Below are positions 1-64,000 of a stretch of DNA of 64,000 nt, one piece after another. The DNA lies in assembly GCF_002082565.1 (NCBI RefSeq), contig NZ_CP020562.1, positions 1,178,001 through 1,242,000 on the forward strand, in the 5' to 3' direction. The notes beneath the pieces are model-generated. The model was not told the origin of the DNA and made no database searches. It saw only the letters and a program-made list of their open reading frames with translations. Within the stretch, counting starts at the first letter, position 1; each line of letters opens with the position of its first letter. The position numbers and the translations under genes were made by a program. The DNA comes from Halomonas sp. GT. GTDB taxonomy: Bacteria; Pseudomonadota; Gammaproteobacteria; Pseudomonadales; Halomonadaceae.

Positions 1-1097
1 AAATCCAGCACCAGCTGTTGGTCATCCTTAATGTTAAACACCTTGGGATCTAAGCGGGGAAAGGCATACAGCGCGCCTTTAGGCGTCACGCAAGAGACTC
101 CTGGAATGGCGTTAAGCTTCTCTATCGTAATATCTCGCTGAGCCAATAGTCGGCCGCCCGGCAGAATCAAATCATTGATTGACTGGTAGCCACCCAGTGC
201 AGTCTGGATAGCGTGCTGAGCTGGGACGTTAGCGCACAGGCGCATCGAGGCCAGCATGGTCAGGCCCTGAATGAAATCACTGGCGCGCTGTTTGGCCAGC
301 GTGCCGGAAATGGTCATCCAGCCTGAACGAAAGCCCGCGCAGCGATAGCTTTTCGATAGTCCATTCATGGTAATGACCAGTTGATCATCATCGGCTAATG
401 CGCCCGTGGCAGTGTGCTCTACGCCGTCGTAAAGTATCTTGTCGTAGATCTCATCGGAGAACACCACCAAGTTGTGCTCTTGGGCAATATCCAGCACTTC
501 CCGTACTACTTCAGGGGGGTAGACCGCGCCGGTAGGGTTATTTGGGTTGATAATAACAATGGCTCGGGTACGGCTGGTAACTTTGGCGCGTATATCTGCC
601 ATGTCCGGTGCCCAATCGGCTTGTTCATCGCATAGGTAATGCACACCGTGGCCGCCAGACAAATTCGCTGCGGCGGTCCATAGTGGGTAGTCGGGGGCAG
701 GGATCAGTACTTCATCACCATCGTTTAACAGCGCCTGCATGGCCATCACGATCAGTTCGGAAACGCCGTTACCGATATAAATATCTTCAATGCCAACCCC
801 AGGGATCTGTTTACGTTGACACTCTTGCATAATTGCCTTACGCGCCGAGTAAAGGCCTTTGGAATCACAGTAGCCCTGAGCAGTGGGCAGGTTGCGCATC
901 ACGTCTTGAAGAATCTCTTCCGGTGCCTCAAAGCCAAACGGCGCCGGGTTGCCAATGTTAAGTTTTAAAACTCGCTGGCCTTCTTCTTCCAGGCGCTTGG
1001 CGTGGTCGAGCACTGGGCCGCGAATGTCGTAACAGACGTTATGCAGTTTGTGCGATTTTTTCAGCGTGTGTGATTCTGTAGGCTGCGGGGTGTCCAT
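1..1097 (-). CDS. alaA: Alanine-synthesising aminotransferase AlaA (3' end outside window)
   Basis: Class I/II PLP-dependent aminotransferase, about 365 codons visible; the C-terminus lies beyond base 1. It closely resembles E. coli AlaA, which makes alanine from pyruvate with glutamate as amino donor in the cytoplasm. Visible hallmarks are LNIGNPAPFGF near the N-terminus, NPNNPTGAVY in the large domain, the Asp-containing FSDEIYDKIL, and the Schiff-base lysine in GLSKSYR. The start is the ATG at 1097 (MDTPQPTES). The family is about 400-405 residues, so some 40 residues are missing here. Divergence from AlaC-type paralogues is judged by eye from the near-identical N-terminal half. Confidence 0.93.
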   Translation of the reverse strand, partial: MDTPQPTESHTLKKSHKLHNVCYDIRGPVLDHAKRLEEEGQRVLKLNIGNPAPFGFEAPEEILQDVMRNLPTAQGYCDSKGLYSARKAIMQECQRKQIPGVGIEDIYIGNGVSELIVMAMQALLNDGDEVLIPAPDYPLWTAAANLSGGHGVHYLCDEQADWAPDMADIRAKVTSRTRAIVIINPNNPTGAVYPPEVVREVLDIAQEHNLVVFSDEIYDKILYDGVEHTATGALADDDQLVITMNGLSKSYRCAGFRSGWMTISGTLAKQRASDFIQGLTMLASMRLCANVPAQHAIQTALGGYQSINDLILPGGRLLAQRDITIEKLNAIPGVSCVTPKGALYAFPRLDPKVFNIKDDQQLVLD

Positions 1098-1152
1098 GGG
1101 GTTTATTATCCAAAATGTCCTGTGGCCGAGGGTGCTGCTGATGATCAGCCCA

Positions 1153-2106
1153 TTATGCGTCGGATTGTAGGTGGCTGTCTTCGTCGTTTTGTATCGGCGG
1201 CGGTGGAATATCACCTGGGGTTTCTAAGGTAAGCCTACCAAGTTTGCCATCGCGTAGCTCGTGAAGCAGTACTTCGGCACCGCGGTGTATGTCGACCTCG
1301 CCACCTGGACGTAAGCCGCCGCGCTTACTCGCAATTTCTTTCAAAATGGCGTGGCCGTCAAAACCGGCGATGGCTAAGAAATCTGGCTTTTGCGGGCCAT
1401 CAGCATCCACCTCTTGCGCTACGGGCGCTTCATACGTCGGCAGCGCCTTTAACTTATAACGGGCGGTCAACTCTTCAGGATAGCGCTTGGCAAGCTCGGC
1501 ACTGGTGACGATGGCTACATCGGTATACTCAATCGCAGTATCACGAATTGCGCCGCTAGCAGCCAAACGATAGGCACTAGCCTGATCTTCGATTTTTGGC
1601 CATAACACCCCGGGGGTGTCGATTAACGCGACGCGGCCGTCAATTCGGACCTTTTGTTGGCGCTTGGTGACAGCGGGCTCATTGCCAGTTTTAGCAATTT
1701 TCCGACCCGCTAGCCCGTTGATCAGCGTCGATTTTCCGACGTTGGGAATTCCCATTACCATCACGCGGACATCTCTATCAGCACGCACCGCGCCTGCTAG
1801 TTCGTGGCATAGTTTAGGGATTTTTTTAAGCTCACGAATATTGGTAGTGGTAATTGCCAGGGCGCGGGTATCTTCTTGAGCATCGAAAAAAGATACCCAT
1901 TCTGCAGTACGCTCAGGGTCGGCAAGATCTGCCCGTGACAAAATTTTCAATACAGGCTTATGGCGAGTCAGCTCGGCCAGCATCGGGTTGGCGCTGGAGT
2001 AGGGCAGACGCGCATCAAGTACTTCAATCACGACATCAATTTCGGGCAGCGCGTCCTTAATCTGGCGGCGGGCCTTGTTCATATGTCCGGGGAACCAGCC
2101 GAGCAT
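1153..2106 (-). CDS. ylqF: Ribosome biogenesis GTPase YlqF/RbgA family
   Basis: A 317-residue circularly permuted GTPase: the G4-like motif precedes G1 and G3. It opens with the family signature GWFPGHMNKA, has the P-loop [12 protein letters not shown] near residue 120 and the G3 motif DTPGVLWP near residue 165. RbgA/YlqF proteins assist late large-subunit ribosome assembly. The usual G4 Asn-Lys-x-Asp is replaced by S-R-A-D (KILSRADLAD), an oddity that could weaken guanine specificity. The ATG is preceded by AGGAG. It lies downstream of msrB on the same strand, but a terminator separates them. Confidence 0.92.
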   Translation of the reverse strand: MLGWFPGHMNKARRQIKDALPEIDVVIEVLDARLPYSSANPMLAELTRHKPVLKILSRADLADPERTAEWVSFFDAQEDTRALAITTTNIRELKKIPKLCHELAGAVRADRDVRVMVMGIPNVGKSTLINGLAGRKIAKTGNEPAVTKRQQKVRIDGRVALIDTPGVLWPKIEDQASAYRLAASGAIRDTAIEYTDVAIVTSAELAKRYPEELTARYKLKALPTYEAPVAQEVDADGPQKPDFLAIAGFDGHAILKEIASKRGGLRPGGEVDIHRGAEVLLHELRDGKLGRLTLETPGDIPPPPIQNDEDSHLQSDA

Positions 2107-2156
2107 GAGTTTCTCCTAATTAGCGCAAAGCAAATACAAGTACGAAAAATGGGCAC

Positions 2157-2193
2157 AAAAAAGCGGGCTGCCATTCTAACAGATGGCGCCCGC
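2157..2193 (-). terminator. Rho-independent terminator after msrB
   Basis: On the minus strand a GC-rich stem (GCGGGC...GCCCGC, extended by GCCAT/ATGGC) is followed by six T residues, placed just after the msrB stop codon and before ylqF. Confidence 0.75.
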
Positions 2194-2225
2194 CTTTCTG
2201 ACGTTGAACGAGGATTTAGTGACGA

Positions 2226-2624
2226 TTACTCGTCAGGATGAAACTCTAGTGACACCGAATTGATGCAGTAGCGTAACCCCGTCGTGTCTGGCGGACCGTC
2301 AGGAAATACGTGACCCAGATGGGCATCGCAGTGGGAGCAAACAACTTCAGTGCGCCGCATGCCGTGGGAGGTGTCGCTATGCTCTTCAATGCAGCGTGTT
2401 CCCAGTGGGCGATCAAAGCTTGGCCAGCCGCAACCCGCATCAAACTTATGTTCGTTTTCAAACAGCGGCGCATGGCAGCACACGCAGTGGTAAATACCTT
2501 GGGCATCACTGACCTGATAATCTCCGGTGAAGGGGCGTTCAGTGCCTTTTTCACGCGCCACACGGTACTGCTCCGGGGTGAGTTGCTTGCGCCATTCGTC
2601 AGGGGATTTTTCTATTTTCGCCAT
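2226..2624 (-). CDS. msrB: Peptide-methionine (R)-S-oxide reductase MsrB
   Basis: A 132-residue single-domain SelR/MsrB protein that reduces the R epimer of methionine sulfoxide in oxidised proteins. Two zinc-binding Cys pairs are visible (CVCC near residue 48 and CSHC near residue 97). The catalytic cysteine is C120 in the conserved [11 protein letters not shown]. The start codon is an ATG preceded by GGAGA. It is transcribed alone; a terminator follows. Length and motifs are complete, and nothing appears degraded. Confidence 0.96.
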
Positions 2625-2760
2625 GGGGGTCTCCTCTCCCTCTGGTTACCGTTAAACAGAGGCTTACTAAGCAGGCTAGCGTATCACTACGCAGAGTGAC
2701 AGTAGATAGCCTGCCCAGGTTCAGCATGTGTGAAAGGTAAAAAAACCGCCAGTATGACGT

Positions 2761-4347
2761 TTACACGCTAGCCGCACCTCCGTTGCTGCGCGGATCGTGG
2801 GCGCTTTCAATTAAGCCATCAGGATGCCGCACGATGCCGCCCGCATGACCCATGGTGTCGCTAAACGCCTCGGGAAGTACTTCAATATCGTGCCCAGCCG
2901 TAGCAAGTTCGGCGATCAAGCGGTCACTGAAGCGATCTTCGAGCTTCAAGTTAGTGCTGGATTCTCCCCAGGTGCGGCCCAATAGCCAGCGAGGTGCTGT
3001 CACCGATTGCTGAAGCGGCATGCCGTGTAGGGCATAACGGGAAAAAACCGCCGCCTGAGTTTGTGGTTGGCCTTCGCCTCCCATTGTGCCGTAAACCATG
3101 GTGCGGCCATCGTTAAAGGTAGCGAGTGCCGGATTAAGTGTATGGAAAGGCTTTCGACCAGGCGCAAGGCCACGTAAATCACCTTGGTTAAGTGAAAAGC
3201 TAATGCCGCGGTTTTGCCAAAGCACACCGCTTTCCGGCAGCACTACGCCACTGCCGAATTCCCAGTAGATACTCTGAATAAAACTCACCGAGCGGCCTTC
3301 GCTATCAACGCTGCCCATCCAGATGGTATCGCCAGGTGCGGGCTCATGGGGCCATGGGAGCGCCTGTGCAGCATCAATTTCAGCGGCTTCAGCGCTAATG
3401 CGCTCCTCACTCAACAGCTGTTGCAGGGGAACAGGCACGCGGTGGGGGTCTGTCACATAGCGGTCACGCAGCATAAAGGCCCGCTTGGTCGCTTCAATAA
3501 GGCCATGCAGGTGATCATAGCCGTTTGGTTCGGCTGCCTTAAGACGTTCGTAAATACCCAGAATCATCAGCGACGCCATGCCTTGGGTGGGGGCTGGTAA
3601 ATTATACAGCGTGGCATCTTGCAGGCGCACGTGAAGAGGCGTGACCTGTTGAGCGTAGTAGGCGTGGAAATCGTCCAAGCGAAGCGGACTGCCAAGCGCT
3701 TCCAAGTCGCGCGCCATGCTGGTGGCAAGTTCGCCTCGGTAAAAATCATCCAGTCCGGCATGTGCCAAGCGTTTCAGTGTGTTGGCTAGACGTGGTTGGC
3801 GAAGGCGCTGGCCTTCCCGAGGTACTTGACCGTCAATCAGCAAGGTGTCCTTAAAGCCAGGACTTTGGCTCAGGCGTTCTAAGTGTTTTGCGGTCAACGT
3901 TTCCTGGCTCTGGGTGACGGCTATGCCTTCATCAGCATGGCGAATGGCATCGCTTAGTAGAACGGAAAGTGGCAGCGACTCTCCCCAGTTAGCGGCCACA
4001 TTTAGCGCTTCCTGCCAGCCACTAATAGTGCCCGCCATGGTCAGCGCGGCCTTTGGGCCACGCTCAGGAATGTTCGACTCACCTGCATAAAAATCACTGT
4101 TAGCCAGCTGAGCCGCGGGGCCGCAAGCATCAATGGCGACAGGGGCTTTGCCGGGTTCATGAATGAGCCAGAAACCGTCACCACCTAGCGCGTTCATATG
4201 AGGATACACAACGGCAATCGCAGCCGCTGCGGCGACCATCGCCTCCACTGCATTGCCACCTTGTTTCAACACATCACGCCCTGCACTTGCGGCAAGATGG
4301 TGAGGGGCAACACAGCTGCCGCCGTAACTACGCTGAGTGTGGAGCAT
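2761..4347 (-). CDS. Gamma-glutamyltransferase-family Ntn hydrolase (no signal peptide)
   Basis: A 528-residue gamma-glutamyltranspeptidase-like protein. The N-terminal segment holds the family motif GGNAVEAMVAAA, and the predicted autoprocessing nucleophile is T341 in the context PGDTIWMGSVD. The later TMGGEGQPQ matches the glycine-rich oxyanion region. Periplasmic GGTs have a signal peptide; this one starts straight into the mature fold, so it is probably a cytoplasmic member (YwrD or acylase-like) and the true substrate is uncertain. I chose the ATG at 4347, seven bases after AAGGA, over a TTG at 4353. Confidence 0.85.
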   Translation of the reverse strand: MLHTQRSYGGSCVAPHHLAASAGRDVLKQGGNAVEAMVAAAAAIAVVYPHMNALGGDGFWLIHEPGKAPVAIDACGPAAQLANSDFYAGESNIPERGPKAALTMAGTISGWQEALNVAANWGESLPLSVLLSDAIRHADEGIAVTQSQETLTAKHLERLSQSPGFKDTLLIDGQVPREGQRLRQPRLANTLKRLAHAGLDDFYRGELATSMARDLEALGSPLRLDDFHAYYAQQVTPLHVRLQDATLYNLPAPTQGMASLMILGIYERLKAAEPNGYDHLHGLIEATKRAFMLRDRYVTDPHRVPVPLQQLLSEERISAEAAEIDAAQALPWPHEPAPGDTIWMGSVDSEGRSVSFIQSIYWEFGSGVVLPESGVLWQNRGISFSLNQGDLRGLAPGRKPFHTLNPALATFNDGRTMVYGTMGGEGQPQTQAAVFSRYALHGMPLQQSVTAPRWLLGRTWGESSTNLKLEDRFSDRLIAELATAGHDIEVLPEAFSDTMGHAGGIVRHPDGLIESAHDPRSNGGAASV

Positions 4348-4735
4348 CTTCAATTCCTTTGTTATTGGTTAGGGTCATCAGCCAATGGCGAAGGTAACTA
4401 ACGAACCACTGTGATGGCTGAGGCACAAATACACAGTGTGCCAAAAAATCGATTTTATTGTACATGAAAGATTTTTAGATAACTTTCTACTTTTTAATAG
4501 CCTTTTGGATTGATAGCTCTTTTGTGTTGATAGATGCGAGAAGGGCAGGTCGGGCTTTTATAAGAAGCCCGCTTATACGACGTTTCTAGGATGATGTGCT
4601 AAGGTCGCCAAATTACTTACTTTGAGCACAAAGCAGGCGCTACTCGTGGCAGGTTAAAACGTTTCGATTTCAGAGTGCTTGACAGCACATTAAGGGCTGA
4701 GTAATATACGCGCCACCTCGACGAGGCAATGAAAC
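4348..4735. other. Intergenic region before the tRNA array
   Basis: No gene seen. It contains the leader of the GGT-like gene on the minus strand, a CGGGCTT/AAGCCCG hairpin at 4551-4571 without a T-run, and the tRNA promoter at 4679-4707. Confidence 0.6.
4679..4707 (+). promoter_or_regulatory. Sigma70 promoter of the tRNA-Glu/Gly array
   Basis: Perfect -35 TTGACA (4679-4684), 17-base spacer, -10 TAATAT (4702-4707). A GC-rich discriminator (ACGCGCC) follows, typical of stringently controlled stable-RNA promoters. The first tRNA starts 29 bases downstream of the -10. Confidence 0.88.
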
Positions 4736-4811
4736 GTCCCATTCGTCTAGTGGTCTAGGACACCGCCCTTTCACGGCGGTAACAGGGGTTCGAACCCCCT
4801 ATGGGACGCCA
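4736..4811 (+). tRNA. tRNA-Glu(TTC), copy 1
   Basis: Acceptor stem GTCCCAT/ATGGGAC, anticodon TTC in the loop CCTTTCACGG, T-arm GGGGTTCGAACCCC and encoded CCA; 76 bases. Confidence 0.98.
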
Positions 4812-4868
4812 CTTACTCTTTATAGAGTAAGAGGTTATAGAGTAAGAGTTCGTCAAGGTATCGGAATT

Positions 4869-4943
4869 GCGGGAATAGCTCAGTGGTAGAGCATCGCCTT
4901 GCCAAGGCGAGGGTCGAGAGTTCGAATCTCTTTTCCCGCTCCA
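4869..4943 (+). tRNA. tRNA-Gly(GCC), copy 1
   Basis: Acceptor stem GCGGGAA/TTCCCGC, anticodon GCC in CCTTGCCAAGG, encoded CCA; 75 bases. Confidence 0.98.
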
Positions 4944-4947
4944 AAAC

Positions 4948-5023
4948 GTCCCATTCGTCTAGTGGTCTAGGACACCGCCCTTTCACGGCGGTAACAGGGG
5001 TTCGAACCCCCTATGGGACGCCA
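4948..5023 (+). tRNA. tRNA-Glu(TTC), copy 2
   Basis: Same sequence as copy 1, four bases after tRNA-Gly copy 1; 76 bases with encoded CCA. Confidence 0.98.
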
Positions 5024-5050
5024 ATCCGATTTGCGAGTAATACAGATTAA

Positions 5051-5125
5051 GCGGGAATAGCTCAGTGGTAGAGCATCGCCTTGCCAAGGCGAGGGTCGAG
5101 AGTTCGAATCTCTTTTCCCGCTCCA
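5051..5125 (+). tRNA. tRNA-Gly(GCC), copy 2
   Basis: Same sequence as Gly copy 1; 75 bases with encoded CCA. Confidence 0.98.
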
Positions 5126-5129
5126 AAAC

Positions 5130-5205
5130 GTCCCATTCGTCTAGTGGTCTAGGACACCGCCCTTTCACGGCGGTAACAGGGGTTCGAACCCCCTATGGGA
5201 CGCCA
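5130..5205 (+). tRNA. tRNA-Glu(TTC), copy 3
   Basis: Same sequence as copies 1 and 2, again four bases after the preceding tRNA-Gly. Confidence 0.98.
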
Positions 5206-5236
5206 TCTCGCATTTTTGTAGCATTGTTTGTTTTAC

Positions 5237-5311
5237 GCGGGAATAGCTCAGTGGTAGAGCATCGCCTTGCCAAGGCGAGGGTCGAGAGTTCGAATCTCTT
5301 TTCCCGCTCCA
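5237..5311 (+). tRNA. tRNA-Gly(GCC), copy 3
   Basis: Same sequence as copies 1 and 2; last tRNA of the array. Confidence 0.98.
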
Positions 5312-5502
5312 AGCAAACACTTTCTTTCATCCCTCCTTTTTGCTTGTTTTCCTTTGTTTTTTTGAACACTGTATCGCACATCAATTGGCGATATTTTTGC
5401 GTGGCTGTCTTTTGGGTGACTTGAAAAAATATACGGATGCCCCGATATCTTTTTATCTAGCTCGTTTTTCTTGTGCTCCCCATTTGCTGACAGGACATAT
5501 TC

Positions 5503-6465
5503 ATGGCCGAACCGGCATTGTCTATCCGTGGCCTTACAAAAGTGTATGGCAACGGCTTTCAGGCGTTAAAAGGTATTGATTTAGACGTCCAGCAGGGCGA
5601 TTTTTTTGCTTTGTTAGGGCCTAACGGCGCGGGTAAGTCGACCACCCTCGGCGTGGTCTGCTCGCTGGTGCAGAAATCAGCCGGTAAGGTGTCGATTTTT
5701 GGTATCGACATCGATAAAGATTTCGCAAAAGCCAAGTACCAGCTTGGCGTGGTGCCCCAGGAATTCAATTTCAATCAGTTTGAAAAGGTCATTGATATCA
5801 TTCTGGCCCAGGCGGGTTACTACGGAATGACCCGTAAAGAGGCGCTGCCCCGTGCCAAACAACTGCTCAGTGATCTTGGGTTGTGGGACAAGCGCAATGG
5901 TAGTGCGCGTATGCTTTCTGGCGGTATGAAGCGTCGTTTGATGATTGCCCGTGCGCTGATGCACCGCCCAAAACTACTGATTCTTGATGAGCCAACGGCA
6001 GGCGTAGACATCGAGCTGCGCCGCAGCATGTGGGAATACATGCGGCGTATTAACCGCGATGAAGGCACCACCATTATTCTCACGACACACTACCTCGAAG
6101 AAGCCGAGAGCCTGTGCCGCAATATCGCCATTATCAATCAAGGCGAAATTGTGCGTAACACCAGCGTGCGTGAACTGCTGACAGAGCTGAACACTGAAAC
6201 CTTCCTGCTCGACCTGTCTGCGCCGGTAGAGCAAGCACCCGTTATTGAAGGGTTTGAAGTTCAGCAGATCGAGCCTTCCCAGCTAGCGCTGGTAATTCAT
6301 CGTGGGCAGCGGCTCAATGATGTGTTCAGTGCCTTAAGCGAACAGGGGGTAACCGTAGTTTCCATGCGCAACCGCGCCAACCGCTTAGAGGAGATGTTTG
6401 TTTCCATGGTGGAAAGCAGCCAGCAAGCGATTGATCAGCGTGAGCAGCAGGAGGCGCGGGTATGA
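5503..6465 (+). CDS. yadG: ABC exporter ATP-binding subunit (YadG type)
   Basis: A 320-residue ABC ATPase of the ABC-2 exporter class. Visible are Walker A GPNGAGKST near residue 40, the signature LSGGM near residue 140, Walker B LLILDEPTAGVD, and the switch histidine in TTHYLEEAE. It should energise the YadH permease encoded next; start and stop overlap by four bases (ATGA), so translation is probably coupled. The transported substrate of YadGH is not established. The start ATG at 5503 follows AGGA. Confidence 0.9.
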   Translation: MAEPALSIRGLTKVYGNGFQALKGIDLDVQQGDFFALLGPNGAGKSTTLGVVCSLVQKSAGKVSIFGIDIDKDFAKAKYQLGVVPQEFNFNQFEKVIDIILAQAGYYGMTRKEALPRAKQLLSDLGLWDKRNGSARMLSGGMKRRLMIARALMHRPKLLILDEPTAGVDIELRRSMWEYMRRINRDEGTTIILTTHYLEEAESLCRNIAIINQGEIVRNTSVRELLTELNTETFLLDLSAPVEQAPVIEGFEVQQIEPSQLALVIHRGQRLNDVFSALSEQGVTVVSMRNRANRLEEMFVSMVESSQQAIDQREQQEARV

Positions 6466-7235
6466 ATGCAACGCAAACCCTTATCGCGCTGTGGACTTTA
6501 GTGCTTAAAGAGATCAAGCGCTTTACGCGGATTTGGCCCCAAACCTTGCTGCCGCCGTCAATTACCATGGCGATGTACTTCATCATCTTTGGTAACTTAA
6601 TTGGTTCGCGTATTGGTGATATGGATGGCTTCAGCTACATGGACTTCATTGTTCCAGGGTTGATCATGATGTCGGTGATCACCAATAGCTACTCCAACGT
6701 GGCCTCTAGCTTTTTTTCCAATAAGTTTCAGCGCTCTATTGAAGAAATGATGGTCTCGCCGATGCCCAATTGGGTGGTCTTATCCGGCTTTATCTTGGGT
6801 GGTATGGCCCGCGGCCTAGGGGTTGGGTTAATTGTTACGCTGGTATCGCTGTTCTTTACCCGTTTAACTGTCGAGCATCCACTGCTCACGGTGCTGGTGG
6901 TGGTGCTGACCTCGGCGCTGTTTTCCATTGGTGGTTTTATTAACGCGCTGTTGGCTAATAAATTCGATGATATCTCCATCGTGCCAACGTTTATTCTGAC
7001 TCCGCTGACGTATTTAGGTGGCGTGTTTTACTCGATTTCGATGCTGCCCGATTTTTGGCAGGGCGTCTCCATGCTTAACCCAATACTGTATATGGTGAAT
7101 GTCTTCCGCTACGGCTTTTTAGGCGTTTCCGATATTCCGGTCGTCTGGGCGCTAACCGCTATCTTTGCCTTTATCGTTGTGCTGTTTATGGTGGCACTCA
7201 CCATGCTAGACCGCGGCAAAGGGATTCGCAGTTAA
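6462..7235 (+). CDS. yadH: ABC-2 type permease (YadH type)
   Basis: A 257-residue inner-membrane protein with about six hydrophobic segments and an ABC-2 membrane domain, including the conserved PLTYLGGVFYS near the C-terminal third. It overlaps yadG by four bases and forms the membrane half of the exporter. Related exporters move drugs, polysaccharides or lipids; no substrate can be read from this sequence. Confidence 0.88.
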   Translation: MNATQTLIALWTLVLKEIKRFTRIWPQTLLPPSITMAMYFIIFGNLIGSRIGDMDGFSYMDFIVPGLIMMSVITNSYSNVASSFFSNKFQRSIEEMMVSPMPNWVVLSGFILGGMARGLGVGLIVTLVSLFFTRLTVEHPLLTVLVVVLTSALFSIGGFINALLANKFDDISIVPTFILTPLTYLGGVFYSISMLPDFWQGVSMLNPILYMVNVFRYGFLGVSDIPVVWALTAIFAFIVVLFMVALTMLDRGKGIRS

Positions 7236-7287
7236 ACGTGTGATAACGCCCAGTAGAGGGCGCTACTAATCAAGAGAGCAACCAGTA

Positions 7288-8121
7288 ATGGCACACCGCC
7301 CTGATACCTTAGAACACGCGCCCCTTGGGCGCGATTCCGCTTACCCAGAACAGTATGACGCTGGGCTGTTGTATCCTATTCCCCGTGCTGCAAACCGTGC
7401 CCCATTGGGCATCGAAGACAGTAAGCTGCCGTTTGTGGGGGAAGATGAGTGGCACGCGTTTGAAGTTTCCTGGTTGAATTGTCGTGGTAAACCCATCGTG
7501 GCGGTTGCCCGTTTTCGCCTGCCTGCGGATTCCCCCAATCTGATCGAATCCAAATCCTGGAAGCTCTATCTCAATAGCCTAAATCAAACGTGCTTTGAAA
7601 GCCGAGAAGCGGTGCAATGTGTGCTTGTGCGCGATCTGACCGCGGCGGCGGGTGCCTCTGTGAGCGTAGAGCTATTAGGGGTAGACGACAGCGACCTTAC
7701 CCCCCAGCGTCTGCCGGGCGAATGCCTGGATGACCTGGATATCGACATCAGAGATTACACACCCAGTGCAGCGCATTTGGCAGTCAGTGAAAAGATCGTT
7801 GAAGAGACGCTGCACTCCCATTTACTTAAATCTAACTGCCCTGTGACTGGCCAACCCGATTGGGGTAGCGTATTAATTCGCTATAAAGGCCCTAAAATTG
7901 ACCGTGAAGGGCTGCTACGCTACCTAATCGGTTATCGTCAGCACCAGGACTTTCACGAGCACTGTGTCGAACATATTTTTACTGACTTGATGCAGCTGGC
8001 TAAGCCTGATGAGCTACTGGTGTTAGCCCGCTATGTTCGCCGCGGCGGGCTTGATATCAGCCCATGGCGAGCAACGCCGGGATTAACGCCGCCCAGCCCA
8101 TTGCGCCTAGCAAGGCAGTAA
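7288..8121 (+). CDS. queF: NADPH-dependent 7-cyano-7-deazaguanine reductase QueF
   Basis: A 277-residue long-form (E. coli type) QueF, a tunnelling-fold enzyme that reduces preQ0 to preQ1 in queuosine biosynthesis. The nucleophilic cysteine is C184 in LKSNCPVTGQPDWG, which also carries the catalytic aspartate. The C-terminal half has the QYRQHQDFHE-like conserved segment (here GYRQHQDFHEHCVEHIF) of the family. It stands 50 bases after yadH and may share its transcript. No preQ1 riboswitch was recognised upstream. Confidence 0.95.
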   Translation: MAHRPDTLEHAPLGRDSAYPEQYDAGLLYPIPRAANRAPLGIEDSKLPFVGEDEWHAFEVSWLNCRGKPIVAVARFRLPADSPNLIESKSWKLYLNSLNQTCFESREAVQCVLVRDLTAAAGASVSVELLGVDDSDLTPQRLPGECLDDLDIDIRDYTPSAAHLAVSEKIVEETLHSHLLKSNCPVTGQPDWGSVLIRYKGPKIDREGLLRYLIGYRQHQDFHEHCVEHIFTDLMQLAKPDELLVLARYVRRGGLDISPWRATPGLTPPSPLRLARQ

Positions 8122-8168
8122 CAACGGCGCTAACCTAGCGCTCCACGATCAATAAAAGGGGAGTCATA

Positions 8169-8729
8169 ATGGACGCACTCACGCTGCTTCACGAACGTAG
8201 CTCTATGGGGAAACTCACTGAGCCTGCGCCCAGTGCCGAACAGCTCAGCGCTATTTACCAAGCCGCGCTGCGCGCCCCAGACCATAAAGAGCTGCGCCCC
8301 TGGCGGTTTATCGAATTTATCGGTGAAGGGCGCGAGCGCCTGGGTGAGTTGTTCGCAGAAGCAGAGTTTCAAGAAGACCCCAGTGCCAGCGACGACACAC
8401 TAAATTCCGCACGTAAAAAGCCGCTGCGTGCGCCGATGATCATTGCCGTGATCGCCAAGGTCACCCCGGATGTTCCTGGTGTGCCGAAAATGGAGCAGGT
8501 GATTTCCGCCGGATGCGCCGCCCACGGTATTTTGTTAGCGTCCCACGCGCTAGGGTTGGGTGCCATGTGGCGCAGCGGTAAGTACGCCTTTGATCCCGTG
8601 GTGCGTAAAGGCCTATCGCTAGAAGAAGATGACGAGGTCGTCGCCTTTATCTACCTGGGCAGCCTAGCAGGTCGCCACAAGCCACTAGCACAGCATAATC
8701 AAGCTGACTTTGTAGAGCGTTGGGATTAA
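8169..8729 (+). CDS. Nitroreductase-family flavoprotein (YdjA-like)
   Basis: A 186-residue FMN-dependent nitroreductase-fold protein resembling the small dimeric E. coli YdjA: shared features are MDALxLL at the start, the RAPDHKxLRPWRF core and the AGCAxHxI helix. The physiological substrate of YdjA is unknown; flavin binding is inferred from the family. The ATG follows AAGGGGAG. The next gene begins 13 bases downstream, so the two are likely co-transcribed. Confidence 0.85.
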   Translation: MDALTLLHERSSMGKLTEPAPSAEQLSAIYQAALRAPDHKELRPWRFIEFIGEGRERLGELFAEAEFQEDPSASDDTLNSARKKPLRAPMIIAVIAKVTPDVPGVPKMEQVISAGCAAHGILLASHALGLGAMWRSGKYAFDPVVRKGLSLEEDDEVVAFIYLGSLAGRHKPLAQHNQADFVERWD

Positions 8730-8742
8730 CGAGGAGCAGGTG

Positions 8743-9261
8743 ATGAGCCAGCCACGCCAACCGGGTATGCCTTACCCCCGTTTGCCACTCCCTCAGGCTC
8801 ATGAAGACCTTGCCGCCTTTCAGCAGTGGCTAGGGGAGGCGATTCCCATGGTGGGTGCACTGGGTATTCAGAGTATGTCCCAATGCACCTCTCAAGAAGG
8901 CGGTTCATTGACGTGGCAACTGGCGCTTAACCCGAACCTAAACGATAAAGGCACAGGTTTTGGCGGCGCGCTAACAGCGCAAACCACGCTGCAGGGCTGG
9001 TGTTGGGTAACGCTATGGCTGCGTGCCCAAGGGCGGGCGCAAGATGTGGTAGTGGCAGAAGCCAGCCAGCGCTTTCTTGCGCCAGTTACTAGCGACTACC
9101 GCATCATTTGCACTCCCAGCGACTCCCAAGGCCCTGAGCAGCTAGCGGAAAAGCTTAACGCGCGGGGGAAGGGCAGCATTGCACTCACCCAGCAGCTCTA
9201 CTGTGGCGACACGCTCTGCCTGGAAGCCAGCGGGCGCTACGCCGTGCTGCCTGTTGCTTAA
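8743..9261 (+). CDS. Thioesterase-like protein (YiiD C-terminal domain family)
   Basis: A 172-residue protein with a hotdog-like core. The segment FGGALTAQTTLQGWCW (about residues 70-85) matches the putative thioesterase domain found at the C-terminus of E. coli YiiD. It lacks the acetyltransferase domain present in YiiD. The substrate is unknown. I use the ATG at 8743, six bases after GGAG; an in-frame GTG at 8740 is too close to that site. It probably forms a pair with the nitroreductase gene. Confidence 0.7.
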   Translation: MSQPRQPGMPYPRLPLPQAHEDLAAFQQWLGEAIPMVGALGIQSMSQCTSQEGGSLTWQLALNPNLNDKGTGFGGALTAQTTLQGWCWVTLWLRAQGRAQDVVVAEASQRFLAPVTSDYRIICTPSDSQGPEQLAEKLNARGKGSIALTQQLYCGDTLCLEASGRYAVLPVA

Positions 9262-9274
9262 ATCTTTAAAAGGC

Positions 9275-9303
9275 TTGCTATTTTGGGCCTTAGACCATAG
9301 AAT
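9275..9303 (+). promoter_or_regulatory. Promoter of tRNA-Ser(GGA)
   Basis: -35 TTGCTA, 17-base spacer, -10 TAGAAT, followed by a GC-rich discriminator (ATGCGCC) and the tRNA about 50 bases on. Confidence 0.7.
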
Positions 9304-9354
9304 ATGCGCCGTTCTGTTGGGAAAGGCAACGCCTTAACAACCGAGCAAAAAAGT

Positions 9355-9442
9355 GGAGAGGTGTCCGAGTGGTCGAAGGAGCACGCCTGGAAAGTGTGTA
9401 AGTCGAAAGGCTTCGAGGGTTCGAATCCCTCCCTCTCCGCCA
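9355..9442 (+). tRNA. tRNA-Ser(GGA)
   Basis: 88-base class II tRNA. Acceptor stem GGAGAGG/CCTCTCC, anticodon stem CACGC/GTGTG with loop anticodon GGA, an extended variable arm, T-arm GGGTTCGAATCCC and encoded CCA. tRNA-Ser genes often serve as integration sites, and AT-rich accessory DNA follows directly, but I found no direct repeat of its 3' end within the window. Confidence 0.96.
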
Positions 9443-9452
9443 CAGAATATAG

Positions 9453-9484
9453 AAAAAGCCCGCTGAGCAATCAGCGGGCTTTTT
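9453..9484 (+). terminator. Terminator of tRNA-Ser
   Basis: Perfect stem AAAAAGCCCGCTGA / TCAGCGGGCTTTTT with a GCAA loop, eleven bases after the tRNA. It can work in both directions. Confidence 0.92.
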
Positions 9485-9833
9485 CGTGCCTGCCATTTAA
9501 GTTATCCACATGCAGTTTGCGCTACGTTAGTCCTGTTTTTGCCCATACAAGGTGACAAGTGTGGTGTGCTTCGCTATTGTCATCTTAAGAATGGTGAGTA
9601 TTTAGGCGGCTTTCGATCCGGTGCGGCGTTCCGCCGGAGTCGCATATTCACGGCAGCGTTTTGTTCGCATCATGCGAACTTTTCAGGTTGCAATTATCTT
9701 TCGGTTGAGATTTATTTCTATAAATTGCAGATAAATGGTTGAGGTTTTGGTTGCTAGAAAAACACGTATGCGCACTAACAAATTTTCATGAAGTAAGTTT
9801 AAATACTTGAGAACTGAATGGGGTTTTTATTTT
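9485..9833 (+). other. Leader region of the accessory module
   Basis: No gene recognised. Composition drifts from the GC-rich chromosome to AT-rich DNA along this stretch. It includes a GC-rich palindromic patch (around 9617-9640) and presumably the promoter of the DUF262-HEPN pair, which I could not place. Confidence 0.4.
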
Positions 9834-10937
9834 ATGAGTTTAGAAAAAGAAATTGAAAAAGCAAGGAAAGAAATTGTATCTGATGGCTATGATATGTCAT
9901 TAGGTGAAGTAATGAATTTGTACAAAGAAGACGAGCTAAAGATAAATCCAGAGTTTCAAAGGCTGTTCCGTTGGGATATTACTAGAAAAACACGATTTAT
10001 TGAATCGATATTGCTAAGTATTCCTATCCCTCCAATTTTTGTATTCCAGGATAAAGATGGAAATTGGGAATTAATTGACGGGCTTCAACGCCTGTCAACG
10101 ATTTTAGAATTTGCTGGAGTGTTAAAAGACTCTGAAGGAAAAAAAGTATCTCCAAGCACTCTTGAAGGCACTAAGTTTCTGCCCAGCCTGGCTGATAAGC
10201 GTTGGCAAGTATGGAATGATGGTGATGCATCTATTGATAAAAGTATGCAGATGCAAATTAAGAGAGCTAGAATTCGTGTTGAAATTTTACTTAAAGAGAG
10301 TGATGAAAATGCTAAATATGAACTGTTTCAGAGGCTAAATACTGGCGGAGCACAATTATCTCAGCAAGAAGTTAGGAATTGTGTTGCTGTAATGATTAAT
10401 CCTGAATTTTATAAGTTGCTGAAGAAACTTTCTGAGAATGAAGATTTTTCTAATACGGTGAATCAGACAGATAAGGCTCTTGAAAAACAGTCAGGAGTTG
10501 AGTTGGTTCTTAGGTATTTTGCCTTTAAATATCATCCATATAAAAACGGTTTGGATGTTCATGAATATCTTGATGAGGCTCTTATCGAGATTTCGCAAAA
10601 TGTTGATATCGACTGGGTTAAAGAAGAGGTATTGTTTAAGAAAACATTTAGTTTATTGAATGATTCACTTGGTGATGCTGCGTTTAAGCGTTGGGATGGT
10701 AATAGTTTTAGCGGGAAATTTTTGATGTCTCTCTATGAAACAATAGCTTCTGGTGTTTCCCAAAACTTGGATGAAATTGAATCTAAAGATAAAGAAGAGC
10801 AAAAGGAATTTTTGGTAGCAAGGGCTAAAGCACTTTGGTCTGATCAAGTTTTTGAGAAAAACTCGGGTGCAGGTATCCGTGGCACAACACGTCTATCTAA
10901 ACTTCTCCCTATGGCTAAGGGGTTTTTCAAACCATGA
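9834..10937 (+). CDS. DUF262 (GmrS/ParB-like fold) protein of a two-gene defence-type module
   Basis: A 367-residue protein whose N-terminal half is a DUF262 domain: NPEFQRLFRWD (about 35-45), PIPPIFVF, and the D-G-x-Q-R signature as LIDGLQRLSTILEF with D82 and R86. DUF262 is the NTP-using domain of GmrSD-type modification-dependent nucleases. This protein lacks a visible DUF1524/HNH nuclease half, so cutting activity would have to come from the HEPN partner, whose start overlaps its stop by four bases. I chose the ATG at 9834 (MSLEKEIEKA) over an upstream TTG. The gene is clearly richer in A+T than its neighbours, which suggests recent transfer. Confidence 0.82.
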   Translation: MSLEKEIEKARKEIVSDGYDMSLGEVMNLYKEDELKINPEFQRLFRWDITRKTRFIESILLSIPIPPIFVFQDKDGNWELIDGLQRLSTILEFAGVLKDSEGKKVSPSTLEGTKFLPSLADKRWQVWNDGDASIDKSMQMQIKRARIRVEILLKESDENAKYELFQRLNTGGAQLSQQEVRNCVAVMINPEFYKLLKKLSENEDFSNTVNQTDKALEKQSGVELVLRYFAFKYHPYKNGLDVHEYLDEALIEISQNVDIDWVKEEVLFKKTFSLLNDSLGDAAFKRWDGNSFSGKFLMSLYETIASGVSQNLDEIESKDKEEQKEFLVARAKALWSDQVFEKNSGAGIRGTTRLSKLLPMAKGFFKP

Positions 10938-11581
10938 GTAAAATTAGAACAATAAATAAATTGCAGAACGCTTTAGATAATGAGTTTTCTTGGCGATTAA
11001 AGGAGATTGCTAATCTCAAAATCGTTGTGCGAAGCTCTGACAACCTTAATAAAAAGACAGCGGTTCGTGCTGCTATACCTCTGTTATATGGACATTGGGA
11101 GGGCTTTATAAAAAGCTCTTCTACATTATATTTAGAATATGTAAATGGTCAGTCTTTAAGGTATAGAGATCTTAAGTCATGTTTTGTTGTTTTTGGAATT
11201 AAACGTAAAATAAATGACTTGATAGATTCAAAGAATTCTAATTTGTCAATATCGACATTGGATTTTTTGCGTGATGAGTTGGATGAAAAAGCAAATCTTA
11301 AAATTGAGTCAGCTATTAGAACCGAGTTTAATCTTAGCTCAAAAGTGTTTGCTAACATTGCCAATTCTATTGGAATAAATACCCAAGATTATGAGGCTAG
11401 ATATAAATTAATTGATGAGAGTCTATTAAGTAGGAGGAACTATATAGCTCATGGTGAATACTTAGATGTAGACTCGGAAGGTTTTCGTGAATTAGCAGAT
11501 GAGATTCTATTCTTGATTCGTTCATACAAAACAGATATAGAAAATGCTGCATCACTTGAGGAATATAAGATAAGCGCATAA
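10934..11581 (+). CDS. HEPN-domain protein (MAE_28990/MAE_18760-like), probable ribonuclease effector
   Basis: A 215-residue, mostly helical protein ending in the HEPN catalytic signature R-x4-H: R168 and H173 in RNYIAHG. The early segment AIPLLYGHWEGFIK (about 55-68) is typical of the MAE_28990/MAE_18760 HEPN group. HEPN proteins with this motif are commonly metal-independent RNases acting as toxins or abortive-infection effectors. It overlaps the DUF262 gene by four bases, implying coupled translation and stoichiometric partners. The low GC content matches that gene. The family assignment is from memory of its motifs; activity and target are inferred. Confidence 0.8.
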   Translation: MSKIRTINKLQNALDNEFSWRLKEIANLKIVVRSSDNLNKKTAVRAAIPLLYGHWEGFIKSSSTLYLEYVNGQSLRYRDLKSCFVVFGIKRKINDLIDSKNSNLSISTLDFLRDELDEKANLKIESAIRTEFNLSSKVFANIANSIGINTQDYEARYKLIDESLLSRRNYIAHGEYLDVDSEGFRELADEILFLIRSYKTDIENAASLEEYKISA

Positions 11582-11652
11582 CAAAGTGCTGCTGTTAGTA
11601 AAGTTTTCTGCAGATTGCTGTTTTTTGTATTTTTGTAAAGCTTAGGTGTTCA

Positions 11653-11878
11653 ATGGAAGATTTAAATAAAGTAGGAGTTGAAAAGGACCATTTGGATAAA
11701 GTCTCTCGGGCGCCAGTCCTTAAGTGCCTTAACTGAACTAGTTTGGAATTAATTTGATGTTTACGCGGACCTAGTGCAAGTTGAAATAGATAAAACTGAT
11801 TTTGGTTTGCAAGCTGTTCATGTAAACAAGAATGATGGGGCTAGGGTTGTTTATAAAGATCTTGGCCGCAGAAACTGA
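11653..11878 (+). pseudogene. Remnant of a GHKL/Hsp90-like ATPase gene
   Basis: From the ATG at 11653 one frame reads MEDLNKVGVEKDHLDKVSRA and stops at 11734-11736. The overlapping +1 frame continues as SALTELVWN, a TAA stop at 11750-11752, then FDVYADLVQVEIDKTD and on to a TGA at 11876-11878. ELVWN-stop-FD matches the N-box (E-x-x-x-N-S-x-D) of GHKL-fold ATPases, with a stop where Ser would be. So a frameshift plus a nonsense change have destroyed it, and it is truncated where IS30-like DNA begins. GHKL ATPases of this kind are frequent in defence islands; which system it came from is unknown. Confidence 0.65.
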
Positions 11879-12160
11879 GTGCAACACCTGAGCATTTCGC
11901 TAAGGTGTTGTCCCATGTCTTACCCCGAACTCAGCATTGAAGAACGTGCCAGCACCCAAGTGAGTCAAGCCCAAGGGATTAGCCTTCGGCATATTGCCCA
12001 GCTCCTGGGGCGAGCTCCTTCGACCATATCTCGTGAAATACGCCGTAACCAAATGGCCCAGAACGGTTACTGTGCCCGGCACGCCCAACGTCAGCGAGAA
12101 AAGCGTCGAGCGGTCTGTCTTCCTGCGCGTAAGCTTTTGCCAGGCACCGAGCGGTTTTGA
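11879..12160 (+). mobile_element. Truncated IS30-family insertion sequence, left end
   Basis: The segment starts with an inverted repeat CAACACCT...AGGTGTTG (about 11881-11909) ahead of the transposase start, then only the first 81 codons of an IS30-type transposase. No right end was found downstream. The GC content returns to that of the chromosome. Confidence 0.75.
11915..12160 (+). pseudogene. IS30-family transposase, N-terminal fragment
   Basis: 81 residues: the Helix-turn-helix domain of IS30 transposases (SIEERASTQVSQAQGISLR, then HIAQLLGRAPSTISREIRRN). IS30 transposases are about 330-380 residues with a DDE domain, which is absent. The frame hits a stop directly after PGTERF, probably at a deletion junction. 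It cannot transpose by itself. Confidence 0.85.
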
Positions 12161-12370
12161 CAAGCTACTCAAGTAGTGCACAAATAGCTGATTTTTCTCC
12201 AGCGTCGCTAATATTAAATAACTATTTTTCCTCTTAATGGGGCATTATACCAGCGCCATCTAAGTTTCGTGCCTGCCCGTTACATGCTTTAGCAATTCAC
12301 CCACCGCAGCCTCTCAATCACTCCGCACTCGGCGATGAGGTGGCCACGGCGAGTCTGGTGTCAGTTTCCT
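12161..12370. other. Non-coding stretch after the IS remnant
   Basis: No gene recognised. On the minus strand there is an extended -10 promoter sequence TGGTATAAT (12244-12252 on the plus strand reads ATTATACCA) pointing toward the IS remnant, and AT-rich DNA with AAATAG/CTATTT inverted repeats. Function unknown. Confidence 0.35.
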
Positions 12371-12457
12371 TTAAAAGGGAAATATGCCGCTGAAACCTAT
12401 CCCTGCGACGGCGACGATCACAACAACGATAACGACAATGGTAGTGGTAGATGGCAT
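12371..12457 (-). CDS. 28-residue single-pass membrane peptide
   Basis: Short frame MPSTTTIVVIVVVIVAVAGI followed by GFSGIFPF and a TAA stop. Almost the whole peptide is one hydrophobic helix. An AAGGAAG ribosome-binding site stands about six bases before the ATG. Comparable tiny hydrophobic proteins are common and usually unannotated; no function can be assigned. It is followed 72 bases upstream by the CLCA_X gene on the same strand. Confidence 0.55.
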   Translation of the reverse strand: MPSTTTIVVIVVVIVAVAGIGFSGIFPF

Positions 12458-12529
12458 TTTTCTCTTCCTTTGAGATATGAATGTCATTGAAGCGTAGTCG
12501 TCATTGGCGTGTTTCGCACATCCCGCGTT

Positions 12530-13315
12530 TTATGAAGAGCTCTCTTTATTGAGTGCTTTCCCCAAACTGCCAAAATACACCCTGAACAGCGCATTGATGC
12601 GTTCGCGCTGCTCGCCTTGTGGATAAAGGCCGCGTTCTGCCTCGGGGGAGGTTTTGGTGCCTTTCACCAGGAAGTGGTTTTTGATGGTGGAATCTTGCAC
12701 GAAGGCTTCAAAGGCTCGGGCGCATAGCTCTTCTGGTTTGCTGTAATAGAGCTGACCGTGAGCTTTATCCATGGCGGCCGAGTGGTTGAAAAGCGCGCTA
12801 GGCTGCTGGCCGTCGGGGTGAAGAAGAATCGCGTGGAAGCAGGCGAGTAGGCGCTGGTTGAGCGGGTGATTAATCGGGGCTGCATCCGCTAGCCATGCCG
12901 CCGAGGCGAAGGCGCTAGCGGGCATGTTGTTAAAACACTTCTGGGCAATGTAGTGATCAAAGGCGTGAAACCATTCGTGGGCAATGCTGCCAGGCCCCGC
13001 ATTCTTAGCGAGCGAAAAGCTGCGCTGGCTGGGGTCATAATGAGCAGAAACGCCGGGCCTACCACCGCTGCCGTACTGTAGGGCTAACGAGCCACGCAGT
13101 GAAATCAGCGCTTCATTGCCGTGCAGTATCAGCATTAAGTCGCACAGCGCATCGTGGAAAAGCTCGGCGGCGCGGTCGCGCTCGGCGGTGGTCACCCAGC
13201 GGCCTATTTCAATTGAGCGAAAATCGAACTGGCGACGGATCAGCGCAAAGCTGCTAGCACGCTCTGGGCGGTGCATTGGCCCTTGGCGGTAAAACTCTCG
13301 CGCTTCAATGCTCAC
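12530..13315 (-). CDS. CLCA_X-family protein with HExxH-like motif
   Basis: 261 residues resembling the CLCA_X family of marine gammaproteobacteria. Its centre carries SIAHEWFHAFDHYIA (about 132-146), an H-E-x-x-H zincin-type motif, preceded by YGSGGRPGVSAHYDPS. This suggests a zinc metallopeptidase or polyvalent-protein-associated domain, but no substrate is known. No signal peptide is seen. The start appears to be a GTG at 13315 (VSIEAREFYRQG) with only a weak ribosome-binding site; an internal ATG (MHRPERA) is the alternative. Confidence 0.7.
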   Translation of the reverse strand: MSIEAREFYRQGPMHRPERASSFALIRRQFDFRSIEIGRWVTTAERDRAAELFHDALCDLMLILHGNEALISLRGSLALQYGSGGRPGVSAHYDPSQRSFSLAKNAGPGSIAHEWFHAFDHYIAQKCFNNMPASAFASAAWLADAAPINHPLNQRLLACFHAILLHPDGQQPSALFNHSAAMDKAHGQLYYSKPEELCARAFEAFVQDSTIKNHFLVKGTKTSPEAERGLYPQGEQRERINALFRVYFGSLGKALNKESSS

Positions 13316-13473
13316 GGCGTGCTCGCTAGCCTAAAAAAGAAGTTCACTGAGCTATTTTATCGAAGGTAGCGAGTAAGCGCCAAAGGCTGTTCGGCAAGAC
13401 TGGCTAAGGTGTCTACCCTTATACCTAGGCAGCGAATGATCGGCTGCGTTGTGTTCCACAACAGGGAGGAAGT

Positions 13474-14211
13474 ATGGCAACGGCACATGTTTATCGCATG
13501 AAAACGGATGCGCACCAGTGCCCTTTTGGTTTGAAAACCGTTTCATTGCTGCAACGCAAGGGCTACGAGGTACATGACCACCCGTTAACATCCCGCGACG
13601 AAACCGATGCATTTAAAGCGAAAGAGCAGGTCGATACGACGCCGCAAACCTATATTGATGATAAGCGCATCGGTGGCTATGAAGAGGTGCGCGAGTATTT
13701 GGGCTTAAGCGTACCGAGTGCCCAGGAAACGTCTTATCGGCCAGTGATCGCCATTTTTATCACGGCATTACTGATCGGTTTGGCGATTAGTTGGCTGGCC
13801 CATGGGGCGCTATTGACTACGCAATTACCTGAATATGCAGTGGCTACCGCCATGGTGCTGCTTGGGTTGCAGAAGCTTCAAGACGTGGAAAGCTTCAGCA
13901 CCATGTTTCTGAATTACGATTTGTTGGCTAAGCGCTATGTGCCCTATGGGTATATTTACCCCTATGCGGAAACCCTGGCGGGGGTCTTGATGCTGGCGGG
14001 TGCCTTGATTTGGTTAGCGGCGCCCTTGGCACTGTTCATTGGTACGGTGGGGGCTGTGTCAGTCATTAAAGCGGTTTATGTCGATAAGCGAGAACTGAAA
14101 TGTGCTTGTGCGGGGGGGAATAGTAATGTGCCGTTGGGCTTTATTTCGTTGACGGAAAACCTTGTCATGATCGCCATGGGGCTATGGATGCCACTAAAAA
14201 GCCTACTGTAG
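13474..14211 (+). CDS. Glutaredoxin-MauE/DoxX-like membrane fusion protein
   Basis: 245 residues. Residues 1-80 form a glutaredoxin/thioredoxin-like domain with a monothiol C16-P-F-G site and the cis-Pro region TTPQTYID. Residues 90-245 contain four hydrophobic segments of the MauE/methylamine-utilisation membrane family, with Y-x-Y-P-Y-A-E-T and a C-A-C-A-G-G-N motif near the C-terminus. Such proteins are thought to pass reducing power across the membrane. GGAGG before the ATG supports the start. It is monocistronic here, and no mau genes are present. Confidence 0.78.
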   Translation: MATAHVYRMKTDAHQCPFGLKTVSLLQRKGYEVHDHPLTSRDETDAFKAKEQVDTTPQTYIDDKRIGGYEEVREYLGLSVPSAQETSYRPVIAIFITALLIGLAISWLAHGALLTTQLPEYAVATAMVLLGLQKLQDVESFSTMFLNYDLLAKRYVPYGYIYPYAETLAGVLMLAGALIWLAAPLALFIGTVGAVSVIKAVYVDKRELKCACAGGNSNVPLGFISLTENLVMIAMGLWMPLKSLL

Positions 14212-14374
14212 CAGTAACGGGACGTAATGGTGCGTGGTAATGGTTTTTGTAATGGCTGTTGGTGACCATTGGTCGTTATCGTTCGCTGCGCGCCTTGCAA
14301 GCAAGAAAGCACGCCCCAAGGTAGAGTAGGTAACGCAAGACGCTATCGCACGCTTCACGATTAGGAGTATTGAG

Positions 14375-15061
14375 ATGAGCAAGCGTATTTTGGTTGTGCT
14401 GACATCACATGATCAGCTAGGGGATACCGGCGAAAAAACCGGCTTTTGGCTAGAAGAGTTAGCAGCGCCGTACTATGTCTTTAAAGATGCAGGTGCAGAA
14501 GTAACGCTAGCCTCGCCAAACGGAGGGCAGCCGCCACTTGACCCGAAAAGTGACGCAGACGATAGCCAAACCGACGAAACGCGCCGCTTTAAGCAAGATG
14601 ATGAAGCGAACGCGGCGCTAACGGCAACGCATCGCCTTAGCGATATGAGTGCTGATGATTTCGATGCTGTGTTCTACCCTGGTGGCCATGGCCCGCTGTG
14701 GGACTTGGTTGACGATAAAGACTCTATCCAGTTGATCGAAAACTTTATTGCCCAGGGAAAGCCAGTGGCATCGGTTTGCCATGCGCCTATCGTGTTGATT
14801 AATGCAAAAAACAGCAGTGGTGAACCACTGGTAAAAGGGCGCCAAGTCACAGGCTTTACTAACGGCGAAGAGGATGCGGTTGGCTTAACGGATATCGTCC
14901 CGCATTTGGTGGAAGATGCGTTGCAGCAGTGTGGCGGTATTTACAGCAAAGCTGACGACTTTACGGTTTACGTGCGTGAAGACGGCCAATTGATTACCGG
15001 CCAAAATCCGCCTTCCTCCGCGGCTACTGCTGAATCACTGATGGCGTGGTTGGCTCGTTAA
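14375..15061 (+). CDS. DJ-1/PfpI superfamily protein, Hsp31-like
   Basis: 228 residues with a type 1 glutamine-amidotransferase-like fold. It has the YPGGHGPLWDL segment, the nucleophile-elbow cysteine C135 in ASVCHAPI, and the glutamate in SHD/EK-type N-terminal positions. Hsp31-like members act as glutathione-independent glyoxalases or holdases under carbonyl and heat stress; which applies here is inferred only. AGGAG precedes the ATG, and a Rho-independent terminator follows 30 bases after the stop. Confidence 0.85.
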   Translation: MSKRILVVLTSHDQLGDTGEKTGFWLEELAAPYYVFKDAGAEVTLASPNGGQPPLDPKSDADDSQTDETRRFKQDDEANAALTATHRLSDMSADDFDAVFYPGGHGPLWDLVDDKDSIQLIENFIAQGKPVASVCHAPIVLINAKNSSGEPLVKGRQVTGFTNGEEDAVGLTDIVPHLVEDALQQCGGIYSKADDFTVYVREDGQLITGQNPPSSAATAESLMAWLAR

Positions 15062-15091
15062 GCGGTACATTTTTTAGCGTTAGACACCATG

Positions 15092-15117
15092 ACGGCGGGC
15101 ATAATGCCTGCCGTTTT
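15092..15117 (+). terminator. Terminator after the Hsp31-like gene
   Basis: Stem ACGGCGGGCA / TGCCTGCCGT with loop TAA and a short T-run. Confidence 0.75.
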
Positions 15118-15197
15118 CATGTGCGTCTATGAAAAGCTATACGTCAATATGGGCGTGCGTACGTAGTTATAAAAAGTAGGAGTACGTGTCTTTACGC

Positions 15198-16856
15198 CTA
15201 TTGGCGTCGAGCAAAGCGATCACGTAGGCGTTGGAGCGCCTGTTCATCCCAATCGGGTGGTTCAGAAAGTGCTACCCAGGCATCAATATAGTGTTCAGCC
15301 GCAATTTCATGCCCAAAGCCTGGCGGGGCGCTGCCGGCGGCTAAGTCGGCGAGCAATTGCAGCATGGTCACGACTGGGTACCAGCGCAATTGCGGAGACA
15401 CATCGGGGGCGCGTGGCTCTCGCATCCACTCGGGTTCTCGCCAGAAAGCTTCTGGTTCAAAAAACACAATGGGGTCGCTGGCGTACTGTAGATAGGCAAT
15501 ACGGAAATCTCCCCATTCGCCTGTGGTTTCATCCAATCCTTGGTATTGGTTCATAAAGCGCACCACGTCGCCATTACGGAACGTGGGTAACCAAGCGTGG
15601 CTACCTGGGGCGCGGTTGGCCGTCACATTGCGCCATGTATCGCTGCGAAAGGGTGGACCACTCCACAGTGCGCCATGGAAGGGGTCATTAATAATGTCGT
15701 ATAAATCGAAGGAGAGGTCTGAATTAAGTGCGCCCAAACTTAGCCCGAATAGATATAGTTTGGGGCGCTGATCGCGGGGCATCGCAGACCAGTAATTGTA
15801 GATGGTGGTGAACAGTGCGCGGGCATTTTCAACGCCGTATTCTGCTTCAGATATAAGCGATAGATGGCTAGGAAGGTAAGAATATTGCGCTGCTACTGTC
15901 GCAATGTCGCCTCGGTGAAGATATTCCACGGGGTCTTGGGAGCTGGGATCAATCCAGCCGCGCCCGGTGGGTGTGGCTAGCACCAGCATAGAACGTTCAA
16001 AACCGCCTACGCGAATCAGCTCTTCAAGGGCAAGTTGGGCTCGGCCAGTGGGTGTGTCGGCAGCATTGAGGCCTACATAGACACGGATCGGGTCTAGGGA
16101 TTTTTTGCCGAGAAACTCACCAATTTCAGCACCGTTTGGGCCATTGGTCACAAAACGCCTACCTCGGCTACCCAGCGCTTCCCAGCTAATCAATGAGTCG
16201 GCGCTGCCTGGTATCATAGGGTCGTCAGGTGGGTCGAGGTCATCCTGGATTAACTCATCCACTTCTTGATAGGAGCGGTCAGCCACTTTCAATGCGTAGG
16301 TAAAGACCACGCCTTCAATGACCATCCAAAATAGTGCGACGGAAGCGATTGTGCCTAGCACATAGGCGGTGCGGCGGGGGAGTATGTGGGTTAATTTAAG
16401 AGAAAGCAGCTTGAAAGTGCGTTTGAACAGCAGGCCAAGTATGCGAAGAAACACAAAGACACCCAGTGCAATGAGCGCTATAGAGAGCGGGCGGGTGCCT
16501 TTAGCGGGGGGCATGTCCATTAACTGGCGAATGCTGTCCTGCCACTCGGCAGCACGCCAAAGAAAAATAATCGAGATGCTTAAACAGACCAGCGCCGCTA
16601 GCCATTTCAGGTAGCGTTCCAATGTAGGGTTGGGTTCTGGCAAGTGCAGGTAGCGCCAAAGTGTGTGGCCTACCACGCCCATCGCGTACCCCGCTGCAAA
16701 GCTCAGCCCGGAAACAATGCCTTGGGCCACCAGCGGTCGAGGAACAAGGCTGGGAGTTAATGAAAAGGCAAAAAATAGCGTTGCTAGCACTAACCCCGCA
16801 CCTGAAAGGCGGTTAAGGCTTAAGACCTTCCCTAGTCGGTTGGCGCTATTTCCCAT
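15198..16856 (-). CDS. Membrane-anchored alpha/beta hydrolase (Abhydrolase_9 type)
   Basis: 552 residues. The N-terminal third has four or five transmembrane segments, beginning LSGAGLVLATLFFAFSLTPS. The C-terminal part is a soluble hydrolase domain with the nucleophile elbow G-L-S373-L-G. The LVPRP motif after the first helix is typical of this family of large membrane hydrolases. Substrate unknown; probably faces the periplasm, but topology is inferred. Single gene, divergent from the Hsp31-like gene's far end and upstream of mipA on the same strand. Confidence 0.8.
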   Translation of the reverse strand: MGNSANRLGKVLSLNRLSGAGLVLATLFFAFSLTPSLVPRPLVAQGIVSGLSFAAGYAMGVVGHTLWRYLHLPEPNPTLERYLKWLAALVCLSISIIFLWRAAEWQDSIRQLMDMPPAKGTRPLSIALIALGVFVFLRILGLLFKRTFKLLSLKLTHILPRRTAYVLGTIASVALFWMVIEGVVFTYALKVADRSYQEVDELIQDDLDPPDDPMIPGSADSLISWEALGSRGRRFVTNGPNGAEIGEFLGKKSLDPIRVYVGLNAADTPTGRAQLALEELIRVGGFERSMLVLATPTGRGWIDPSSQDPVEYLHRGDIATVAAQYSYLPSHLSLISEAEYGVENARALFTTIYNYWSAMPRDQRPKLYLFGLSLGALNSDLSFDLYDIINDPFHGALWSGPPFRSDTWRNVTANRAPGSHAWLPTFRNGDVVRFMNQYQGLDETTGEWGDFRIAYLQYASDPIVFFEPEAFWREPEWMREPRAPDVSPQLRWYPVVTMLQLLADLAAGSAPPGFGHEIAAEHYIDAWVALSEPPDWDEQALQRLRDRFARRQ

Positions 16857-16933
16857 TGTTTGCTCTTAAGTTATAAAATGATACACAAAATACTTATATT
16901 ATAAAGGCATGGCCAACTGCCCGTGTCAAAGGC

Positions 16934-16996
16934 GATCGATTTTAGAAACGACCGACTTTAAAACGACTGATTTTAAAAACGACTGATTTTAAAATC
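16934..16996. repeat. Four tandem 15-16-base repeats at the 3' end of the MipA gene
   Basis: Units at 16934, 16950, 16965 and 16981 follow the pattern GACTGATTTTAAAAAC with a few changes. The last unit contains the MipA stop codon and final Phe codon. It looks like slippage or duplication of the gene's end. Confidence 0.75.
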
Positions 16997-17786
16997 GATA
17001 GCTTAACGATACTCCGGTGAGGGCTTGCCAATCGCTGCCTAACTCATCAACGATTGGGCTGTCGGCCGCGCTGCCAGTAAGGTGGGTTGCGCCGACGAAG
17101 CCAGTGGCTGTCCATTCAGGTGTCAGGAAGTAGCTGAGGCTAGCATTCACCCCCATTCGCCAGTAACCGCCGTCTGGGGTATAGGCTGCTACACCGCTGC
17201 GCGCGCTATCTTGAACCGACACACCAAATAGCGATTCGGTCCACTTCTCATTTGAATACGTAACGCTGGGTGTTAGCGTGAAGAGAGTGCGTTCGCTAAC
17301 AGGCATACGCAGGGCGGCGTTGGCTGAAAATTTTGCGCCTTCAACGTCGCCGCTCACCGGCGTACTGCCTGCAACGCTATAACGCCAGAACCCTTGCTGA
17401 TAGCTAACCCGCAGACCTAGCGTTGCCCCGCCATCGACTTTTTCAAACTGGCGGATATCGCCCTTATTGTCTCGCCCAAAGGTGTAGCCAATGAACGGGG
17501 AAGCGGTCCAGTTACCGTTACGGACAGCGTGCCACTCAATACCGTTGCGCACGTTGATCGAGAGCTGATCGCCGTATGCCAGGTTAAGGACAGGCCATGC
17601 TCGTGTGTCATAGTCGTCGCTGCCTAGGTAGTCAGGTGAGTAGGTCACGCCTGCGCCGATACTGCCTTCCCAGCTGTCTCCCAACGCAGGAGCGGTTAAT
17701 GCGATGCTAAAAGCAGCCGCTAACCAGGGGGTAAAATACTTATATTTAGAAGCGCTTTGAGTAGCGCGAGAAACGAAAGTTGTCAC
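16989..17786 (-). CDS. MipA/OmpV-family outer-membrane protein
   Basis: 265 residues: N-terminal signal peptide ending near APALGDS (about residue 37), then an acidic beta-rich sequence with SIGAGVTYSPDYLGSDDY typical of MipA/OmpV proteins, and a C-terminal Y-R-F, as in outer-membrane barrels. Family members act as MltA-interacting scaffolds or outer-membrane barrels. The start is a GTG at 17786, seven bases after AAGGA. Confidence 0.88.
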   Translation of the reverse strand: MTTFVSRATQSASKYKYFTPWLAAAFSIALTAPALGDSWEGSIGAGVTYSPDYLGSDDYDTRAWPVLNLAYGDQLSINVRNGIEWHAVRNGNWTASPFIGYTFGRDNKGDIRQFEKVDGGATLGLRVSYQQGFWRYSVAGSTPVSGDVEGAKFSANAALRMPVSERTLFTLTPSVTYSNEKWTESLFGVSVQDSARSGVAAYTPDGGYWRMGVNASLSYFLTPEWTATGFVGATHLTGSAADSPIVDELGSDWQALTGVSLSYRF

Positions 17787-17929
17787 GGGGTGTCCTTTTA
17801 ATTATTCAAACGTGCGTGATTGTATGTTTTTGATTCAAGCGACTGCAAGCTCTCTAGAGGCCTGTGTGGTTCATGAATTGAAACTATTTTCTGTTTCATA
17901 GCTTAGGTTAGATAACTCAACGGCTATAG

Positions 17930-18085
17930 GGCGCACTGTGTGCACATAGCGCAGGGATAGCGCTACAGGGAAGTGCAAGCAGGGAGTGCTTGTGATGCAC
18001 AAGGACGCATGAACAGGATGTTCGTGAAGGAAGATCAAGGAGGACCTGATAAAACCCCGGCCAGTGCGATGGCCGGGGTTTTTTT
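17930..18085 (+). ncRNA. CsrB/RsmZ-like CsrA-sponge sRNA, copy 1
   Basis: A region without coding potential carrying seven or eight GGA motifs, many in small hairpin loops: AGCGC-AGGGATA-GCGCT (17948-17964), AGGGAA (17967), CAAGC-AGGGAGT-GCTTG (17976-17992), ATGC-ACAAGGAC-GCAT (17995-18010), GAAC-AGGAT-GTTC (18011-18023), then AAGGAAG and CAAGGAGGAC. It ends in a strong terminator CCCCGGCC...GGCCGGGG plus seven T (18055-18085). Looped A-GGA repeats are how CsrB/RsmY/RsmZ RNAs bind and sequester the translational regulator CsrA/RsmA. The 5' end is approximate; I could not find a canonical GacA box. A related copy lies 450 bases downstream. Confidence 0.82.
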
Positions 18086-18106
18086 ATGGGCAAACGGCAC
18101 TGTTGA

Positions 18107-18322
18107 CTAACAAGCGTGATGATAAAACAGTGCGCTGAGTTTGCTCATTGGTGTGGATACCGCCGTTTGGCAATTCATACAGCGTAGTGTCGCGCTGTCT
18201 TTGCCAGTGCCTTCAAGGCGAAATCGTTTTAGGTACGATGTTGTCGAGGATTCCGCGTTGCCGCAATGACGGCAAATAATATCCACGCCGTATACAGTCG
18301 GGCTGATCATGATATGTCTCAC
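18107..18322 (-). CDS. Small zinc-ribbon-like protein between the two sRNAs
   Basis: 71 residues with two Cys pairs, C-R-H-C-G (about 18-22) and C-M-N-C (about 48-51), spaced as in a single zinc ribbon. The start is a GTG at 18322: AGGAGG lies five bases upstream of it, while the ATG twelve bases further in would be too distant. It is transcribed against both flanking sRNAs and ends 22 bases from the terminator of copy 1. No family recognised; nucleic-acid binding is possible but unproven. Confidence 0.65.
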   Translation of the reverse strand: MRHIMISPTVYGVDIICRHCGNAESSTTSYLKRFRLEGTGKDSATLRCMNCQTAVSTPMSKLSALFYHHAC

Positions 18323-18534
18323 GCTGACCTCCTAACGCAAGGGGGTTAATGGGTTCAGTCGTGGTAACGTCCGTGTAGAAATGCATCCGTGACGATGCTT
18401 AAAAAGTATAAACAGCAAACGGCTAGTTCGCCATTTATATAAGCAGCTATCTATTTATGAGCTGGTAGTAAAAAAATTAAAAAAACGCATGTTTTGATAT
18501 CCCAGGTTAATGTTTTTGACATATATGAGGTTCA

Positions 18535-18681
18535 TGGTGAGTAACAACACAGGGAACGGTGTGAGGGAGCACGACCAAGCAGGAAAGCTTGTTAAACCAA
18601 GGATGCACGGACAGGATGTTCGTGAAGAAGGATTACGGAGGAAATACTACTACCCCGGCCAGGAATGGCCGGGGTTTTTTT
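18535..18681 (+). ncRNA. CsrB/RsmZ-like CsrA-sponge sRNA, copy 2
   Basis: Paralogue of the RNA at 17930-18085. Looped GGA motifs: ACAC-AGGGAAC-GGTGT (18547-18562), GTG-AGGGAG-CAC (18561-18572), CAAGC-AGGAAA-GCTTG (18576-18591), CACGGAC-AGGAT-GTTCGTG (18606-18624), then AAGGAT and CGGAGGA. The terminator ACCCCGGCC-AGGAAT-GGCCGGGG with seven T carries another GGA in its loop (18652-18681). The 17-base stretch ACAGGATGTTCGTGAAG is identical in both copies. A TTGACA at 18516-18521 could be a -35 but lacks a good -10; the 5' end is approximate. Confidence 0.82.
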
Positions 18682-18711
18682 ACGCTAGTGTCTGGCTACA
18701 GTAGCTCTTTG

Positions 18712-20010
18712 CTACTTCTTCGCTTTTTTGGGCTTTGAGGCTTTTTTGTCTTCATCTTTATCAGACTTGTCACTGTCAGGCTTGTCGCTACCTTGATGGC
18801 TAAGCGGGCTGGCCTGGTCAAGCCGTGGATGGTTGTCCAGGAATTCCCGCTGAAGATCGGGTAGGGCATCCAGTGCTTTTAAGGTGTGGGTCAGCGCGTG
18901 AATGGCCGCGAGCACATCCTGGGTGTTGCCGGTTTCGGAAATAGTGTGCATGTTGCGGATCGGAAAGCCGATTGAGGTAGCTGCGCTATCAATAGAGGCC
19001 AGCACGCCAGCCATGCCGTCAGTTCCCGTATCCACACCAACGATGTCTCGCTGCAGGGGAATATCCTGCTCTTTGGCGGCGCTGGCGATAATGCGGTTGA
19101 GCTGTTCGCTGGCAATAGAACCTACCGCCATGGTGAAGCCTTTGCCCATCTCTAGCGGCTGCATGCGTTTGTCGCCAATACCAGGAGCAGCTACGTAGTC
19201 GTGGTTAACGTCTACGCCAATGAGTGCGTCTGGTTTTAATTCGCCAGCCAACACGCGGCTGCCGAAACGGCCAATTTCTTCGTAGCTGGCAATGGCAAAC
19301 AGCACGCGTACGTTTTCGGTGCCGCCAGCCTCCGCGATTAGCTTCGCCACTTCTGCAGTAACAAAGCAGCCCAAGCCATTATCCAGGTAAGCCCCGTAGA
19401 AGGTGTTCGGGCTAAAACCAGGGCGAATAGGGCGGTCGAAAATAATGGAATCACCCGGGCGAACGCCTAGATTCAGCACTTGCTGCTTTTTATTTTCGCC
19501 GTGGATTTGCAGGTCCAGGTAGATCTGCTCTTTTTTGATGCCTTTGCTGCCATCGCGTTGTGCAGGATCAGAAAAGTGAATAGCGCCTAGGGCTTCTACT
19601 GTGCCACCTTGGATGCAGCGGTAGCTGCCGGGGGCGTCAGGATCTTCGCTGAACAGCTTCACTTCATGGCCGATAAGTACAGTCGGCAAGAAAGAGTCAG
19701 TGTTGATCCAGATCTTGCCGTCTTCGCCAATTGAGCGAACCTGCATGCGGATTTTGTCCGCGTGGCCGATGATCATGACTTTGAACATGTCATCGCGACC
19801 TGGGTGGGTATCCAGCACTACGCCAGCATTGCCTTTAAACTGATGCAGATGCCAGCTGGTTGGCGCGAAGCTTTCAAAGTAAGGCTTCAGTACGCCGTAA
19901 GTCATGGCGCCTTCCAGACCTACCGGGCTGGGGGCGGCAAGAATGTCGCGCATGATGTTGAACTGCGCATCGGGCATAGGCTGCGTCCAGGGTTTGGCGC
20001 TGTCGCTCAT
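18712..20010 (-). CDS. M42/M20-type zinc metallopeptidase with charged C-terminal tail
   Basis: 432 residues. Metal ligands are visible as IGHADKIRM (H, D), GAYLDNGLG (Asp), SYEEIG (catalytic Glu pair), GVDVNHD (Asp) and NMHTISETGN (His). This matches M42-like aminopeptidases, including the type linked to breakdown or handling of the osmolyte NAGGN in halophiles. That link is only suggested here, as no NAGGN synthesis genes are present. The last 30 residues are a Lys/Asp/Ser-rich tail without a fold. The ATG follows GAGAGAG. Confidence 0.83.
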   Translation of the reverse strand: MSDSAKPWTQPMPDAQFNIMRDILAAPSPVGLEGAMTYGVLKPYFESFAPTSWHLHQFKGNAGVVLDTHPGRDDMFKVMIIGHADKIRMQVRSIGEDGKIWINTDSFLPTVLIGHEVKLFSEDPDAPGSYRCIQGGTVEALGAIHFSDPAQRDGSKGIKKEQIYLDLQIHGENKKQQVLNLGVRPGDSIIFDRPIRPGFSPNTFYGAYLDNGLGCFVTAEVAKLIAEAGGTENVRVLFAIASYEEIGRFGSRVLAGELKPDALIGVDVNHDYVAAPGIGDKRMQPLEMGKGFTMAVGSIASEQLNRIIASAAKEQDIPLQRDIVGVDTGTDGMAGVLASIDSAATSIGFPIRNMHTISETGNTQDVLAAIHALTHTLKALDALPDLQREFLDNHPRLDQASPLSHQGSDKPDSDKSDKDEDKKASKPKKAKK

Positions 20011-20167
20011 ATTAAGCTCTCTCCATTGGGTGGTGTTTATCGCTAACTAGTCTGCCAGATTCTTGATTCAGATGCGCATGGCTGGTTCGCCTAGTGAGAC
20101 AAGAATTTTGGGCTTTGGTTATAAAATCCTCTAGGATAGGCGCTTTTTTCTGACAAGGTGGAAGGTC

Positions 20168-21631
20168 ATGGCGTCTTCTGGGCAACCTCGCATTCAGTGG
20201 CTGGGCCGCTGGGGCTTTATGCTGGCAGCCACCGGTTCGGCGGTGGGGCTGGGCAATATTTGGAAATTTCCCTATATCACCGGGGAGTATGGCGGCGGAG
20301 CCTTTGTGCTGGTGTATTTGGCGTGCATTTTAGCCGTCGGCGTACCGGTGATGATGACCGAGATTGCCTTTGGTCGCCGTGGGCGCGGCAGCCCGATTGA
20401 TGCGATACGGCGCGTCGTCAATGAGTCTGGCCGCTCCTCTGCCTGGTCGTTGATTGGTTGGATGGCCATGCTCTGCGGCTTTATGATTCTGTCGTTTTAT
20501 GTCGTGGTAGCGGGCTGGTCGTTCTCTTATTTATGGAAAATGCTCACCGGCGGATTGGCTGGCAGCAGCGTTGACGATATGGCCGCCGTATTTAGCGCGA
20601 ATAACGCGAACCCGTTCATCCTGGGCGGTTGGAGCACACTGGTAGCAGTGCTGACCATGGTAATTGTGGGCAAAGGCGTTCAGGAAGGTATTGAGAAAAA
20701 TGTCAGTTGGATGATGCCCGGGCTGGTGCTCATGCTCGTTCTGCTGATTATCTTCGGGGTGTTTTCCGGTGGGTTTGGCGAGGCCGTGAGCTTCTTGTTC
20801 TCGTTCAACGCAGGCAGCCTCTCGAGCGAAGGGATGCTAGCGGCGTTGGGCCACGCCTTTTTCACGTTGTCGTTGGCATCCGGTGCGATTCTTACCTACG
20901 GTAGCTACTTGCCCAAAGGTGCATCCATTGGGCGTACCACGGTAAGCGTGGCGATTGCTGATACCGTGGTTGCATTAATGGCGGGGTTGGCGATCTTCCC
21001 AGTCATTTTTGCTAACGGTATGAATCCTGGTGAAGGGCCGGGGCTTATCTTTATGAGCTTACCGTTGGCCTTCCAGGCGATGCCAATGGGCACGCTATTT
21101 GGCATTCTGTTTTTCTTGATGCTCTCAATGGCAGCGCTGACCTCGTCTATTTCGATGGTGGAAGCGACGGTGTCGTGGTTATGCGATAACAAAGGCATGA
21201 CCCGTAAGTCTGCCTCTTGGGCGACGGGCATCGTGCTATGGCTGATCAGCACGCTGGCGATGCTATCGTTTAACCTGGGCGCTGATTGGGCACTTGCGGG
21301 CAAAAACTTCTTTGATTGGTTGGATTATTTGACCTCGCGCTGGATGATGCCGCTGGGGGGATTGGGTACGGTCGTGCTGGCGGGGTTTGTGCTGAAAAGT
21401 GAGACATTCCGCGATGAACTAGGCCTTGCACCGTTGCCTTATGCGCTATGGCTGACCATGGTGCGCTACGTTAGTCCGTTGGGTATTTTGGTTATCTTTG
21501 CTGATGCCTTGGGGCTTTACCAAGTTTCGTTCGCGGTGCATTGGCCGTGGCTGCTAGCAGTTTTGGTGGTCATGGTCGCAGCGGGGGAGACCCTAAGCCC
21601 GCGGCTGCGCCAAGCGCTGCGCTCGCGCTAG
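20168..21631 (+). CDS. Sodium-dependent transporter of the NSS (SNF) family
   Basis: 487 residues with about 11-12 transmembrane segments. The N-terminal segment GFMLAATGSAVGLGNIWKFP is the family's Na+-binding TM1 signature; TM2 has GGGAFVLVYL, and TM6 SLASGAILTYGSYLP. NSS bacterial members import amino acids or related compounds with sodium, which fits a halophile. Substrate unknown. Its 3' end overlaps the convergent umuC gene by 39 bases. Confidence 0.92.
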   Translation: MASSGQPRIQWLGRWGFMLAATGSAVGLGNIWKFPYITGEYGGGAFVLVYLACILAVGVPVMMTEIAFGRRGRGSPIDAIRRVVNESGRSSAWSLIGWMAMLCGFMILSFYVVVAGWSFSYLWKMLTGGLAGSSVDDMAAVFSANNANPFILGGWSTLVAVLTMVIVGKGVQEGIEKNVSWMMPGLVLMLVLLIIFGVFSGGFGEAVSFLFSFNAGSLSSEGMLAALGHAFFTLSLASGAILTYGSYLPKGASIGRTTVSVAIADTVVALMAGLAIFPVIFANGMNPGEGPGLIFMSLPLAFQAMPMGTLFGILFFLMLSMAALTSSISMVEATVSWLCDNKGMTRKSASWATGIVLWLISTLAMLSFNLGADWALAGKNFFDWLDYLTSRWMMPLGGLGTVVLAGFVLKSETFRDELGLAPLPYALWLTMVRYVSPLGILVIFADALGLYQVSFAVHWPWLLAVLVVMVAAGETLSPRLRQALRSR

Positions 21632-22939
21632 CCGCTGTTGTTCACGCTTCACCCTGGCGGCCGCAATGGCGCCAGGGTGAGTGCCTGCCTCCATGAGTTC
21701 GTCCCAGCAGGTGGTGTAACGGTCAGAGCGGTGTGCACAGCGTAGCTGCCACGGCGCTTCCGCCTCTGTCATTCCAAAACGAATGGTGCCTTGCCCCATG
21801 CGCTGATTGATGGCGTCAATGGTGTTCATCAAGTGCGGATGCGCCTTGGTTAAGGGCTGCAATAGTGAAAGCTGATACTGCTGCGCATCCACTAAGTCCA
21901 ATAGCATGACGCCGGCTTTCATAAACTGAAAACCTGGCCGATACATCTGTTCAAGCCCTTCGCGCACGGCTTCTAAAATGATGCGGGTATCGTCGCTTGG
22001 CGATGCCAGGGGAATCATCGCGCTAGGCGAAAGTTGAGGCTGGTCTTTACGATGGCGGTTGGTGTTTAGAAACAACAACACGGCGCGGGTAAGGCTTTTC
22101 TGTTGGCGCAGTTTTTCGGCACTACGCTGGGCATGGCGCCGCAGCGCTGCGTGCAATTCCACTTTTACGCCGGTGGCTTGACCAAAAGAGCGCGACGTCA
22201 TAATACGCTGACGCGGCTCTTCTAGTGCGTTCATTTCCAAGCAGGAGGTACCACGTAGCTCAAGTGCTGTACGTGCAAGCACTACTGAAAATCGTTTGCG
22301 AAGTTGCTTTGGGTCGCACTCCCGCAACTGCCACGCCGTGCGAATACCACTCACCGCAAGCCGTTCTGCTAGGCACCTACCGACGCCCCATACGGCATTC
22401 ACCGGCAGCTGTTTAAGCAGCCCCATAGTGGTCGGGCTGTTGGCGGTGAGTAGGCAGACGCCTTGGTAGTGAGACTGCTTTTTGGCAACGTGATTCGCGA
22501 GCTTGGCTAACGTATGAGTAGGTGCCAGCCCTACGCATACGGGCAACCCTAAATAGCGGCGAATACGGCGGCGCACAACGTCCCCAAGCGTTTGACATTG
22601 AGCGTCGCTGAAGCCATCCAGGTAAATAAACATTTCATCAATAGAGTAAGGTGCGACGTCTGGGCAGGCATCTCGCAGCAGTTGGGCGAGTCGTGCGGAC
22701 ATGTCGCCATACAGCTCGTAGTTAGATGATAATAAATGAATCTCTCCCCGCCGATGCAAACCTTCCAGTTGGAAAGAAGGAGTGCCCATGGGGATTTCTA
22801 ACGCTTTCATTTCAGCCGAGCGGGCAATTACACAGCCATCGTTATTCGACATCACGCCAACGGGTTTACCTTCAAGCGCGGGGTTAAAAACACGCTCGCA
22901 GGAAACATAAAAATTATTGGCATCAACAAGGCCAATCAT
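21593..22939 (-). CDS. umuC: DNA polymerase V catalytic subunit UmuC
   Basis: 448-residue Y-family polymerase. Motifs: GLVDANNFYVSCERVF at the start (first catalytic Asp and steric-gate region), YSIDEMFIYL (catalytic Asp-Glu) near residue 100, helix-hairpin-helix and little-finger domains after residue 180. It performs error-prone translesion synthesis with UmuD'. Its start overlaps the umuD stop by four bases (ATGA). The 3' end overlaps the NSS transporter on the opposite strand. Confidence 0.96.
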   Translation of the reverse strand: MIGLVDANNFYVSCERVFNPALEGKPVGVMSNNDGCVIARSAEMKALEIPMGTPSFQLEGLHRRGEIHLLSSNYELYGDMSARLAQLLRDACPDVAPYSIDEMFIYLDGFSDAQCQTLGDVVRRRIRRYLGLPVCVGLAPTHTLAKLANHVAKKQSHYQGVCLLTANSPTTMGLLKQLPVNAVWGVGRCLAERLAVSGIRTAWQLRECDPKQLRKRFSVVLARTALELRGTSCLEMNALEEPRQRIMTSRSFGQATGVKVELHAALRRHAQRSAEKLRQQKSLTRAVLLFLNTNRHRKDQPQLSPSAMIPLASPSDDTRIILEAVREGLEQMYRPGFQFMKAGVMLLDLVDAQQYQLSLLQPLTKAHPHLMNTIDAINQRMGQGTIRFGMTEAEAPWQLRCAHRSDRYTTCWDELMEAGTHPGAIAAARVKREQQRLARAQRLAQPRA

Positions 22940-23424
22940 GGCAAATACTCATGCACCACGGCGCGCACCACACCCCATAGCTGGCAATTTGTCTCTTCTA
23001 ACGGCAGCGGTGGATAGTGGGGATGAGCCGAGCAAAGGTGTGGCGTGCCTTGATAGAGCGCATAACGCTTTATCAGTACTTCCTCTTCAAACATGGCGAC
23101 CAGGATATGCCCTAAACGGGGCGGTATGCTGCGATCTACCACCAGTAAATCACCTTCGAATATCCCCCAGCCTTCCATGCTGTCGCCTGCGGCGGTGAGA
23201 TAAAACGTGTGGTTGGGGTGTTTAATCAACCGCTCATTGAGATCTAGTGTGCGTGGTTCGTAATCTTGAGCAGGTGAAGGGAAGCCGCTAAACCCAGCAC
23301 GACCGTATAACGTTGGAAATGGCAACGGCTGAGAGGTTAACGGCAGGGCTGTTGAAACCATCGTTGTTGTAAATGTGCTTGTTTCAAGCGTAGTTGTTTT
23401 TAAAGAGGCGGTTTGAGACGGCAT
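22936..23424 (-). CDS. umuD: Pol V autoprotease subunit UmuD
   Basis: About 162 residues, S24/LexA-like peptidase. Self-cleavage is expected between A43 and G44 in YGRAGFSGF, the catalytic Ser is S82 (GDSMEGWG) and the Lys is K119 (VLIKRY). RecA filaments trigger cleavage to UmuD'. The N-terminus is longer than in E. coli (139 residues total). I place the start at ATG 23424, eight bases after GAGGA; ATGs at 23433 and 23439 are in frame. A LexA box lies upstream. Confidence 0.92.
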   Translation of the reverse strand: MPSQTASLKTTTLETSTFTTTMVSTALPLTSQPLPFPTLYGRAGFSGFPSPAQDYEPRTLDLNERLIKHPNHTFYLTAAGDSMEGWGIFEGDLLVVDRSIPPRLGHILVAMFEEEVLIKRYALYQGTPHLCSAHPHYPPLPLEETNCQLWGVVRAVVHEYLP

Positions 23425-23459
23425 CGTCGGCATCCTCATGAATAAATAATGTACTTAAG

Positions 23460-23479
23460 TACTGTTTTTATAGCCAGTA
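23460..23479 (-). promoter_or_regulatory. LexA (SOS) box of umuDC
   Basis: TACTG-N10-CAGTA, which matches the gammaproteobacterial LexA consensus at both conserved ends. On the minus strand it encloses a TATAAA that could be the -10. A perfect GTACTTAAGTAC palindrome overlaps it at 23451-23462. Confidence 0.9.
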
Positions 23480-23563
23480 TTTGTGAGCAGTATTTATTCA
23501 TAGGGAGAAAATTGCAAGCGACGCTCAACGCTGGGGCCTACTGGCTCAGCGGGTGCTATTGGC

Positions 23564-23656
23564 TCAGCGGGCAAGCCATAGACCAACCACCAACGCGCTT
23601 ATCACGGTAATCAAGAACACAAGATTGCGAGCACGGGTGTCACGACGTGGTTTCAT
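23564..23656 (-). CDS. 30-residue single-pass membrane peptide
   Basis: Reads MKPRRDTRARNLVF, then LITVISALVVGLWLAR and a TGA stop: a basic N-terminal tail followed by one transmembrane helix, a topology favouring N-in. AGGA stands eight bases before the ATG at 23656; an ATG two codons earlier (23662) is too close to it. No family recognised. It sits in the otherwise empty 394-base gap between umuD and the hydrolase gene. Confidence 0.55.
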   Translation of the reverse strand: MKPRRDTRARNLVFLITVISALVVGLWLAR

Positions 23657-23833
23657 GGTCATTTTCCTGTTGGTCATCATCGTTAAGAGCATTTCGAAGT
23701 AGTCGCAGCACGCAAGCGTTATCCGCATAAAGCGACAGATGTGCTGCGCTTAGCATGGTAACGTTTACGCCCTAGAGCGTCATCTGACGTAGATGACATT
23801 GCTTGGTTATCCGGCTTTAAAGAGATCCTGCTT

Positions 23834-24712
23834 ATGAATGAATCGACCCACGTCGGTACCGCTGCGCAGCCGCTTTCCCTGGCGAATGGGCGGCTGGCGG
23901 CGCTTAGCTGGGGGCGTAGCACTGCGCCTACTTGGGTGGCACTGCATGGTTGGCTAGACAACGCGGCGAGCTTTAGCCGGCTGGCACCGCTGTTAGTGAA
24001 AGCGCTGGATATTCGCATTGTGGCGATCGACTTCCGTGGTCACGGGCACTCAGCTCATGCGCCGACAGGAAGCGACTATGCATTATGGGACTATACCCAC
24101 GACGTGCTGGATACCATGGAGTCATTAGAGATCGAAAAAACGACGCTACTTGCTCACTCGATGGGGGCAGCCGTGGCTTGCCTAGTATCGGCAGCGCTAC
24201 CCGAGCGGGTAGATAAGCTAATTTTGTTAGATGGCTTAGGAGCGCTAAACACACCTGCTGAAGAGACTGCAAGCCAACTACGCAAAGGATTAGTGGCTTA
24301 CAGGCGGCCGCTTTCACGTCCTCCTCGTTATCCCGATGTTGAGAGTGCTGTGGCAGCGCGGGTAGCCGGAGGTGTCACGCCGCTGGACAGCATCACCGCC
24401 ACGCCACTTGTCGAGCGCAACACACAGGCCACTGCCGATGGGCATGTGCAAATGCGCACTGATAGCCGTTTGTTAAAGCCTTCTTTGGTGCGCTTTACGC
24501 CCCAGCAAGTGTTGTCACTACTGGCGGAGATTCAAGCCCCGGTGCTATTGATAGAAGGTGAACGAGGTATTTTAGGCGAGCGGGACTGGGCAGAAAAAGC
24601 GCGGCAAGCAGTACCACAATTAACGCGCCATGTGCTAGCGGGCGGCCATCATCTGCATCTTGAACCTCAGGCGGTTCGTCACGTGGCCAGCATAATCAGT
24701 CAGCAAGCGTAG
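23834..24712 (+). CDS. Alpha/beta-fold hydrolase
   Basis: 292 residues with a classical alpha/beta hydrolase core: WVALHGWLDN (oxyanion region, about 35-44), IVAIDFRGHGHS, nucleophile elbow H-S109-M-G-A, and a late GGHHLHLE with the catalytic His. It resembles MEST/YbfF-like esterases. Cytoplasmic, substrate unknown. It is followed 34 bases later by the patatin gene, so the two lipid- or ester-acting enzymes may be co-expressed. Confidence 0.85.
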   Translation: MNESTHVGTAAQPLSLANGRLAALSWGRSTAPTWVALHGWLDNAASFSRLAPLLVKALDIRIVAIDFRGHGHSAHAPTGSDYALWDYTHDVLDTMESLEIEKTTLLAHSMGAAVACLVSAALPERVDKLILLDGLGALNTPAEETASQLRKGLVAYRRPLSRPPRYPDVESAVAARVAGGVTPLDSITATPLVERNTQATADGHVQMRTDSRLLKPSLVRFTPQQVLSLLAEIQAPVLLIEGERGILGERDWAEKARQAVPQLTRHVLAGGHHLHLEPQAVRHVASIISQQA

Positions 24713-24746
24713 CGGGTATCTGATTGCTCGCGTTAGGAAGGTGACG

Positions 24747-25787
24747 ATGAAGAAAGTAGCGCATGTTGTTAAAACACCTGGGGCAAGCAGCTGCTTGAAT
24801 GGCGGTAATAAAGTTGCGCTGGTATTGGGAAGTGGAGGGGCTAGGGGGTACGCCCATATCGGCGTTATTGAAGCACTGGAAGCGCGCGGCTTCGAGATAA
24901 TTTCGATTGCGGGTTGCTCCATGGGCGCGCTAATTGCTGGTATTTATGCCGCTGGAAAGCTGCCTGAATACCGGGAGTGGGTGTGTAACCTGGATTACTT
25001 AGACGTGCTCAAGCTGGTCGATGTGACCTGGAGTCCGATGGGCGCCATGCGAGCGAATAAGGTCATGAATAAGCTTGAAGAGCTGGTCGGCGATATGCTG
25101 ATCGAAGATCTGCCTATTCCGGTGACGACCGTCGCGACAGATCTGGTTCGTCAACGTGAAGTGTGGTTTCAAAATGGCCCTTTACTCCAGGCAATCCGTG
25201 CCTCTATTGCCGTGCCGGGTGTCATTACCCCGGTGCATGTGGGGGATCAGGTGCTCGTTGATGGAGGCTTACTGAACCCATTGCCGATGATGCCGATATT
25301 AGCCGCCCACGAAGCGGATTTTGTGGTGGCGGTTAACGTGACGGCACACAGTCCGCAACCCATTACGTTAGAGGAGTTGTTACCCAGTGAAGGTGCAAGC
25401 GACAGCCGGACTGAGTTAGAGCGCGACCGCGATGCTAATATTGGCGGTTGGATGGACGATGTGCGTGCCACTACGCGCCGCCTGTGGGATGGGCTGGGAG
25501 GCAGCAATGGCGAAGAGAGCGATGTTGATGAAACCGTTGACCTGCGTGGTAAGCGTGAATGGGGCAAGCTCGATATGATTCTAGAGTCGTTTGATATCAC
25601 CCAGGCGGCGCTCGCGAAGTATAAAATCGCAGGCTATCCGCCGGATGTATTGATCGAAATTCCCAAAACTGTTTGCAGTACTTACGAGTTTCACCGGGCC
25701 AACGAATTAATTCGTCTGGGGCGGCATCTTGCAGATGAAGCGCTGGAGCGCCGAATGCCAGGCATTGCCTCGGATGCCACCGAGTAA
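24747..25787 (+). CDS. Patatin-like phospholipase (RssA/NTE type)
   Basis: 346 residues. Glycine-rich oxyanion loop GSGGARGYAHIG, nucleophile S58 in G-C-S-M-G, catalytic D172 in DGGLLNPLP: a complete Ser-Asp dyad. Family members release fatty acids from phospholipids. No signal peptide or membrane helix is evident. The ATG at 24747 lies six bases from AGGAAG; a GTG at 24741 abuts that site and is unlikely. Confidence 0.88.
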   Translation: MKKVAHVVKTPGASSCLNGGNKVALVLGSGGARGYAHIGVIEALEARGFEIISIAGCSMGALIAGIYAAGKLPEYREWVCNLDYLDVLKLVDVTWSPMGAMRANKVMNKLEELVGDMLIEDLPIPVTTVATDLVRQREVWFQNGPLLQAIRASIAVPGVITPVHVGDQVLVDGGLLNPLPMMPILAAHEADFVVAVNVTAHSPQPITLEELLPSEGASDSRTELERDRDANIGGWMDDVRATTRRLWDGLGGSNGEESDVDETVDLRGKREWGKLDMILESFDITQAALAKYKIAGYPPDVLIEIPKTVCSTYEFHRANELIRLGRHLADEALERRMPGIASDATE

Positions 25788-25817
25788 ACCGCTGATTAAA
25801 CGTAGTGAAATAGCCGC

Positions 25818-26384
25818 TTACTGCCCGCGCTTGCGTAGCAGAATATACACCGCGCCTGTGCCGCCATCGATATCGGTGGCGGAACAGAACGCCAAGACGC
25901 CGGGCCACTCTCTTAACCACGCATTGGTATGGCTTTTAAGTACCGGAAAATCTGAGGTGGTGCCCCACGCCTTACCATGCACCACTAGAACACAGCGCAT
26001 GCCTTGTGCAGCGGCGTCGCGTAAAAAACTTTCCAACTCAATCCTAGCTTCTTCTAGGGTATAGCCGTGTAAATCCAGCCCCGCTTGCCAAGCGGTTTGA
26101 CCACGCTTTAACTGGCTTAAGGTGCGCCAGGGCAGGTCGGGCACGCTAAACTCCAGATACTCAGAAGGGCGTACCGCCTCTACTCGGCCGTCGGATGTGC
26201 GACCGCTAGTTTGCAGCGTGTTGCTCTCTACCGCCGCTTGTCGACGTGCTTGCTGGGCCGCTTCGTCATTACGCTTAGGCTTGCCGGGGTCAGCTTGATT
26301 ACTAGCAATACGGCGCACGCCTGCTGCCTGCAGCGCTTGGCGAAAGGCACTGATATCGTCGTCGTTGGGCAGGTGTCGCGTCAT
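25818..26384 (-). CDS. Smr-domain protein (SmrA/YdaL-like)
   Basis: 188 residues. The C-terminal Smr domain starts at DLHGYTLEEAR (about residue 95) and continues with RCVLVVHGKAWG and GGTGAVYILLRK. Small bacterial Smr proteins are nucleases; SmrB cleaves mRNA at collided ribosomes, while SmrA's role is less clear. The loop is HGKAWG rather than the usual H-G-K-G. It converges with the patatin gene, 30 bases apart. Confidence 0.85.
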   Translation of the reverse strand: MTRHLPNDDDISAFRQALQAAGVRRIASNQADPGKPKRNDEAAQQARRQAAVESNTLQTSGRTSDGRVEAVRPSEYLEFSVPDLPWRTLSQLKRGQTAWQAGLDLHGYTLEEARIELESFLRDAAAQGMRCVLVVHGKAWGTTSDFPVLKSHTNAWLREWPGVLAFCSATDIDGGTGAVYILLRKRGQ

Positions 26385-26584
26385 GGTCGGCTCAAGTAGA
26401 AAAATGAAGTGTTAACAAATAAGCATAATTGAGAAGCGCACAGTATAGCGAGCTTGTCGTTGCTGTGAACCTACCGTTCCTGTAAACCATGGCTGTGAAC
26501 CGTTCACTGCGAACCACGCGCTGTGAACCAGGCGGCGTCAAAGGTACAATCCTTCTATGAACTTTTTACACGCCAGGAGCCGCT

Positions 26585-27544
26585 GTGACCACGCATCTCA
26601 ATGATGAGACCTCCCACTCAATGCTTTCGTTGCCGGAGTCGGCATTAGTAAGCGAGCTTTTTACACTGCGCGACTATTTACGCTGGGTGTCCAGCGAGTT
26701 TTATCTGGCGGGGCTGCACTATGGGCATGGCACAGAATCGCCCTGGGACGAGGCTGTTGCGCTTTGCTTAGGCGCACTGCACCTACCGTGGAACGTCGAT
26801 CCTGCTGTGCTGGACGCACGCCTATTGCCAATAGAGCGCGAGCGTATTATCCGTTTTGCGCGAGAGCGGGTGACGACTCGCCGCCCGCTGCCTTACTTGC
26901 TGGGCGAAGCTTTTTTTGCAGGATTCCCGTTCAGCGTTGACGAGCGCGTGTTAATTCCGCGCTCGCCCATTGCCGAGCTGATTGAAGACGGCTTTGCAGC
27001 ATGGTTCCCAGAAGAACCGCCTGCCCGAGTATTAGATTTATGCACCGGTTCTGGCTGCATTGGCATTGCCACTGCGCTGGTATTGCCTACCTGCGAGGTG
27101 GCGTTGGCGGATATTAGCCAGGATGCCTTGGCAGTTGCTCGTCAAAACATTACGCGTCACGACGTTGGTGATCGCGTACGGGCCGTCGAATCCGATGTGT
27201 TTGATGGACTGGAGGGGCAGCGCTTTGACCTGATCGTATCTAACCCACCCTATGTTGATGCGCGAGATCTAGCCACCATGCCTGCCGAGTTCCGCCATGA
27301 GCCTGCCTTGGCATTGGGCGCTGGTAACGACGGGTTGGATATCGTGCGACGTATTCTGCGTGAGGGACGCCAGCACTTAACCGACGAGGGCTGGCTGATT
27401 GTTGAAGTTGGCAATTCCGACCGCCATGTGGAGGCTGCTTTCCCTGAAGTGCCCTTTATCTGGCTTGAATTCGAGCGTGGCGGCCAGGGTGTTTTTGCCT
27501 TGAGCGCCGCTGAACTCGACGCCCATGCGGCGTCTTTTGCGTGA
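26585..27544 (+). CDS. prmB: 50S ribosomal protein L3 glutamine methyltransferase PrmB
   Basis: 319 residues. N-terminal helical domain, then a Rossmann methyltransferase: the SAM loop [13 protein letters not shown] near residue 155 and the substrate motif [11 protein letters not shown] near residue 220. PrmB methylates Gln150 of ribosomal protein L3. The start is a GTG at 26585 after CAGGAG. aroC begins 13 bases after its stop, an arrangement common in gammaproteobacteria. The paralogous release-factor enzyme PrmC is also in this window (54356-55216). Confidence 0.93.
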
Positions 27545-27557
27545 GGAGCTAACGCCC

Positions 27558-28649
27558 ATGTCTGGCAATACCTTTGGCAAGCTATTTACCGTTACCACGT
27601 TTGGTGAGAGCCACGGCCCTGCTTTGGGCGCTATTGTTGACGGTTGCCCGCCCGGCATACCGATCAGTGAAGCAGACTTGCAGCTCGATCTAGATCGCCG
27701 CCGTCCAGGTAGCTCTCGGCATACCACTCAGCGTAAAGAGCCAGATCAGGTGCGGATTCTTTCTGGCGTTTTTGAAGGCAAAACTACGGGTACGTCGATT
27801 GGTTTATTGATTGAGAACACCGACCAGCGCTCCAAAGACTACTCTAAAATCAAAGATCAATTCCGTCCCGCCCACGCTGACTACACTTACCATCATAAGT
27901 ATGGGCACCGCGATTATCGGGGCGGCGGTCGTTCTAGCGCGCGGGAAACTGCCATGCGTGTTGCCGCTGGCGCTATTGCCAAGCAGGTACTGGCTGCGCA
28001 AGGGATTCAGATTCGTGGTTATATGAGCCAGTTAGGGCCAATTAAAATCGAATTTAAAACCTGGAACGCGGTAGGCGAAAATGCCTTCTTTTGCCCTGAC
28101 CCGGACAAAGTGGCCGAACTTGAAGACTACATGGATCAGTTGCGTCGGGATCAAGATTCAGTGGGCGCTGAAATTACCGTGATTGCCGACGGTGTGCCGG
28201 TCGGGTTAGGCGAGCCAGTCTTCGACCGTTTAGATGCTGATTTGGCGCATGGTTTGATGAGCATCAATGCGGTAAAAGGGATAGAGATCGGGGCTGGATT
28301 TGGTTGCATTGCTCAGCGTGGTAGCGAGCACCGTGACGAGATGACGCCTGAAGGGTTTCTTTCTAATCACGCAGGTGGGGTGTTGGGCGGAATTTCCAGT
28401 GGCCAACCGATTGTCGCTCGATTAGCGTTGAAACCAACGTCAAGTATTACCACGCCTGGGCGTTCAATTGATGTACATGGTCAGCCAGTTGAGGTAATAA
28501 CGAAAGGCCGCCATGATCCCTGTGTCGGTATCCGCGCGACGCCTATCGCTGAGGCGATGATGGCAATCACGCTGCTAGACCATTGGCTACGTCATCGTGG
28601 ACAGAATGGAGACGTTAGCGTTGATACGCCGCGTTTAGAACAACAATAA
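27558..28649 (+). CDS. aroC: Chorismate synthase
   Basis: 363 residues. The start [20 protein letters not shown] is the family's first signature, and [16 protein letters not shown] and [17 protein letters not shown] follow. It converts EPSP to chorismate using reduced FMN, the last shared step to aromatic amino acids. I use ATG 27558 with GAGGAG nine bases upstream; an in-frame ATG at 27525 lies inside prmB and has no such site. Confidence 0.97.
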
Positions 28650-28709
28650 CAGCACGGTGCGCTTGGCGTAACGCTGCTACACTCTAGGAAGATGGTTAAG
28701 GAGTCGCCT

Positions 28710-29120
28710 ATGAAGATCAACGTTGAATTTGACCTGACACCGGATGAGTTTCGCCAATCGCTAGGGCTGCCGGATGTTGAGGCGTTTCAGCAAAGCCTGC
28801 TGGAAAATATTCAGCGGCAAATGGAGTCTGGGGTGGATGGCTACGACCCCATGAGTCTAATGCGTCCTTTCCTGCAGCAGCCGATGATGCAGCAAGGTCT
28901 TTCCCAAGGGTTGGCTAACTTCGGCACATATCAACAAATGATGTTGGACATGTTGCGCAAAGCAGGCTCCTCCGGCAGCAGTGCCGAACAGGATGGCGGT
29001 ACAGATCAAGGCGAGTCACAAGAGCCGGCCAAGCCAGCAGCGTCAGGTAGAAGCGCATCAAGTGCGAGAAGCTCCAAAGCGAAAGCGACAGCTTCTTCGC
29101 GTTCTCGCGCTAAAGGGTAG
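28710..29120 (+). CDS. DUF6489-like protein of the PHA locus
   Basis: 136 residues. The N-terminus KINVEFDLTPDEFRQSLGLP resembles DUF6489 proteins. The middle is helical and Gln/Met-rich, and residues 85-136 are a low-complexity Ser/Ala/Lys tail similar in style to the tail of the next protein, the phasin. The ATG at 28710 is six bases after AAGGAG. Its position before phasin and phaC suggests a granule-associated role, which is inference from context. Confidence 0.65.
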   Translation: MKINVEFDLTPDEFRQSLGLPDVEAFQQSLLENIQRQMESGVDGYDPMSLMRPFLQQPMMQQGLSQGLANFGTYQQMMLDMLRKAGSSGSSAEQDGGTDQGESQEPAKPAASGRSASSARSSKAKATASSRSRAKG

Positions 29121-29275
29121 AACTGTCATGTGAAATGTGTAGCGTTGCTGAGCGTGCTGCTAAGAATGTTGCAAAGCAGCATTGCAGCGTTTACTCTTTT
29201 TGCAGTGCAGCAATTTTGCCAAGTGATGAGCCACTCCAGGCTCATGCCAAGGAACGAGAGACAGGAGCAGACACT

Positions 29276-29686
29276 ATGCAAGATAAAATGATGGACGCCT
29301 TTAGTACCCAAACTCGCCAAATGTTTGAGCCAATGCGTAAGATGAACTCGCTAATGCTCAACAATATGGAAAAAATGACCCAGTACCAGCTGGAAGCAAT
29401 GAAACGCTACAGCCAAATGGGCACCGAGCGCATCCGTAGCGCGACGGAAATTAACGATGCAGAAAGCCTGCGTGACTTTGGCACCAAACAAGCCGAAATG
29501 ATGAACGAGCTTTCTCAGCAAATGCAGGAAGATGCCCGTGTCATGGGTGAGATGAGCTTGCAGTTCAAATCCGAAATGGAAAAGCTATTCAGCGAAGCTG
29601 GGCAGAAAATGAGCGAGCAAGCCACCTCTGCAACGAAAAGCGAACAGCCTGCGAAATCGACTAGCCAGTCTTCACGTAAAAGCTAA
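29276..29686 (+). CDS. phaP: Phasin (PHA granule protein)
   Basis: 136 residues, helical and Met/Gln-rich, with a Ser/Lys-rich tail. The pattern MFEPMRKMNSLMLNNMEKM followed by YSQMGTERIRSATEINDAE matches phasin-family proteins, which coat polyhydroxyalkanoate granules. The ATG at 29276 stands eight bases after ACAGGAG. A hairpin separates it from phaC, which may lower phaC expression relative to the abundant phasin. Confidence 0.85.
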   Translation: MQDKMMDAFSTQTRQMFEPMRKMNSLMLNNMEKMTQYQLEAMKRYSQMGTERIRSATEINDAESLRDFGTKQAEMMNELSQQMQEDARVMGEMSLQFKSEMEKLFSEAGQKMSEQATSATKSEQPAKSTSQSSRKS

Positions 29687-29699
29687 ACGCAACTATGTT

Positions 29700-29726
29700 C
29701 GCGGCGCCTCCAAGGCGCCGCGTTCT
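29700..29726 (+). terminator. Terminator/attenuator between phasin and phaC
   Basis: Perfect stem CGCGGCGCC / GGCGCCGCG around TCCAA, followed by TTCTTTT. It probably allows partial read-through to phaC. Confidence 0.7.
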
Positions 29727-29779
29727 TTTGGATGATGTGCCTGGGCAGAGAATGCCAAGCAGGTGAGGGGAGAGTGAGT

Positions 29780-31633
29780 ATGCTGTCAGGGTGGAAAATG
29801 CCGTCTCAAGGTGTTTCTCAAGAAGAGCTTGAAGCATGGAAAGTGCAGCTAAGCGATGTTGGTGAACAGTACAAAGGCCTGCTTGAGGATTTACTGTCAC
29901 GGATAGCACCCAGCGAAGCTGCTGACTCCGTCTACAGTGATATGCGCGAAAGCTTTGAAGCCGCCGCACAGTCGCTCATGAGTAACCCTAACCTGCTGTG
30001 GCAAACTCAGTCCCGCTTACTGCAAGATCAGTGGCTACTTTGGCAGCAGGGTGTGCGAGCGATGTCTGGCGAGCAAGTGACGCCATTGATAACGCCTGCA
30101 AAAGGCGACCGCCGCTTTAAAGATGAAGCCTGGACACAAGAGCCTTACTACTTAGCGATTATGCAGCAATATTTACTGTTTTCGCAGATGGTAGAGGAGC
30201 TTATTGAAGGTCTGGATGGTTTAGACCCGACACAGAAACGCAACCTAGCGTTTTATGCTCGGCAATTAGTAAGCGCCATGTCGCCTACTAATTTCGTATC
30301 GACTAACCCTGAGGTCATGCGGTGTACGTTAGAAACACGCGGGCAGAACTTGGTGGATGGTTTGACGCGTCTGCGAGAAGACCTGGCGAACTCTGCCGAA
30401 GGTATTAACGTACGCATGACCGATCGAAGTGCCTTTGGTGTTGGCGATAACATTGCTGTCACCCCAGGTGCCGTGGTGTATGAAAATGAGCTGATTCAGT
30501 TAATTCAATACACCCCTACCACGGAAAAAACCTTTAAAACCCCACTGTTGATCGTGCCCCCATGGATCAATAAGTACTACATTCTCGACCTGCGAGAAGA
30601 CAATTCGCTGGTTAAGTGGATGGTGGATCAAGGGCATACGGTATTTCTGATTTCCTGGCGTAACCCTGGCCTAGAACAGCGTGACATCACGTGGGCTGAT
30701 TACATGCAAATGGGCCCCATCAGCGCGATGGATGCTATTGAGCAAGCCTGTGGTGAAAAGTCAGTCAACCTGTTGAGTTACTGTGTGGGTGGCACACTAA
30801 CTGCCTCTACAGTCGCTTATCTGACAAGCACGCGGCGTGGTCGAAAAGTGAAGTCTGTTACCTATATGGCGACGTTGCAGGACTTTCGCGATCCTGGTGA
30901 TATTGGCGTATTCCTTAACGAACGTGTGGTTGAGGGAATTGAAAACACGCTAGAAATGAAAGGCTATTTAGATGGCCGCTCGATGGCCTACACCTTTAAC
31001 TTATTGCGTGAAAATGATCTCTTCTGGTCGTTCTACATCAATAATTATCTGAAAGGCGAAACGCCCGCCGCGTTTGACTTGCTGTACTGGAATACTGATG
31101 GGACTAACCTGCCAGCCGGTACCCATGCTTGGTACTTGCGCCATATGTACCTGGAAAACCGTTTAGTAGAACCCGGTGGTATCGAACTGGACGAGGTGAA
31201 GATTGATCTTCGTAAAATCTCGACGCCGTGCTACTTCGTTTCGACGAAAGAAGATCATATCGCTAAGTGGAACAGTACGTATTATGGCGCGCTGTTGCCC
31301 AAAGGGCCGGTGACGTTTGTATTGGGTGGTTCTGGCCACATTGCGGGCATTGTGAACCCTCCCCATAAGAATAAATACGGCTACTGGACCAACGATGCGC
31401 TGCCCGACACCCATGAAGCGTGGCAGGAAGGCTCGACCTTTAACGAAGGCTCCTGGTGGCCGCACTGGCAAGCATGGGTAACGGAGAACGGCTATGCAGA
31501 TCCAGAACCGGAAAAAATGGTGCCTGCGCGTCAGCCGGGAGAAGGTGAACTAAGCGTGATTGAAAGCGCGCCCGGGCGCTATGTGAAAATGACGATTCCT
31601 GAGGTGCTGGGCGAAATTCCCTCCGCGGAATGA
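29780..31633 (+). CDS. phaC: Class I poly(3-hydroxyalkanoate) synthase PhaC
   Basis: 617 residues from the ATG at 29780, seven bases after GGGGAG. Catalytic triad from family alignment: C335 in LLSYCVGGTL, D492 in KEDHIAKW, H520 in GSGHIAGI. The lipase-like box is S-Y-C-V-G rather than the common G-x-C-x-G, a variant I know from Halomonas PhaC. The enzyme polymerises hydroxyacyl-CoA onto PHA granules. No phaE or phaR is adjacent, consistent with class I. phaA and phaB are not in the window. Confidence 0.95.
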   Translation: MLSGWKMPSQGVSQEELEAWKVQLSDVGEQYKGLLEDLLSRIAPSEAADSVYSDMRESFEAAAQSLMSNPNLLWQTQSRLLQDQWLLWQQGVRAMSGEQVTPLITPAKGDRRFKDEAWTQEPYYLAIMQQYLLFSQMVEELIEGLDGLDPTQKRNLAFYARQLVSAMSPTNFVSTNPEVMRCTLETRGQNLVDGLTRLREDLANSAEGINVRMTDRSAFGVGDNIAVTPGAVVYENELIQLIQYTPTTEKTFKTPLLIVPPWINKYYILDLREDNSLVKWMVDQGHTVFLISWRNPGLEQRDITWADYMQMGPISAMDAIEQACGEKSVNLLSYCVGGTLTASTVAYLTSTRRGRKVKSVTYMATLQDFRDPGDIGVFLNERVVEGIENTLEMKGYLDGRSMAYTFNLLRENDLFWSFYINNYLKGETPAAFDLLYWNTDGTNLPAGTHAWYLRHMYLENRLVEPGGIELDEVKIDLRKISTPCYFVSTKEDHIAKWNSTYYGALLPKGPVTFVLGGSGHIAGIVNPPHKNKYGYWTNDALPDTHEAWQEGSTFNEGSWWPHWQAWVTENGYADPEPEKMVPARQPGEGELSVIESAPGRYVKMTIPEVLGEIPSAE

Positions 31634-31699
31634 TGTGCCACCATAGCATGATAGTCTGATAATCAGACGCTACGTTTGTCGTTCAGTTAGAGCAGTAGA

Positions 31700-31752
31700 A
31701 AATGGCGGTGATGTCCTATTAGGAGTGATCTAATAGGGTATCACCGCCATTT
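31700..31752. repeat. Near-perfect 53-base palindrome downstream of phaC
   Basis: Two stacked stems, AAATGGCGGTGAT / ATCACCGCCATTT (13 bp) and CCTATTAG / CTAATAGG (8 bp), joined by a symmetric GT/GT internal loop, with loop GAGTGAT. There is no immediate T-run, but TTTTTT lies 13 bases on. It could end phaC transcription in either direction or be a small mobile palindrome. Confidence 0.65.
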
Positions 31753-32190
31753 GCATTACTCCCTTTTTTATAGGGTTACCTTCTCTATATCTACCGTTAA
31801 TGTCTCTTCTGCCCTAGCAAAAACAGGCTAATAGGCGACCTACATAAACACCGTGCTCGAAGGCAGAAGGAGTAATCAGAAGTCCGTGATCATCATCAAC
31901 GCATAACCTAATTTGTTATTTATTGAAAATGTTAAATCAGGGTTTAGGTGCTAAGGATAATAATCAGAGAAAAATTAGTGGATACGCGTTGGTAGTGCGT
32001 TAATGGTTCGTTGAGCAACGATTAGTGCTAAAAGTTGTTATGCCCGCTAGCTTTTATTGCTGTATTTTTTATAAGACTATTATGAAGTAATTGTATGCTG
32101 GTAAATTTGATGTATATTAAATTATGTTAACCTGCGGCAAGATAACTTAGCCTTAAGAAAGTAATTTTTTTGTTAACCGAGGCGCTAGCC
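31753..32190. other. AT-rich intergenic region before the amidohydrolase
   Basis: No gene recognised. It becomes AT-rich toward 32160 and presumably carries the amidohydrolase promoter, which I could not define. Confidence 0.4.
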
Positions 32191-33672
32191 ATGCCCCCTA
32201 TAGCCCATTCTCTATTTTCACCAGTGCTAACAGATGCCCACGCTCATCATAGCCATGGGGCATGCTGTTGTGGGTCGCCGATATTGCAACGCTTTCATGA
32301 ACGAGTGATGGCAGAGATAACCCGCCGCCAAATGATTGGAGGAACAGCGGCGGTGATGGCGCTTTTCGCAGGTTTCCGTGTGCCGTTTGCTGTTGGTCAA
32401 CAACCTAAAGCCCATGATGGACCGCTACTGCTAACCAATTTAAGGCTGTTTGATGGCAGCGGTGGTTCGCTGCGTGATGGCGTATCAATCAGGGTAGAAG
32501 ATGGTCGTGTCGACGCTATTCTAGACAGTAGCGGAGAAGTGGACGGTATTGATGTCATTGATTGCGGCGGTCGTGTATTGATGCCAGGTTTGATTGATGC
32601 CCATTGGCACACCACTTTAGCGGCCATCTCCCAAATGGAAGCCATGACCGCTGATATTGGCTATTTGCACTTGGTGGCAGCAAGAGAAGCAGAGCGAACC
32701 CTGATGCGCGGCGTTACTTCGGTGAGGGATGTTGGGGGACCGGCGTTTGCGCTAAAGCGTGCTATTGATGAAGGTATTGTGAATGGCCCTAGGATATTTC
32801 CCGCAGGGGCGATGATTTCTCAAACATCGGGCCACGGTGATTTTAGAATGCGCCATGATATACCTCGTGGAAGCACAACGCCGCTAAGTGAAGCAGAACG
32901 TCAGGGAGTCGCAGTAATTGCAGATGGCGAAGCTGAAGTGCTTCGACGCACGCGTGAGCAGCTGATGCTAGGGGCTTCTCAGATCAAGTTGATGGCTGGC
33001 GGTGGAGTAGCCTCGCTTTATGACCCGTTAGATAGCACCCAGTTTACGGAACGAGAACTACGCGCAGCGGTTGAGGCTGCCGATGATTGGGGCACCTATG
33101 TGATGGTGCATGTCTATACGCCCCGCGGCATACAACGCGCTCTGCGGGCTGGTGTTAAGTCAATTGAGCATGGACAATTAGCAGATGAAGAATCGGTAAG
33201 AATGATGGCTGGAGAGGGGGCGTGGTGGAGCCTTCAGCCTTTCCTGCAAGATGAAGATGCCAACGTTTATCCTGACGCTGCTCGCCGAGAGTCTCAACGC
33301 CAGGTGGCTGAAGGCACTGTTCGCGCCTATGAAATGGCGCAGCGGTTTAATGTGAAAACTGCCTGGGGGACAGACATTCTCTTTAGCCCTAAGAATACGC
33401 CAAATCAACTTCGGCATTTGGCAAAGTTAACGCGCTTTTATGATCCGCTAACCGTATTGGCAATGGCAACGGGGCATAACGGTGATTTGTTGTCACTTTC
33501 AGGCCCTCGTAATCCTTATCCTGGTGTACTTGGTCGCATTGAGCCGGGTGCTCTGGCTGACCTCTTAGTCGTTGATGGCGATCCAAGTCGTGATCTTGAT
33601 TTTTTAACCGACCCAGAACGTAACTTACGCATGATTATGAAAGGCGGTCAAATTTACAAGGATGAGTTATAA
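32191..33672 (+). CDS. Imidazolonepropionase-like amidohydrolase, probably Tat-exported
   Basis: 493 residues. Metal and catalytic motifs of the amidohydrolase superfamily: DAHWHT (H-x-H), QIKLMAGGG (carboxylated Lys), MVHVYTP, SIEHGQ and WGTDIL (Asp). This fits the imidazolonepropionase/prolidase-like branch. Before the core lies TRRQMIGGTAAVMALFAGF, a twin-arginine-type signal. It is preceded by a 40-residue His/Cys-rich leader including ACCCG and AHAHHSHG, unusual for a Tat signal; the real start might be ATG 32308 (MAEITRRQM). Substrate unknown. Confidence 0.82.
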   Translation: MPPIAHSLFSPVLTDAHAHHSHGACCCGSPILQRFHERVMAEITRRQMIGGTAAVMALFAGFRVPFAVGQQPKAHDGPLLLTNLRLFDGSGGSLRDGVSIRVEDGRVDAILDSSGEVDGIDVIDCGGRVLMPGLIDAHWHTTLAAISQMEAMTADIGYLHLVAAREAERTLMRGVTSVRDVGGPAFALKRAIDEGIVNGPRIFPAGAMISQTSGHGDFRMRHDIPRGSTTPLSEAERQGVAVIADGEAEVLRRTREQLMLGASQIKLMAGGGVASLYDPLDSTQFTERELRAAVEAADDWGTYVMVHVYTPRGIQRALRAGVKSIEHGQLADEESVRMMAGEGAWWSLQPFLQDEDANVYPDAARRESQRQVAEGTVRAYEMAQRFNVKTAWGTDILFSPKNTPNQLRHLAKLTRFYDPLTVLAMATGHNGDLLSLSGPRNPYPGVLGRIEPGALADLLVVDGDPSRDLDFLTDPERNLRMIMKGGQIYKDEL

Positions 33673-34007
33673 GGATGAGTGGTAAGGAATAAAATTTTTG
33701 ACTAATTATTAGAGAAATTTGACTAAAACGATGGTTTTATTCTTAGTAATGAAAAGGTATTTTGTTTTTTCTTAAGTCTCATAGAGGGCTCTTTGGAGGT
33801 GTTATCTACCTAAAAGGCGAAAAGAGTCTTTAAATAGAGTCGTGGAAAAAAGTCATTGGCTGCTGCGCTACTCTTTTGCTGACAAGTGAGCAAAAACTAA
33901 AGTGCAATATTTTATATTCATGTAACTTAGTCGGCAATTTCCCCCACCTCCCGCTAGCGAGCCAATGTCTTTTTGCGGGAGATAGGGGCACTTACCTAGC
34001 CATTAAG
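33673..34007. other. Convergent intergenic region
   Basis: Between the amidohydrolase and lnt, both ending here. I see no gene and no canonical terminator, only a weak TTTTGCT/AGTGAGCAAAA inverted repeat near 33875-33897. Confidence 0.4.
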
Positions 34008-35465
34008 TCAGTGTTTGCGTATCAAGCCTGGTAACAGTAGCAGGCCAGCGAATAACCACGCAGGCCAACTGCCAGTGCGGGTAAATGGTGTTGCTCCTTC
34101 CATGGCGTAAAATTCGCCAATGAGATAGGTGGTTTCAAATTGCGCTGCGCTATCTACCAACTCGCCACGTGGGTTAATAATCGCGGTAATGCCGTTGCTA
34201 GTAGCACGCACGACATAACGGCCATTCTCTAGTGCGCGCAGGCGGGCCATTTGCAAGTGTTGGTGGGGGCCAATGGAAGCACCAAACCAAGTGTCATTAG
34301 ATACCGTCACAATCACATCGCTATCTGCTGCACGGCGTGCCACCAACTGCGGGTAGATAATCTCATAACAAATAGCGTTGCCAATTGTCACCCCGGCGGC
34401 CTGCATTGGCGTTTGTTCAGAGGCACCCTTAGAAAAACTCGACATCGGTAGATCAAAGAAATCGATAGCACCCCGTAACACGCTTTCAAGCGGCAGGTAT
34501 TCACCAAACGGCACTAGGTGCTCTTTTTGGTAGCTACCCTCTACGTTGCCAACACCAATCACACTATTGAAATAACGGTTGTCCTCGTCGAGTTGGACAA
34601 TGCCGGTTAGTAGCGCGGTGCTTGGCGGTAAGTTGGCTTGTACGCGCTCTAACACCGGACGAGCTTGGTTATCGATCATTGGCAAGGCGGTTTCGGGCCA
34701 CAAAATGAGATCGGCATCATCCGCGACGCGGCGGGTTAAATCGCTATAGGTATTTGCTGCTACGCGCTGGCCTTCGGGGGTCCACTTTAATAGCTGTGGC
34801 AGATTACCCTGGAGTAGCGCAACGCGCGTGGGCTCGCTTGCTGGCGTTGTCCAAAGTGAGGGCAGTGCCAGCGGAACGAGCCAAATAGCGGCTAACGGCA
34901 GCGCTGCCCACCATTGGCGCCGCAGCAGTTCAGCGCCTAAGGTCCCCGTGAGCACTACCAGCAGGGAGAGCAAGTAAACGCCGCCTACTGGTGCCCAGTT
35001 GGCCAGCGGTGAATCCACATAGCTGGAGCCAACCAGCAGCCACGGAAAGCCGGTAAACAGATAGGTGCGAAGCACTTCCCCCAGTACCCAGGCCCCTGCA
35101 AAACTAGCCAGTGCCCAGCGCGGACTACAAAAACGTCGATAAAGCCAAAACGTGCCTGCAAAAAAGAGTGCTAATACGGACACAAAAAGAGCTGTCAGAA
35201 ATACTGCCAGGGGAACGCCGGTATAACCGTAATCGTGAATGGATACATATACCCAAGATGTGCCGCTGGCGAAGAGCGCTACGCCGTATAGCCAGCCTTT
35301 TAGTGCTGCTTGAGCAGGACTTAATGTATGCAGGCCAACATAAAGAAGGCCGATAGCGATGGGCCCTAACCACCATAGTTCAAATGGTGAAGCGGTAAGC
35401 GTCGTGAAACCACCGGCTACAAGGGCAGCCAGCAGTTGAAGTGCAAAGGTGGGCGTCAACCCCAT
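34008..35465 (-). CDS. lnt: Apolipoprotein N-acyltransferase
   Basis: 485 residues. Six to eight N-terminal membrane helices, then a periplasmic carbon-nitrogen hydrolase domain with the E-K-C triad: E258 (WPETALP), K314 (KEHLVPFGEYLP) and C366 (CYEIIYP). It adds the third acyl chain to lipoproteins in the inner membrane. Directly downstream of corC on the same strand, the classic order ybeZ-ybeY-corC-lnt. Confidence 0.96.
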   Translation of the reverse strand: MGLTPTFALQLLAALVAGGFTTLTASPFELWWLGPIAIGLLYVGLHTLSPAQAALKGWLYGVALFASGTSWVYVSIHDYGYTGVPLAVFLTALFVSVLALFFAGTFWLYRRFCSPRWALASFAGAWVLGEVLRTYLFTGFPWLLVGSSYVDSPLANWAPVGGVYLLSLLVVLTGTLGAELLRRQWWAALPLAAIWLVPLALPSLWTTPASEPTRVALLQGNLPQLLKWTPEGQRVAANTYSDLTRRVADDADLILWPETALPMIDNQARPVLERVQANLPPSTALLTGIVQLDEDNRYFNSVIGVGNVEGSYQKEHLVPFGEYLPLESVLRGAIDFFDLPMSSFSKGASEQTPMQAAGVTIGNAICYEIIYPQLVARRAADSDVIVTVSNDTWFGASIGPHQHLQMARLRALENGRYVVRATSNGITAIINPRGELVDSAAQFETTYLIGEFYAMEGATPFTRTGSWPAWLFAGLLLLPGLIRKH

Positions 35466-35502
35466 GGTGATATCCTATCGGCAGGTTGAGGTGGGCGGTT
35501 GG

Positions 35503-36399
35503 CTAACCGTCGCTGTCGTCGCCATCGGTAGCATTATTTTCACTGGCGTCATCGCGATAAGCTTCCAGCAACCGAATGCGCCGATTATCGGCATTAAGAA
35601 TGACAAACCGCCAGCCGCCCAGGCTAGTATGTTCGCCACGGCCTGGTAAGTGGCCAAACTGTTGCATCACAAGGCCACCGACGGTATCGAATTCATCATC
35701 AGAAAATTCGGTGCCAAAGCGTTCGTTGAAGTCTTCAATCGGTGTGAGAGCACGAATGGCGAAGTGGCCATTGTCCAGCGTGCGGATATCGTCCTCTTCA
35801 TCGGTATCATGCTCATCCTCGATATCCCCGACGATCTGCTCCAGAATATCTTCGATAGTAATAATACCAGCCGTGCCGCCGTACTCATCCACCACAATTG
35901 CCATATGGTTATGGGTATCACGGAATTCCTTTAGCAAACTGTTTAAGCGTTTGGACTCGGGAATAAACATTGCTGGGCGCAGAACGTCTTCCAGCTTAAA
36001 GGCATCACGGCTTTCTTGCGTTTGAGAGAGCAGGGGGAGCAGATCTTTAACCAGTAAAATGCCTTTTACATCGTCAAGATTCTCGCCAATCACCGGATAG
36101 CGGGAGTGCCCTGTTTCCTGAATCAATGGTAAGTAGCCATCGCTGGTTTGATCAAGGGTGATAGCCGACACTTGCGAGCGTGGAATCAATATTTCACGCA
36201 CTTGCTGATCGCTGATTTCAAGAGCGCCTTCAATAATCATAATGGCGTCTTGATCAAGTTTTAGTTTCCCTGCGGTGTGGCGTAAAAACGTCATTAGCTC
36301 ATCGCGTGAGCTAGGTTCGTCATTGTCTCCGGAAAGGGCGCCAAAGAGTTTCTCGAGCCAGGATTTTTGATTTGAGTTGCTCGATCGGTCTTCGCTCAT
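35503..36399 (-). CDS. corC: CorC/YbeX: CBS-pair transporter-associated protein
   Basis: 298 residues, soluble. CBS pair beginning at REILIPRSQVSAI (about 65-77) and REILxP-like repeats up to DEYGGTAGIITIEDILEQIV. The C-terminal CorC_HlyC domain follows, with DTVGGLVMQQFGHLP. Linked to cobalt/magnesium efflux and, for YbeX, to ribosome or RNA metabolism with YbeY/YbeZ. Start chosen at ATG 36399; an in-frame TTG at 36426 has no better signal. Confidence 0.92.
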   Translation of the reverse strand: MSEDRSSNSNQKSWLEKLFGALSGDNDEPSSRDELMTFLRHTAGKLKLDQDAIMIIEGALEISDQQVREILIPRSQVSAITLDQTSDGYLPLIQETGHSRYPVIGENLDDVKGILLVKDLLPLLSQTQESRDAFKLEDVLRPAMFIPESKRLNSLLKEFRDTHNHMAIVVDEYGGTAGIITIEDILEQIVGDIEDEHDTDEEDDIRTLDNGHFAIRALTPIEDFNERFGTEFSDDEFDTVGGLVMQQFGHLPGRGEHTSLGGWRFVILNADNRRIRLLEAYRDDASENNATDGDDSDG

Positions 36400-36579
36400 T
36401 GCGTCTAATCTCTCTATTACGTGCAAATAGTTACTTGCAAATAGTTGTGTGCAAACAGTACGTCAAAGCAGTACTTAAAAACAGCTATGTGAAAATGGCG
36501 ATGGATAACCAGTCTGTCGTTTTATCACTGAGTTGATGGATACACCACCTTAAAAGCAATTATCGGTCAGGGTAACAGC

Positions 36580-37041
36580 TTACTCATGATAAGGATCAGT
36601 AATATCAAGAATGGCAAGAAGCTCGCGTTCTAGCTGCTCCATATCTTCCGCTTCCTGTTCTTCAATATGGTCATAGCCCATTAGGTGCAGCGTGCCATGC
36701 ACCACCATGTGCGCGTAATGATGCTCAAGAGACTTCTGCTGTTCACTGGCCTCATGAGCAACGACGGCATGGCAAATAATCAGGTCGCCAAGTAATGGTA
36801 AAGAGACGCCGGGAGGGTTCTCAAAAGGGAACGAGAGCACGTTAGTGGGTTTATCTTTACCCCGATAATCTCGATTGAGCGCTTGGCTTTCCGCTTCATC
36901 CACAAAGCGAATCGTCAGCTCCAAGCGCTCATCATCAGGATGTCGTGAAAAGACACAGCCCACCCAATGGGTGAGCTGTTCGAGGGTAGGAAGCAGCGGC
37001 TCATTGATGGCTGCCTGACGGTCAATCACGATGTCATTCAT
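36580..37041 (-). CDS. ybeY: rRNA maturation endoribonuclease YbeY
   Basis: 153 residues with the zinc-binding H-G-x-L-H-L-x-G-Y-D-H box ([11 protein letters not shown], near residue 115). Needed for 16S rRNA 3'-end maturation and ribosome quality control. Start overlaps ybeZ by four bases (ATGA), so translation is coupled. Confidence 0.96.
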
Positions 37042-38132
37042 CGTGGTGCCTCTCCTGCGCGTTCAAGCGCTTGCATGCGGGCTTCACGCTCTTGCTGACG
37101 AGCTTCACGGCGAGCGCGCTCTTGTACTTCCTGCTGCGACTCAAACTCGTCATAGGCTTCGATGATCCGTTGAACCAGCGGGTGGCGCACAACATCTTTC
37201 GCAGCAAAGTGAGTCACGCCGATGCCCGGGGTTTCTTTAAGAACATCCAGCACTTGTGAAAGTCCAGAGCGCTGTCCGCGTGGAAGGTCTACCTGGGTAA
37301 TATCACCGGTAATCACTGCCGTTGAGCCAAAGCCAATCCGCGTCAGGAACATTTTCATCTGTTCCGGCGTGGTGTTTTGGCTTTCGTCCAGAATGATGTA
37401 AGAGTTATTCAGCGTACGCCCACGCATATAGGCGAGCGGGGCAATCTCGATCACCTGGCGTTCAATAAGTTTGGCGACCTGCTCAAAGCCGATCATCTCG
37501 TATAGTGCGTCGTAGAGTGGGCGCAGGTAAGGATCGATTTTCTGGGCAAGATCACCAGGTAGGAAGCCGAGCTTTTCGCCTGCTTCTACCGCTGGGCGAA
37601 CTAACAGAATGCGCCGCACTTCCTGTTGATTTAGCGCCTCTACCGCTGCGGCAACCGCCAAGTACGTTTTTCCCGTACCGGCAGGCCCAATGCCGAAATT
37701 GATATCGTGCTCGCGAATGCTTTGTACGTAGCGCTGCTGATTAAGGCCGCGAGGCTTAATCATGGTGCGCGGTGTGCGCATAATCACGTCATCGCTGCTG
37801 ATGTCGCTATCATCCTCTTCTTCTAGCGCTTCTAAGCCAGATTCCTGAAGGAATAAGTGAACCGTGTCTGCTTCAAGCTCTTCTGCCGCAGTTTCACGGT
37901 AAAGGTGCTCAAGCACGTTAGCAGCGGCTTTGATCCGGTTAGCGGCACCGGCCAGCTGAAACACATTGCCGCGGTTGCGCAAGGTCACGTCCAGGCGACT
38001 TTCAATCAGCTTTAGGTGCTCGTCCTGTTGGCCGCAAAGGCTAGCTAGCCGCTGCGGGTCATTGGGTTCAAGGCTTAGGGTGATAATGCGATTGGCCTGA
38101 GGTGATGGCTGGCTCAAGAGTAAGAAACCCAT
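37038..38132 (-). CDS. ybeZ: PhoH-like ATPase YbeZ
   Basis: 364 residues. PhoH domain with Walker [12 protein letters not shown] (about 155) and Walker B region [16 protein letters not shown]. The C-terminal 30 residues are a charged Arg/Glu helix. Works with YbeY, probably as an RNA helicase-like partner. First gene of the ybeZ-ybeY-corC-lnt unit. Confidence 0.95.
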
Positions 38133-38161
38133 TAGTTGATGTATGTGAGACTCAGCTTACT

Positions 38162-38180
38162 GCCCCGGCGATGCCGGGGC
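38162..38180. terminator. Hairpin between miaB and ybeZ
   Basis: GCCCCGGC-GAT-GCCGGGGC without a T-run. A possible partial terminator or processing site. Confidence 0.4.
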
Positions 38181-38203
38181 AATTACCTAGGATAAGTGAG
38201 CAG

Positions 38204-39547
38204 TTAATAACGCTCTGGAGAAGCGAGATCGCCACGCAACGAGTTGGGCAGCGCTTCGGTAATCTCCACGTCTACAAAGTAGCCGATCAGTTCTGTTGGG
38301 TTGGCCGCACGGAAATTAACCACGCGGTTATTTTCGGTGCGCCCTGAGAGTTGGCCCGGGTCTCGCGGTGAGAAACCGGATACCAGAACTCGCTGGGTAG
38401 TGCCGACCATGCGTCGGCTGATCTGCGCCGCCTGCTGGAGAATTCGCTCCTGCAAAATGGCGAGACGCTGTTTCTTGACACTTTCCGGCGTTTCGTCTGG
38501 CAGGCCGGAGGCTGGTGTACCCGGGCGTGCCGAGTAAACAAAGCTAAACGAGTGATCAAAGCCGATGCGATGAATCAGATCCATCGTTGCTTCGAAATCT
38601 TCTTCGGTTTCGCCAGGGAAGCCGATGATAAAGTCAGACGAGAAGCTAATGTCCGGGCGATTGGCACGAATACGCTCCATCTTCTCGATATACTCTTCTG
38701 CGGTATGGCCGCGCTTCATCGCACTTAAAATACGGTCAGAGCCTGACTGTACGGGTAGATGTAGATGGCTTACCAGTTCAGGGATATCAGCAAATGCATC
38801 TACCAAGCTATCAGTAAACTCCACCGGGTGAGAGGTCGTAAAGCGTACGCGGTCAATGCCATCGACTGCAGCGACGCAGGCGATTAACTCGGCAAGGTCA
38901 ATCTCATCGCCCTCGTCATTTTCACCGCGATAGGCGTTCACGTTTTGGCCAAGCAGGTTAATTTCTCGTACCCCTTGATCGGCTAAGTGAATAACTTCAT
39001 CAATAACTGATTCAAAGGGGCGGGAGACTTCTTCACCGCGGGTGTAAGGCACGACACAGAACGTGCAGTATTTCGAGCAGCCTTCCATGACAGAAACAAA
39101 GGCGGTTGCGCCATCAGATTTTGGCTGCGGCAGGTGGTCGAACTTTTCGATTTCTGGAAAAGTGACATCGACCGCGGCAATCTGATTGTTATTACGCGCG
39201 TCCAACATTTTTGGCACGCGATGAAGCGTTTGTGGGCCAAAAATCATATCGACAAAAGGTGCGCGCTTGCGCAGCGCTTCACCTTCTTGGCTTGCCACGC
39301 AGCCGCCAACACCAATCACGAGGTCTGGATTGGCGTCTTTTAGCTTTTTCCAGCGACCCAATTGATGAAACACCTTGTCCTGCGCTTTTTCGCGAATAGA
39401 GCAGGTGTTCAACAAGATAACGTCAGCTTCTTTTTCGTTATCGGTCAATTCCAGCTGGTGAGATTCGCCGAGCAGATCTGCCATACGCGAGGAGTCGTAC
39501 TCGTTCATTTGGCAGCCGTGCGTTTTGATAAAGAGCTTCTTCGCCAT
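38204..39547 (-). CDS. miaB: tRNA-2-methylthio-N6-isopentenyladenosine37 synthase MiaB
   Basis: 447 residues. N-terminal UPF0004 domain with three conserved Cys ([13 protein letters not shown] start, [19 protein letters not shown]), the radical-SAM cluster C-x3-C-x2-C (GCSKYCTFC) near residue 156, and a C-terminal TRAM domain. Inserts the 2-methylthio group at A37 of UNN-reading tRNAs. Typical upstream neighbour of ybeZ. Confidence 0.97.
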
Positions 39548-39696
39548 CGGTACCTGTCATCTATGAGTCGTCGGGGGACGAGGGATGAATGAAAACATGA
39601 TTGCAATCGTAATGGGCAGTGTAACGTGCTGCCATTGAATGGCGGTATTATACGGACACAAGAAACCTGGGGCTAGCGTTCACCTATAATCGATAC

Positions 39697-39724
39697 TTGA
39701 CCCGAGCATTTCTATCAGTATACT
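39697..39724 (+). promoter_or_regulatory. Promoter of the tRNA-Asn array
   Basis: -35 TTGACC, 16-base spacer, -10 TATACT, followed by ACGCACC; the first tRNA begins 20 bases later. Confidence 0.8.
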
Positions 39725-39744
39725 ACGCACCGTGTTTGAGCAGT

Positions 39745-39820
39745 TCCTCGATAGCTCAGTTGGTAGAGCAAATGACTGTTAATCATTGGGTCGCAGGTTC
39801 GAGTCCTGCTCGAGGAGCCA
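39745..39820 (+). tRNA. tRNA-Asn(GTT), copy 1
   Basis: Acceptor TCCTCGA/TCGAGGA, anticodon GTT in CTGTTAATC, encoded CCA; 76 bases. Confidence 0.98.
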
Positions 39821-39888
39821 ATAAACTGAAGCAGACTTTGTGCTGATTTCAGTGGCTTCGCTCTAAACACAGCAGCAAAATGTAATGT

Positions 39889-39964
39889 TCCTCGATAGCT
39901 CAGTTGGTAGAGCAAATGACTGTTAATCATTGGGTCGCAGGTTCGAGTCCTGCTCGAGGAGCCA
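39889..39964 (+). tRNA. tRNA-Asn(GTT), copy 2
   Basis: Same sequence as copy 1, in the same transcript. Confidence 0.98.
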
Positions 39965-40003
39965 AACTGCTGTTCTTCTGTTATTACCGCCTAAGGTAGA
40001 TGT

Positions 40004-40079
40004 TCCCCGATAGCTCAGTTGGTAGAGCAAATGACTGTTAATCATTGGGTCGCAGGTTCGAGTCCTGCTCGGGGAGCCA
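40004..40079 (+). tRNA. tRNA-Asn(GTT), copy 3
   Basis: Differs from copies 1 and 2 only at the fourth acceptor pair: T-A is changed to C-G on both strands (TCCCCGA/TCGGGGA), a compensated change that shows the stem is under selection. Confidence 0.98.
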
Positions 40080-40152
40080 TTCGGTTTTTTATCTTCCGGC
40101 TTTACTTTTCTCGTAAGCATTATCTACGTTGCCGTCAGCTTATATCGAGCGA

Positions 40153-40181
40153 TTGACATCTCAGCGCTTTATTTATGATAA
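40153..40181 (+). promoter_or_regulatory. Promoter of the arsR-like gene
   Basis: -35 TTGACA, 17-base spacer, -10 TGATAA. The predicted transcript has a leader of about 90 bases. ArsR-type repressors usually bind over their own promoter; no clear operator palindrome was identified. Confidence 0.65.
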
Positions 40182-40276
40182 CACTCAGTGCCCTCTGGCA
40201 TTTGGGTGATTTTTTGTGCCTCTCGGTTGGCGGACGTATAGACTGTTTTGGATACTCATTGTTTGGGAAGGTGCTC

Positions 40277-40639
40277 GTGGGAAAAGCTACCGGTTTGCAT
40301 GCGCTACAGGTATTTAAGTGTCTAAGTGACGAAACGCGATTAATGCTGGTGCTCTTGATCGCGAAAGAGCAATCGTTGTGTGTGTGCGAAATGACCTATG
40401 CGCTAGAAGAGTCGCAGCCCAAGGTGTCGCGTCATTTGGCTCAGTTACGCCAGTGTGGGTTGCTGATCGATCAGCGCGAAGGGCAGTGGGTTTACTATCG
40501 TTTGTCGCCTGATCTGCCAGGCTGGGTGCAGGCTATTATTGACGCTGGCGCCGAAGGTAGTGCAGTACGTCTTCAAGCGCTAGTCCTGCGGCTAGCGAAA
40601 ATGGGCGACCGACCGGCACGGCGAGCCGCACTATGCTAA
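40277..40639 (+). CDS. ArsR/SmtB-family metalloregulator with a CVC site
   Basis: 120 residues with a winged-helix domain (FKCLSDETRLMLVLLI start; recognition helix ESQPKVSRHLAQLRQ). The metal site C35-V-C37 in LCVCEM is the As(III)/Sb(III) ligand motif of classical ArsR. I prefer the GTG at 40277, five bases from GGAAGG; an upstream ATG at 40175 would add 34 non-conserved residues. There is no ars efflux or reductase gene next to it, so its target lies elsewhere. Confidence 0.85.
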   Translation: MGKATGLHALQVFKCLSDETRLMLVLLIAKEQSLCVCEMTYALEESQPKVSRHLAQLRQCGLLIDQREGQWVYYRLSPDLPGWVQAIIDAGAEGSAVRLQALVLRLAKMGDRPARRAALC

Positions 40640-40650
40640 TAACTAGCCAT

Positions 40651-40685
40651 TAAAAAAACGCCGACCTTTGCTTTAGGTCGGCGTT
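40651..40685 (-). terminator. Bidirectional terminator between arsR and prc
   Basis: Stem AACGCCGACCT / AGGTCGGCGTT. On the minus strand it is followed by seven T, so it mainly ends prc. Confidence 0.82.
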
Positions 40686-40710
40686 CGTTGGTTAGTGCTT
40701 AGTTATTCGC

Positions 40711-42810
40711 TTAACGCTTAGCCATCCGCTGTGAGCCCTGAAGATGGGCATAATCGAGCAAGATTTCGGCGGCTTCTAGTACATGGGCGCGATCAGCGGG
40801 CATGTCTTCATCTTTCTCATCCTCACTGGCATCGTCCGCTTCACTGCCTTCAGGCTGCGAGTTATCGCTGCGTGCATCCATCCACTCTTCCAGCTCAGGT
40901 AGGTTTAAAGCGCGACGGCGTTGGTTTTCAAGAGAAAGCTGTTCAGCTTCTTGGGCTTCAAGCTCCCGCTGACGCTGCTCGCGATTTAGGCTAACGCTAG
41001 TATGCTGTTCGCGCAGTTGACGGGCCAGGGTGGACTGGCGTTCTAGATAGCGGAAGTTAGGATTCTCCTTGGCGCGCTCTTGGTGCTGGGAGGTCAGTGC
41101 AGCGAGCGCATTCTCGGGGGAGCCATAGCGACGGTATTGAACGTTTTGCACGGTATCCCAGGCAAGTGCGTTATCAAGACTGCTTTCACCAATGCGCTCT
41201 GGGTCAATTAGGCTGGGAAAAATAATATCGGGTTCAACACCGCGGTTTTGGGTGCTATCACCTGAAATGCGGTAGAACTTGGCACGGGTAAGCTTAATTT
41301 GACCATGGCTGAGATCATTCAGTGTCTGTACAGTGCCTTTGCCAAAGGTGGGGGTGCCTACCACGATGCCGCGACCATAATCTTGAATAGCGCCGGCAAA
41401 AATCTCTGATGCTGATGCCGACAGTCGGTTAACCAGAACGGTCAGTGGTCCATCGTAAACCGTACCCGCTTCGGTGTCGCCATAGAGCTGAATGCGCCCT
41501 TGAGCATCGCGAACCTGTACGGTAGGGCCTCGATCAATAAACAAGCCTATCAAGGAGTTGGCTTCTTGAAGTGCACCGCCCCCATTATTGCGAAGATCTA
41601 GAACAATACCTTCAACACCTTCTTGTTTGAGATTTTCAATTTCTCGGGCAACGTCACGCGTAGTGCTGCGGTACTCATCCTCGCCGGCTTGCCAGGCATC
41701 GAAGTCAACGTAGAACGTGGGAATATCAATCACGCCAATACGATGAGGGCTGCCGTCTCGCTCAATGTCAATCACTTCGCTATGCGCTGCCTGATCTTCC
41801 AGGCTGACGGTGTCGCGGGTAATTTCTACAATTTGTGAGCGGGTCATGTCTACTGCTTGAGCAGGCACTACGTCCAAGCGTACGACGGAGCCTTTAGGGC
41901 CGCGAATAAGGTCGACAACGTTGTCTAGGCGCATGCCTACCACATTGACCATGTCGCCTTCTTCTTGGCCTACGGCGATGATTCGGTCAGCGGGTTCAAG
42001 CACGCCCGCTTGATCGGCAGGGCCGCCGGGGACTAGGCTGGAAACTTTGACGTATTCACCATCGGCTTGAAGTAGTGCGCCGATACCCTCAAGCGAAAGG
42101 CTCATTTGAATATCAAATGATTCACTTTGGCGAGGGGAGAGGTAGCCAGTGTGGGGGTCGATTGTGCTGGAGACTGCCGCCATAATTAACCCAAAGACGT
42201 CTTCAGGCTCCGATTGGCGCAAGCGGGAGAGTTGTCCTTCATAGCGTTGGCGCAGATTATTCTCTATCTGCTCGTCATCTTGGTCGGTTAGAGCGAGCGT
42301 CAGCGCATCGTTTTTGAGCCGTTTGCGCCACAGTTCATCTAATTCATTTTCACGGGTTGCCCATGGGGCGTCTTCGCGATCGACTTCTAAGCGTTCGTCG
42401 CTATCGAATTCGAATGAAAGCCCTTCATCAAGACGTGATAGTAACCACTCAAGGCGTGCGGTGTGACGCTCGCTAAGGCGATTATAAAGTGCAAACGCAT
42501 CGTCAAGATCGCCATCGAAAAGCGCTTCTGCCATGTCGCTCTCTAAATGGCGATAAGGCTCTATGTCGCGGTTCAACAGATAGGAGCGCTGGCCATCCAG
42601 AATGTCTAGATAGCGTTGGAAAGCTTCCGCTGACCACTGCTCATCGAAGTTAATATCAGCATAATGCCCATAGCGAAGTGAATCCGCTATTTCCACTGCC
42701 GCTTGGCGTTGTTCGTCGGTCGGCTCAAGTTGCGCCAGCGCAGCCGGGCTGGTAATAACCAGCATCATGGCAAGGGCGACCGAGCGCGAAAACGTTGCAA
42801 ACAAGCTCAT
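40711..42810 (-). CDS. prc: Carboxy-terminal processing protease Prc/Tsp
   Basis: 699 residues: signal peptide ending at AALAQ (about residue 27), a helical N-terminal domain, a PDZ domain (SLEGIGALLQ, near 235) and an S41 peptidase domain with Ser in RLSASASEIF and Lys in TFGKGTVQ. Periplasmic; degrades tagged or misfolded proteins and trims PBP3 and Spr/MepS-like hydrolases. Acidic and Gln/Glu-rich C-terminus. Confidence 0.95.
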   Translation of the reverse strand: MSLFATFSRSVALAMMLVITSPAALAQLEPTDEQRQAAVEIADSLRYGHYADINFDEQWSAEAFQRYLDILDGQRSYLLNRDIEPYRHLESDMAEALFDGDLDDAFALYNRLSERHTARLEWLLSRLDEGLSFEFDSDERLEVDREDAPWATRENELDELWRKRLKNDALTLALTDQDDEQIENNLRQRYEGQLSRLRQSEPEDVFGLIMAAVSSTIDPHTGYLSPRQSESFDIQMSLSLEGIGALLQADGEYVKVSSLVPGGPADQAGVLEPADRIIAVGQEEGDMVNVVGMRLDNVVDLIRGPKGSVVRLDVVPAQAVDMTRSQIVEITRDTVSLEDQAAHSEVIDIERDGSPHRIGVIDIPTFYVDFDAWQAGEDEYRSTTRDVAREIENLKQEGVEGIVLDLRNNGGGALQEANSLIGLFIDRGPTVQVRDAQGRIQLYGDTEAGTVYDGPLTVLVNRLSASASEIFAGAIQDYGRGIVVGTPTFGKGTVQTLNDLSHGQIKLTRAKFYRISGDSTQNRGVEPDIIFPSLIDPERIGESSLDNALAWDTVQNVQYRRYGSPENALAALTSQHQERAKENPNFRYLERQSTLARQLREQHTSVSLNREQRQRELEAQEAEQLSLENQRRRALNLPELEEWMDARSDNSQPEGSEADDASEDEKDEDMPADRAHVLEAAEILLDYAHLQGSQRMAKR

Positions 42811-42948
42811 CAGTCAAGCTCTCCCGGATTTGTGTACACTCATTCTTCCCTAGACCCGCAGATAGCCTATGAGTTGCGTAGGCCGAGGGAGCATTGTAGC
42901 AGGTCATTTACCCTGTGATACTCAATCATTACTGTTATGAGGATTTCT

Positions 42949-44253
42949 ATGTCCGAAGCTTTCAACGCGGATCGTGTAACGCGACTATGTGATTTTCTGC
43001 ACCAGTCGCCCACGCCATGGCATGCGACTCGCTGCATGGCGGAGCGTTTGGAGCAGGCGGGCTTTGTGCGTCTTGAAGAGACGGCTAGCTGGCAGCTTAA
43101 GCCGGGTAAGCGCTATTACGTGACGCGCAATGATTCGTCAGTGATCGCATTTCAGCTGCCTGCAGAGAAATTAACCAGTCTGCGTATGTTAGGTGCGCAC
43201 ACGGATAGTCCGGGGCTACGTTTGAAGCCCAATGCTACCCAGTATGCCGCGGGATGGTTGCAGTTAGGTGTGCAGGTATATGGTGGTGTGTTGTTGGCCC
43301 CTTGGTTTGATCGCGACTTGGGGTTGGCAGGGCGTGTGCATGTACGTCACGCCGATGGTCATTTAGAAAGTGTGCTGTTAAATATAGACCGACCAATCGC
43401 CATGGTGCCTAGTTTGGCGATTCATTTAGACCGCGATGTTAACGCTGGGCGTGTTATTAACCCACAAACGCAAATGTCGCCTGTTGTCATGCAGAGTGAT
43501 AGCGCGCAGCTTAGCGACTTATTGGCTGATTGGTTGGAAGAGCAGCATGGTCTGCGCGCTGTGGAAGTCGTCGACTTTGAGTTAGGGTTTTATGACGTAC
43601 AACCGCCATCGTTGGTAGGGCTGCGTCAGGAGTTGGTCGCCAGTGCGCGGTTAGATAACTTATTGTCGTGTTTTGTGGGGCTGGAGGCGATGCTAGCGTG
43701 TGATGCTAGTCAGGGGGCCTTATTGGTGGCTAATGACCATGAAGAGGTGGGTAGTGCCAGTGCCTGCGGTGCTCAGGGGCCTTTCTTGGGTGATGTGCTA
43801 AAGCGTTTAAATGCCCAAGTGGGTGGTGCTACTGAAGAGTCGCTGATTCAGCTGATTCAGTCATCGCTTATGATTTCGTGCGATAACGCTCATGCTTTAC
43901 ACCCTAATTTCCAGGACAAACACGATGAACGTCATGGCCCTGCGATTAATGGTGGCCCAGTTATTAAGGTAAATGCCAATCAGCGCTACGCCACTAACAG
44001 TGTAACGGGGGCGCTGTTTCGGGATGTGTGTCGTGAGGCAGATGTGCCCGTGCAGTCGTTTGTTACGCGTTCAGATATGGGTTGTGGTAGCACTATTGGG
44101 CCGATTACTGCTACTGAGGTGGGCGTGCCGACGATTGATGTAGGGCTTCCTCAGTGGGCAATGCATTCTGTACGTGAAACCGCGGGTACGCGCGATGTTG
44201 ATTATTTGACCCAGGCGTTGACGGTGTTTTTGAACCGGTCTGAATTGCGCTGA
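42949..44253 (+). CDS. apeB: M18-family aminopeptidase (ApeB-like)
   Basis: 434 residues. Zn ligands of M18: LGAHTDSPGLR (His, Asp), SARLDNLLSC (Asp), NDHEEVGS (Glu pair) and the final SVRETAGTRD region with a preceding His. Cytoplasmic aminopeptidase, often with preference for acidic N-termini. I use ATG 42949, about five bases after GAGGA, over ATG 42937. Divergent from prc. Confidence 0.92.
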   Translation: MSEAFNADRVTRLCDFLHQSPTPWHATRCMAERLEQAGFVRLEETASWQLKPGKRYYVTRNDSSVIAFQLPAEKLTSLRMLGAHTDSPGLRLKPNATQYAAGWLQLGVQVYGGVLLAPWFDRDLGLAGRVHVRHADGHLESVLLNIDRPIAMVPSLAIHLDRDVNAGRVINPQTQMSPVVMQSDSAQLSDLLADWLEEQHGLRAVEVVDFELGFYDVQPPSLVGLRQELVASARLDNLLSCFVGLEAMLACDASQGALLVANDHEEVGSASACGAQGPFLGDVLKRLNAQVGGATEESLIQLIQSSLMISCDNAHALHPNFQDKHDERHGPAINGGPVIKVNANQRYATNSVTGALFRDVCREADVPVQSFVTRSDMGCGSTIGPITATEVGVPTIDVGLPQWAMHSVRETAGTRDVDYLTQALTVFLNRSELR

Positions 44254-44276
44254 GTTTTGTTGTGGTTTGATAACGA

Positions 44277-44308
44277 AAAAAGCCCGCTGACACAGTCAGC
44301 GGGCTTTT
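44277..44308. terminator. Bidirectional terminator between apeB and tRNA-Met
   Basis: AAAAAGCCCGCTGA...TCAGCGGGCTTTT; the stem core is the same as that of the tRNA-Ser terminator at 9453. Serves both converging units. Confidence 0.9.
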
Positions 44309-44318
44309 ACTATTCGTG

Positions 44319-44395
44319 TGGTGGCTACGCCCTGATTTGAACAGGGGACCCCATCATTATGAGTGATGTGCTCTAACCAGCTGAGCTACGTAGCC
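44319..44395 (-). tRNA. Elongator tRNA-Met(CAT)
   Basis: Acceptor GGCTACG/CGTAGCC, anticodon stem CATCA/TGATG with loop CTCATAA, encoded CCA; nearly identical to E. coli elongator tRNA-Met in its 5' half, so I favour Met over the CAT-bearing Ile tRNA. Confidence 0.93.
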
Positions 44396-44410
44396 ATTCA
44401 ACGGGGGCGA

Positions 44411-44439
44411 ATATTACTCAGTAGTTCGCCGTTCGTCAA
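44411..44439 (-). promoter_or_regulatory. Promoter of tRNA-Met
   Basis: On the minus strand: TTGACG, 17-base spacer, TAATAT, followed by a GC-rich discriminator (TCGCCCCC). Confidence 0.82.
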
Positions 44440-44470
44440 GCGTTTCTTTTTATTGTCAGACGGTTGCCTG

Positions 44471-45562
44471 TCAGACGTTAAAACGGAAATGGATTACATC
44501 GCCATCTTTAACGATGTAATCCTTGCCTTCTAGGCGCCATTTGCCAGCGTCTTTAGCCCCTTGCTCGCCATTGAGTGAGACAAAGTCTTCGTAAGCAACC
44601 ACTTCGGCGCGGATAAAACCTTTTTGGAAATCGGTGTGAATCACGCCCGCAGCTTCCGGAGCGCTGGCACCTTCTTTCACTGTCCAAGCGCGCACTTCTT
44701 TAACGCCAGCGGTGAAATACGTTTGTAGGCCAAGCAGGGCGTAGCCTGCGCGAATAACGCGATCAAGTCCGGGCTCTTCCATGCCCATTTCGGCTAGGAA
44801 CATGCTGCGTTCTTCGTCATCCAGCTCGGCAATCTCAGCTTCTAGCTGGTTGCATACCGGCACCACTGCTGCGCCTTCTTCCGCCGCAATCTCGTTAACG
44901 ATGTCCAGGTAAGGATTATTCTCGAAGCCGTCTTCATTAACGTTGGCAATGTACATGGTGGGCTTGAGCGTTAAGAAGCCGAAACTCTTAATCTGGCGCT
45001 TCTCGTCTTCATCAAGACCAAAACTACGCAGCGGCATACCTTCAGCGAGGTGTGGCTGGATTCGGTCAAGAATGGCCTTGGTGGCAGTGGCATCTTTATC
45101 GCCACCTTTCACTGCACGAACGAGGCGTTGGCTAGCTTTTTCGACGGTGTCCAGGTCGGCAAGCGCCAATTCCAGGTTGATGGTTTCAATATCCGCGCGC
45201 GGGTCCACTTGGTTAGCAACATGGATTACGTTGTCGTTATCAAAGCAGCGTACAACATGGGCGATCGCCTGGGTTTCGCGAATATTGGCCAAAAACTTGT
45301 TGCCCAAGCCTTCGCCTTTGGATGCCCCGGCGACTAAGCCTGCGATATCGACAAATTCCATTGTTGTCGGCAGCACTTTTTGTGGCTTGACGATCTCCGC
45401 AAGCTTATCAAGTCGCGGGTCAGGCATCGGTACGATGCCTACGTTCGGCTCAATGGTGCAGAATGGGAAGTTTTCTGCATCAATACCAGATTTGGTCAGC
45501 GCATTAAAAAGCGTGGATTTGCCTACATTAGGTAGGCCGACGATACCGCAGTTAAAGCCCAT
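44471..45562 (-). CDS. ychF: Redox-regulated ATPase YchF (OLA1 family)
   Basis: 363 residues. P-loop [15 protein letters not shown] near the start, G3-like [17 protein letters not shown], and a C-terminal TGS domain. The family hydrolyses ATP despite a GTPase fold, because the usual N-K-x-D motif is altered (here NVNE). Ribosome-associated. Typical neighbour of pth. Confidence 0.97.
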
Positions 45563-45670
45563 AAATTACTTCCTGGCCGCTAGGGCAGCGCAACAAGGGA
45601 AGCGCCTGCCAATATTGAAAAAAGGGCGTGCTAGAACGCCTGATTTTAAGGGTACTTATAAAGTGTGCTG

Positions 45671-46252
45671 CTATTTTACGCTATGAAGGCGGTTCATGGC
45701 TTTAGCCCAGTCGCCAGAGAGTGCAAGCGGCAATGTAGCCAGGCACTCATCCAAAGCGTTTTCGATGGCTTCCCGTTCGGCTTTGCCGGGTCGACCTAAC
45801 ACATAGTTAACGACTTGGCGTGCGTCTCCGGGATGGCCAATGCCAATCCTTACCCGATGAAACTGTTTCTGGTTGCCTAAAGCGCTAATAATGTCTCGCA
45901 GGCCGTTATGACCGCCATGGCCACCGCCGGTCTTGTAGCGTGCCTGTCCTGGCGGAAGGTCTAGCTCATCATGAGCGACCAGTAAATTGTCAGGCGCTAG
46001 CTTGAAAAACTGTGCAAGCGCCGCGACGGCAGCGCCGCTACGATTCATAAAAGTAGTGGGGTTGAGAAGGTGCAGTTCATGGTCGCCAACACGTGCTTTG
46101 GCGTACAGGCCCAAAAATTTCTTTTCCGGGCGAAGCTCTGTATGCGCGCTGCGTGCAATGGCGTCTACTAGCCAAAAGCCCGCGTTATGTCGAGTTGCAT
46201 CGTATTCTGCACCGGGGTTGCCCAGGCCAATAATGGCCGTTACCTGGCTCAT
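45671..46252 (-). CDS. pth: Peptidyl-tRNA hydrolase
   Basis: 193 residues. IGLGNPGAEYDATRHNAGF at the start (catalytic His in TRHN), HDELDLPPGQ and GGGHGGHNGLRDI are all intact. Frees tRNAs from stalled peptidyl-tRNA; essential. Lies between rplY and ychF, the usual order. Confidence 0.97.
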   Translation of the reverse strand: MSQVTAIIGLGNPGAEYDATRHNAGFWLVDAIARSAHTELRPEKKFLGLYAKARVGDHELHLLNPTTFMNRSGAAVAALAQFFKLAPDNLLVAHDELDLPPGQARYKTGGGHGGHNGLRDIISALGNQKQFHRVRIGIGHPGDARQVVNYVLGRPGKAEREAIENALDECLATLPLALSGDWAKAMNRLHSVK

Positions 46253-46307
46253 TGTCCCACCTCATAAAAAATTTCTAGACGAAATTTTCGACGTCATGTC
46301 AGGCCGC

Positions 46308-46340
46308 AAAAAAAAATCAAGCGCCGAAGCGCTTGATTTT
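46308..46340 (-). terminator. Terminator after rplY
   Basis: On the minus strand the stem AAATCAAGCGC / GCGCTTGATTT with loop TTCG is followed by a long T-run. pth lies beyond it, so pth may need its own promoter or read-through. Confidence 0.88.
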
Positions 46341-46414
46341 ATCATTCCTGAGCCATGCAGGCATGACCCAGGCGGCGCTGAAAAGCATCAGCTAGCAGCG
46401 CCGAGAGCTGGCGC

Positions 46415-47056
46415 TTACTCGGCGCTGGGCTCTTCTTCGCCTTCACCTTCGCTCTCTTCGTCATCACCGCCACGTACTTTTACTTTGGTGATGCTTAGAA
46501 CGGCGTTGTCATGCTCTTCACCGTGAGACAGGTCAACAGACGTAACGCCTGCAGGCAAGGTCAGGTCAGACAGGTGAAGGGTGGTGCCCAGTTCGACGTT
46601 GCTGATGTCAACTTCCAGGAAGTCCGGAAGATCTTTCGGCAAGCAGCTGATCGCGACTTCGTTGGCCAAGGTGTGTAGTTCGCCACCCTGATCTTTAATG
46701 CCGACACATTTCTCTTCGCCAACGACGTGCAGCGGCACGTTAATGGTGATTTCGTGAGTAGCGTCAACACGCAGGAAGTCAGCGTGGGTTAACAGTGGCT
46801 TGAAGGGGTGACGCTGTAGGTCACGAACAACCACTTGCTCTTCCGTACCGTCGATGACCAGTTTGATAACCGAAGAGAAGAAGGACTCGTCTTCAATTGC
46901 TTTGTAGAAAGCAGTTTTTTCTACAGAGATAGACTGAGCGCCTTTTTCACCGCCATAAACAACGGCCGGTACTTGTTGGTTCGCACGACGCAGGCGGCGG
47001 CTCGCACCTTTCCCCAGGTCGTTACGAACGCTGGCTTTCAGGATAAAATCAGACAT
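46415..47056 (-). CDS. rplY: 50S ribosomal protein L25 (long CTC/TL5 form)
   Basis: 213 residues: N-terminal 5S-rRNA-binding L25 domain (residues 1-95, [20 protein letters not shown]) plus the C-terminal beta domain of CTC-type proteins, and an acidic Glu-rich tail. E. coli L25 has only the first domain (94 residues). Confidence 0.95.
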
Positions 47057-47152
47057 TTAATTTGCCTCTTAGTTTAAGTAAGGAAACGCCGCCGTCCGCG
47101 ACCAGACGACGACGCTTCCAGGGCCCCAGTAGGGGGCTATGACGTTAGACGA

Positions 47153-48094
47153 TTAATGGAACATCGCGCTAACGGATTCTTCGTTGCTGACCCTGCGAAT
47201 AGCTTCCGCGATGAGTCCAGCAACGCTCAGCTGGCGAATTTTTCCGCTACGACGGGCAGTGTCGGAAAGCGGAATGGTGTCGGTCACGACAACCTCGTCC
47301 AGCACCGAGTTGGTAATATTGTCGACGGCAGGGCCAGACAATATCGGGTGTGTTGCATAAGCGACAACGCGTGCTGCGCCGTGATCTTTCAGCGCTTCGC
47401 CAGCTTTGCAGAGCGTGCCAGCGGTATCAATCATGTCATCAACAACCACACAGGTGCGGCCTTCGATTTCACCGATGATATGCATCACCTGGGCCTGATT
47501 GGCCTGGGGGCGACGCTTATCAATAATGGCAAGATCAGCGTTGAGTTGTTTGGCAATAGCGCGAGCGCGTACAACGCCGCCTACGTCAGGAGAGACCACA
47601 ACGAGGTCGTCATAGTTCTGGCGCTCGATGTCGTCCAGCAGAATGGGCGAGCCATAAACGTTATCAACCGGTACGTCGAAGAAACCTTGGATTTGGTCAG
47701 CGTGCAGGTCCATCGTCATGACGCGATCAACGCCAGCTTTTACCATCATGTCAGCAACAACTTTCGCTGAGATGGGAACGCGAGCAGAGCGGACGCGACG
47801 ATCCTGGCGTGCATAGCCAAAATAGGGAACGACTGCCGTGATACGGGCAGCTGAGGCGCGACGCAGGGCGTCCACCATCAGAATCAGTTCCATCAGGTTA
47901 TCGTTCGTGGGGGCACAGGTGGATTGCAGGATGAACACATCCTTACCACGCACGTTCTCATTGATCTCGACCGCGATTTCGCCGTCGCTAAATTGACCGA
48001 CCGTAGCATTACCCATACGGCTGTCTAAGCTCTCGGCAATCTTTTGAGCGAGTTCGGGATTGGCATTCCCGGTGAAAACCATCAATTTTGACAC
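47153..48094 (-). CDS. prs: Ribose-phosphate pyrophosphokinase
   Basis: 313 residues. Early [16 protein letters not shown], flexible loop [12 protein letters not shown] and the PRPP loop [12 protein letters not shown]. Makes PRPP for nucleotides, His and Trp. The start is a GTG at 48094, six bases after AAGGTGG. Downstream of ispE and tRNA-Gln, so possibly one transcript. Confidence 0.97.
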
Positions 48095-48152
48095 GCGCAG
48101 CCACCTTTGCAGTGTTGGGGATCAGGGGAGAAAACGCAGATCATAATTAGGT

Positions 48153-48227
48153 TGGCTGGGGTACCAGGATTCGAACCTGGGAATGCCGATACCAAAAACC
48201 GGTGCCTTACCACTTGGCGATACCCCA
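48153..48227 (-). tRNA. tRNA-Gln(TTG)
   Basis: Acceptor TGGGGTA/TACCCCA, anticodon TTG in GTTTTTGGTA, encoded CCA; 75 bases. Sits in the ispE-prs gap, a conserved gammaproteobacterial position. Confidence 0.97.
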
Positions 48228-48257
48228 GCAATAGCCTAATGCGATGACCGGGCGCTT

Positions 48258-49142
48258 TCAGCGGCCCAGAGCATCTTGTAGGGGAGAGGTGTTGAGTCCG
48301 CGCGCTACCCATGAATGCCAATGTTGACTTGCCATATGTGCGACGGTTTGCGCGGCTTGTTGTGAATCGAAAGCCGCAAACAAACAGGCGCCGGTACCGG
48401 TCAACCGACTAGGTGCATGCTGCGTGAGCCAGTCCAATGCTTCCGCAATTGGCGAATAGCGTTTTTTGGCGATAGCTTCGCAGTCGTTACGCCACTCCGG
48501 CGCTCCCCCCTGCAGTGCGCGCGCCATAGTAATGGGGAGGCTGTCGCGTGTCAATTCTGGGTCTTGGAAGATTGCAGGTGTTGAGACGCTAACACCTGGG
48601 TGAATTACCACGAACCAGGGCGTATCTAGCGTGACAGGAGTAAGCTTTTCGCCAACGCCTTCCGCCCAAGCGCTGTGGCCGTGGACAAACACTGGGACAT
48701 CGGCACCTAGCGTCAACCCCAGTTTGGAAAGCGCTTCATGGCTTAGTCCTAGTTGCCACAGATGATTTAACCCGACCAGAGTGGTAGCTGCATTGGAGCT
48801 TCCACCACCAAGACCGCCTCCCATCGGCAGGTTCTTTTCGATGGCGACCGAGACTCCTTGCTGAGTACCGCTTGCCTGTTGCAGCAAGCGTGCTGCACGT
48901 ACAATTAAATTATCGTCGTGGGCAACGCCACTAAGAGCGTTGGAAAGGGGGGTGGAAAGGGTGTTGGAAAGAGTGATGGCGCTGTCAGTGCGTGGCGTGA
49001 AGGTAAGGTAATCGCACAAGTCGATAAACTGAAAAAGCGTTTGTAGCTCGTGATAGCCGTCTTGACGACGGCCTACGATATGCAACATGCGATTTAGTTT
49101 AGCGGGAGCAGGCAGTGTCAACGCCGGGGGTGTTGCAGGCAT
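48258..49142 (-). CDS. ispE: 4-diphosphocytidyl-2-C-methyl-D-erythritol kinase
   Basis: 294 residues, GHMP kinase. PAPAKLNRMLHIVGRR with the catalytic Lys near the start, and ATP loop PMGGGLGGGSSNAATTL near residue 105. Fourth step of the MEP isoprenoid pathway. Followed by tRNA-Gln and prs, preceded by lolB. Confidence 0.97.
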   Translation of the reverse strand: MPATPPALTLPAPAKLNRMLHIVGRRQDGYHELQTLFQFIDLCDYLTFTPRTDSAITLSNTLSTPLSNALSGVAHDDNLIVRAARLLQQASGTQQGVSVAIEKNLPMGGGLGGGSSNAATTLVGLNHLWQLGLSHEALSKLGLTLGADVPVFVHGHSAWAEGVGEKLTPVTLDTPWFVVIHPGVSVSTPAIFQDPELTRDSLPITMARALQGGAPEWRNDCEAIAKKRYSPIAEALDWLTQHAPSRLTGTGACLFAAFDSQQAAQTVAHMASQHWHSWVARGLNTSPLQDALGR

Positions 49143-49159
49143 GTGATCTCTCTACTGAT

Positions 49160-49813
49160 CTAGGAGTCCGAGTTAGTGGATTGCCACTGATTAACCACGA
49201 GGGTGATGCGCAGGTCGCCGTAGTTCATCACTAGTCGACGGGGTAGCCACATGCCTTCTACTTGCTCCCAGTCACGGTAGTCGATCTCCCAACCATCTTG
49301 CTGTAAATGGTTAGGGAAGCCGAGTTCGTCTGTTTCCAGCTGGTAACTGGCGTGCTCGCCCGGCAGGCCTCGTACCCAGTCAGGCATGGCGCGAACCGGC
49401 AATGACCAGCCAAGTTGTTCTTCCATTAATGCTTCTGGCGTTTCTGCTTCAAATCGACCATCGCTGGTGGTTAGCGAAAAGCGCCCTTCGCGTCCTTCTA
49501 GCACACTGCGTCCGCCGCCAAAGGGGCCACTGATTAGCATGCGGAAATAGTGAGGATGTTGGTTCCAGTCTAGGTTAGCGCTGGTATTTTCCTGGGGGGT
49601 GCGAAGTCCTGCTTTGCCCACGAGTGTCCAGGTATCGAAGGCTTCAACGTCTGCTTGCTGGCGTTCCCATTGTCCAGCTTGGCGTCCGCCATCGTCTACA
49701 GGCGCTTGAGTGGCGCACCCTGCCAGTGTTAACAGGGCAATACCGGCCATTAGCAAGCGAGTTGAGCGGCTACATAGTGATAAGCGGCTCGCGGGCAGGG
49801 AATTGGTTAACAT
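49160..49813 (-). CDS. lolB: Outer-membrane lipoprotein insertion factor LolB
   Basis: 217 residues. Signal peptide with lipobox LTLAGC (Cys near residue 33), then the LolB beta domain: WTLVGKAGLRT, GPFGGGRSVLEG and a C-terminal YGDLRITLVVNQW. Receives lipoproteins from LolA and inserts them in the outer membrane. 17 bases upstream of ispE. Confidence 0.94.
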   Translation of the reverse strand: MLTNSLPASRLSLCSRSTRLLMAGIALLTLAGCATQAPVDDGGRQAGQWERQQADVEAFDTWTLVGKAGLRTPQENTSANLDWNQHPHYFRMLISGPFGGGRSVLEGREGRFSLTTSDGRFEAETPEALMEEQLGWSLPVRAMPDWVRGLPGEHASYQLETDELGFPNHLQQDGWEIDYRDWEQVEGMWLPRRLVMNYGDLRITLVVNQWQSTNSDS

Positions 49814-49883
49814 AAACTGGCTCCATGTCAGTGTTGCGTAAACTGTCTTTTATAAAGGCATGCTTTTATAAGGGCATGCCGTA

Positions 49884-51677
49884 TTAGGGCGCGCTTGACG
49901 GTGTTAGTTCAGGATGGCGCTCAAGTAAATCATCAATTTGCGGGTGATAGCTTGCCCGTTGGAGAATGCGCGCAATAAGTTGGCGTGCTTCTTCACTGCG
50001 CCCTAGGGCATGAAGAACTTCGGCTAAATGAGCGGCAACTTCTTGATCCGGTAGTTGTGCGTAGGCACTCTCTAACCACGCAAGGGCATTGTCAGGCTGG
50101 CCAAGCCGAAAATAGACCCAGCCCATACTGTCGAGTATTGCAGGGTTGCTTGGGTCTGCTTCATAGGCACGCTCAATTAGATCACGTGCTTCTTCAAGGC
50201 GACCCTGTAGATTCAGGTCGGCAAGCGTGTAGCCTAATGCGTTTAAGGCATCTGCATTATCAGGTTCAGTATGCAGTATTTGGCGCAGGTCTCGTTCCAT
50301 CGCTTCAATATCGCCCATTTCCCAGGCGCGCATTGCCCTTAAATAAAGCAGGCTGGTGTCATCTGGCGTACGAGTAAGCTCTCTATTAAGAAGTGCCATG
50401 GCATCTTCTTGCAGATTGAATTCATCCAATAGCTGTATTTCTAGCATTACAAGCTCGCCGAAGTAGGCGTCATGGCGCATTCGCTCAACACGCAGCATAG
50501 CGCGAGCATCTAGCAGGCGATCATTTTCAATCAGCATGCGTGCAGCGGCAGCTCGGGCTGGAAGAAACTCGTTGCCATCTTGTACTTGCCGATAATAAAG
50601 CAGCGCGTTGTCGACTTCTTCTTGGGATTGAGCAATGGCTCCCAATAAGAAGTAGGCAGTGTTAGGTACGCGCTCCTGACCAATAAGGGGTTGCAGTAAT
50701 CGATACGCTGGCTCGCCATGGCCTTCTTCCAAGTAGAGTTGGGCGAGAGCAATACGTAATTCTTCGTTACCACCATGCGTTTCTAGCAGAGTGTTGGTGT
50801 GTGCTTCCGCTGCGGTAATGTTGTTCAAGCGAATTTCAGCTTGAGCCAGCATTAAAATAAAGCGGACATCATCTGGCGCTAAATCTAGCCCCCTTTGAGC
50901 GGCATTCTGAGCGCCACGATGATCTCCTGTCTCTAATGCCAGGCGTGCCTTAGCAAGCCACAAAGCGGCAGATTCAGGCGACAGCTGCGTCACTTGATCC
51001 AGATGCTGTTGCGCTTGACGTGTTTGCCCTAGTGCTGACTCGATCAGTGCGGCGCCAAGTAAAACATCGCTGTGGAATTCATTTTGCTGGGCGTCAGGTT
51101 GGGCAAGATAGTCGCGCAATGGCTGGATTAATAGATTCAGTGGTGCCTCTTCGGCCACAGCTGCTTCAGAAAAAGCGGCTATTTCACCATTGCCCCCTGC
51201 CTCAGTGATCGCTAGGCGTTGCTCTAAGCTGTCCAGCCAGTCCCCCCGCTGTAATGAGAGTGTAGCCAGCAATCTGTTCGGCAGCTCCGCTTGAGGGGCT
51301 AATTCACGCCAACGTATCGCGGAGGCCTCCATTAATGCGACGTCATTTCCAAAGCGTGCTGCAAAGGTTGCGCGCTCGGCTAGCGCGGGGTTGCTGTAGC
51401 GCTGTGATGCTTCCAGATAGCCTTGGCTGGCGTAGCGATAATCGCCCCGTTGGCCAGCAAGTTCTGCTGACAGCAGCGAGCGAAGTCCCTCTGCGTCCAG
51501 TCCGCGCGTAATCGGCGGTGCTGACTGCATGGGATCGTAAGCATCATTTTGAACCCCGCTCTCAAAGGCAAAAGGAGAAAGTTGGCAGCCGCCCAGTAGT
51601 AGCGTTGCGGCCAAGGGCAGTAGGGGGAAACCCGGTAACGATAGGGGGTGACCCAGTAGTGTCGCTCGAAGGGGCAT
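49884..51677 (-). CDS. Tetratricopeptide-repeat lipoprotein
   Basis: 597 residues. Lipoprotein-type signal (LLPLAATLLLGGCQLSPF, Cys near 31) followed by many TPR-like helical pairs, clearest at the C-terminus (ALNALGYTLADL, AILDSMGWVYFRLGQPDNA). Probably an outer-membrane-anchored scaffold; function unknown. The position between hemA and lolB is common in gammaproteobacteria. Confidence 0.87.
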   Translation of the reverse strand: MPLRATLLGHPLSLPGFPLLPLAATLLLGGCQLSPFAFESGVQNDAYDPMQSAPPITRGLDAEGLRSLLSAELAGQRGDYRYASQGYLEASQRYSNPALAERATFAARFGNDVALMEASAIRWRELAPQAELPNRLLATLSLQRGDWLDSLEQRLAITEAGGNGEIAAFSEAAVAEEAPLNLLIQPLRDYLAQPDAQQNEFHSDVLLGAALIESALGQTRQAQQHLDQVTQLSPESAALWLAKARLALETGDHRGAQNAAQRGLDLAPDDVRFILMLAQAEIRLNNITAAEAHTNTLLETHGGNEELRIALAQLYLEEGHGEPAYRLLQPLIGQERVPNTAYFLLGAIAQSQEEVDNALLYYRQVQDGNEFLPARAAAARMLIENDRLLDARAMLRVERMRHDAYFGELVMLEIQLLDEFNLQEDAMALLNRELTRTPDDTSLLYLRAMRAWEMGDIEAMERDLRQILHTEPDNADALNALGYTLADLNLQGRLEEARDLIERAYEADPSNPAILDSMGWVYFRLGQPDNALAWLESAYAQLPDQEVAAHLAEVLHALGRSEEARQLIARILQRASYHPQIDDLLERHPELTPSSAP

Positions 51678-51763
51678 GCGTCTCTCGATCAGGTGGCCGA
51701 GTGCTCAGCATAGCGGCTTGGTTGCCTGCGGCAAAGTGGTGTGCGCCAGAACATGCTGTGCTG

Positions 51764-51772
51764 TGATAGAAT
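51764..51772 (+). promoter_or_regulatory. Candidate extended -10 of the hemA promoter
   Basis: TGATAGAAT, a TG-n-TAGAAT extended -10. No good -35. It would give a leader of about 180 bases containing the GTATCTAC repeats. Confidence 0.5.
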
Positions 51773-51811
51773 ATTACACCTTGAAAATAGGGTGGGGTGG
51801 TGCAATCCATG

Positions 51812-51872
51812 GTATCTACTCATAGTATCTACTTATAGTTCATAGTATCTACTCATAGTTCATCGTATCTAC
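51812..51872. repeat. Four GTATCTAC repeats in the hemA leader
   Basis: GTATCTAC at 51812, 51825, 51845 and 51865, embedded in longer imperfect units (GTATCTACTCATAGTTCAT) spaced 13, 20 and 20 bases. Confidence 0.8.
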
Positions 51873-51960
51873 CCACTCTTTAGACTTGCTATAGCAAGCT
51901 CCAGACATTCAGATCGACAAGTGACGTGACGACCGATCCACTAGCGAAGACGCATAACGC

Positions 51961-53271
51961 ATGACGCTTCTTGCCCTGGGAATAAATCATCGTACCGCCA
52001 GCGTGGCCGTACGTGAGCAGGTTGCATTTACGCCAACGCAGCTGGAAAGCGCGTTGACGGAACTGCGTAACCTGCCACAAATCAGCGAAGCGGCTGTGCT
52101 TTCGACGTGTAACCGTACCGAGCTTTATTGCGTGACGGATGCCGCCGGTGAGCATGCCGTGCTGGATTGGCTTGGGCGCTTTCATAATTTGCGCGTCGAA
52201 GATCTTTCCCGCTGTGCTTATCATTATCTTGACAACGATGCTGCGCGTCATCTGATGCGTGTCGCCGTTGGCCTGGACTCTATGGTGCTGGGCGAACCAC
52301 AAATACTCGGTCAGTTAAAAGATGCTTATCAGCAGGCCCGCCAAGCCAATGGGTTGGGGGGTGAATTGGAGCGGTTATTCCAACACACCTTCGCGGTAGC
52401 CAAACAAGTGCGCACGGAAACGGGCATTGGCAAAAATCCAGTGTCGGTGGCGTATGCTGCTGTCAGTATGGCTAGCCGTATTTTTGATGATTTTAGCCGT
52501 GCCAGAGCGCTTTTGATCGGGGCGGGAGAAACCATTGAACTGGTAGCGCGCCATCTTCATGAAGCCGGTGTGCGGCATCTTACGGTAGCCAATCGTACCC
52601 GGGAACGCGCTGAGCAAGTGTCTGCCCCCCTGGGGGGATCTGCTATTACACTGCCAGAAATACCGGAGGCGTTGGAGCAGGCTGATATCGTCATATCCTC
52701 CACGGCTTCTCCGCTGCCGATCCTAGGGAAGGGCATGGTAGAGCGTGCGCTGAAAAAGCGCCGCCATCGACCGGTGTTTATGGTGGATATCGCGGTGCCA
52801 CGTGATATCGAGCCAGAAGTGGGTGAGCTTGCAGATGTCTTCCTTTATACCGTTGACGATTTGCAAGAGGTCATTGAAGAGAATCGCCGTCACCGTCAAG
52901 TTGCCGCTGATCAGGCTGAGTCACTCATCGAGCACGGGGTGGGTAGTTGGCAGCATGAGCGCCGAATCCGTAATGGCGGCGAAATTATTCGCGACTATCG
53001 ACGTCACGGAGAAGCCATTCGAGACCATTCTCGTGAGCAAGCTCTTGAGCGATTAGCAAAGGGTGAAGATCCTGCCAAGGTGATTGAGCGTTTAGCTCAC
53101 CAATTGGCGAATCGGTTAATGCACCAGCCCACGCTTGCCTTGCGCGACGCTGCATCCCAAGAAAATAACGAGTTGCTGAATGCCGCGCCTAATATACTAC
53201 TGCCTGCTAAGCCTGCCTTTGAGCAACCAGTAGCCGCGGTAAAATGCCAGAAGGATGATACACCCGCATGA
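51961..53271 (+). CDS. hemA: Glutamyl-tRNA reductase
   Basis: 436 residues. [16 protein letters not shown] at the start, catalytic Cys in [28 protein letters not shown] domain [15 protein letters not shown]. First committed step of C5 haem synthesis: Glu-tRNA to glutamate-1-semialdehyde. Overlaps prfA by four bases. Confidence 0.97.
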
Positions 53272-54356
53272 AAGAGACTTTGCGCCAACGCCTAGATAGC
53301 TTTTCCGACCGCTTCGAAGAACTGGCAATGCTGCTGTCTGACCCTGAGGTGATTAATAACCAGCAGCGTTTTCGCGACTACTCCCGTGAGTACGCGGAAT
53401 TAGAAGAGCTGGTCGCCGCCTGGCAGCGCTACGGCGAGGTAGAAAAAAGCATCGAAGAAGCCGTGCAGTTAAGTCGCGACAGCGATCCCGATATGCGCGA
53501 GCTGGCAGAAATGGAAATCAGTGAGGGGCGTGAGAAACTCGAAGCCCTGGATAGTGAGCTGAAACGCCTGCTGGTGCCTAAAGACCCCGATGATGGTCGC
53601 GGTGTGTTCTTGGAAGTGCGTGCCGGTACGGGTGGGGATGAAGCCGCTATTTTTGCGGGTGATCTGTTTCGCATGTACTCACGTTATGCGGAAAAACGTG
53701 GCTGGCGCGTTGAAGTTGTCAGTGCAAGTCACGGCGAACAGGGCGGTTACAAAGAAGTTATTTCTCGTGTGAAAGGCGATGGTGTCTATGCGCGCTTAAA
53801 ATTTGAGTCTGGCGCGCACCGCGTTCAGCGAGTGCCCGCGACGGAATCGCAAGGCCGGATACATACGTCTGCCTGCACGGTGGCGGTCATGCCTGAGGTG
53901 GATGACGTGGGCGATATCGATATTAATCCCTCGGATTTGCGCGTTGATACCTATCGTTCCAGTGGCGCGGGCGGTCAGCACGTCAATACCACAGATTCTG
54001 CTATCCGTATTACTCACTTGCCTACAGGCGTCGTGGTGGAGTGCCAGGAAGAGCGTAGTCAGCATAAAAACCGCGCAAAGGCGATGTCGTTGCTGGCAGC
54101 CAAACTCAAACGCAATGCGGTTGACTCGCAGCGCCAAGAGCAAGCAGACGCTCGCCGCTCATTGGTTGGCTCAGGGGATCGCAGTGAACGCATCCGTACT
54201 TACAATTTCCCACAGGGTCGGATTACCGATCATCGTATTAACCTGACACTCTACAAATTAACGGAAGTCATTACGGGTGAGCAGCTTGATGATGTCATCG
54301 AACCGCTTATTCACGAATATCAAGCAGAGCAGCTTTCAGCCCTTCAGGACGCTTAA
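53268..54356 (+). CDS. prfA: Peptide chain release factor 1
   Basis: 362 residues. The stop-codon recognition motif P-A-T ([10 protein letters not shown]) identifies RF1 rather than RF2, and the GGQ motif is in [15 protein letters not shown]. Terminates at UAA and UAG; Gln of GGQ is methylated by PrmC, encoded next with a one-base overlap. Confidence 0.98.
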
Positions 54357-55216
54357 TGAGCTTTGATGTTCCGACTTTCGATGCGCTTTTGCGACGAGCG
54401 ACGACTCGGTTGCAAGCGGTAGGTTCACCTTCCCCTAGGATTGATGCAGAGGTACTGCTTCGTCACGCAACGGGGCATGACCGTACTTGGCTGTATACCT
54501 GGGGAGATCGTGAGTGCCCCCTCTGGGAGCAAGCACGATTTGATGCGTTGGTGGCTGCACGTGCTCAGGGAATGCCAATTGCCTATCTGACTGGTGAACG
54601 AGAATTTTGGGGACTGCGGCTGGCAACATCGCCAGAAACGCTGATTCCACGACCTGATACTGAAACCCTGGTTGAGACTGTGCTGATGCGTGCCAAAGCG
54701 AGGGCGGGGAGATTGCTGGATCTTGGCGCCGGCACTGGCGCTATTGCACTTGCGTTTGCCAGCGAGAAACCTCACTGGCAAGTAATAGGGGCGGATATTC
54801 GCCCAGAAGCAGTGGCGCTTGCAACGCGTAATGCACAAGCGCTAAAAATCGATAATGCTCAGTTCGTAATTAGCGATTGGTTTAGTGCGTTCGCTCAGTC
54901 CCCTCAAGCGGTTGCATTCGATATTATTGTTAGTAACCCGCCCTATATCGCTGCCGACGACCCACACTTGCGCCTGGGTGATGTGCGTTTTGAGCCATTA
55001 TCGGCATTAGTGGCCGATGCTGACGGGATGGCGGATTTGCTGCATTTGATTAGCACTGCTTGTGGTTATCTTTCCGATGGAGGCTGGCTTGCCTTAGAGC
55101 ATGGTTATACGCAAGCGGCCAACGTACGCACTGCGTTAGTGCGTGCTGGCTTCCAAAACGTTGAAAGTGTGCAAGACGTTGGAGGTCATGAACGGGTTAC
55201 CCTGGGTCACCTTTAA
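54356..55216 (+). CDS. prmC: Release factor glutamine methyltransferase PrmC
   Basis: 286 residues. SAM loop LDLGAGTGAIALA near residue 120 and the Gln-binding VSNPPYIAADD near residue 193. Methylates the GGQ glutamine of RF1/RF2. TAATG overlap with prfA. Confidence 0.96.
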   Translation: MSFDVPTFDALLRRATTRLQAVGSPSPRIDAEVLLRHATGHDRTWLYTWGDRECPLWEQARFDALVAARAQGMPIAYLTGEREFWGLRLATSPETLIPRPDTETLVETVLMRAKARAGRLLDLGAGTGAIALAFASEKPHWQVIGADIRPEAVALATRNAQALKIDNAQFVISDWFSAFAQSPQAVAFDIIVSNPPYIAADDPHLRLGDVRFEPLSALVADADGMADLLHLISTACGYLSDGGWLALEHGYTQAANVRTALVRAGFQNVESVQDVGGHERVTLGHL

Positions 55217-55249
55217 TAACTGCCTGATTCATCAGTATTGGATCCTGCC

Positions 55250-55750
55250 ATGAAACCAAAAAATAGAACGCTGGACCGGATCGATCTTAAAATTTTGCGC
55301 TGTCTGCAGGAAAATGCGCGGATTTCCTATGTCGACCTTGCCGCTGAAGTCGGCTTATCCACAACCCCTTGTTTAGAGCGTGTTAAGCGCCTTGAGCGTG
55401 CGGGTATCATTCGCGGCTATCAAGCCATTCTTGATCCGCAGGCACTGAAAGCGAATTTGTTGGTCTTTGTGGAGATTAGCCTGGAGACACAGTCACCAGC
55501 TGTGTTCGATGAGTTTCGTCGGGCGGTAGAGAAATTACCGCAAATCCAAGAGTGTCACTTGGTGTCTGGCCAGTTTGATTATATTTTAAAATGCCGAATT
55601 CCTGAGATGTCAGCTTACCGACAGCTGCTAGGCGATGTCGTACTGACGCTGCCTGGGGTAAAAGAGTCCAAAAGCTATGTGGTAATGGAAGAAGTGAAAG
55701 AGAGCTTCAACTTACACATACCCGATTTCGAGGAATTTGAGGATAAGTAA
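55250..55750 (+). CDS. lrp: Lrp/AsnC-family transcriptional regulator (Lrp-like)
   Basis: 166 residues. HTH domain LDRIDLKILRCLQENARISY (about 7-26) with the recognition part STTPCLERVKRLE, then the RAM/ligand domain (GQFDYILKCRI). The length and sequence are close to E. coli Lrp, the global leucine-responsive regulator. The ATG 55250 is chosen over a TTG at 55238. It overlaps no gene but sits tightly between prmC and moeB. Confidence 0.88.
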   Translation: MKPKNRTLDRIDLKILRCLQENARISYVDLAAEVGLSTTPCLERVKRLERAGIIRGYQAILDPQALKANLLVFVEISLETQSPAVFDEFRRAVEKLPQIQECHLVSGQFDYILKCRIPEMSAYRQLLGDVVLTLPGVKESKSYVVMEEVKESFNLHIPDFEEFEDK

Positions 55751-55754
55751 TCCG

Positions 55755-56510
55755 ATGATGGATGATCAGGCGCTGCTGCGCTATAGCCGCCAAATTATGC
55801 TACCCGAAGTTGATATTCATGGGCAGGAGCTCCTGAGAAACGCTCATGCTCTGGTTGTTGGCGCTGGTGGGCTTGGGTCTCCCGTGGCGCTTTACTTAGC
55901 GGCTGCTGGCGTGGGCAACATCACTATTGCCGACGCTGACACGGTAGAGTTGTCAAACCTGCAGCGCCAGATTGCTCACCAGCAGGCGAGTATCGGCATC
56001 AACAAGGCACGTTCAGCAAAAGCGAGTATGGAGGCACTTAACCCTGAGTGCCATGTTACCGCCTTGGAGCAACACGCTGATGGCCAGGCACTCGAGGCAC
56101 TGGTAGCGTCGGCAGATGTGGTGCTGGATTGCACAGATCGTTTTTCAAGCCGCTATGCGATTAACGCTGCTTCTCAGAAGGCCGGTGTGCCACTGGTCTC
56201 TGGAGCGGCAATTCGTTTTTCTGGGCAGTTAGCCGTTTTTGATCCTCGTGATCCAACATGCCCCTGTTATGCGTGCCTTTATCCTCCTGGCGACAGTGAA
56301 GATGAAGCCTTGAGTTGTGCAGAAAGCGGTGTCATGGCGCCACTGGTAGGATTGATTGGCTGTTTTCAAGCGATAGAAGCTTTTAAGCTGTTGAGCGGTG
56401 CAGGAAAATCGCATCAAGGACTTTCCACCTTTGAGGGCTTGAGCGGCCAGTGGCGTCACTTCCAAGTGCCTCGTGACCCTGCTTGCACAGTGTGTGGTTG
56501 CGCCGATTAA
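55755..56510 (+). CDS. moeB: MoeB/ThiF-type sulfur-carrier adenylyltransferase
   Basis: 251 residues, E1-like fold. Nucleotide loop VGAGGLGSPVALYLAAAGVG, catalytic Asp in DCTDRF, and zinc pairs C-Y-A-C (about 173) and C-T-V-C-G (near the end). Adenylates MoaD (molybdopterin) or ThiS. hemA-prfA-prmC-moeB order is known from enterics, here with lrp inserted. ATG 55755 preferred over the TTG at 55737. Confidence 0.88.
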   Translation: MMDDQALLRYSRQIMLPEVDIHGQELLRNAHALVVGAGGLGSPVALYLAAAGVGNITIADADTVELSNLQRQIAHQQASIGINKARSAKASMEALNPECHVTALEQHADGQALEALVASADVVLDCTDRFSSRYAINAASQKAGVPLVSGAAIRFSGQLAVFDPRDPTCPCYACLYPPGDSEDEALSCAESGVMAPLVGLIGCFQAIEAFKLLSGAGKSHQGLSTFEGLSGQWRHFQVPRDPACTVCGCAD

Positions 56511-56520
56511 CCATACGAAC

Positions 56521-56547
56521 AAAAAAACGCCCGCAGGGCAGCGGGCG
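56521..56547 (-). terminator. Terminator between moeB and ahpF
   Basis: CGCCCGC / GCGGGCG around AGGGCA; on the minus strand a seven-T tail follows, so it ends ahpF. Confidence 0.8.
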
Positions 56548-56630
56548 CGACGTCACGTTTTTACGTCAAAGGAAACAGCCTGCTAGGCGGCAGGGGCCCC
56601 GCCCGTCAGGCTAGCTAATGTCGAATCAGA

Positions 56631-58187
56631 CTAGTGGCGAATCAAATAGTCAAACGCACCTAGTGATGCTTTTGCACCTTCACCCATGGCGATAATAATT
56701 TGCTTGTATGGCACAGTAGTAACGTCGCCTGCAGCAAATACGCCTGGAACCGACGTCATGCCATGAGCATCAACAATGATTTCGCCGCGCGGCGTCATCT
56801 CAATCGGCGAGCCTTTCAGCCACTCGGTATTAGGTACTAAGCCAATTTGAACAAAGATACCTTCTAGTGCGATGGTTTTAAGCTCATTGGTATTGCGATC
56901 TTTATAGGCTAAGCCGTTAACCCGGCTGCCGTCACCAGTCACTTCCGTGGTTTCAGCGTTTAAAATAATGTCCACGTTAGGCAGGCTCTTAAGCTTTTTC
57001 TGTAGCACGGCGTCTGCACGCATCTCACCCATAAACTCGACTAAGGTGACGTGGCCCACAATACCGGCCAAGTCGATAGCTGCTTCAACGCCAGAGTTGC
57101 CTCCGCCAATGACTGCTACGCGCTTGCCTTTAAATAGCGGACCATCGCAGTGGGGGCAGTAAGCAACGCCCTTGTTGCGGTACTGTTGTTCGCCAGGCAC
57201 ATTCATCTCGCGCCAACGCGCACCGGTTGCCAGCACAAGCGTTTTGCTCTTTAGCTTAGCGCCAGACTCGAAGATTATTTCGTGTAAATCACCTTCGTTT
57301 TCAGCTGCTTTAAACGATGTGGCGCGCTGAAGGTTCATGATGTCAACATCATACTCTTTAACATGCTCTTCTAGAGCGCTAACCAGTTTAGGGCCTTCGG
57401 TATGGCTAACTGAGATAAAGTTTTCGATACCCATGGTGTCTGCAACCTGTCCACCGAAACGCTCAGCAGCAACGCCTGTGTTTATTCCTTTACGCGCAGA
57501 GTAAATCGCTGCTGATGCACCCGCAGGGCCGCCACCAATCACTAACGTATCAAAGACAGCTTTTTCGCTAAGTTTTTTTGCTTCCCGTTCAGCAGCGCCC
57601 GTATCAACCTTGGCTAGAATCTGCTCTAAGGTCATGCGTCCCTGGTCAAACGGTTTGCCGTTTAAATAGATGCTGGGAACCGACATGATTTCTCGGGCTT
57701 CGACTTCATCCTGGAACAATGCGCCATCAATGGCTACGTGGCGAACATTCGGATTGAAAATTGCCATCAAGTTAAGCGCTTGAACAACATCTGGGCAGTT
57801 CTGGCAGGAGAGCGAGTAATACGTCTCGAACAGCATTTCGCCGTCGAGCGTCTTGATTTGATCTAGCAGTTCTTCGGATGTTTTTGGAGGGTGTCCACCC
57901 ACTTGTAGCAGTGCCAGCACCAGCGAGGTGAACTCGTGACCCATCGGGATGCCAGCAAATACCACGCCGGTTTCTTCGCCGGGGCGGTTAATGGCAAATG
58001 ACGGCGTGCGATTATCCTGGCCGTCAGTTTGCAGTGTAATCTTGTCGCTTAGGCTGCTGATGTCTTCGAGCAAACCTAGCAATTCACGTGACTTGGCCCC
58101 GTCATCGAGGGACGCAACGATCTCGAACGGTTGAGTCACTTTTTCTAAATAAGCTTTCAACTGATTTTTTAAATTGGCGTCCAGCAT
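56631..58187 (-). CDS. ahpF: Alkyl hydroperoxide reductase subunit F
   Basis: 518 residues. N-terminal tandem thioredoxin-fold domain with CQNC (about 129-132), then a thioredoxin-reductase-like flavoprotein with [17 protein letters not shown] and the redox pair in YCPHCDG. Passes electrons from NADH to AhpC. Downstream of ahpC. Confidence 0.97.
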
Positions 58188-58318
58188 GACAGTGGCTTCC
58201 TCGCAGTCAGCAGTAATGAGTTCTCAACCTAAAACGCTCCCTGCTGTTGAAAGACCGCAGCATGAAAAAAGAGCGATAGGGAAAACGGTGGTTGCGTTAA
58301 CACGGGTACTTAAAGAAA

Positions 58319-58343
58319 GACACCCGGGGTATGCCCGGGTGTC
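58319..58343 (-). terminator. Hairpin between ahpC and ahpF
   Basis: GACACCCGGG / CCCGGGTGTC with a T-rich tail on the minus strand; likely a partial terminator that keeps ahpC above ahpF. Confidence 0.75.
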
Positions 58344-58386
58344 GTGCTGCCTTAAGGGGCTACCCTGAACGGCAGCGGTAGGCCGT

Positions 58387-58950
58387 TTAGATTTTGCCTA
58401 CGAGGTCTAGAGACGGAGCAAGTGTCTCTTCGCCTTCTTTCCATTTGGCCGGGCATACTTCGTTTGGGTTCTCGCGAACATACTGGGCGGCTTTCACTTT
58501 GCGCAGTAACTCTTCAGCGTTACGGCCAATGTTGCCAGCGTTGATTTCGACGATCTGAATTTTGCCGTCGGGATCAACAACGAAGGTGCCACGCTCTGCA
58601 AGACCTGCTTCTTCAATCAATACGTCGAAGTTACGAGAAATTTGCAGGGTCGGATCAGCAATCATTGGGTACTGCAGCTTACCGATGGTTTCAGAGCTGT
58701 CGTGCCAAGCTTTGTGAGTGAAGTGAGTGTCGGTAGACACGCTGTAGATCTCAACCCCTAGCTTTTTAAACTCAGCGTAGTTGTCAGCTAAGTCGCCAAG
58801 CTCTGTCGGGCAAACAAAGGTGAAGTCAGCAGGGTAGAAGAAGAAAATAGACCACTTACCTTTCAAATCTGCTTCAGTGACGTCGATAAACTCGCCGTTC
58901 AAGTAAGCAGTCGCTTTAAACGGTTTTACTTCAGTATTGATCAAGGACAT
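58387..58950 (-). CDS. ahpC: Alkyl hydroperoxide reductase subunit C (2-Cys peroxiredoxin)
   Basis: 187 residues. Peroxidatic C47 in FTFVCPTEL, resolving Cys in [11 protein letters not shown] near residue 166. Reduces H2O2, organic peroxides and peroxynitrite with AhpF. GGAG precedes the ATG. Confidence 0.98.
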
Positions 58951-59292
58951 TCAGAACGTCTCCAAAATAAGTGAGTGGCAGTGAAAAAAGTTGATGCTCA
59001 TGTTAACCAACTACGACTAATAGCTAAAATTGTAAAAATGAATCTATGCAATAGCTTTGAGCTATTAGTGCATGTTTTTGAGAGTTGGCTACTCTACAAA
59101 TGGGGTCGCATTAGGCAGAATACAAGAATTTTCCACATGGGCTTGCGATAGATGTCGCTGCACCGCAAAATTCGCTCATCTGGCATAGTAGCTACAGCTG
59201 TTTCTAATGTTTTGGCGTAAGCTTGACGTTTGAATGCCTTAGCAGTTAACCAAAAATTCTTTGCGATATCGGATTTTATAAGGAGTAGTGAG
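58951..59292. other. Divergent ahpC/potF promoter region
   Basis: No gene. It contains the OxyR-like dyad at 59051-59065 and AT-rich DNA on both sides. No clear -35/-10 pairs were identified. Confidence 0.45.
59051..59065 (-). promoter_or_regulatory. Possible OxyR half-operator upstream of ahpC
   Basis: ATAG-N7-CTAT, the OxyR dimer element, about 100 bases before the ahpC start. Only one of the two elements of the full tetramer site is visible, so this is tentative. Confidence 0.4.
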
Positions 59293-60396
59293 ATGGGGAA
59301 TATTCACAAACTTTCAGTGGCCGTTACGGCCCTCTCTTTTGCCGTAGCGGCTGCTAATGCCCAAGCGAATGAAGTGCGAGTTTACAACTGGTCTGATTAT
59401 ATCGCCCCTGAGACGCTTGAAAAGTTTACCGAGCGCACCGGTATTGAAGTGACTTATGATGTTTATGACAGCAATGAAATTTTAGACGCTGCGCTTTTGT
59501 CTGGCCGTTCTGGCTATGATGTTGTTGTTCCTTCTACACATTATTTTACGCGTCAGTTGAAAGCTGGTGTTTATCAGCCGCTGAACCATGAGCTGTTGCC
59601 CAACCTGGACAATCTTAATCCTGAATTAATGGGTAACCTTGAAGGTATCGACAGCGGTAGTGAATACTCTGTGCCTTATATGTGGGGCACCAATGGCCTT
59701 GGTTACAATGTTGATCGTATCACCGAAATTTTAGGTGATGATGCACCTGTTGATAGCTGGGCACTGCTATTTGATCCAGACATTACTAAACAGCTTAGCG
59801 ATGCTGGCTGCGGATTAGCCATGCTGGACTCTGGTGATGAAATGCTGTCCCCCGCTATGGCATACCTTGGCCTTAGTCCACTTAGTGAAAACATTGAAGA
59901 TCTTGAAGCGGGTGGCGAACTAATCGCTAACATCCGCGATAACATTACGTATTTCCACTCCTCTCGCTATGTTTCCGACCTAGCAAATGGCGATATCTGC
60001 GTAGCAGCAGGTTATTCTGGCGATATTTTCCAGGCGGCTGACCGTGCTGAAGAAGCGGGGCGCGATTTCACCATTGCTTACAGTATTCCCAAAGAAGGCG
60101 CTGCGCTGTGGTTTGATATGATGGCCGTTCCAGCAGATGCGCCGAATACTGAAAATGCCCACGCGTTTATCAACTTTATTTTAGAGCCAGAAATTGCGGC
60201 TGAAATTAGTGAATATGTGCGCTATGCCAACCCTAATGCAGCGGCAAATGAGTACCTGTCTGATGAGTTGCTAAATGATCCTGCCGTATATCCTGAAACG
60301 GATGTCATGCAAAACCTCTACGTTGCGGTAGAGAAGCCTCAAGATGTTCAGCGCGCGCGTACGCGTATCTGGAATCGCGTAAAATCAGGTCGTTAA
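59293..60396 (+). CDS. potF: Putrescine/polyamine-binding periplasmic protein PotF
   Basis: 367 residues. Signal peptide ending AAANAQA (about 25); mature part begins NEVRVYNWSDYIAPETLEKF, the PotF/SpuD signature. Delivers putrescine or another polyamine to PotGHI. ATG 59293 is seven bases from AGGAG. A terminator follows before potG. Confidence 0.93.
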   Translation: MGNIHKLSVAVTALSFAVAAANAQANEVRVYNWSDYIAPETLEKFTERTGIEVTYDVYDSNEILDAALLSGRSGYDVVVPSTHYFTRQLKAGVYQPLNHELLPNLDNLNPELMGNLEGIDSGSEYSVPYMWGTNGLGYNVDRITEILGDDAPVDSWALLFDPDITKQLSDAGCGLAMLDSGDEMLSPAMAYLGLSPLSENIEDLEAGGELIANIRDNITYFHSSRYVSDLANGDICVAAGYSGDIFQAADRAEEAGRDFTIAYSIPKEGAALWFDMMAVPADAPNTENAHAFINFILEPEIAAEISEYVRYANPNAAANEYLSDELLNDPAVYPETDVMQNLYVAVEKPQDVQRARTRIWNRVKSGR

Positions 60397-60410
60397 TTTA
60401 ATCAACGCTT

Positions 60411-60452
60411 AACAGCGAGCCAAGCGAATGCTGGGCTCGCTGTTACTTTTTT
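60411..60452 (+). terminator. Terminator after potF
   Basis: AACAGCGAGCC / GGCTCGCTGTT with T6; expected to keep the binding protein in excess over the transporter. Confidence 0.85.
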
Positions 60453-60489
60453 AACGCCCGGTTTCCGGGCCTTTTGATGGGAGTGGCGA

Positions 60490-61674
60490 ATGGTCACTAC
60501 GCCCCTGTCGAACGAGCCGTCATCCTCTTCTGCGGTAACGCCTCCCGCTGCTCAGCGTGCTCAGGGAAAAACGCCAAGGTTTGCAGAAGATATTGTGCTT
60601 GAGGTAAAGCGCTTAAGTAAGCGCTTCGACGATGCGCTTGCGGTCGATGATGTTAATTTGCAGGTAAAGCGCGGCGAAATTTTCGCCTTGCTCGGTGGGT
60701 CAGGATCAGGCAAGTCGACGTTGTTGCGTATGTTGGCAGGGTTTGAAACGCCCAGCGAAGGGCGGATTCTGCTAGGTGGCGAAGATATCACCTCTATGCC
60801 ACCACATAAGCGTCAAATCAATATGATGTTTCAATCCTATGCGTTATTTCCTCATATGACGGTAGCGCAAAACATCGCTTTTGGGCTCAAGCAAGATAGG
60901 CTAACTAAAGGAGATGTCGATGCGCGTGTCGCACAGATGCTCAAACTAGTGCATATGGAACGTTTTGCTAAGCGTAAACCGCATCAGCTTTCCGGTGGGC
61001 AGCGTCAACGGGTCGCGCTTGCGCGTTCGCTGGCCAAACGTCCCAAGCTGCTGTTGCTGGATGAGCCGATGGGGGCGCTAGATAAAAAACTGCGGACTGA
61101 AATGCAGCTCGAGGTTGTTGAGATCATTGAGCAGGTGGGCGTGACCTGCATTATGGTGACTCATGATCAAGAAGAAGCCATGACCATGGCGGACCGTGTT
61201 GCGATTATGGCCGACGGCTGGATCGAGCAGGTGGGCTCACCGGTCGATATTTATGAAAGTCCGGCCAGCCGAATGGTGGCGGAGTTTGTCGGTACGGTGA
61301 ATCTATTCGAAGGTGAAATCGTCGAAGACGCTGCGGACCACTGTCGCATTGCATCACCCGCATTATCTCGGCCGATCTATATTGATCATGGCATCACGAC
61401 CCAGGCGGTAGATCGCCGTGTGTGGGCTGCGCTGCGCCCTGAGAAAATCTGGCTAACCCGTGAGCAGCCATCCACAGAGTACAACTGGGAAGCAGGCAAG
61501 GTTGATGATATCGCTTACTTGGGGGGCTACTCGCTTTACTACGTGCGTACGGCCTCTGGGCAAATGATCAAAGTGAGTATGGCCAATACTGAGAGGCGTG
61601 GTGATCGCCCAACCTGGGAGGATAGTGTTTATGTCTATTGGGAAGACCACAGCGCTATCGTGCTGAACCGCTAA
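60490..61674 (+). CDS. potG: Polyamine ABC transporter ATP-binding protein PotG
   Basis: 394 residues. Walker A GGSGSGKSTLL (about 75), signature LSGGQRQRVALARSL, Walker B LLLLDEPMGALD, and a C-terminal TOBE domain. The N-terminal 30 residues are a Ser/Pro-rich extension. First gene of potGHI. Confidence 0.94.
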   Translation: MVTTPLSNEPSSSSAVTPPAAQRAQGKTPRFAEDIVLEVKRLSKRFDDALAVDDVNLQVKRGEIFALLGGSGSGKSTLLRMLAGFETPSEGRILLGGEDITSMPPHKRQINMMFQSYALFPHMTVAQNIAFGLKQDRLTKGDVDARVAQMLKLVHMERFAKRKPHQLSGGQRQRVALARSLAKRPKLLLLDEPMGALDKKLRTEMQLEVVEIIEQVGVTCIMVTHDQEEAMTMADRVAIMADGWIEQVGSPVDIYESPASRMVAEFVGTVNLFEGEIVEDAADHCRIASPALSRPIYIDHGITTQAVDRRVWAALRPEKIWLTREQPSTEYNWEAGKVDDIAYLGGYSLYYVRTASGQMIKVSMANTERRGDRPTWEDSVYVYWEDHSAIVLNR

Positions 61675-61705
61675 TGCCTCAGTGGCTGATAGGAGATCGC
61701 CAATC

Positions 61706-62614
61706 ATGATGCCATCTCGCATTGCAGGCTTCGTAAAGCGGTTGCAATTAGGTCGTCGCGCAGTTATTGCGCTTCCGCTTTTGTGGCTTACGCTGTTCTT
61801 TTTGTTGCCGTTTGCGCTGGTCCTAAAGATTAGCCTTTCGGAAGCAGCAATTGCTATTCCACCCTATGGGCCGTTGGTCGAGTATGCTGACCAAACGCTC
61901 AATATCTTTTTGAATCTGGGCAACTATTTGTTTTTGTTGTCAGACTCTCTCTATGTGGCGGCCTATTGGGGCTCGATAAAAACCGCGTTTGTAGCAACAA
62001 CAGTATGCCTATTGATTGGTTACCCGATGGCGTATGCAATGGCCCGTGCTCCTGGGCGCTGGCAACTTATTTTGCTGCTGTTGGTGATGCTCCCGTCGTG
62101 GACGTCGTTTTTGATTCGCGTCTATGCATGGATGGGTATTTTAAGTAATAGCGGGTTAATCAATAACGTATTGCTGGGAATGGGGCTGATCGACTCACCG
62201 CTACGCATGATGAACACCCAATTTGCTGTCATTATCGGTATTGTTTACGCCTATCTGCCGTTTATGGTACTGCCGCTTTATGCCCATCTAACACGGTTGG
62301 ATAACTCGCTGCTAGAAGCAGCGTCTGATTTGGGGTCGCGTAAGCTGAATACCTTTATCAAGATAACGCTGCCGCTCTCTATGGGTGGAATCATCGCGGG
62401 CTCTATGCTGGTATTTATCCCCGCAGTGGGAGAGTTTGTGATTCCTGAGTTACTAGGTGGACCCGATACGCTGATGATTGGCAAAGTACTGTGGGAGGAG
62501 TTCTTCTTAAACCGCGACTGGCCTGTAGCTTCGGCGTTAGCCATGGTAATGCTATTGCTACTGTTAATTCCCATTGTGTGGTTCCATCGCTACCAGTCAC
62601 GGGAGCTTGAATAA
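61706..62614 (+). CDS. potH: Polyamine ABC permease PotH
   Basis: 302 residues with six transmembrane helices and the EAA loop EAASDLGSRKLNTFIKITLP. A loop after TM1 (SEAAIAIPPYGPLVEY) is typical of PotH. I use ATG 61706 behind AGGAG rather than a GTG at 61682. Overlaps potI by one base. Confidence 0.94.
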   Translation: MMPSRIAGFVKRLQLGRRAVIALPLLWLTLFFLLPFALVLKISLSEAAIAIPPYGPLVEYADQTLNIFLNLGNYLFLLSDSLYVAAYWGSIKTAFVATTVCLLIGYPMAYAMARAPGRWQLILLLLVMLPSWTSFLIRVYAWMGILSNSGLINNVLLGMGLIDSPLRMMNTQFAVIIGIVYAYLPFMVLPLYAHLTRLDNSLLEAASDLGSRKLNTFIKITLPLSMGGIIAGSMLVFIPAVGEFVIPELLGGPDTLMIGKVLWEEFFLNRDWPVASALAMVMLLLLLIPIVWFHRYQSRELE

Positions 62615-63456
62615 TGATGAGACTGCGTAGACGCCCAAGCTTTACCACAGTGATGTTGGTATTGGGTCTGTTGTTTCTTTATTTGCCCATGGTGGTGTTG
62701 GTAGTTTATTCCTTCAATGCCTCGCGGTTAGTGACGGTATGGGCAGGATTTTCCACACAATGGTACGGCGAACTGTTTCGTGATCAACAGATCCTGTCTG
62801 CGGTTTGGACCAGCCTGAAAATTGCCTTTTTTGCCGCTAGCATGGCGGTATGTTTGGGGACGGTGGCCGCTTTTGTAATGACGCGATATGGCCATTTTCG
62901 CGGCAAAACGGCACTGTCGAGTATGGTTACCGCGCCGCTTGTAATGCCGGAAGTTATTACGGGACTATCGCTATTATTGCTATTCGTGCAGATGGCTCAA
63001 CTGATTGGCTGGCCAGCTGATCGTGGCATGGCAACTATCTGGATTGCTCACACAACGTTTTGCAGTGCGTATGTTGCGGTGGTTGTGGCAGCCCGTTTGC
63101 GTGAAATTGATCGCTCTATTGAAGAAGCTGCTATGGATTTAGGTTCGCCGCCGGTAAAGACCTTCTTCTTTATTACGCTGCCTGTTATCTCACCTGCATT
63201 AGCAGCAGGATGGTTGCTGGCATTCACGCTTTCATTAGATGACTTGGTTATTGCGAGCTTTGTCTCTGGGCCTGGTGCGAACACGCTGCCAATGGTGGTG
63301 TTTTCGTCGGTGCGGATGGGTGTGTCGCCTAAAATCAATGCGCTGGCAACACTGATTATTCTAGTCGTATCGCTCGCGACGCTATTGGCGTGGTACTTCA
63401 TGCGCCGCGGTGAAGCAAAACGTAAAGCACTACTTCGCCAAGCCGAGAGTGCTTAG
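62614..63456 (+). CDS. potI: Polyamine ABC permease PotI
   Basis: 280 residues, six transmembrane helices, EAA motif EEAAMDLGSPPVKTFFFITLP-like (split here as EEAAMDLGSPP and VKTFFFITLP). TAATG overlap with potH. Completes the importer. Confidence 0.94.
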   Translation: MMRLRRRPSFTTVMLVLGLLFLYLPMVVLVVYSFNASRLVTVWAGFSTQWYGELFRDQQILSAVWTSLKIAFFAASMAVCLGTVAAFVMTRYGHFRGKTALSSMVTAPLVMPEVITGLSLLLLFVQMAQLIGWPADRGMATIWIAHTTFCSAYVAVVVAARLREIDRSIEEAAMDLGSPPVKTFFFITLPVISPALAAGWLLAFTLSLDDLVIASFVSGPGANTLPMVVFSSVRMGVSPKINALATLIILVVSLATLLAWYFMRRGEAKRKALLRQAESA

Positions 63457-63465
63457 CGTAGGGTG

Positions 63466-63675
63466 CTAAAGCACATCATCGTCTCGACCGGTGAGCACGG
63501 CTTCTAGCTCACCGGTCATTAGCGAGACAATGATATGTAATTGAATCGGTGCGCAGCATTGGTGGCAATCCTCCCAGGTATCGTGGCTACCTTGTGAGGT
63601 GTCAATCAGGAAAGTGAGGGGGGTATCGCAGTAGGGGCAGTGAAAGTCATGGTTTACTAGAGCGTCATCCTGCAT
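63466..63675 (-). CDS. CPXCG-motif cysteine-rich protein
   Basis: 69 residues with C-P-Y-C (about 14-17) and C-H-Q-C-C (about 37-41), the CPXCG family's single zinc ribbon. Function unknown. Converges with potI ten bases apart, with no terminator seen. Confidence 0.8.
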   Translation of the reverse strand: MQDDALVNHDFHCPYCDTPLTFLIDTSQGSHDTWEDCHQCCAPIQLHIIVSLMTGELEAVLTGRDDDVL

Positions 63676-63842
63676 AGCTATTTCCCCTTAATGTGATCGC
63701 TAGTGCTCTTTTATTAAAAAGCCCTGAAAATGAGGAACTCTAAAGATAATAGTGTAGCAGTGAGCTTGTCCGGTAGGACATGTAAGTAATGAATCAGGTA
63801 GGATAATAACGTATTCCTTAAAGCCACCTAGAGATGAGTGCG

Positions 63843-64000
63843 ATGATGATACGACACATGGCAGTAGCGGCCTTTTTGGCCTTCCCGATGGTCGCTCAGG
63901 CAGAAACTCCTAACGTCACGCCTGGCGAGTGGGAGTTTGTCAGCGTGACCAGCATGAGTGGTGACATGCAAATTCCAGATCAAACGGAAACCGAGCGTCA
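63843..64000 (+). CDS. DUF3617-like exported protein (5' part only)
   Basis: Visible: a signal peptide (MMIRHMAVAAFLAFPMVAQA), then TPGEWEFVSVTSMSGDMQI, which resembles DUF3617 proteins (PGxWE near the mature start). The window ends after about 52 codons. ATG 63843 is favoured; an ATG at 63834 is in frame. Function unknown. Confidence 0.65.
   Translation, partial: MMIRHMAVAAFLAFPMVAQAETPNVTPGEWEFVSVTSMSGDMQIPDQTETER

Follow-up and report, generated by a model that had tools for sequence, protein, structure and literature searches.

Tandem genes in a Halomonas genome that probably encode CsrA-sequestering small RNAs of the CsrB/RsmZ type

An intergenic, GGA-rich stretch in the genome of Halomonas sp. 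GT, read in a first-pass annotation as an RNA of the CsrB/RsmZ type, raises the question of whether it encodes a small RNA (sRNA) that sequesters CsrA and, if so, to which family this RNA belongs and how its promoter is controlled. The window (the whole stretch of DNA analysed, 64,000 nucleotides or 64 kb) lies within a single-contig genome of 4.16 Mb and contains two predicted RNA genes in tandem on the + strand, approximately 600 bp apart, between a MipA-type gene and an M42 aminopeptidase gene. The downstream gene (copy 2) is a diverged paralogue of the upstream one (copy 1). The two RNA genes have a 65-nt core in common (80% identity) and, as judged from their sequences, very probably encode CsrA-sequestering sRNAs of approximately 140 nt of the CsrB/RsmZ type.

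The tandem RNA genes and their GGA hairpins

The features of the locus are given below in window coordinates.

17946..18085, + strand: copy 1 of the predicted CsrA-sponge sRNA, approximately 140 nt with a predicted 5′ end; eight GGA, three covarying GGA hairpins and a terminator
17947..17965, + strand: hairpin 1 of copy 1, loop AGGGAUA (fold and covariation)
17975..17993, + strand: hairpin 2 of copy 1, loop GGGAG (fold and covariation)
18008..18026, + strand: hairpin 3 of copy 1, with CAGGAUG (fold and covariation)
18034..18050, + strand: possible hairpin 4 of copy 1, 4 bp with a 9-nt loop holding two GGA
18051..18085, + strand: intrinsic terminator of copy 1, 13-bp stem (18051-18082) and T run to 18085
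17899..17910, + strand: palindrome of copy 1, TAACC-N2-GGTTA-like, TAGCTTAGGTTA, 8/10 positions, centred approximately −41.5 from the predicted start
17934..17939, + strand: −10-like element of copy 1, CACTGT, without TGN; spaced from the palindrome as is TGN-CANNNT in other genera
18545..18681, + strand: copy 2 of the predicted CsrA-sponge sRNA, approximately 137 nt with a predicted 5′ end; nine GGA before the terminator
18498..18509, + strand: palindrome of copy 2, TATCCCAGGTTA, 9/10 positions
18533..18538, + strand: −10-like element of copy 2, CATGGT (promoter comparison)
18107..18322, − strand: 71-aa ORF with two CxxC pairs between the RNA genes, a neighbour and not part of the RNAs

Copy 1 is intergenic and, by sequence, terminator-ended, without evident coding capacity. 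The lack of coding potential reported in the first-pass annotation was borne out, as no + strand ORF of at least 25 aa lies wholly within copy 1 and the one that overlaps it (17973-18110) reads through the terminator. The three nearest reading frames of annotated size, those of the MipA-type outer-membrane gene, the 71-aa ORF and the M42 peptidase, are all located on the − strand. No Pfam family matched the 71-aa ORF above its cut-off; its stretch, at approximately positions 209-511 of the 801-bp region 17900-18700, is also matched in a number of genus genomes. Immediately downstream of the MipA-type gene there is an inverted repeat (16932-17002) with 32-nt arms that are 75% complementary.

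The annotated RNA (17930..18085) was described as ending in an intrinsic terminator, and its end stands, since a 13-bp stem is followed by a T run to 18085, whereas its start is more likely to be 17946 than 17930, based on the conserved CACTGT at 17934-17939 and on the clean fold of hairpin 1 from that start. TATAGG (17925-17930), considered as the −10 element of copy 1, was replaced by CACTGT after comparison with copy 2 and with other genera; as TATA is well conserved among the copy-1 sequences of the genus, TATAGG may still serve as the −10. A sigma-70 consensus scan of 17700-18750 returned no promoter.

Eight GGA motifs were counted in copy 1 (starting at 17955, 17969, 17983, 18003, 18016, 18029, 18039 and 18042), in keeping with the at least seven noted initially. 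Dinucleotide shuffles of 17928-18049 had a mean of 3.8 GGA, and 11 of 2000 reached eight; in mononucleotide shuffles, a looser control, the mean was 4.9 and eight was reached in 127 of 2000. For copy 2, with nine GGA, the mean of dinucleotide shuffles was 4.8 and the observed number was reached in 9 of 2000 (13 of 2000 for mononucleotide shuffles). The number of GGA alone is therefore moderately unusual, and it is their placement that carries the case. Across the 64-kb window, 126-nt stretches with at least eight GGA are found on the + strand only, with starts at 17917-17955 and 18512-18582, which correspond to copy 1 and its downstream copy; the − strand has a maximum of seven per 126-nt stretch.

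Folding z-scores of −5.9 and −2.9 were obtained for copy 1 and copy 2, respectively. The minimum-free-energy fold of copy 2 keeps hairpin 3 and the terminator and lacks hairpins 1 and 2 as aligned. Copy 1 had been credited with four perfect looped GGA hairpins, three of which are supported by fold and covariation. The fourth is paired in 95.8% of the cells when copy-1 sequences are aligned, shows no covariation in that alignment and is absent from the minimum-free-energy fold, so the original count is slightly generous.

Conservation and covariation of the hairpins

Alignments A1 (24 copy-1 sequences) and A2 (22 copies) were picked by eye from matched genus loci, and covariance model R1 was built from 24 copy-1 sequences of the genus, the window's copy 1 included. 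A larger alignment, A5, consists of 108 sequences from the genus and the family, from which model R2 was built. Copy 1 scores 170.8 bits with R1 and 143.5 bits with R2, both of which were built with this copy; copy 2 was found by R1, the copy-1 model, at 85.8 bits and by R2 at 100.5 bits. R1 matched 66 of the 82 genomes of the window's genus (Vreelandella/Halomonas), hitting the genome of the window at two places and no more, and with strict filters matched 109/201 family genomes, representing 14 of 24 genera including the window's own. The 801-bp region 17900-18700 is matched in 67/82 genus genomes. A 17-base word from the RNA, searched for without mismatches, was present in 74 stretches, six of them in Halomonas/Vreelandella records and the others chance-like. 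When 293 genomes of the order were searched with R2, 23 were matched, nine of them in the family; the 14 others, at 45.5 bits or less, may be related or merely similar. No match was found in PLSDB plasmids.

In A1, 99.1% of paired cells hold standard pairs, and two-sided changes were seen in 21 cells compared with 7.2 after shuffling, while two of five covariation measures, the number of pairs with two-sided changes and that of further pair types, were within reach of the shuffles (58/500 and 45/500). In A5 each of the 27 pairs has at least one two-sided change (443 two-sided cells versus 133 shuffled), and 91.5% of cells are paired, compared with at most 46.4% when partners were slid; the fitting of A5 to the model favours the model's own structure and GGA words, for which sliding and shuffling control only in part. 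Two-sided changes at hairpin 1 affect 2/4 pairs in A1 and 4/4 in A5. For hairpin 2, the weakest-paired helix of A5 (83.0%), they affect no pairs in A1 and 7/7 in A5, and for hairpin 3, with 97.7% of cells paired, 7/7 pairs in A5.

Conservation of the looped GGA hairpins in relatives had been set beforehand as a test, and the loop GGA of hairpins 1, 2 and 3 was kept in 104/108, 105/108 and 108/108 sequences of A5, respectively, an outcome that speaks for the CsrB/RsmZ-type reading. Each of the three linkers contains at least one GGA in 107/108, and the number of GGA per RNA ranges from 5 to 10 (median 7). A SELEX consensus of RUACARGGAUGU, with GGA located in hairpin loops, is given in the available excerpt of PMC7652899; by sequence, the CAGGAUG of hairpin 3 is the best conserved CsrA-like site of the RNA.

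Promoter elements, regulatory partners and copy number

Upstream sequences were compared for two sets of copies. The genus set comprised 85 of the 89 matches of at least 60.8 bits (of 113 listed), with L190, L192, L193 and L195 left out, and the set for other genera comprised 69 better-scoring copies, namely 49 of 50 matches (all but L241:68-206) together with 20 stretches from G190, a draft genome of the family. In the other genera, a CYTACR half-site, which corresponds to the 3′ half of a GacA-like upstream site, is present in 43/69 copies in two search intervals 22 bp apart (39 near, 16 far, 12 both), compared with approximately 0.5 per interval and a maximum of 4/69 in shuffles. The palindrome TAACC-N2-GGTTA lies 8 bp beyond the nearer half-site, with at least 8/10 positions matched in 41/69 copies (shuffles 0.26, maximum 2), and is followed at a fixed distance by TGN-CANNNT. 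If TGN-CANNNT is an extended −10 element, the promoter of the other genera would consist of a GacA-like site at approximately −65 (the nearer one), a palindrome centred at approximately −41.5 and this extended −10. An example of the GacA upstream site is quoted for P. brassicacearum in the available excerpt of PMC7911923.

In the window's genus the palindrome was found in 73/85 copies, 24-33 nt before the model start (58 copies have it at 28 nt; 0.45 in shuffles, with a maximum of 3), and the GacA-like half-site in 0/85 copies in either interval. Both window copies are included in this set and follow the genus pattern, the palindrome being present and the GacA-like half-site absent. A search of the window's genome for the combined half-site and palindrome pattern, with up to two mismatches, returned one place away from both copies. 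This comparison points to an apparent rewiring of the promoter in the window's genus, in which the GacA-like site would have been lost and the palindrome kept, and the missing half-site makes the link between GacA and the RNAs of the window's genome an indirect one.

The protein partners are encoded in the same genome. There is one CsrA match, of 62 aa, which starts with MLILTRR, holds VHREE and is above both NCBIfam cut-offs; csrA is located directly behind a gene that by eye looks like an aspartokinase gene. The sequence of this CsrA is the same as that of the H. hydrothermalis CsrA printed in the available part of PMC12889724. L4 and R44 of CsrA are described as critical (PMC7652899, excerpt), and a CsrA with the RNA-binding residues is thus encoded together with the RNAs. 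A GacA/UvrY equivalog (285.8 bits versus the NCBIfam cut-off of 280) lies approximately 58 kb beyond the window's end, and GacA matches occur in 80/82 genus genomes, 73 of them above the cut-off. A 906-aa kinase with HAMP, HisKA, HATPase, receiver and Hpt domains is closest to BarA, with 614 bits, under the BarA cut-off of 890.

In the proposed mechanism, the RNAs would be transcribed from start sites predicted from the sequence, and several CsrA dimers would bind each RNA, lowering the amount of free CsrA and releasing mRNAs that CsrA represses (or protects). Activation of the RNAs in the other genera is probably the task of a GacS/GacA-type two-component system. In the window's genus, GacA may act via a diverged site, or may have handed over to a palindrome-binding factor. 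We tentatively propose that the Halomonadaceae have their own, undescribed and partly strongly amplified CsrA-sponge family, whose promoters in Vreelandella have dropped the GacA-like site, retain the palindrome at approximately −41.5 and are driven by a second activator, a combined reading that falls a little short of being probable. If true, sponge production would no longer depend on GacA, even though the lineage has retained this regulator.

Copy number varies widely. Some genus genomes have three or four R1 matches, partly in tandem. R2 with permissive filters was applied to 27 chosen genomes (the window's genome, 12 genus genomes that R1 had not matched and 14 family genomes with many matches) and matched 17 of them, the top counts being 22, 17, 16, 12, 11 and 10; in the window's genome there were again two matches. 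The three highest counts come from three genomes of one genus, and we know of no larger set of such sponge RNAs than these 16, 17 and 22 matches per genome. In G190 (approximately 40 contigs) the 22 matches represent 20 distinct stretches on 12 contigs, with 5 to 15 GGA each and a GacA-like half-site in 12/20; three of these matches reach no more than 31 to 34 bits, and at least two stretches are fused double units. Three G190 loci (L295, L299 and L302) look like two sponge units fused in a longer RNA, with 9 to 15 GGA. In a family genome, a guanidine-II riboswitch match is located between sponge RNA copies (L234, 684-734).

Sixteen of the 82 genus genomes had no R1 match. Ten of the 12 that were rescanned with R2 were still without a match, and the four omitted are 66-88% complete. 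Loss of GacA as the cause of the missing match was ruled out, since 15 of the 16 carry a GacA match (four of these under the cut-off); G010 has sponge RNA matches and no GacA match. One stretch of a no-match genome (L322) has at most three GGA per 120 nt. Another locus (L321 of G026, a genome without an R1 match) has eight GGA per 120 nt on the − strand from approximately 814 downwards; the spacers are purine-rich, and hairpins are not evident. Two genomes without an R1 match have GGA hairpins arrayed in tandem ahead of a terminator, with 26 GGA in G039 (L314) and 11 in G081 (L313); arrays of this type occur in these 2/82 genus genomes and are absent from the window's genome.

Alternative readings and relation to known CsrA-binding RNAs

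The reading of the RNAs as CsrA-sequestering, which the first-pass annotation had offered for copy 1, is supported by looped and single-stranded GGA that are kept while the stems covary, the terminator, the lack of evident coding capacity, the presence of CsrA and GacA in the genome and the GacA-like half-sites upstream of 43/69 copies of the other genera. An intergenic location and an intrinsic terminator followed by a T run would equally be expected of a base-pairing, Hfq-type sRNA with an incidental GGA content, a reading that we consider very unlikely; a base-pairing seed would be expected to conserve other stretches than loop GGA within covarying stems, and the sub-threshold Rfam matches to base-pairing sRNAs are mostly over terminators. 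CsrA sites are also known in mRNA leaders (PMC7652899, excerpt), and the RNAs could on this basis be 5′ leaders or other cis-acting CsrA-regulated RNAs instead of free sponges. This is extremely improbable, as terminators close both copies, the three nearest reading frames are on the other strand and G190 has its 20 distinct stretches distributed over 12 contigs. Hardly any weight can be given to a functionless dispersed repeat carrying a terminator, which would fit the count of as many as 22 matches within a genome, given the compensatory changes, the fixed promoter spacing and the wide divergence among the copies of one genome.

A covariance search with the CsrB and RsmX/Y/Z models, put forward with the original annotation as a check, returned none of these families at the Rfam gathering thresholds. 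The window scan at gathering gave 12 tRNA matches and no other family (CsrB, CsrC, RsmX and RsmZ included), and for 20 loci of relatives the matches were a tRNA and a guanidine-II riboswitch, with no CsrA-binding sRNA among them. The window also holds tandem tRNA arrays (4736-5311 and 39745-40079), with three Glu/Gly pairs and three tRNA-Asn. CsrB and CsrC had no row for the window RNAs in either the gathering or the permissive scan. Of the CsrA-binding sRNA families, RsmY alone appeared in the permissive table, at 21.1 bits with an E value of 0.0098 for 1051 bases, and the RNA might on this account be a direct RsmY orthologue, that is, a diverged member of RF00195. We regard this as unlikely, since the score of copy 1 is far under the gathering value of 57, copy 2 has no RsmY row and no RsmY was found at gathering among the 20 loci of relatives.

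As far as searched, the RNA appears by its sequence to represent a new family of the CsrA-sequestering kind, as no Rfam family was reached and no description was found in the literature. The suggestion that it may be undescribed in this group holds to the same extent: no description of such RNAs in Halomonadaceae was found among the papers listed from a literature with few subscription titles on Halomonas or Halomonadaceae and CsrA, CsrB, RsmZ, GacA or sRNAs, and the available parts of PMC12889724, PMC7366521, PMC3715671 and PMC13414033 do not describe them. A table from 2020 lists GacS-GacA, a bracketed CsrA and an sRNA given as 'Unknown' for Halomonas anticariensis (PMC7366521, excerpt). The RNAs are candidates for the sRNA missing from this table, and the finding yields a covariance model, a promoter signature and two deletable tandem genes. 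The Halomonas group is used for making bioplastics and ectoine. The family also offers a natural series, from one to approximately twenty sponge copies, for studying how cells adjust their pool of unbound CsrA and what makes sponge genes multiply.

CsrB ends in an intrinsic terminator, as the Halomonas RNAs do, and is much longer than approximately 140 nt. CsrB and CsrC of Escherichia coli resemble the Halomonas RNAs in having multiple GGA, many of them looped, and in being expected to sequester CsrA (PMC7652899, excerpt), and differ from the Halomonas RNA with its approximately 140 nt and eight GGA. RsmX, RsmY and RsmZ of Pseudomonas and Azotobacter share with the family the GGA hairpins, several amplified copies and an upstream GacA-like site, the last found on the Halomonas side in the other genera of the family. 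They are also similar in size to the Halomonas RNAs. The differences are that the GacA-like site is missing in the window's genus and that the RsmY model gives 21.1 versus 57 bits; a further feature set beside these, from the Halomonadaceae promoters compared here, is the TAACC-N2-GGTTA palindrome at approximately −41.5. Pf1, Pf2 and Pf3 of Pseudoalteromonas fuliginea are Csr sRNAs from a marine species, likewise recognised by GGA, promoter and terminator, and carry 25, 21 and 9 GGA, respectively, a comparison made by description (PMC11882849, excerpt). For Pf2 and Pf3, E. coli glycogen staining served as an assay in that study. What is unusual about the Halomonadaceae RNAs is their expansion in copy number, together with the apparent rewiring of the promoter: A. 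vinelandii is reported to have eight Rsm sRNAs, or nine according to another passage of the same excerpt (PMC11330419), compared with up to 22 matches, or 20 distinct stretches, in G190.
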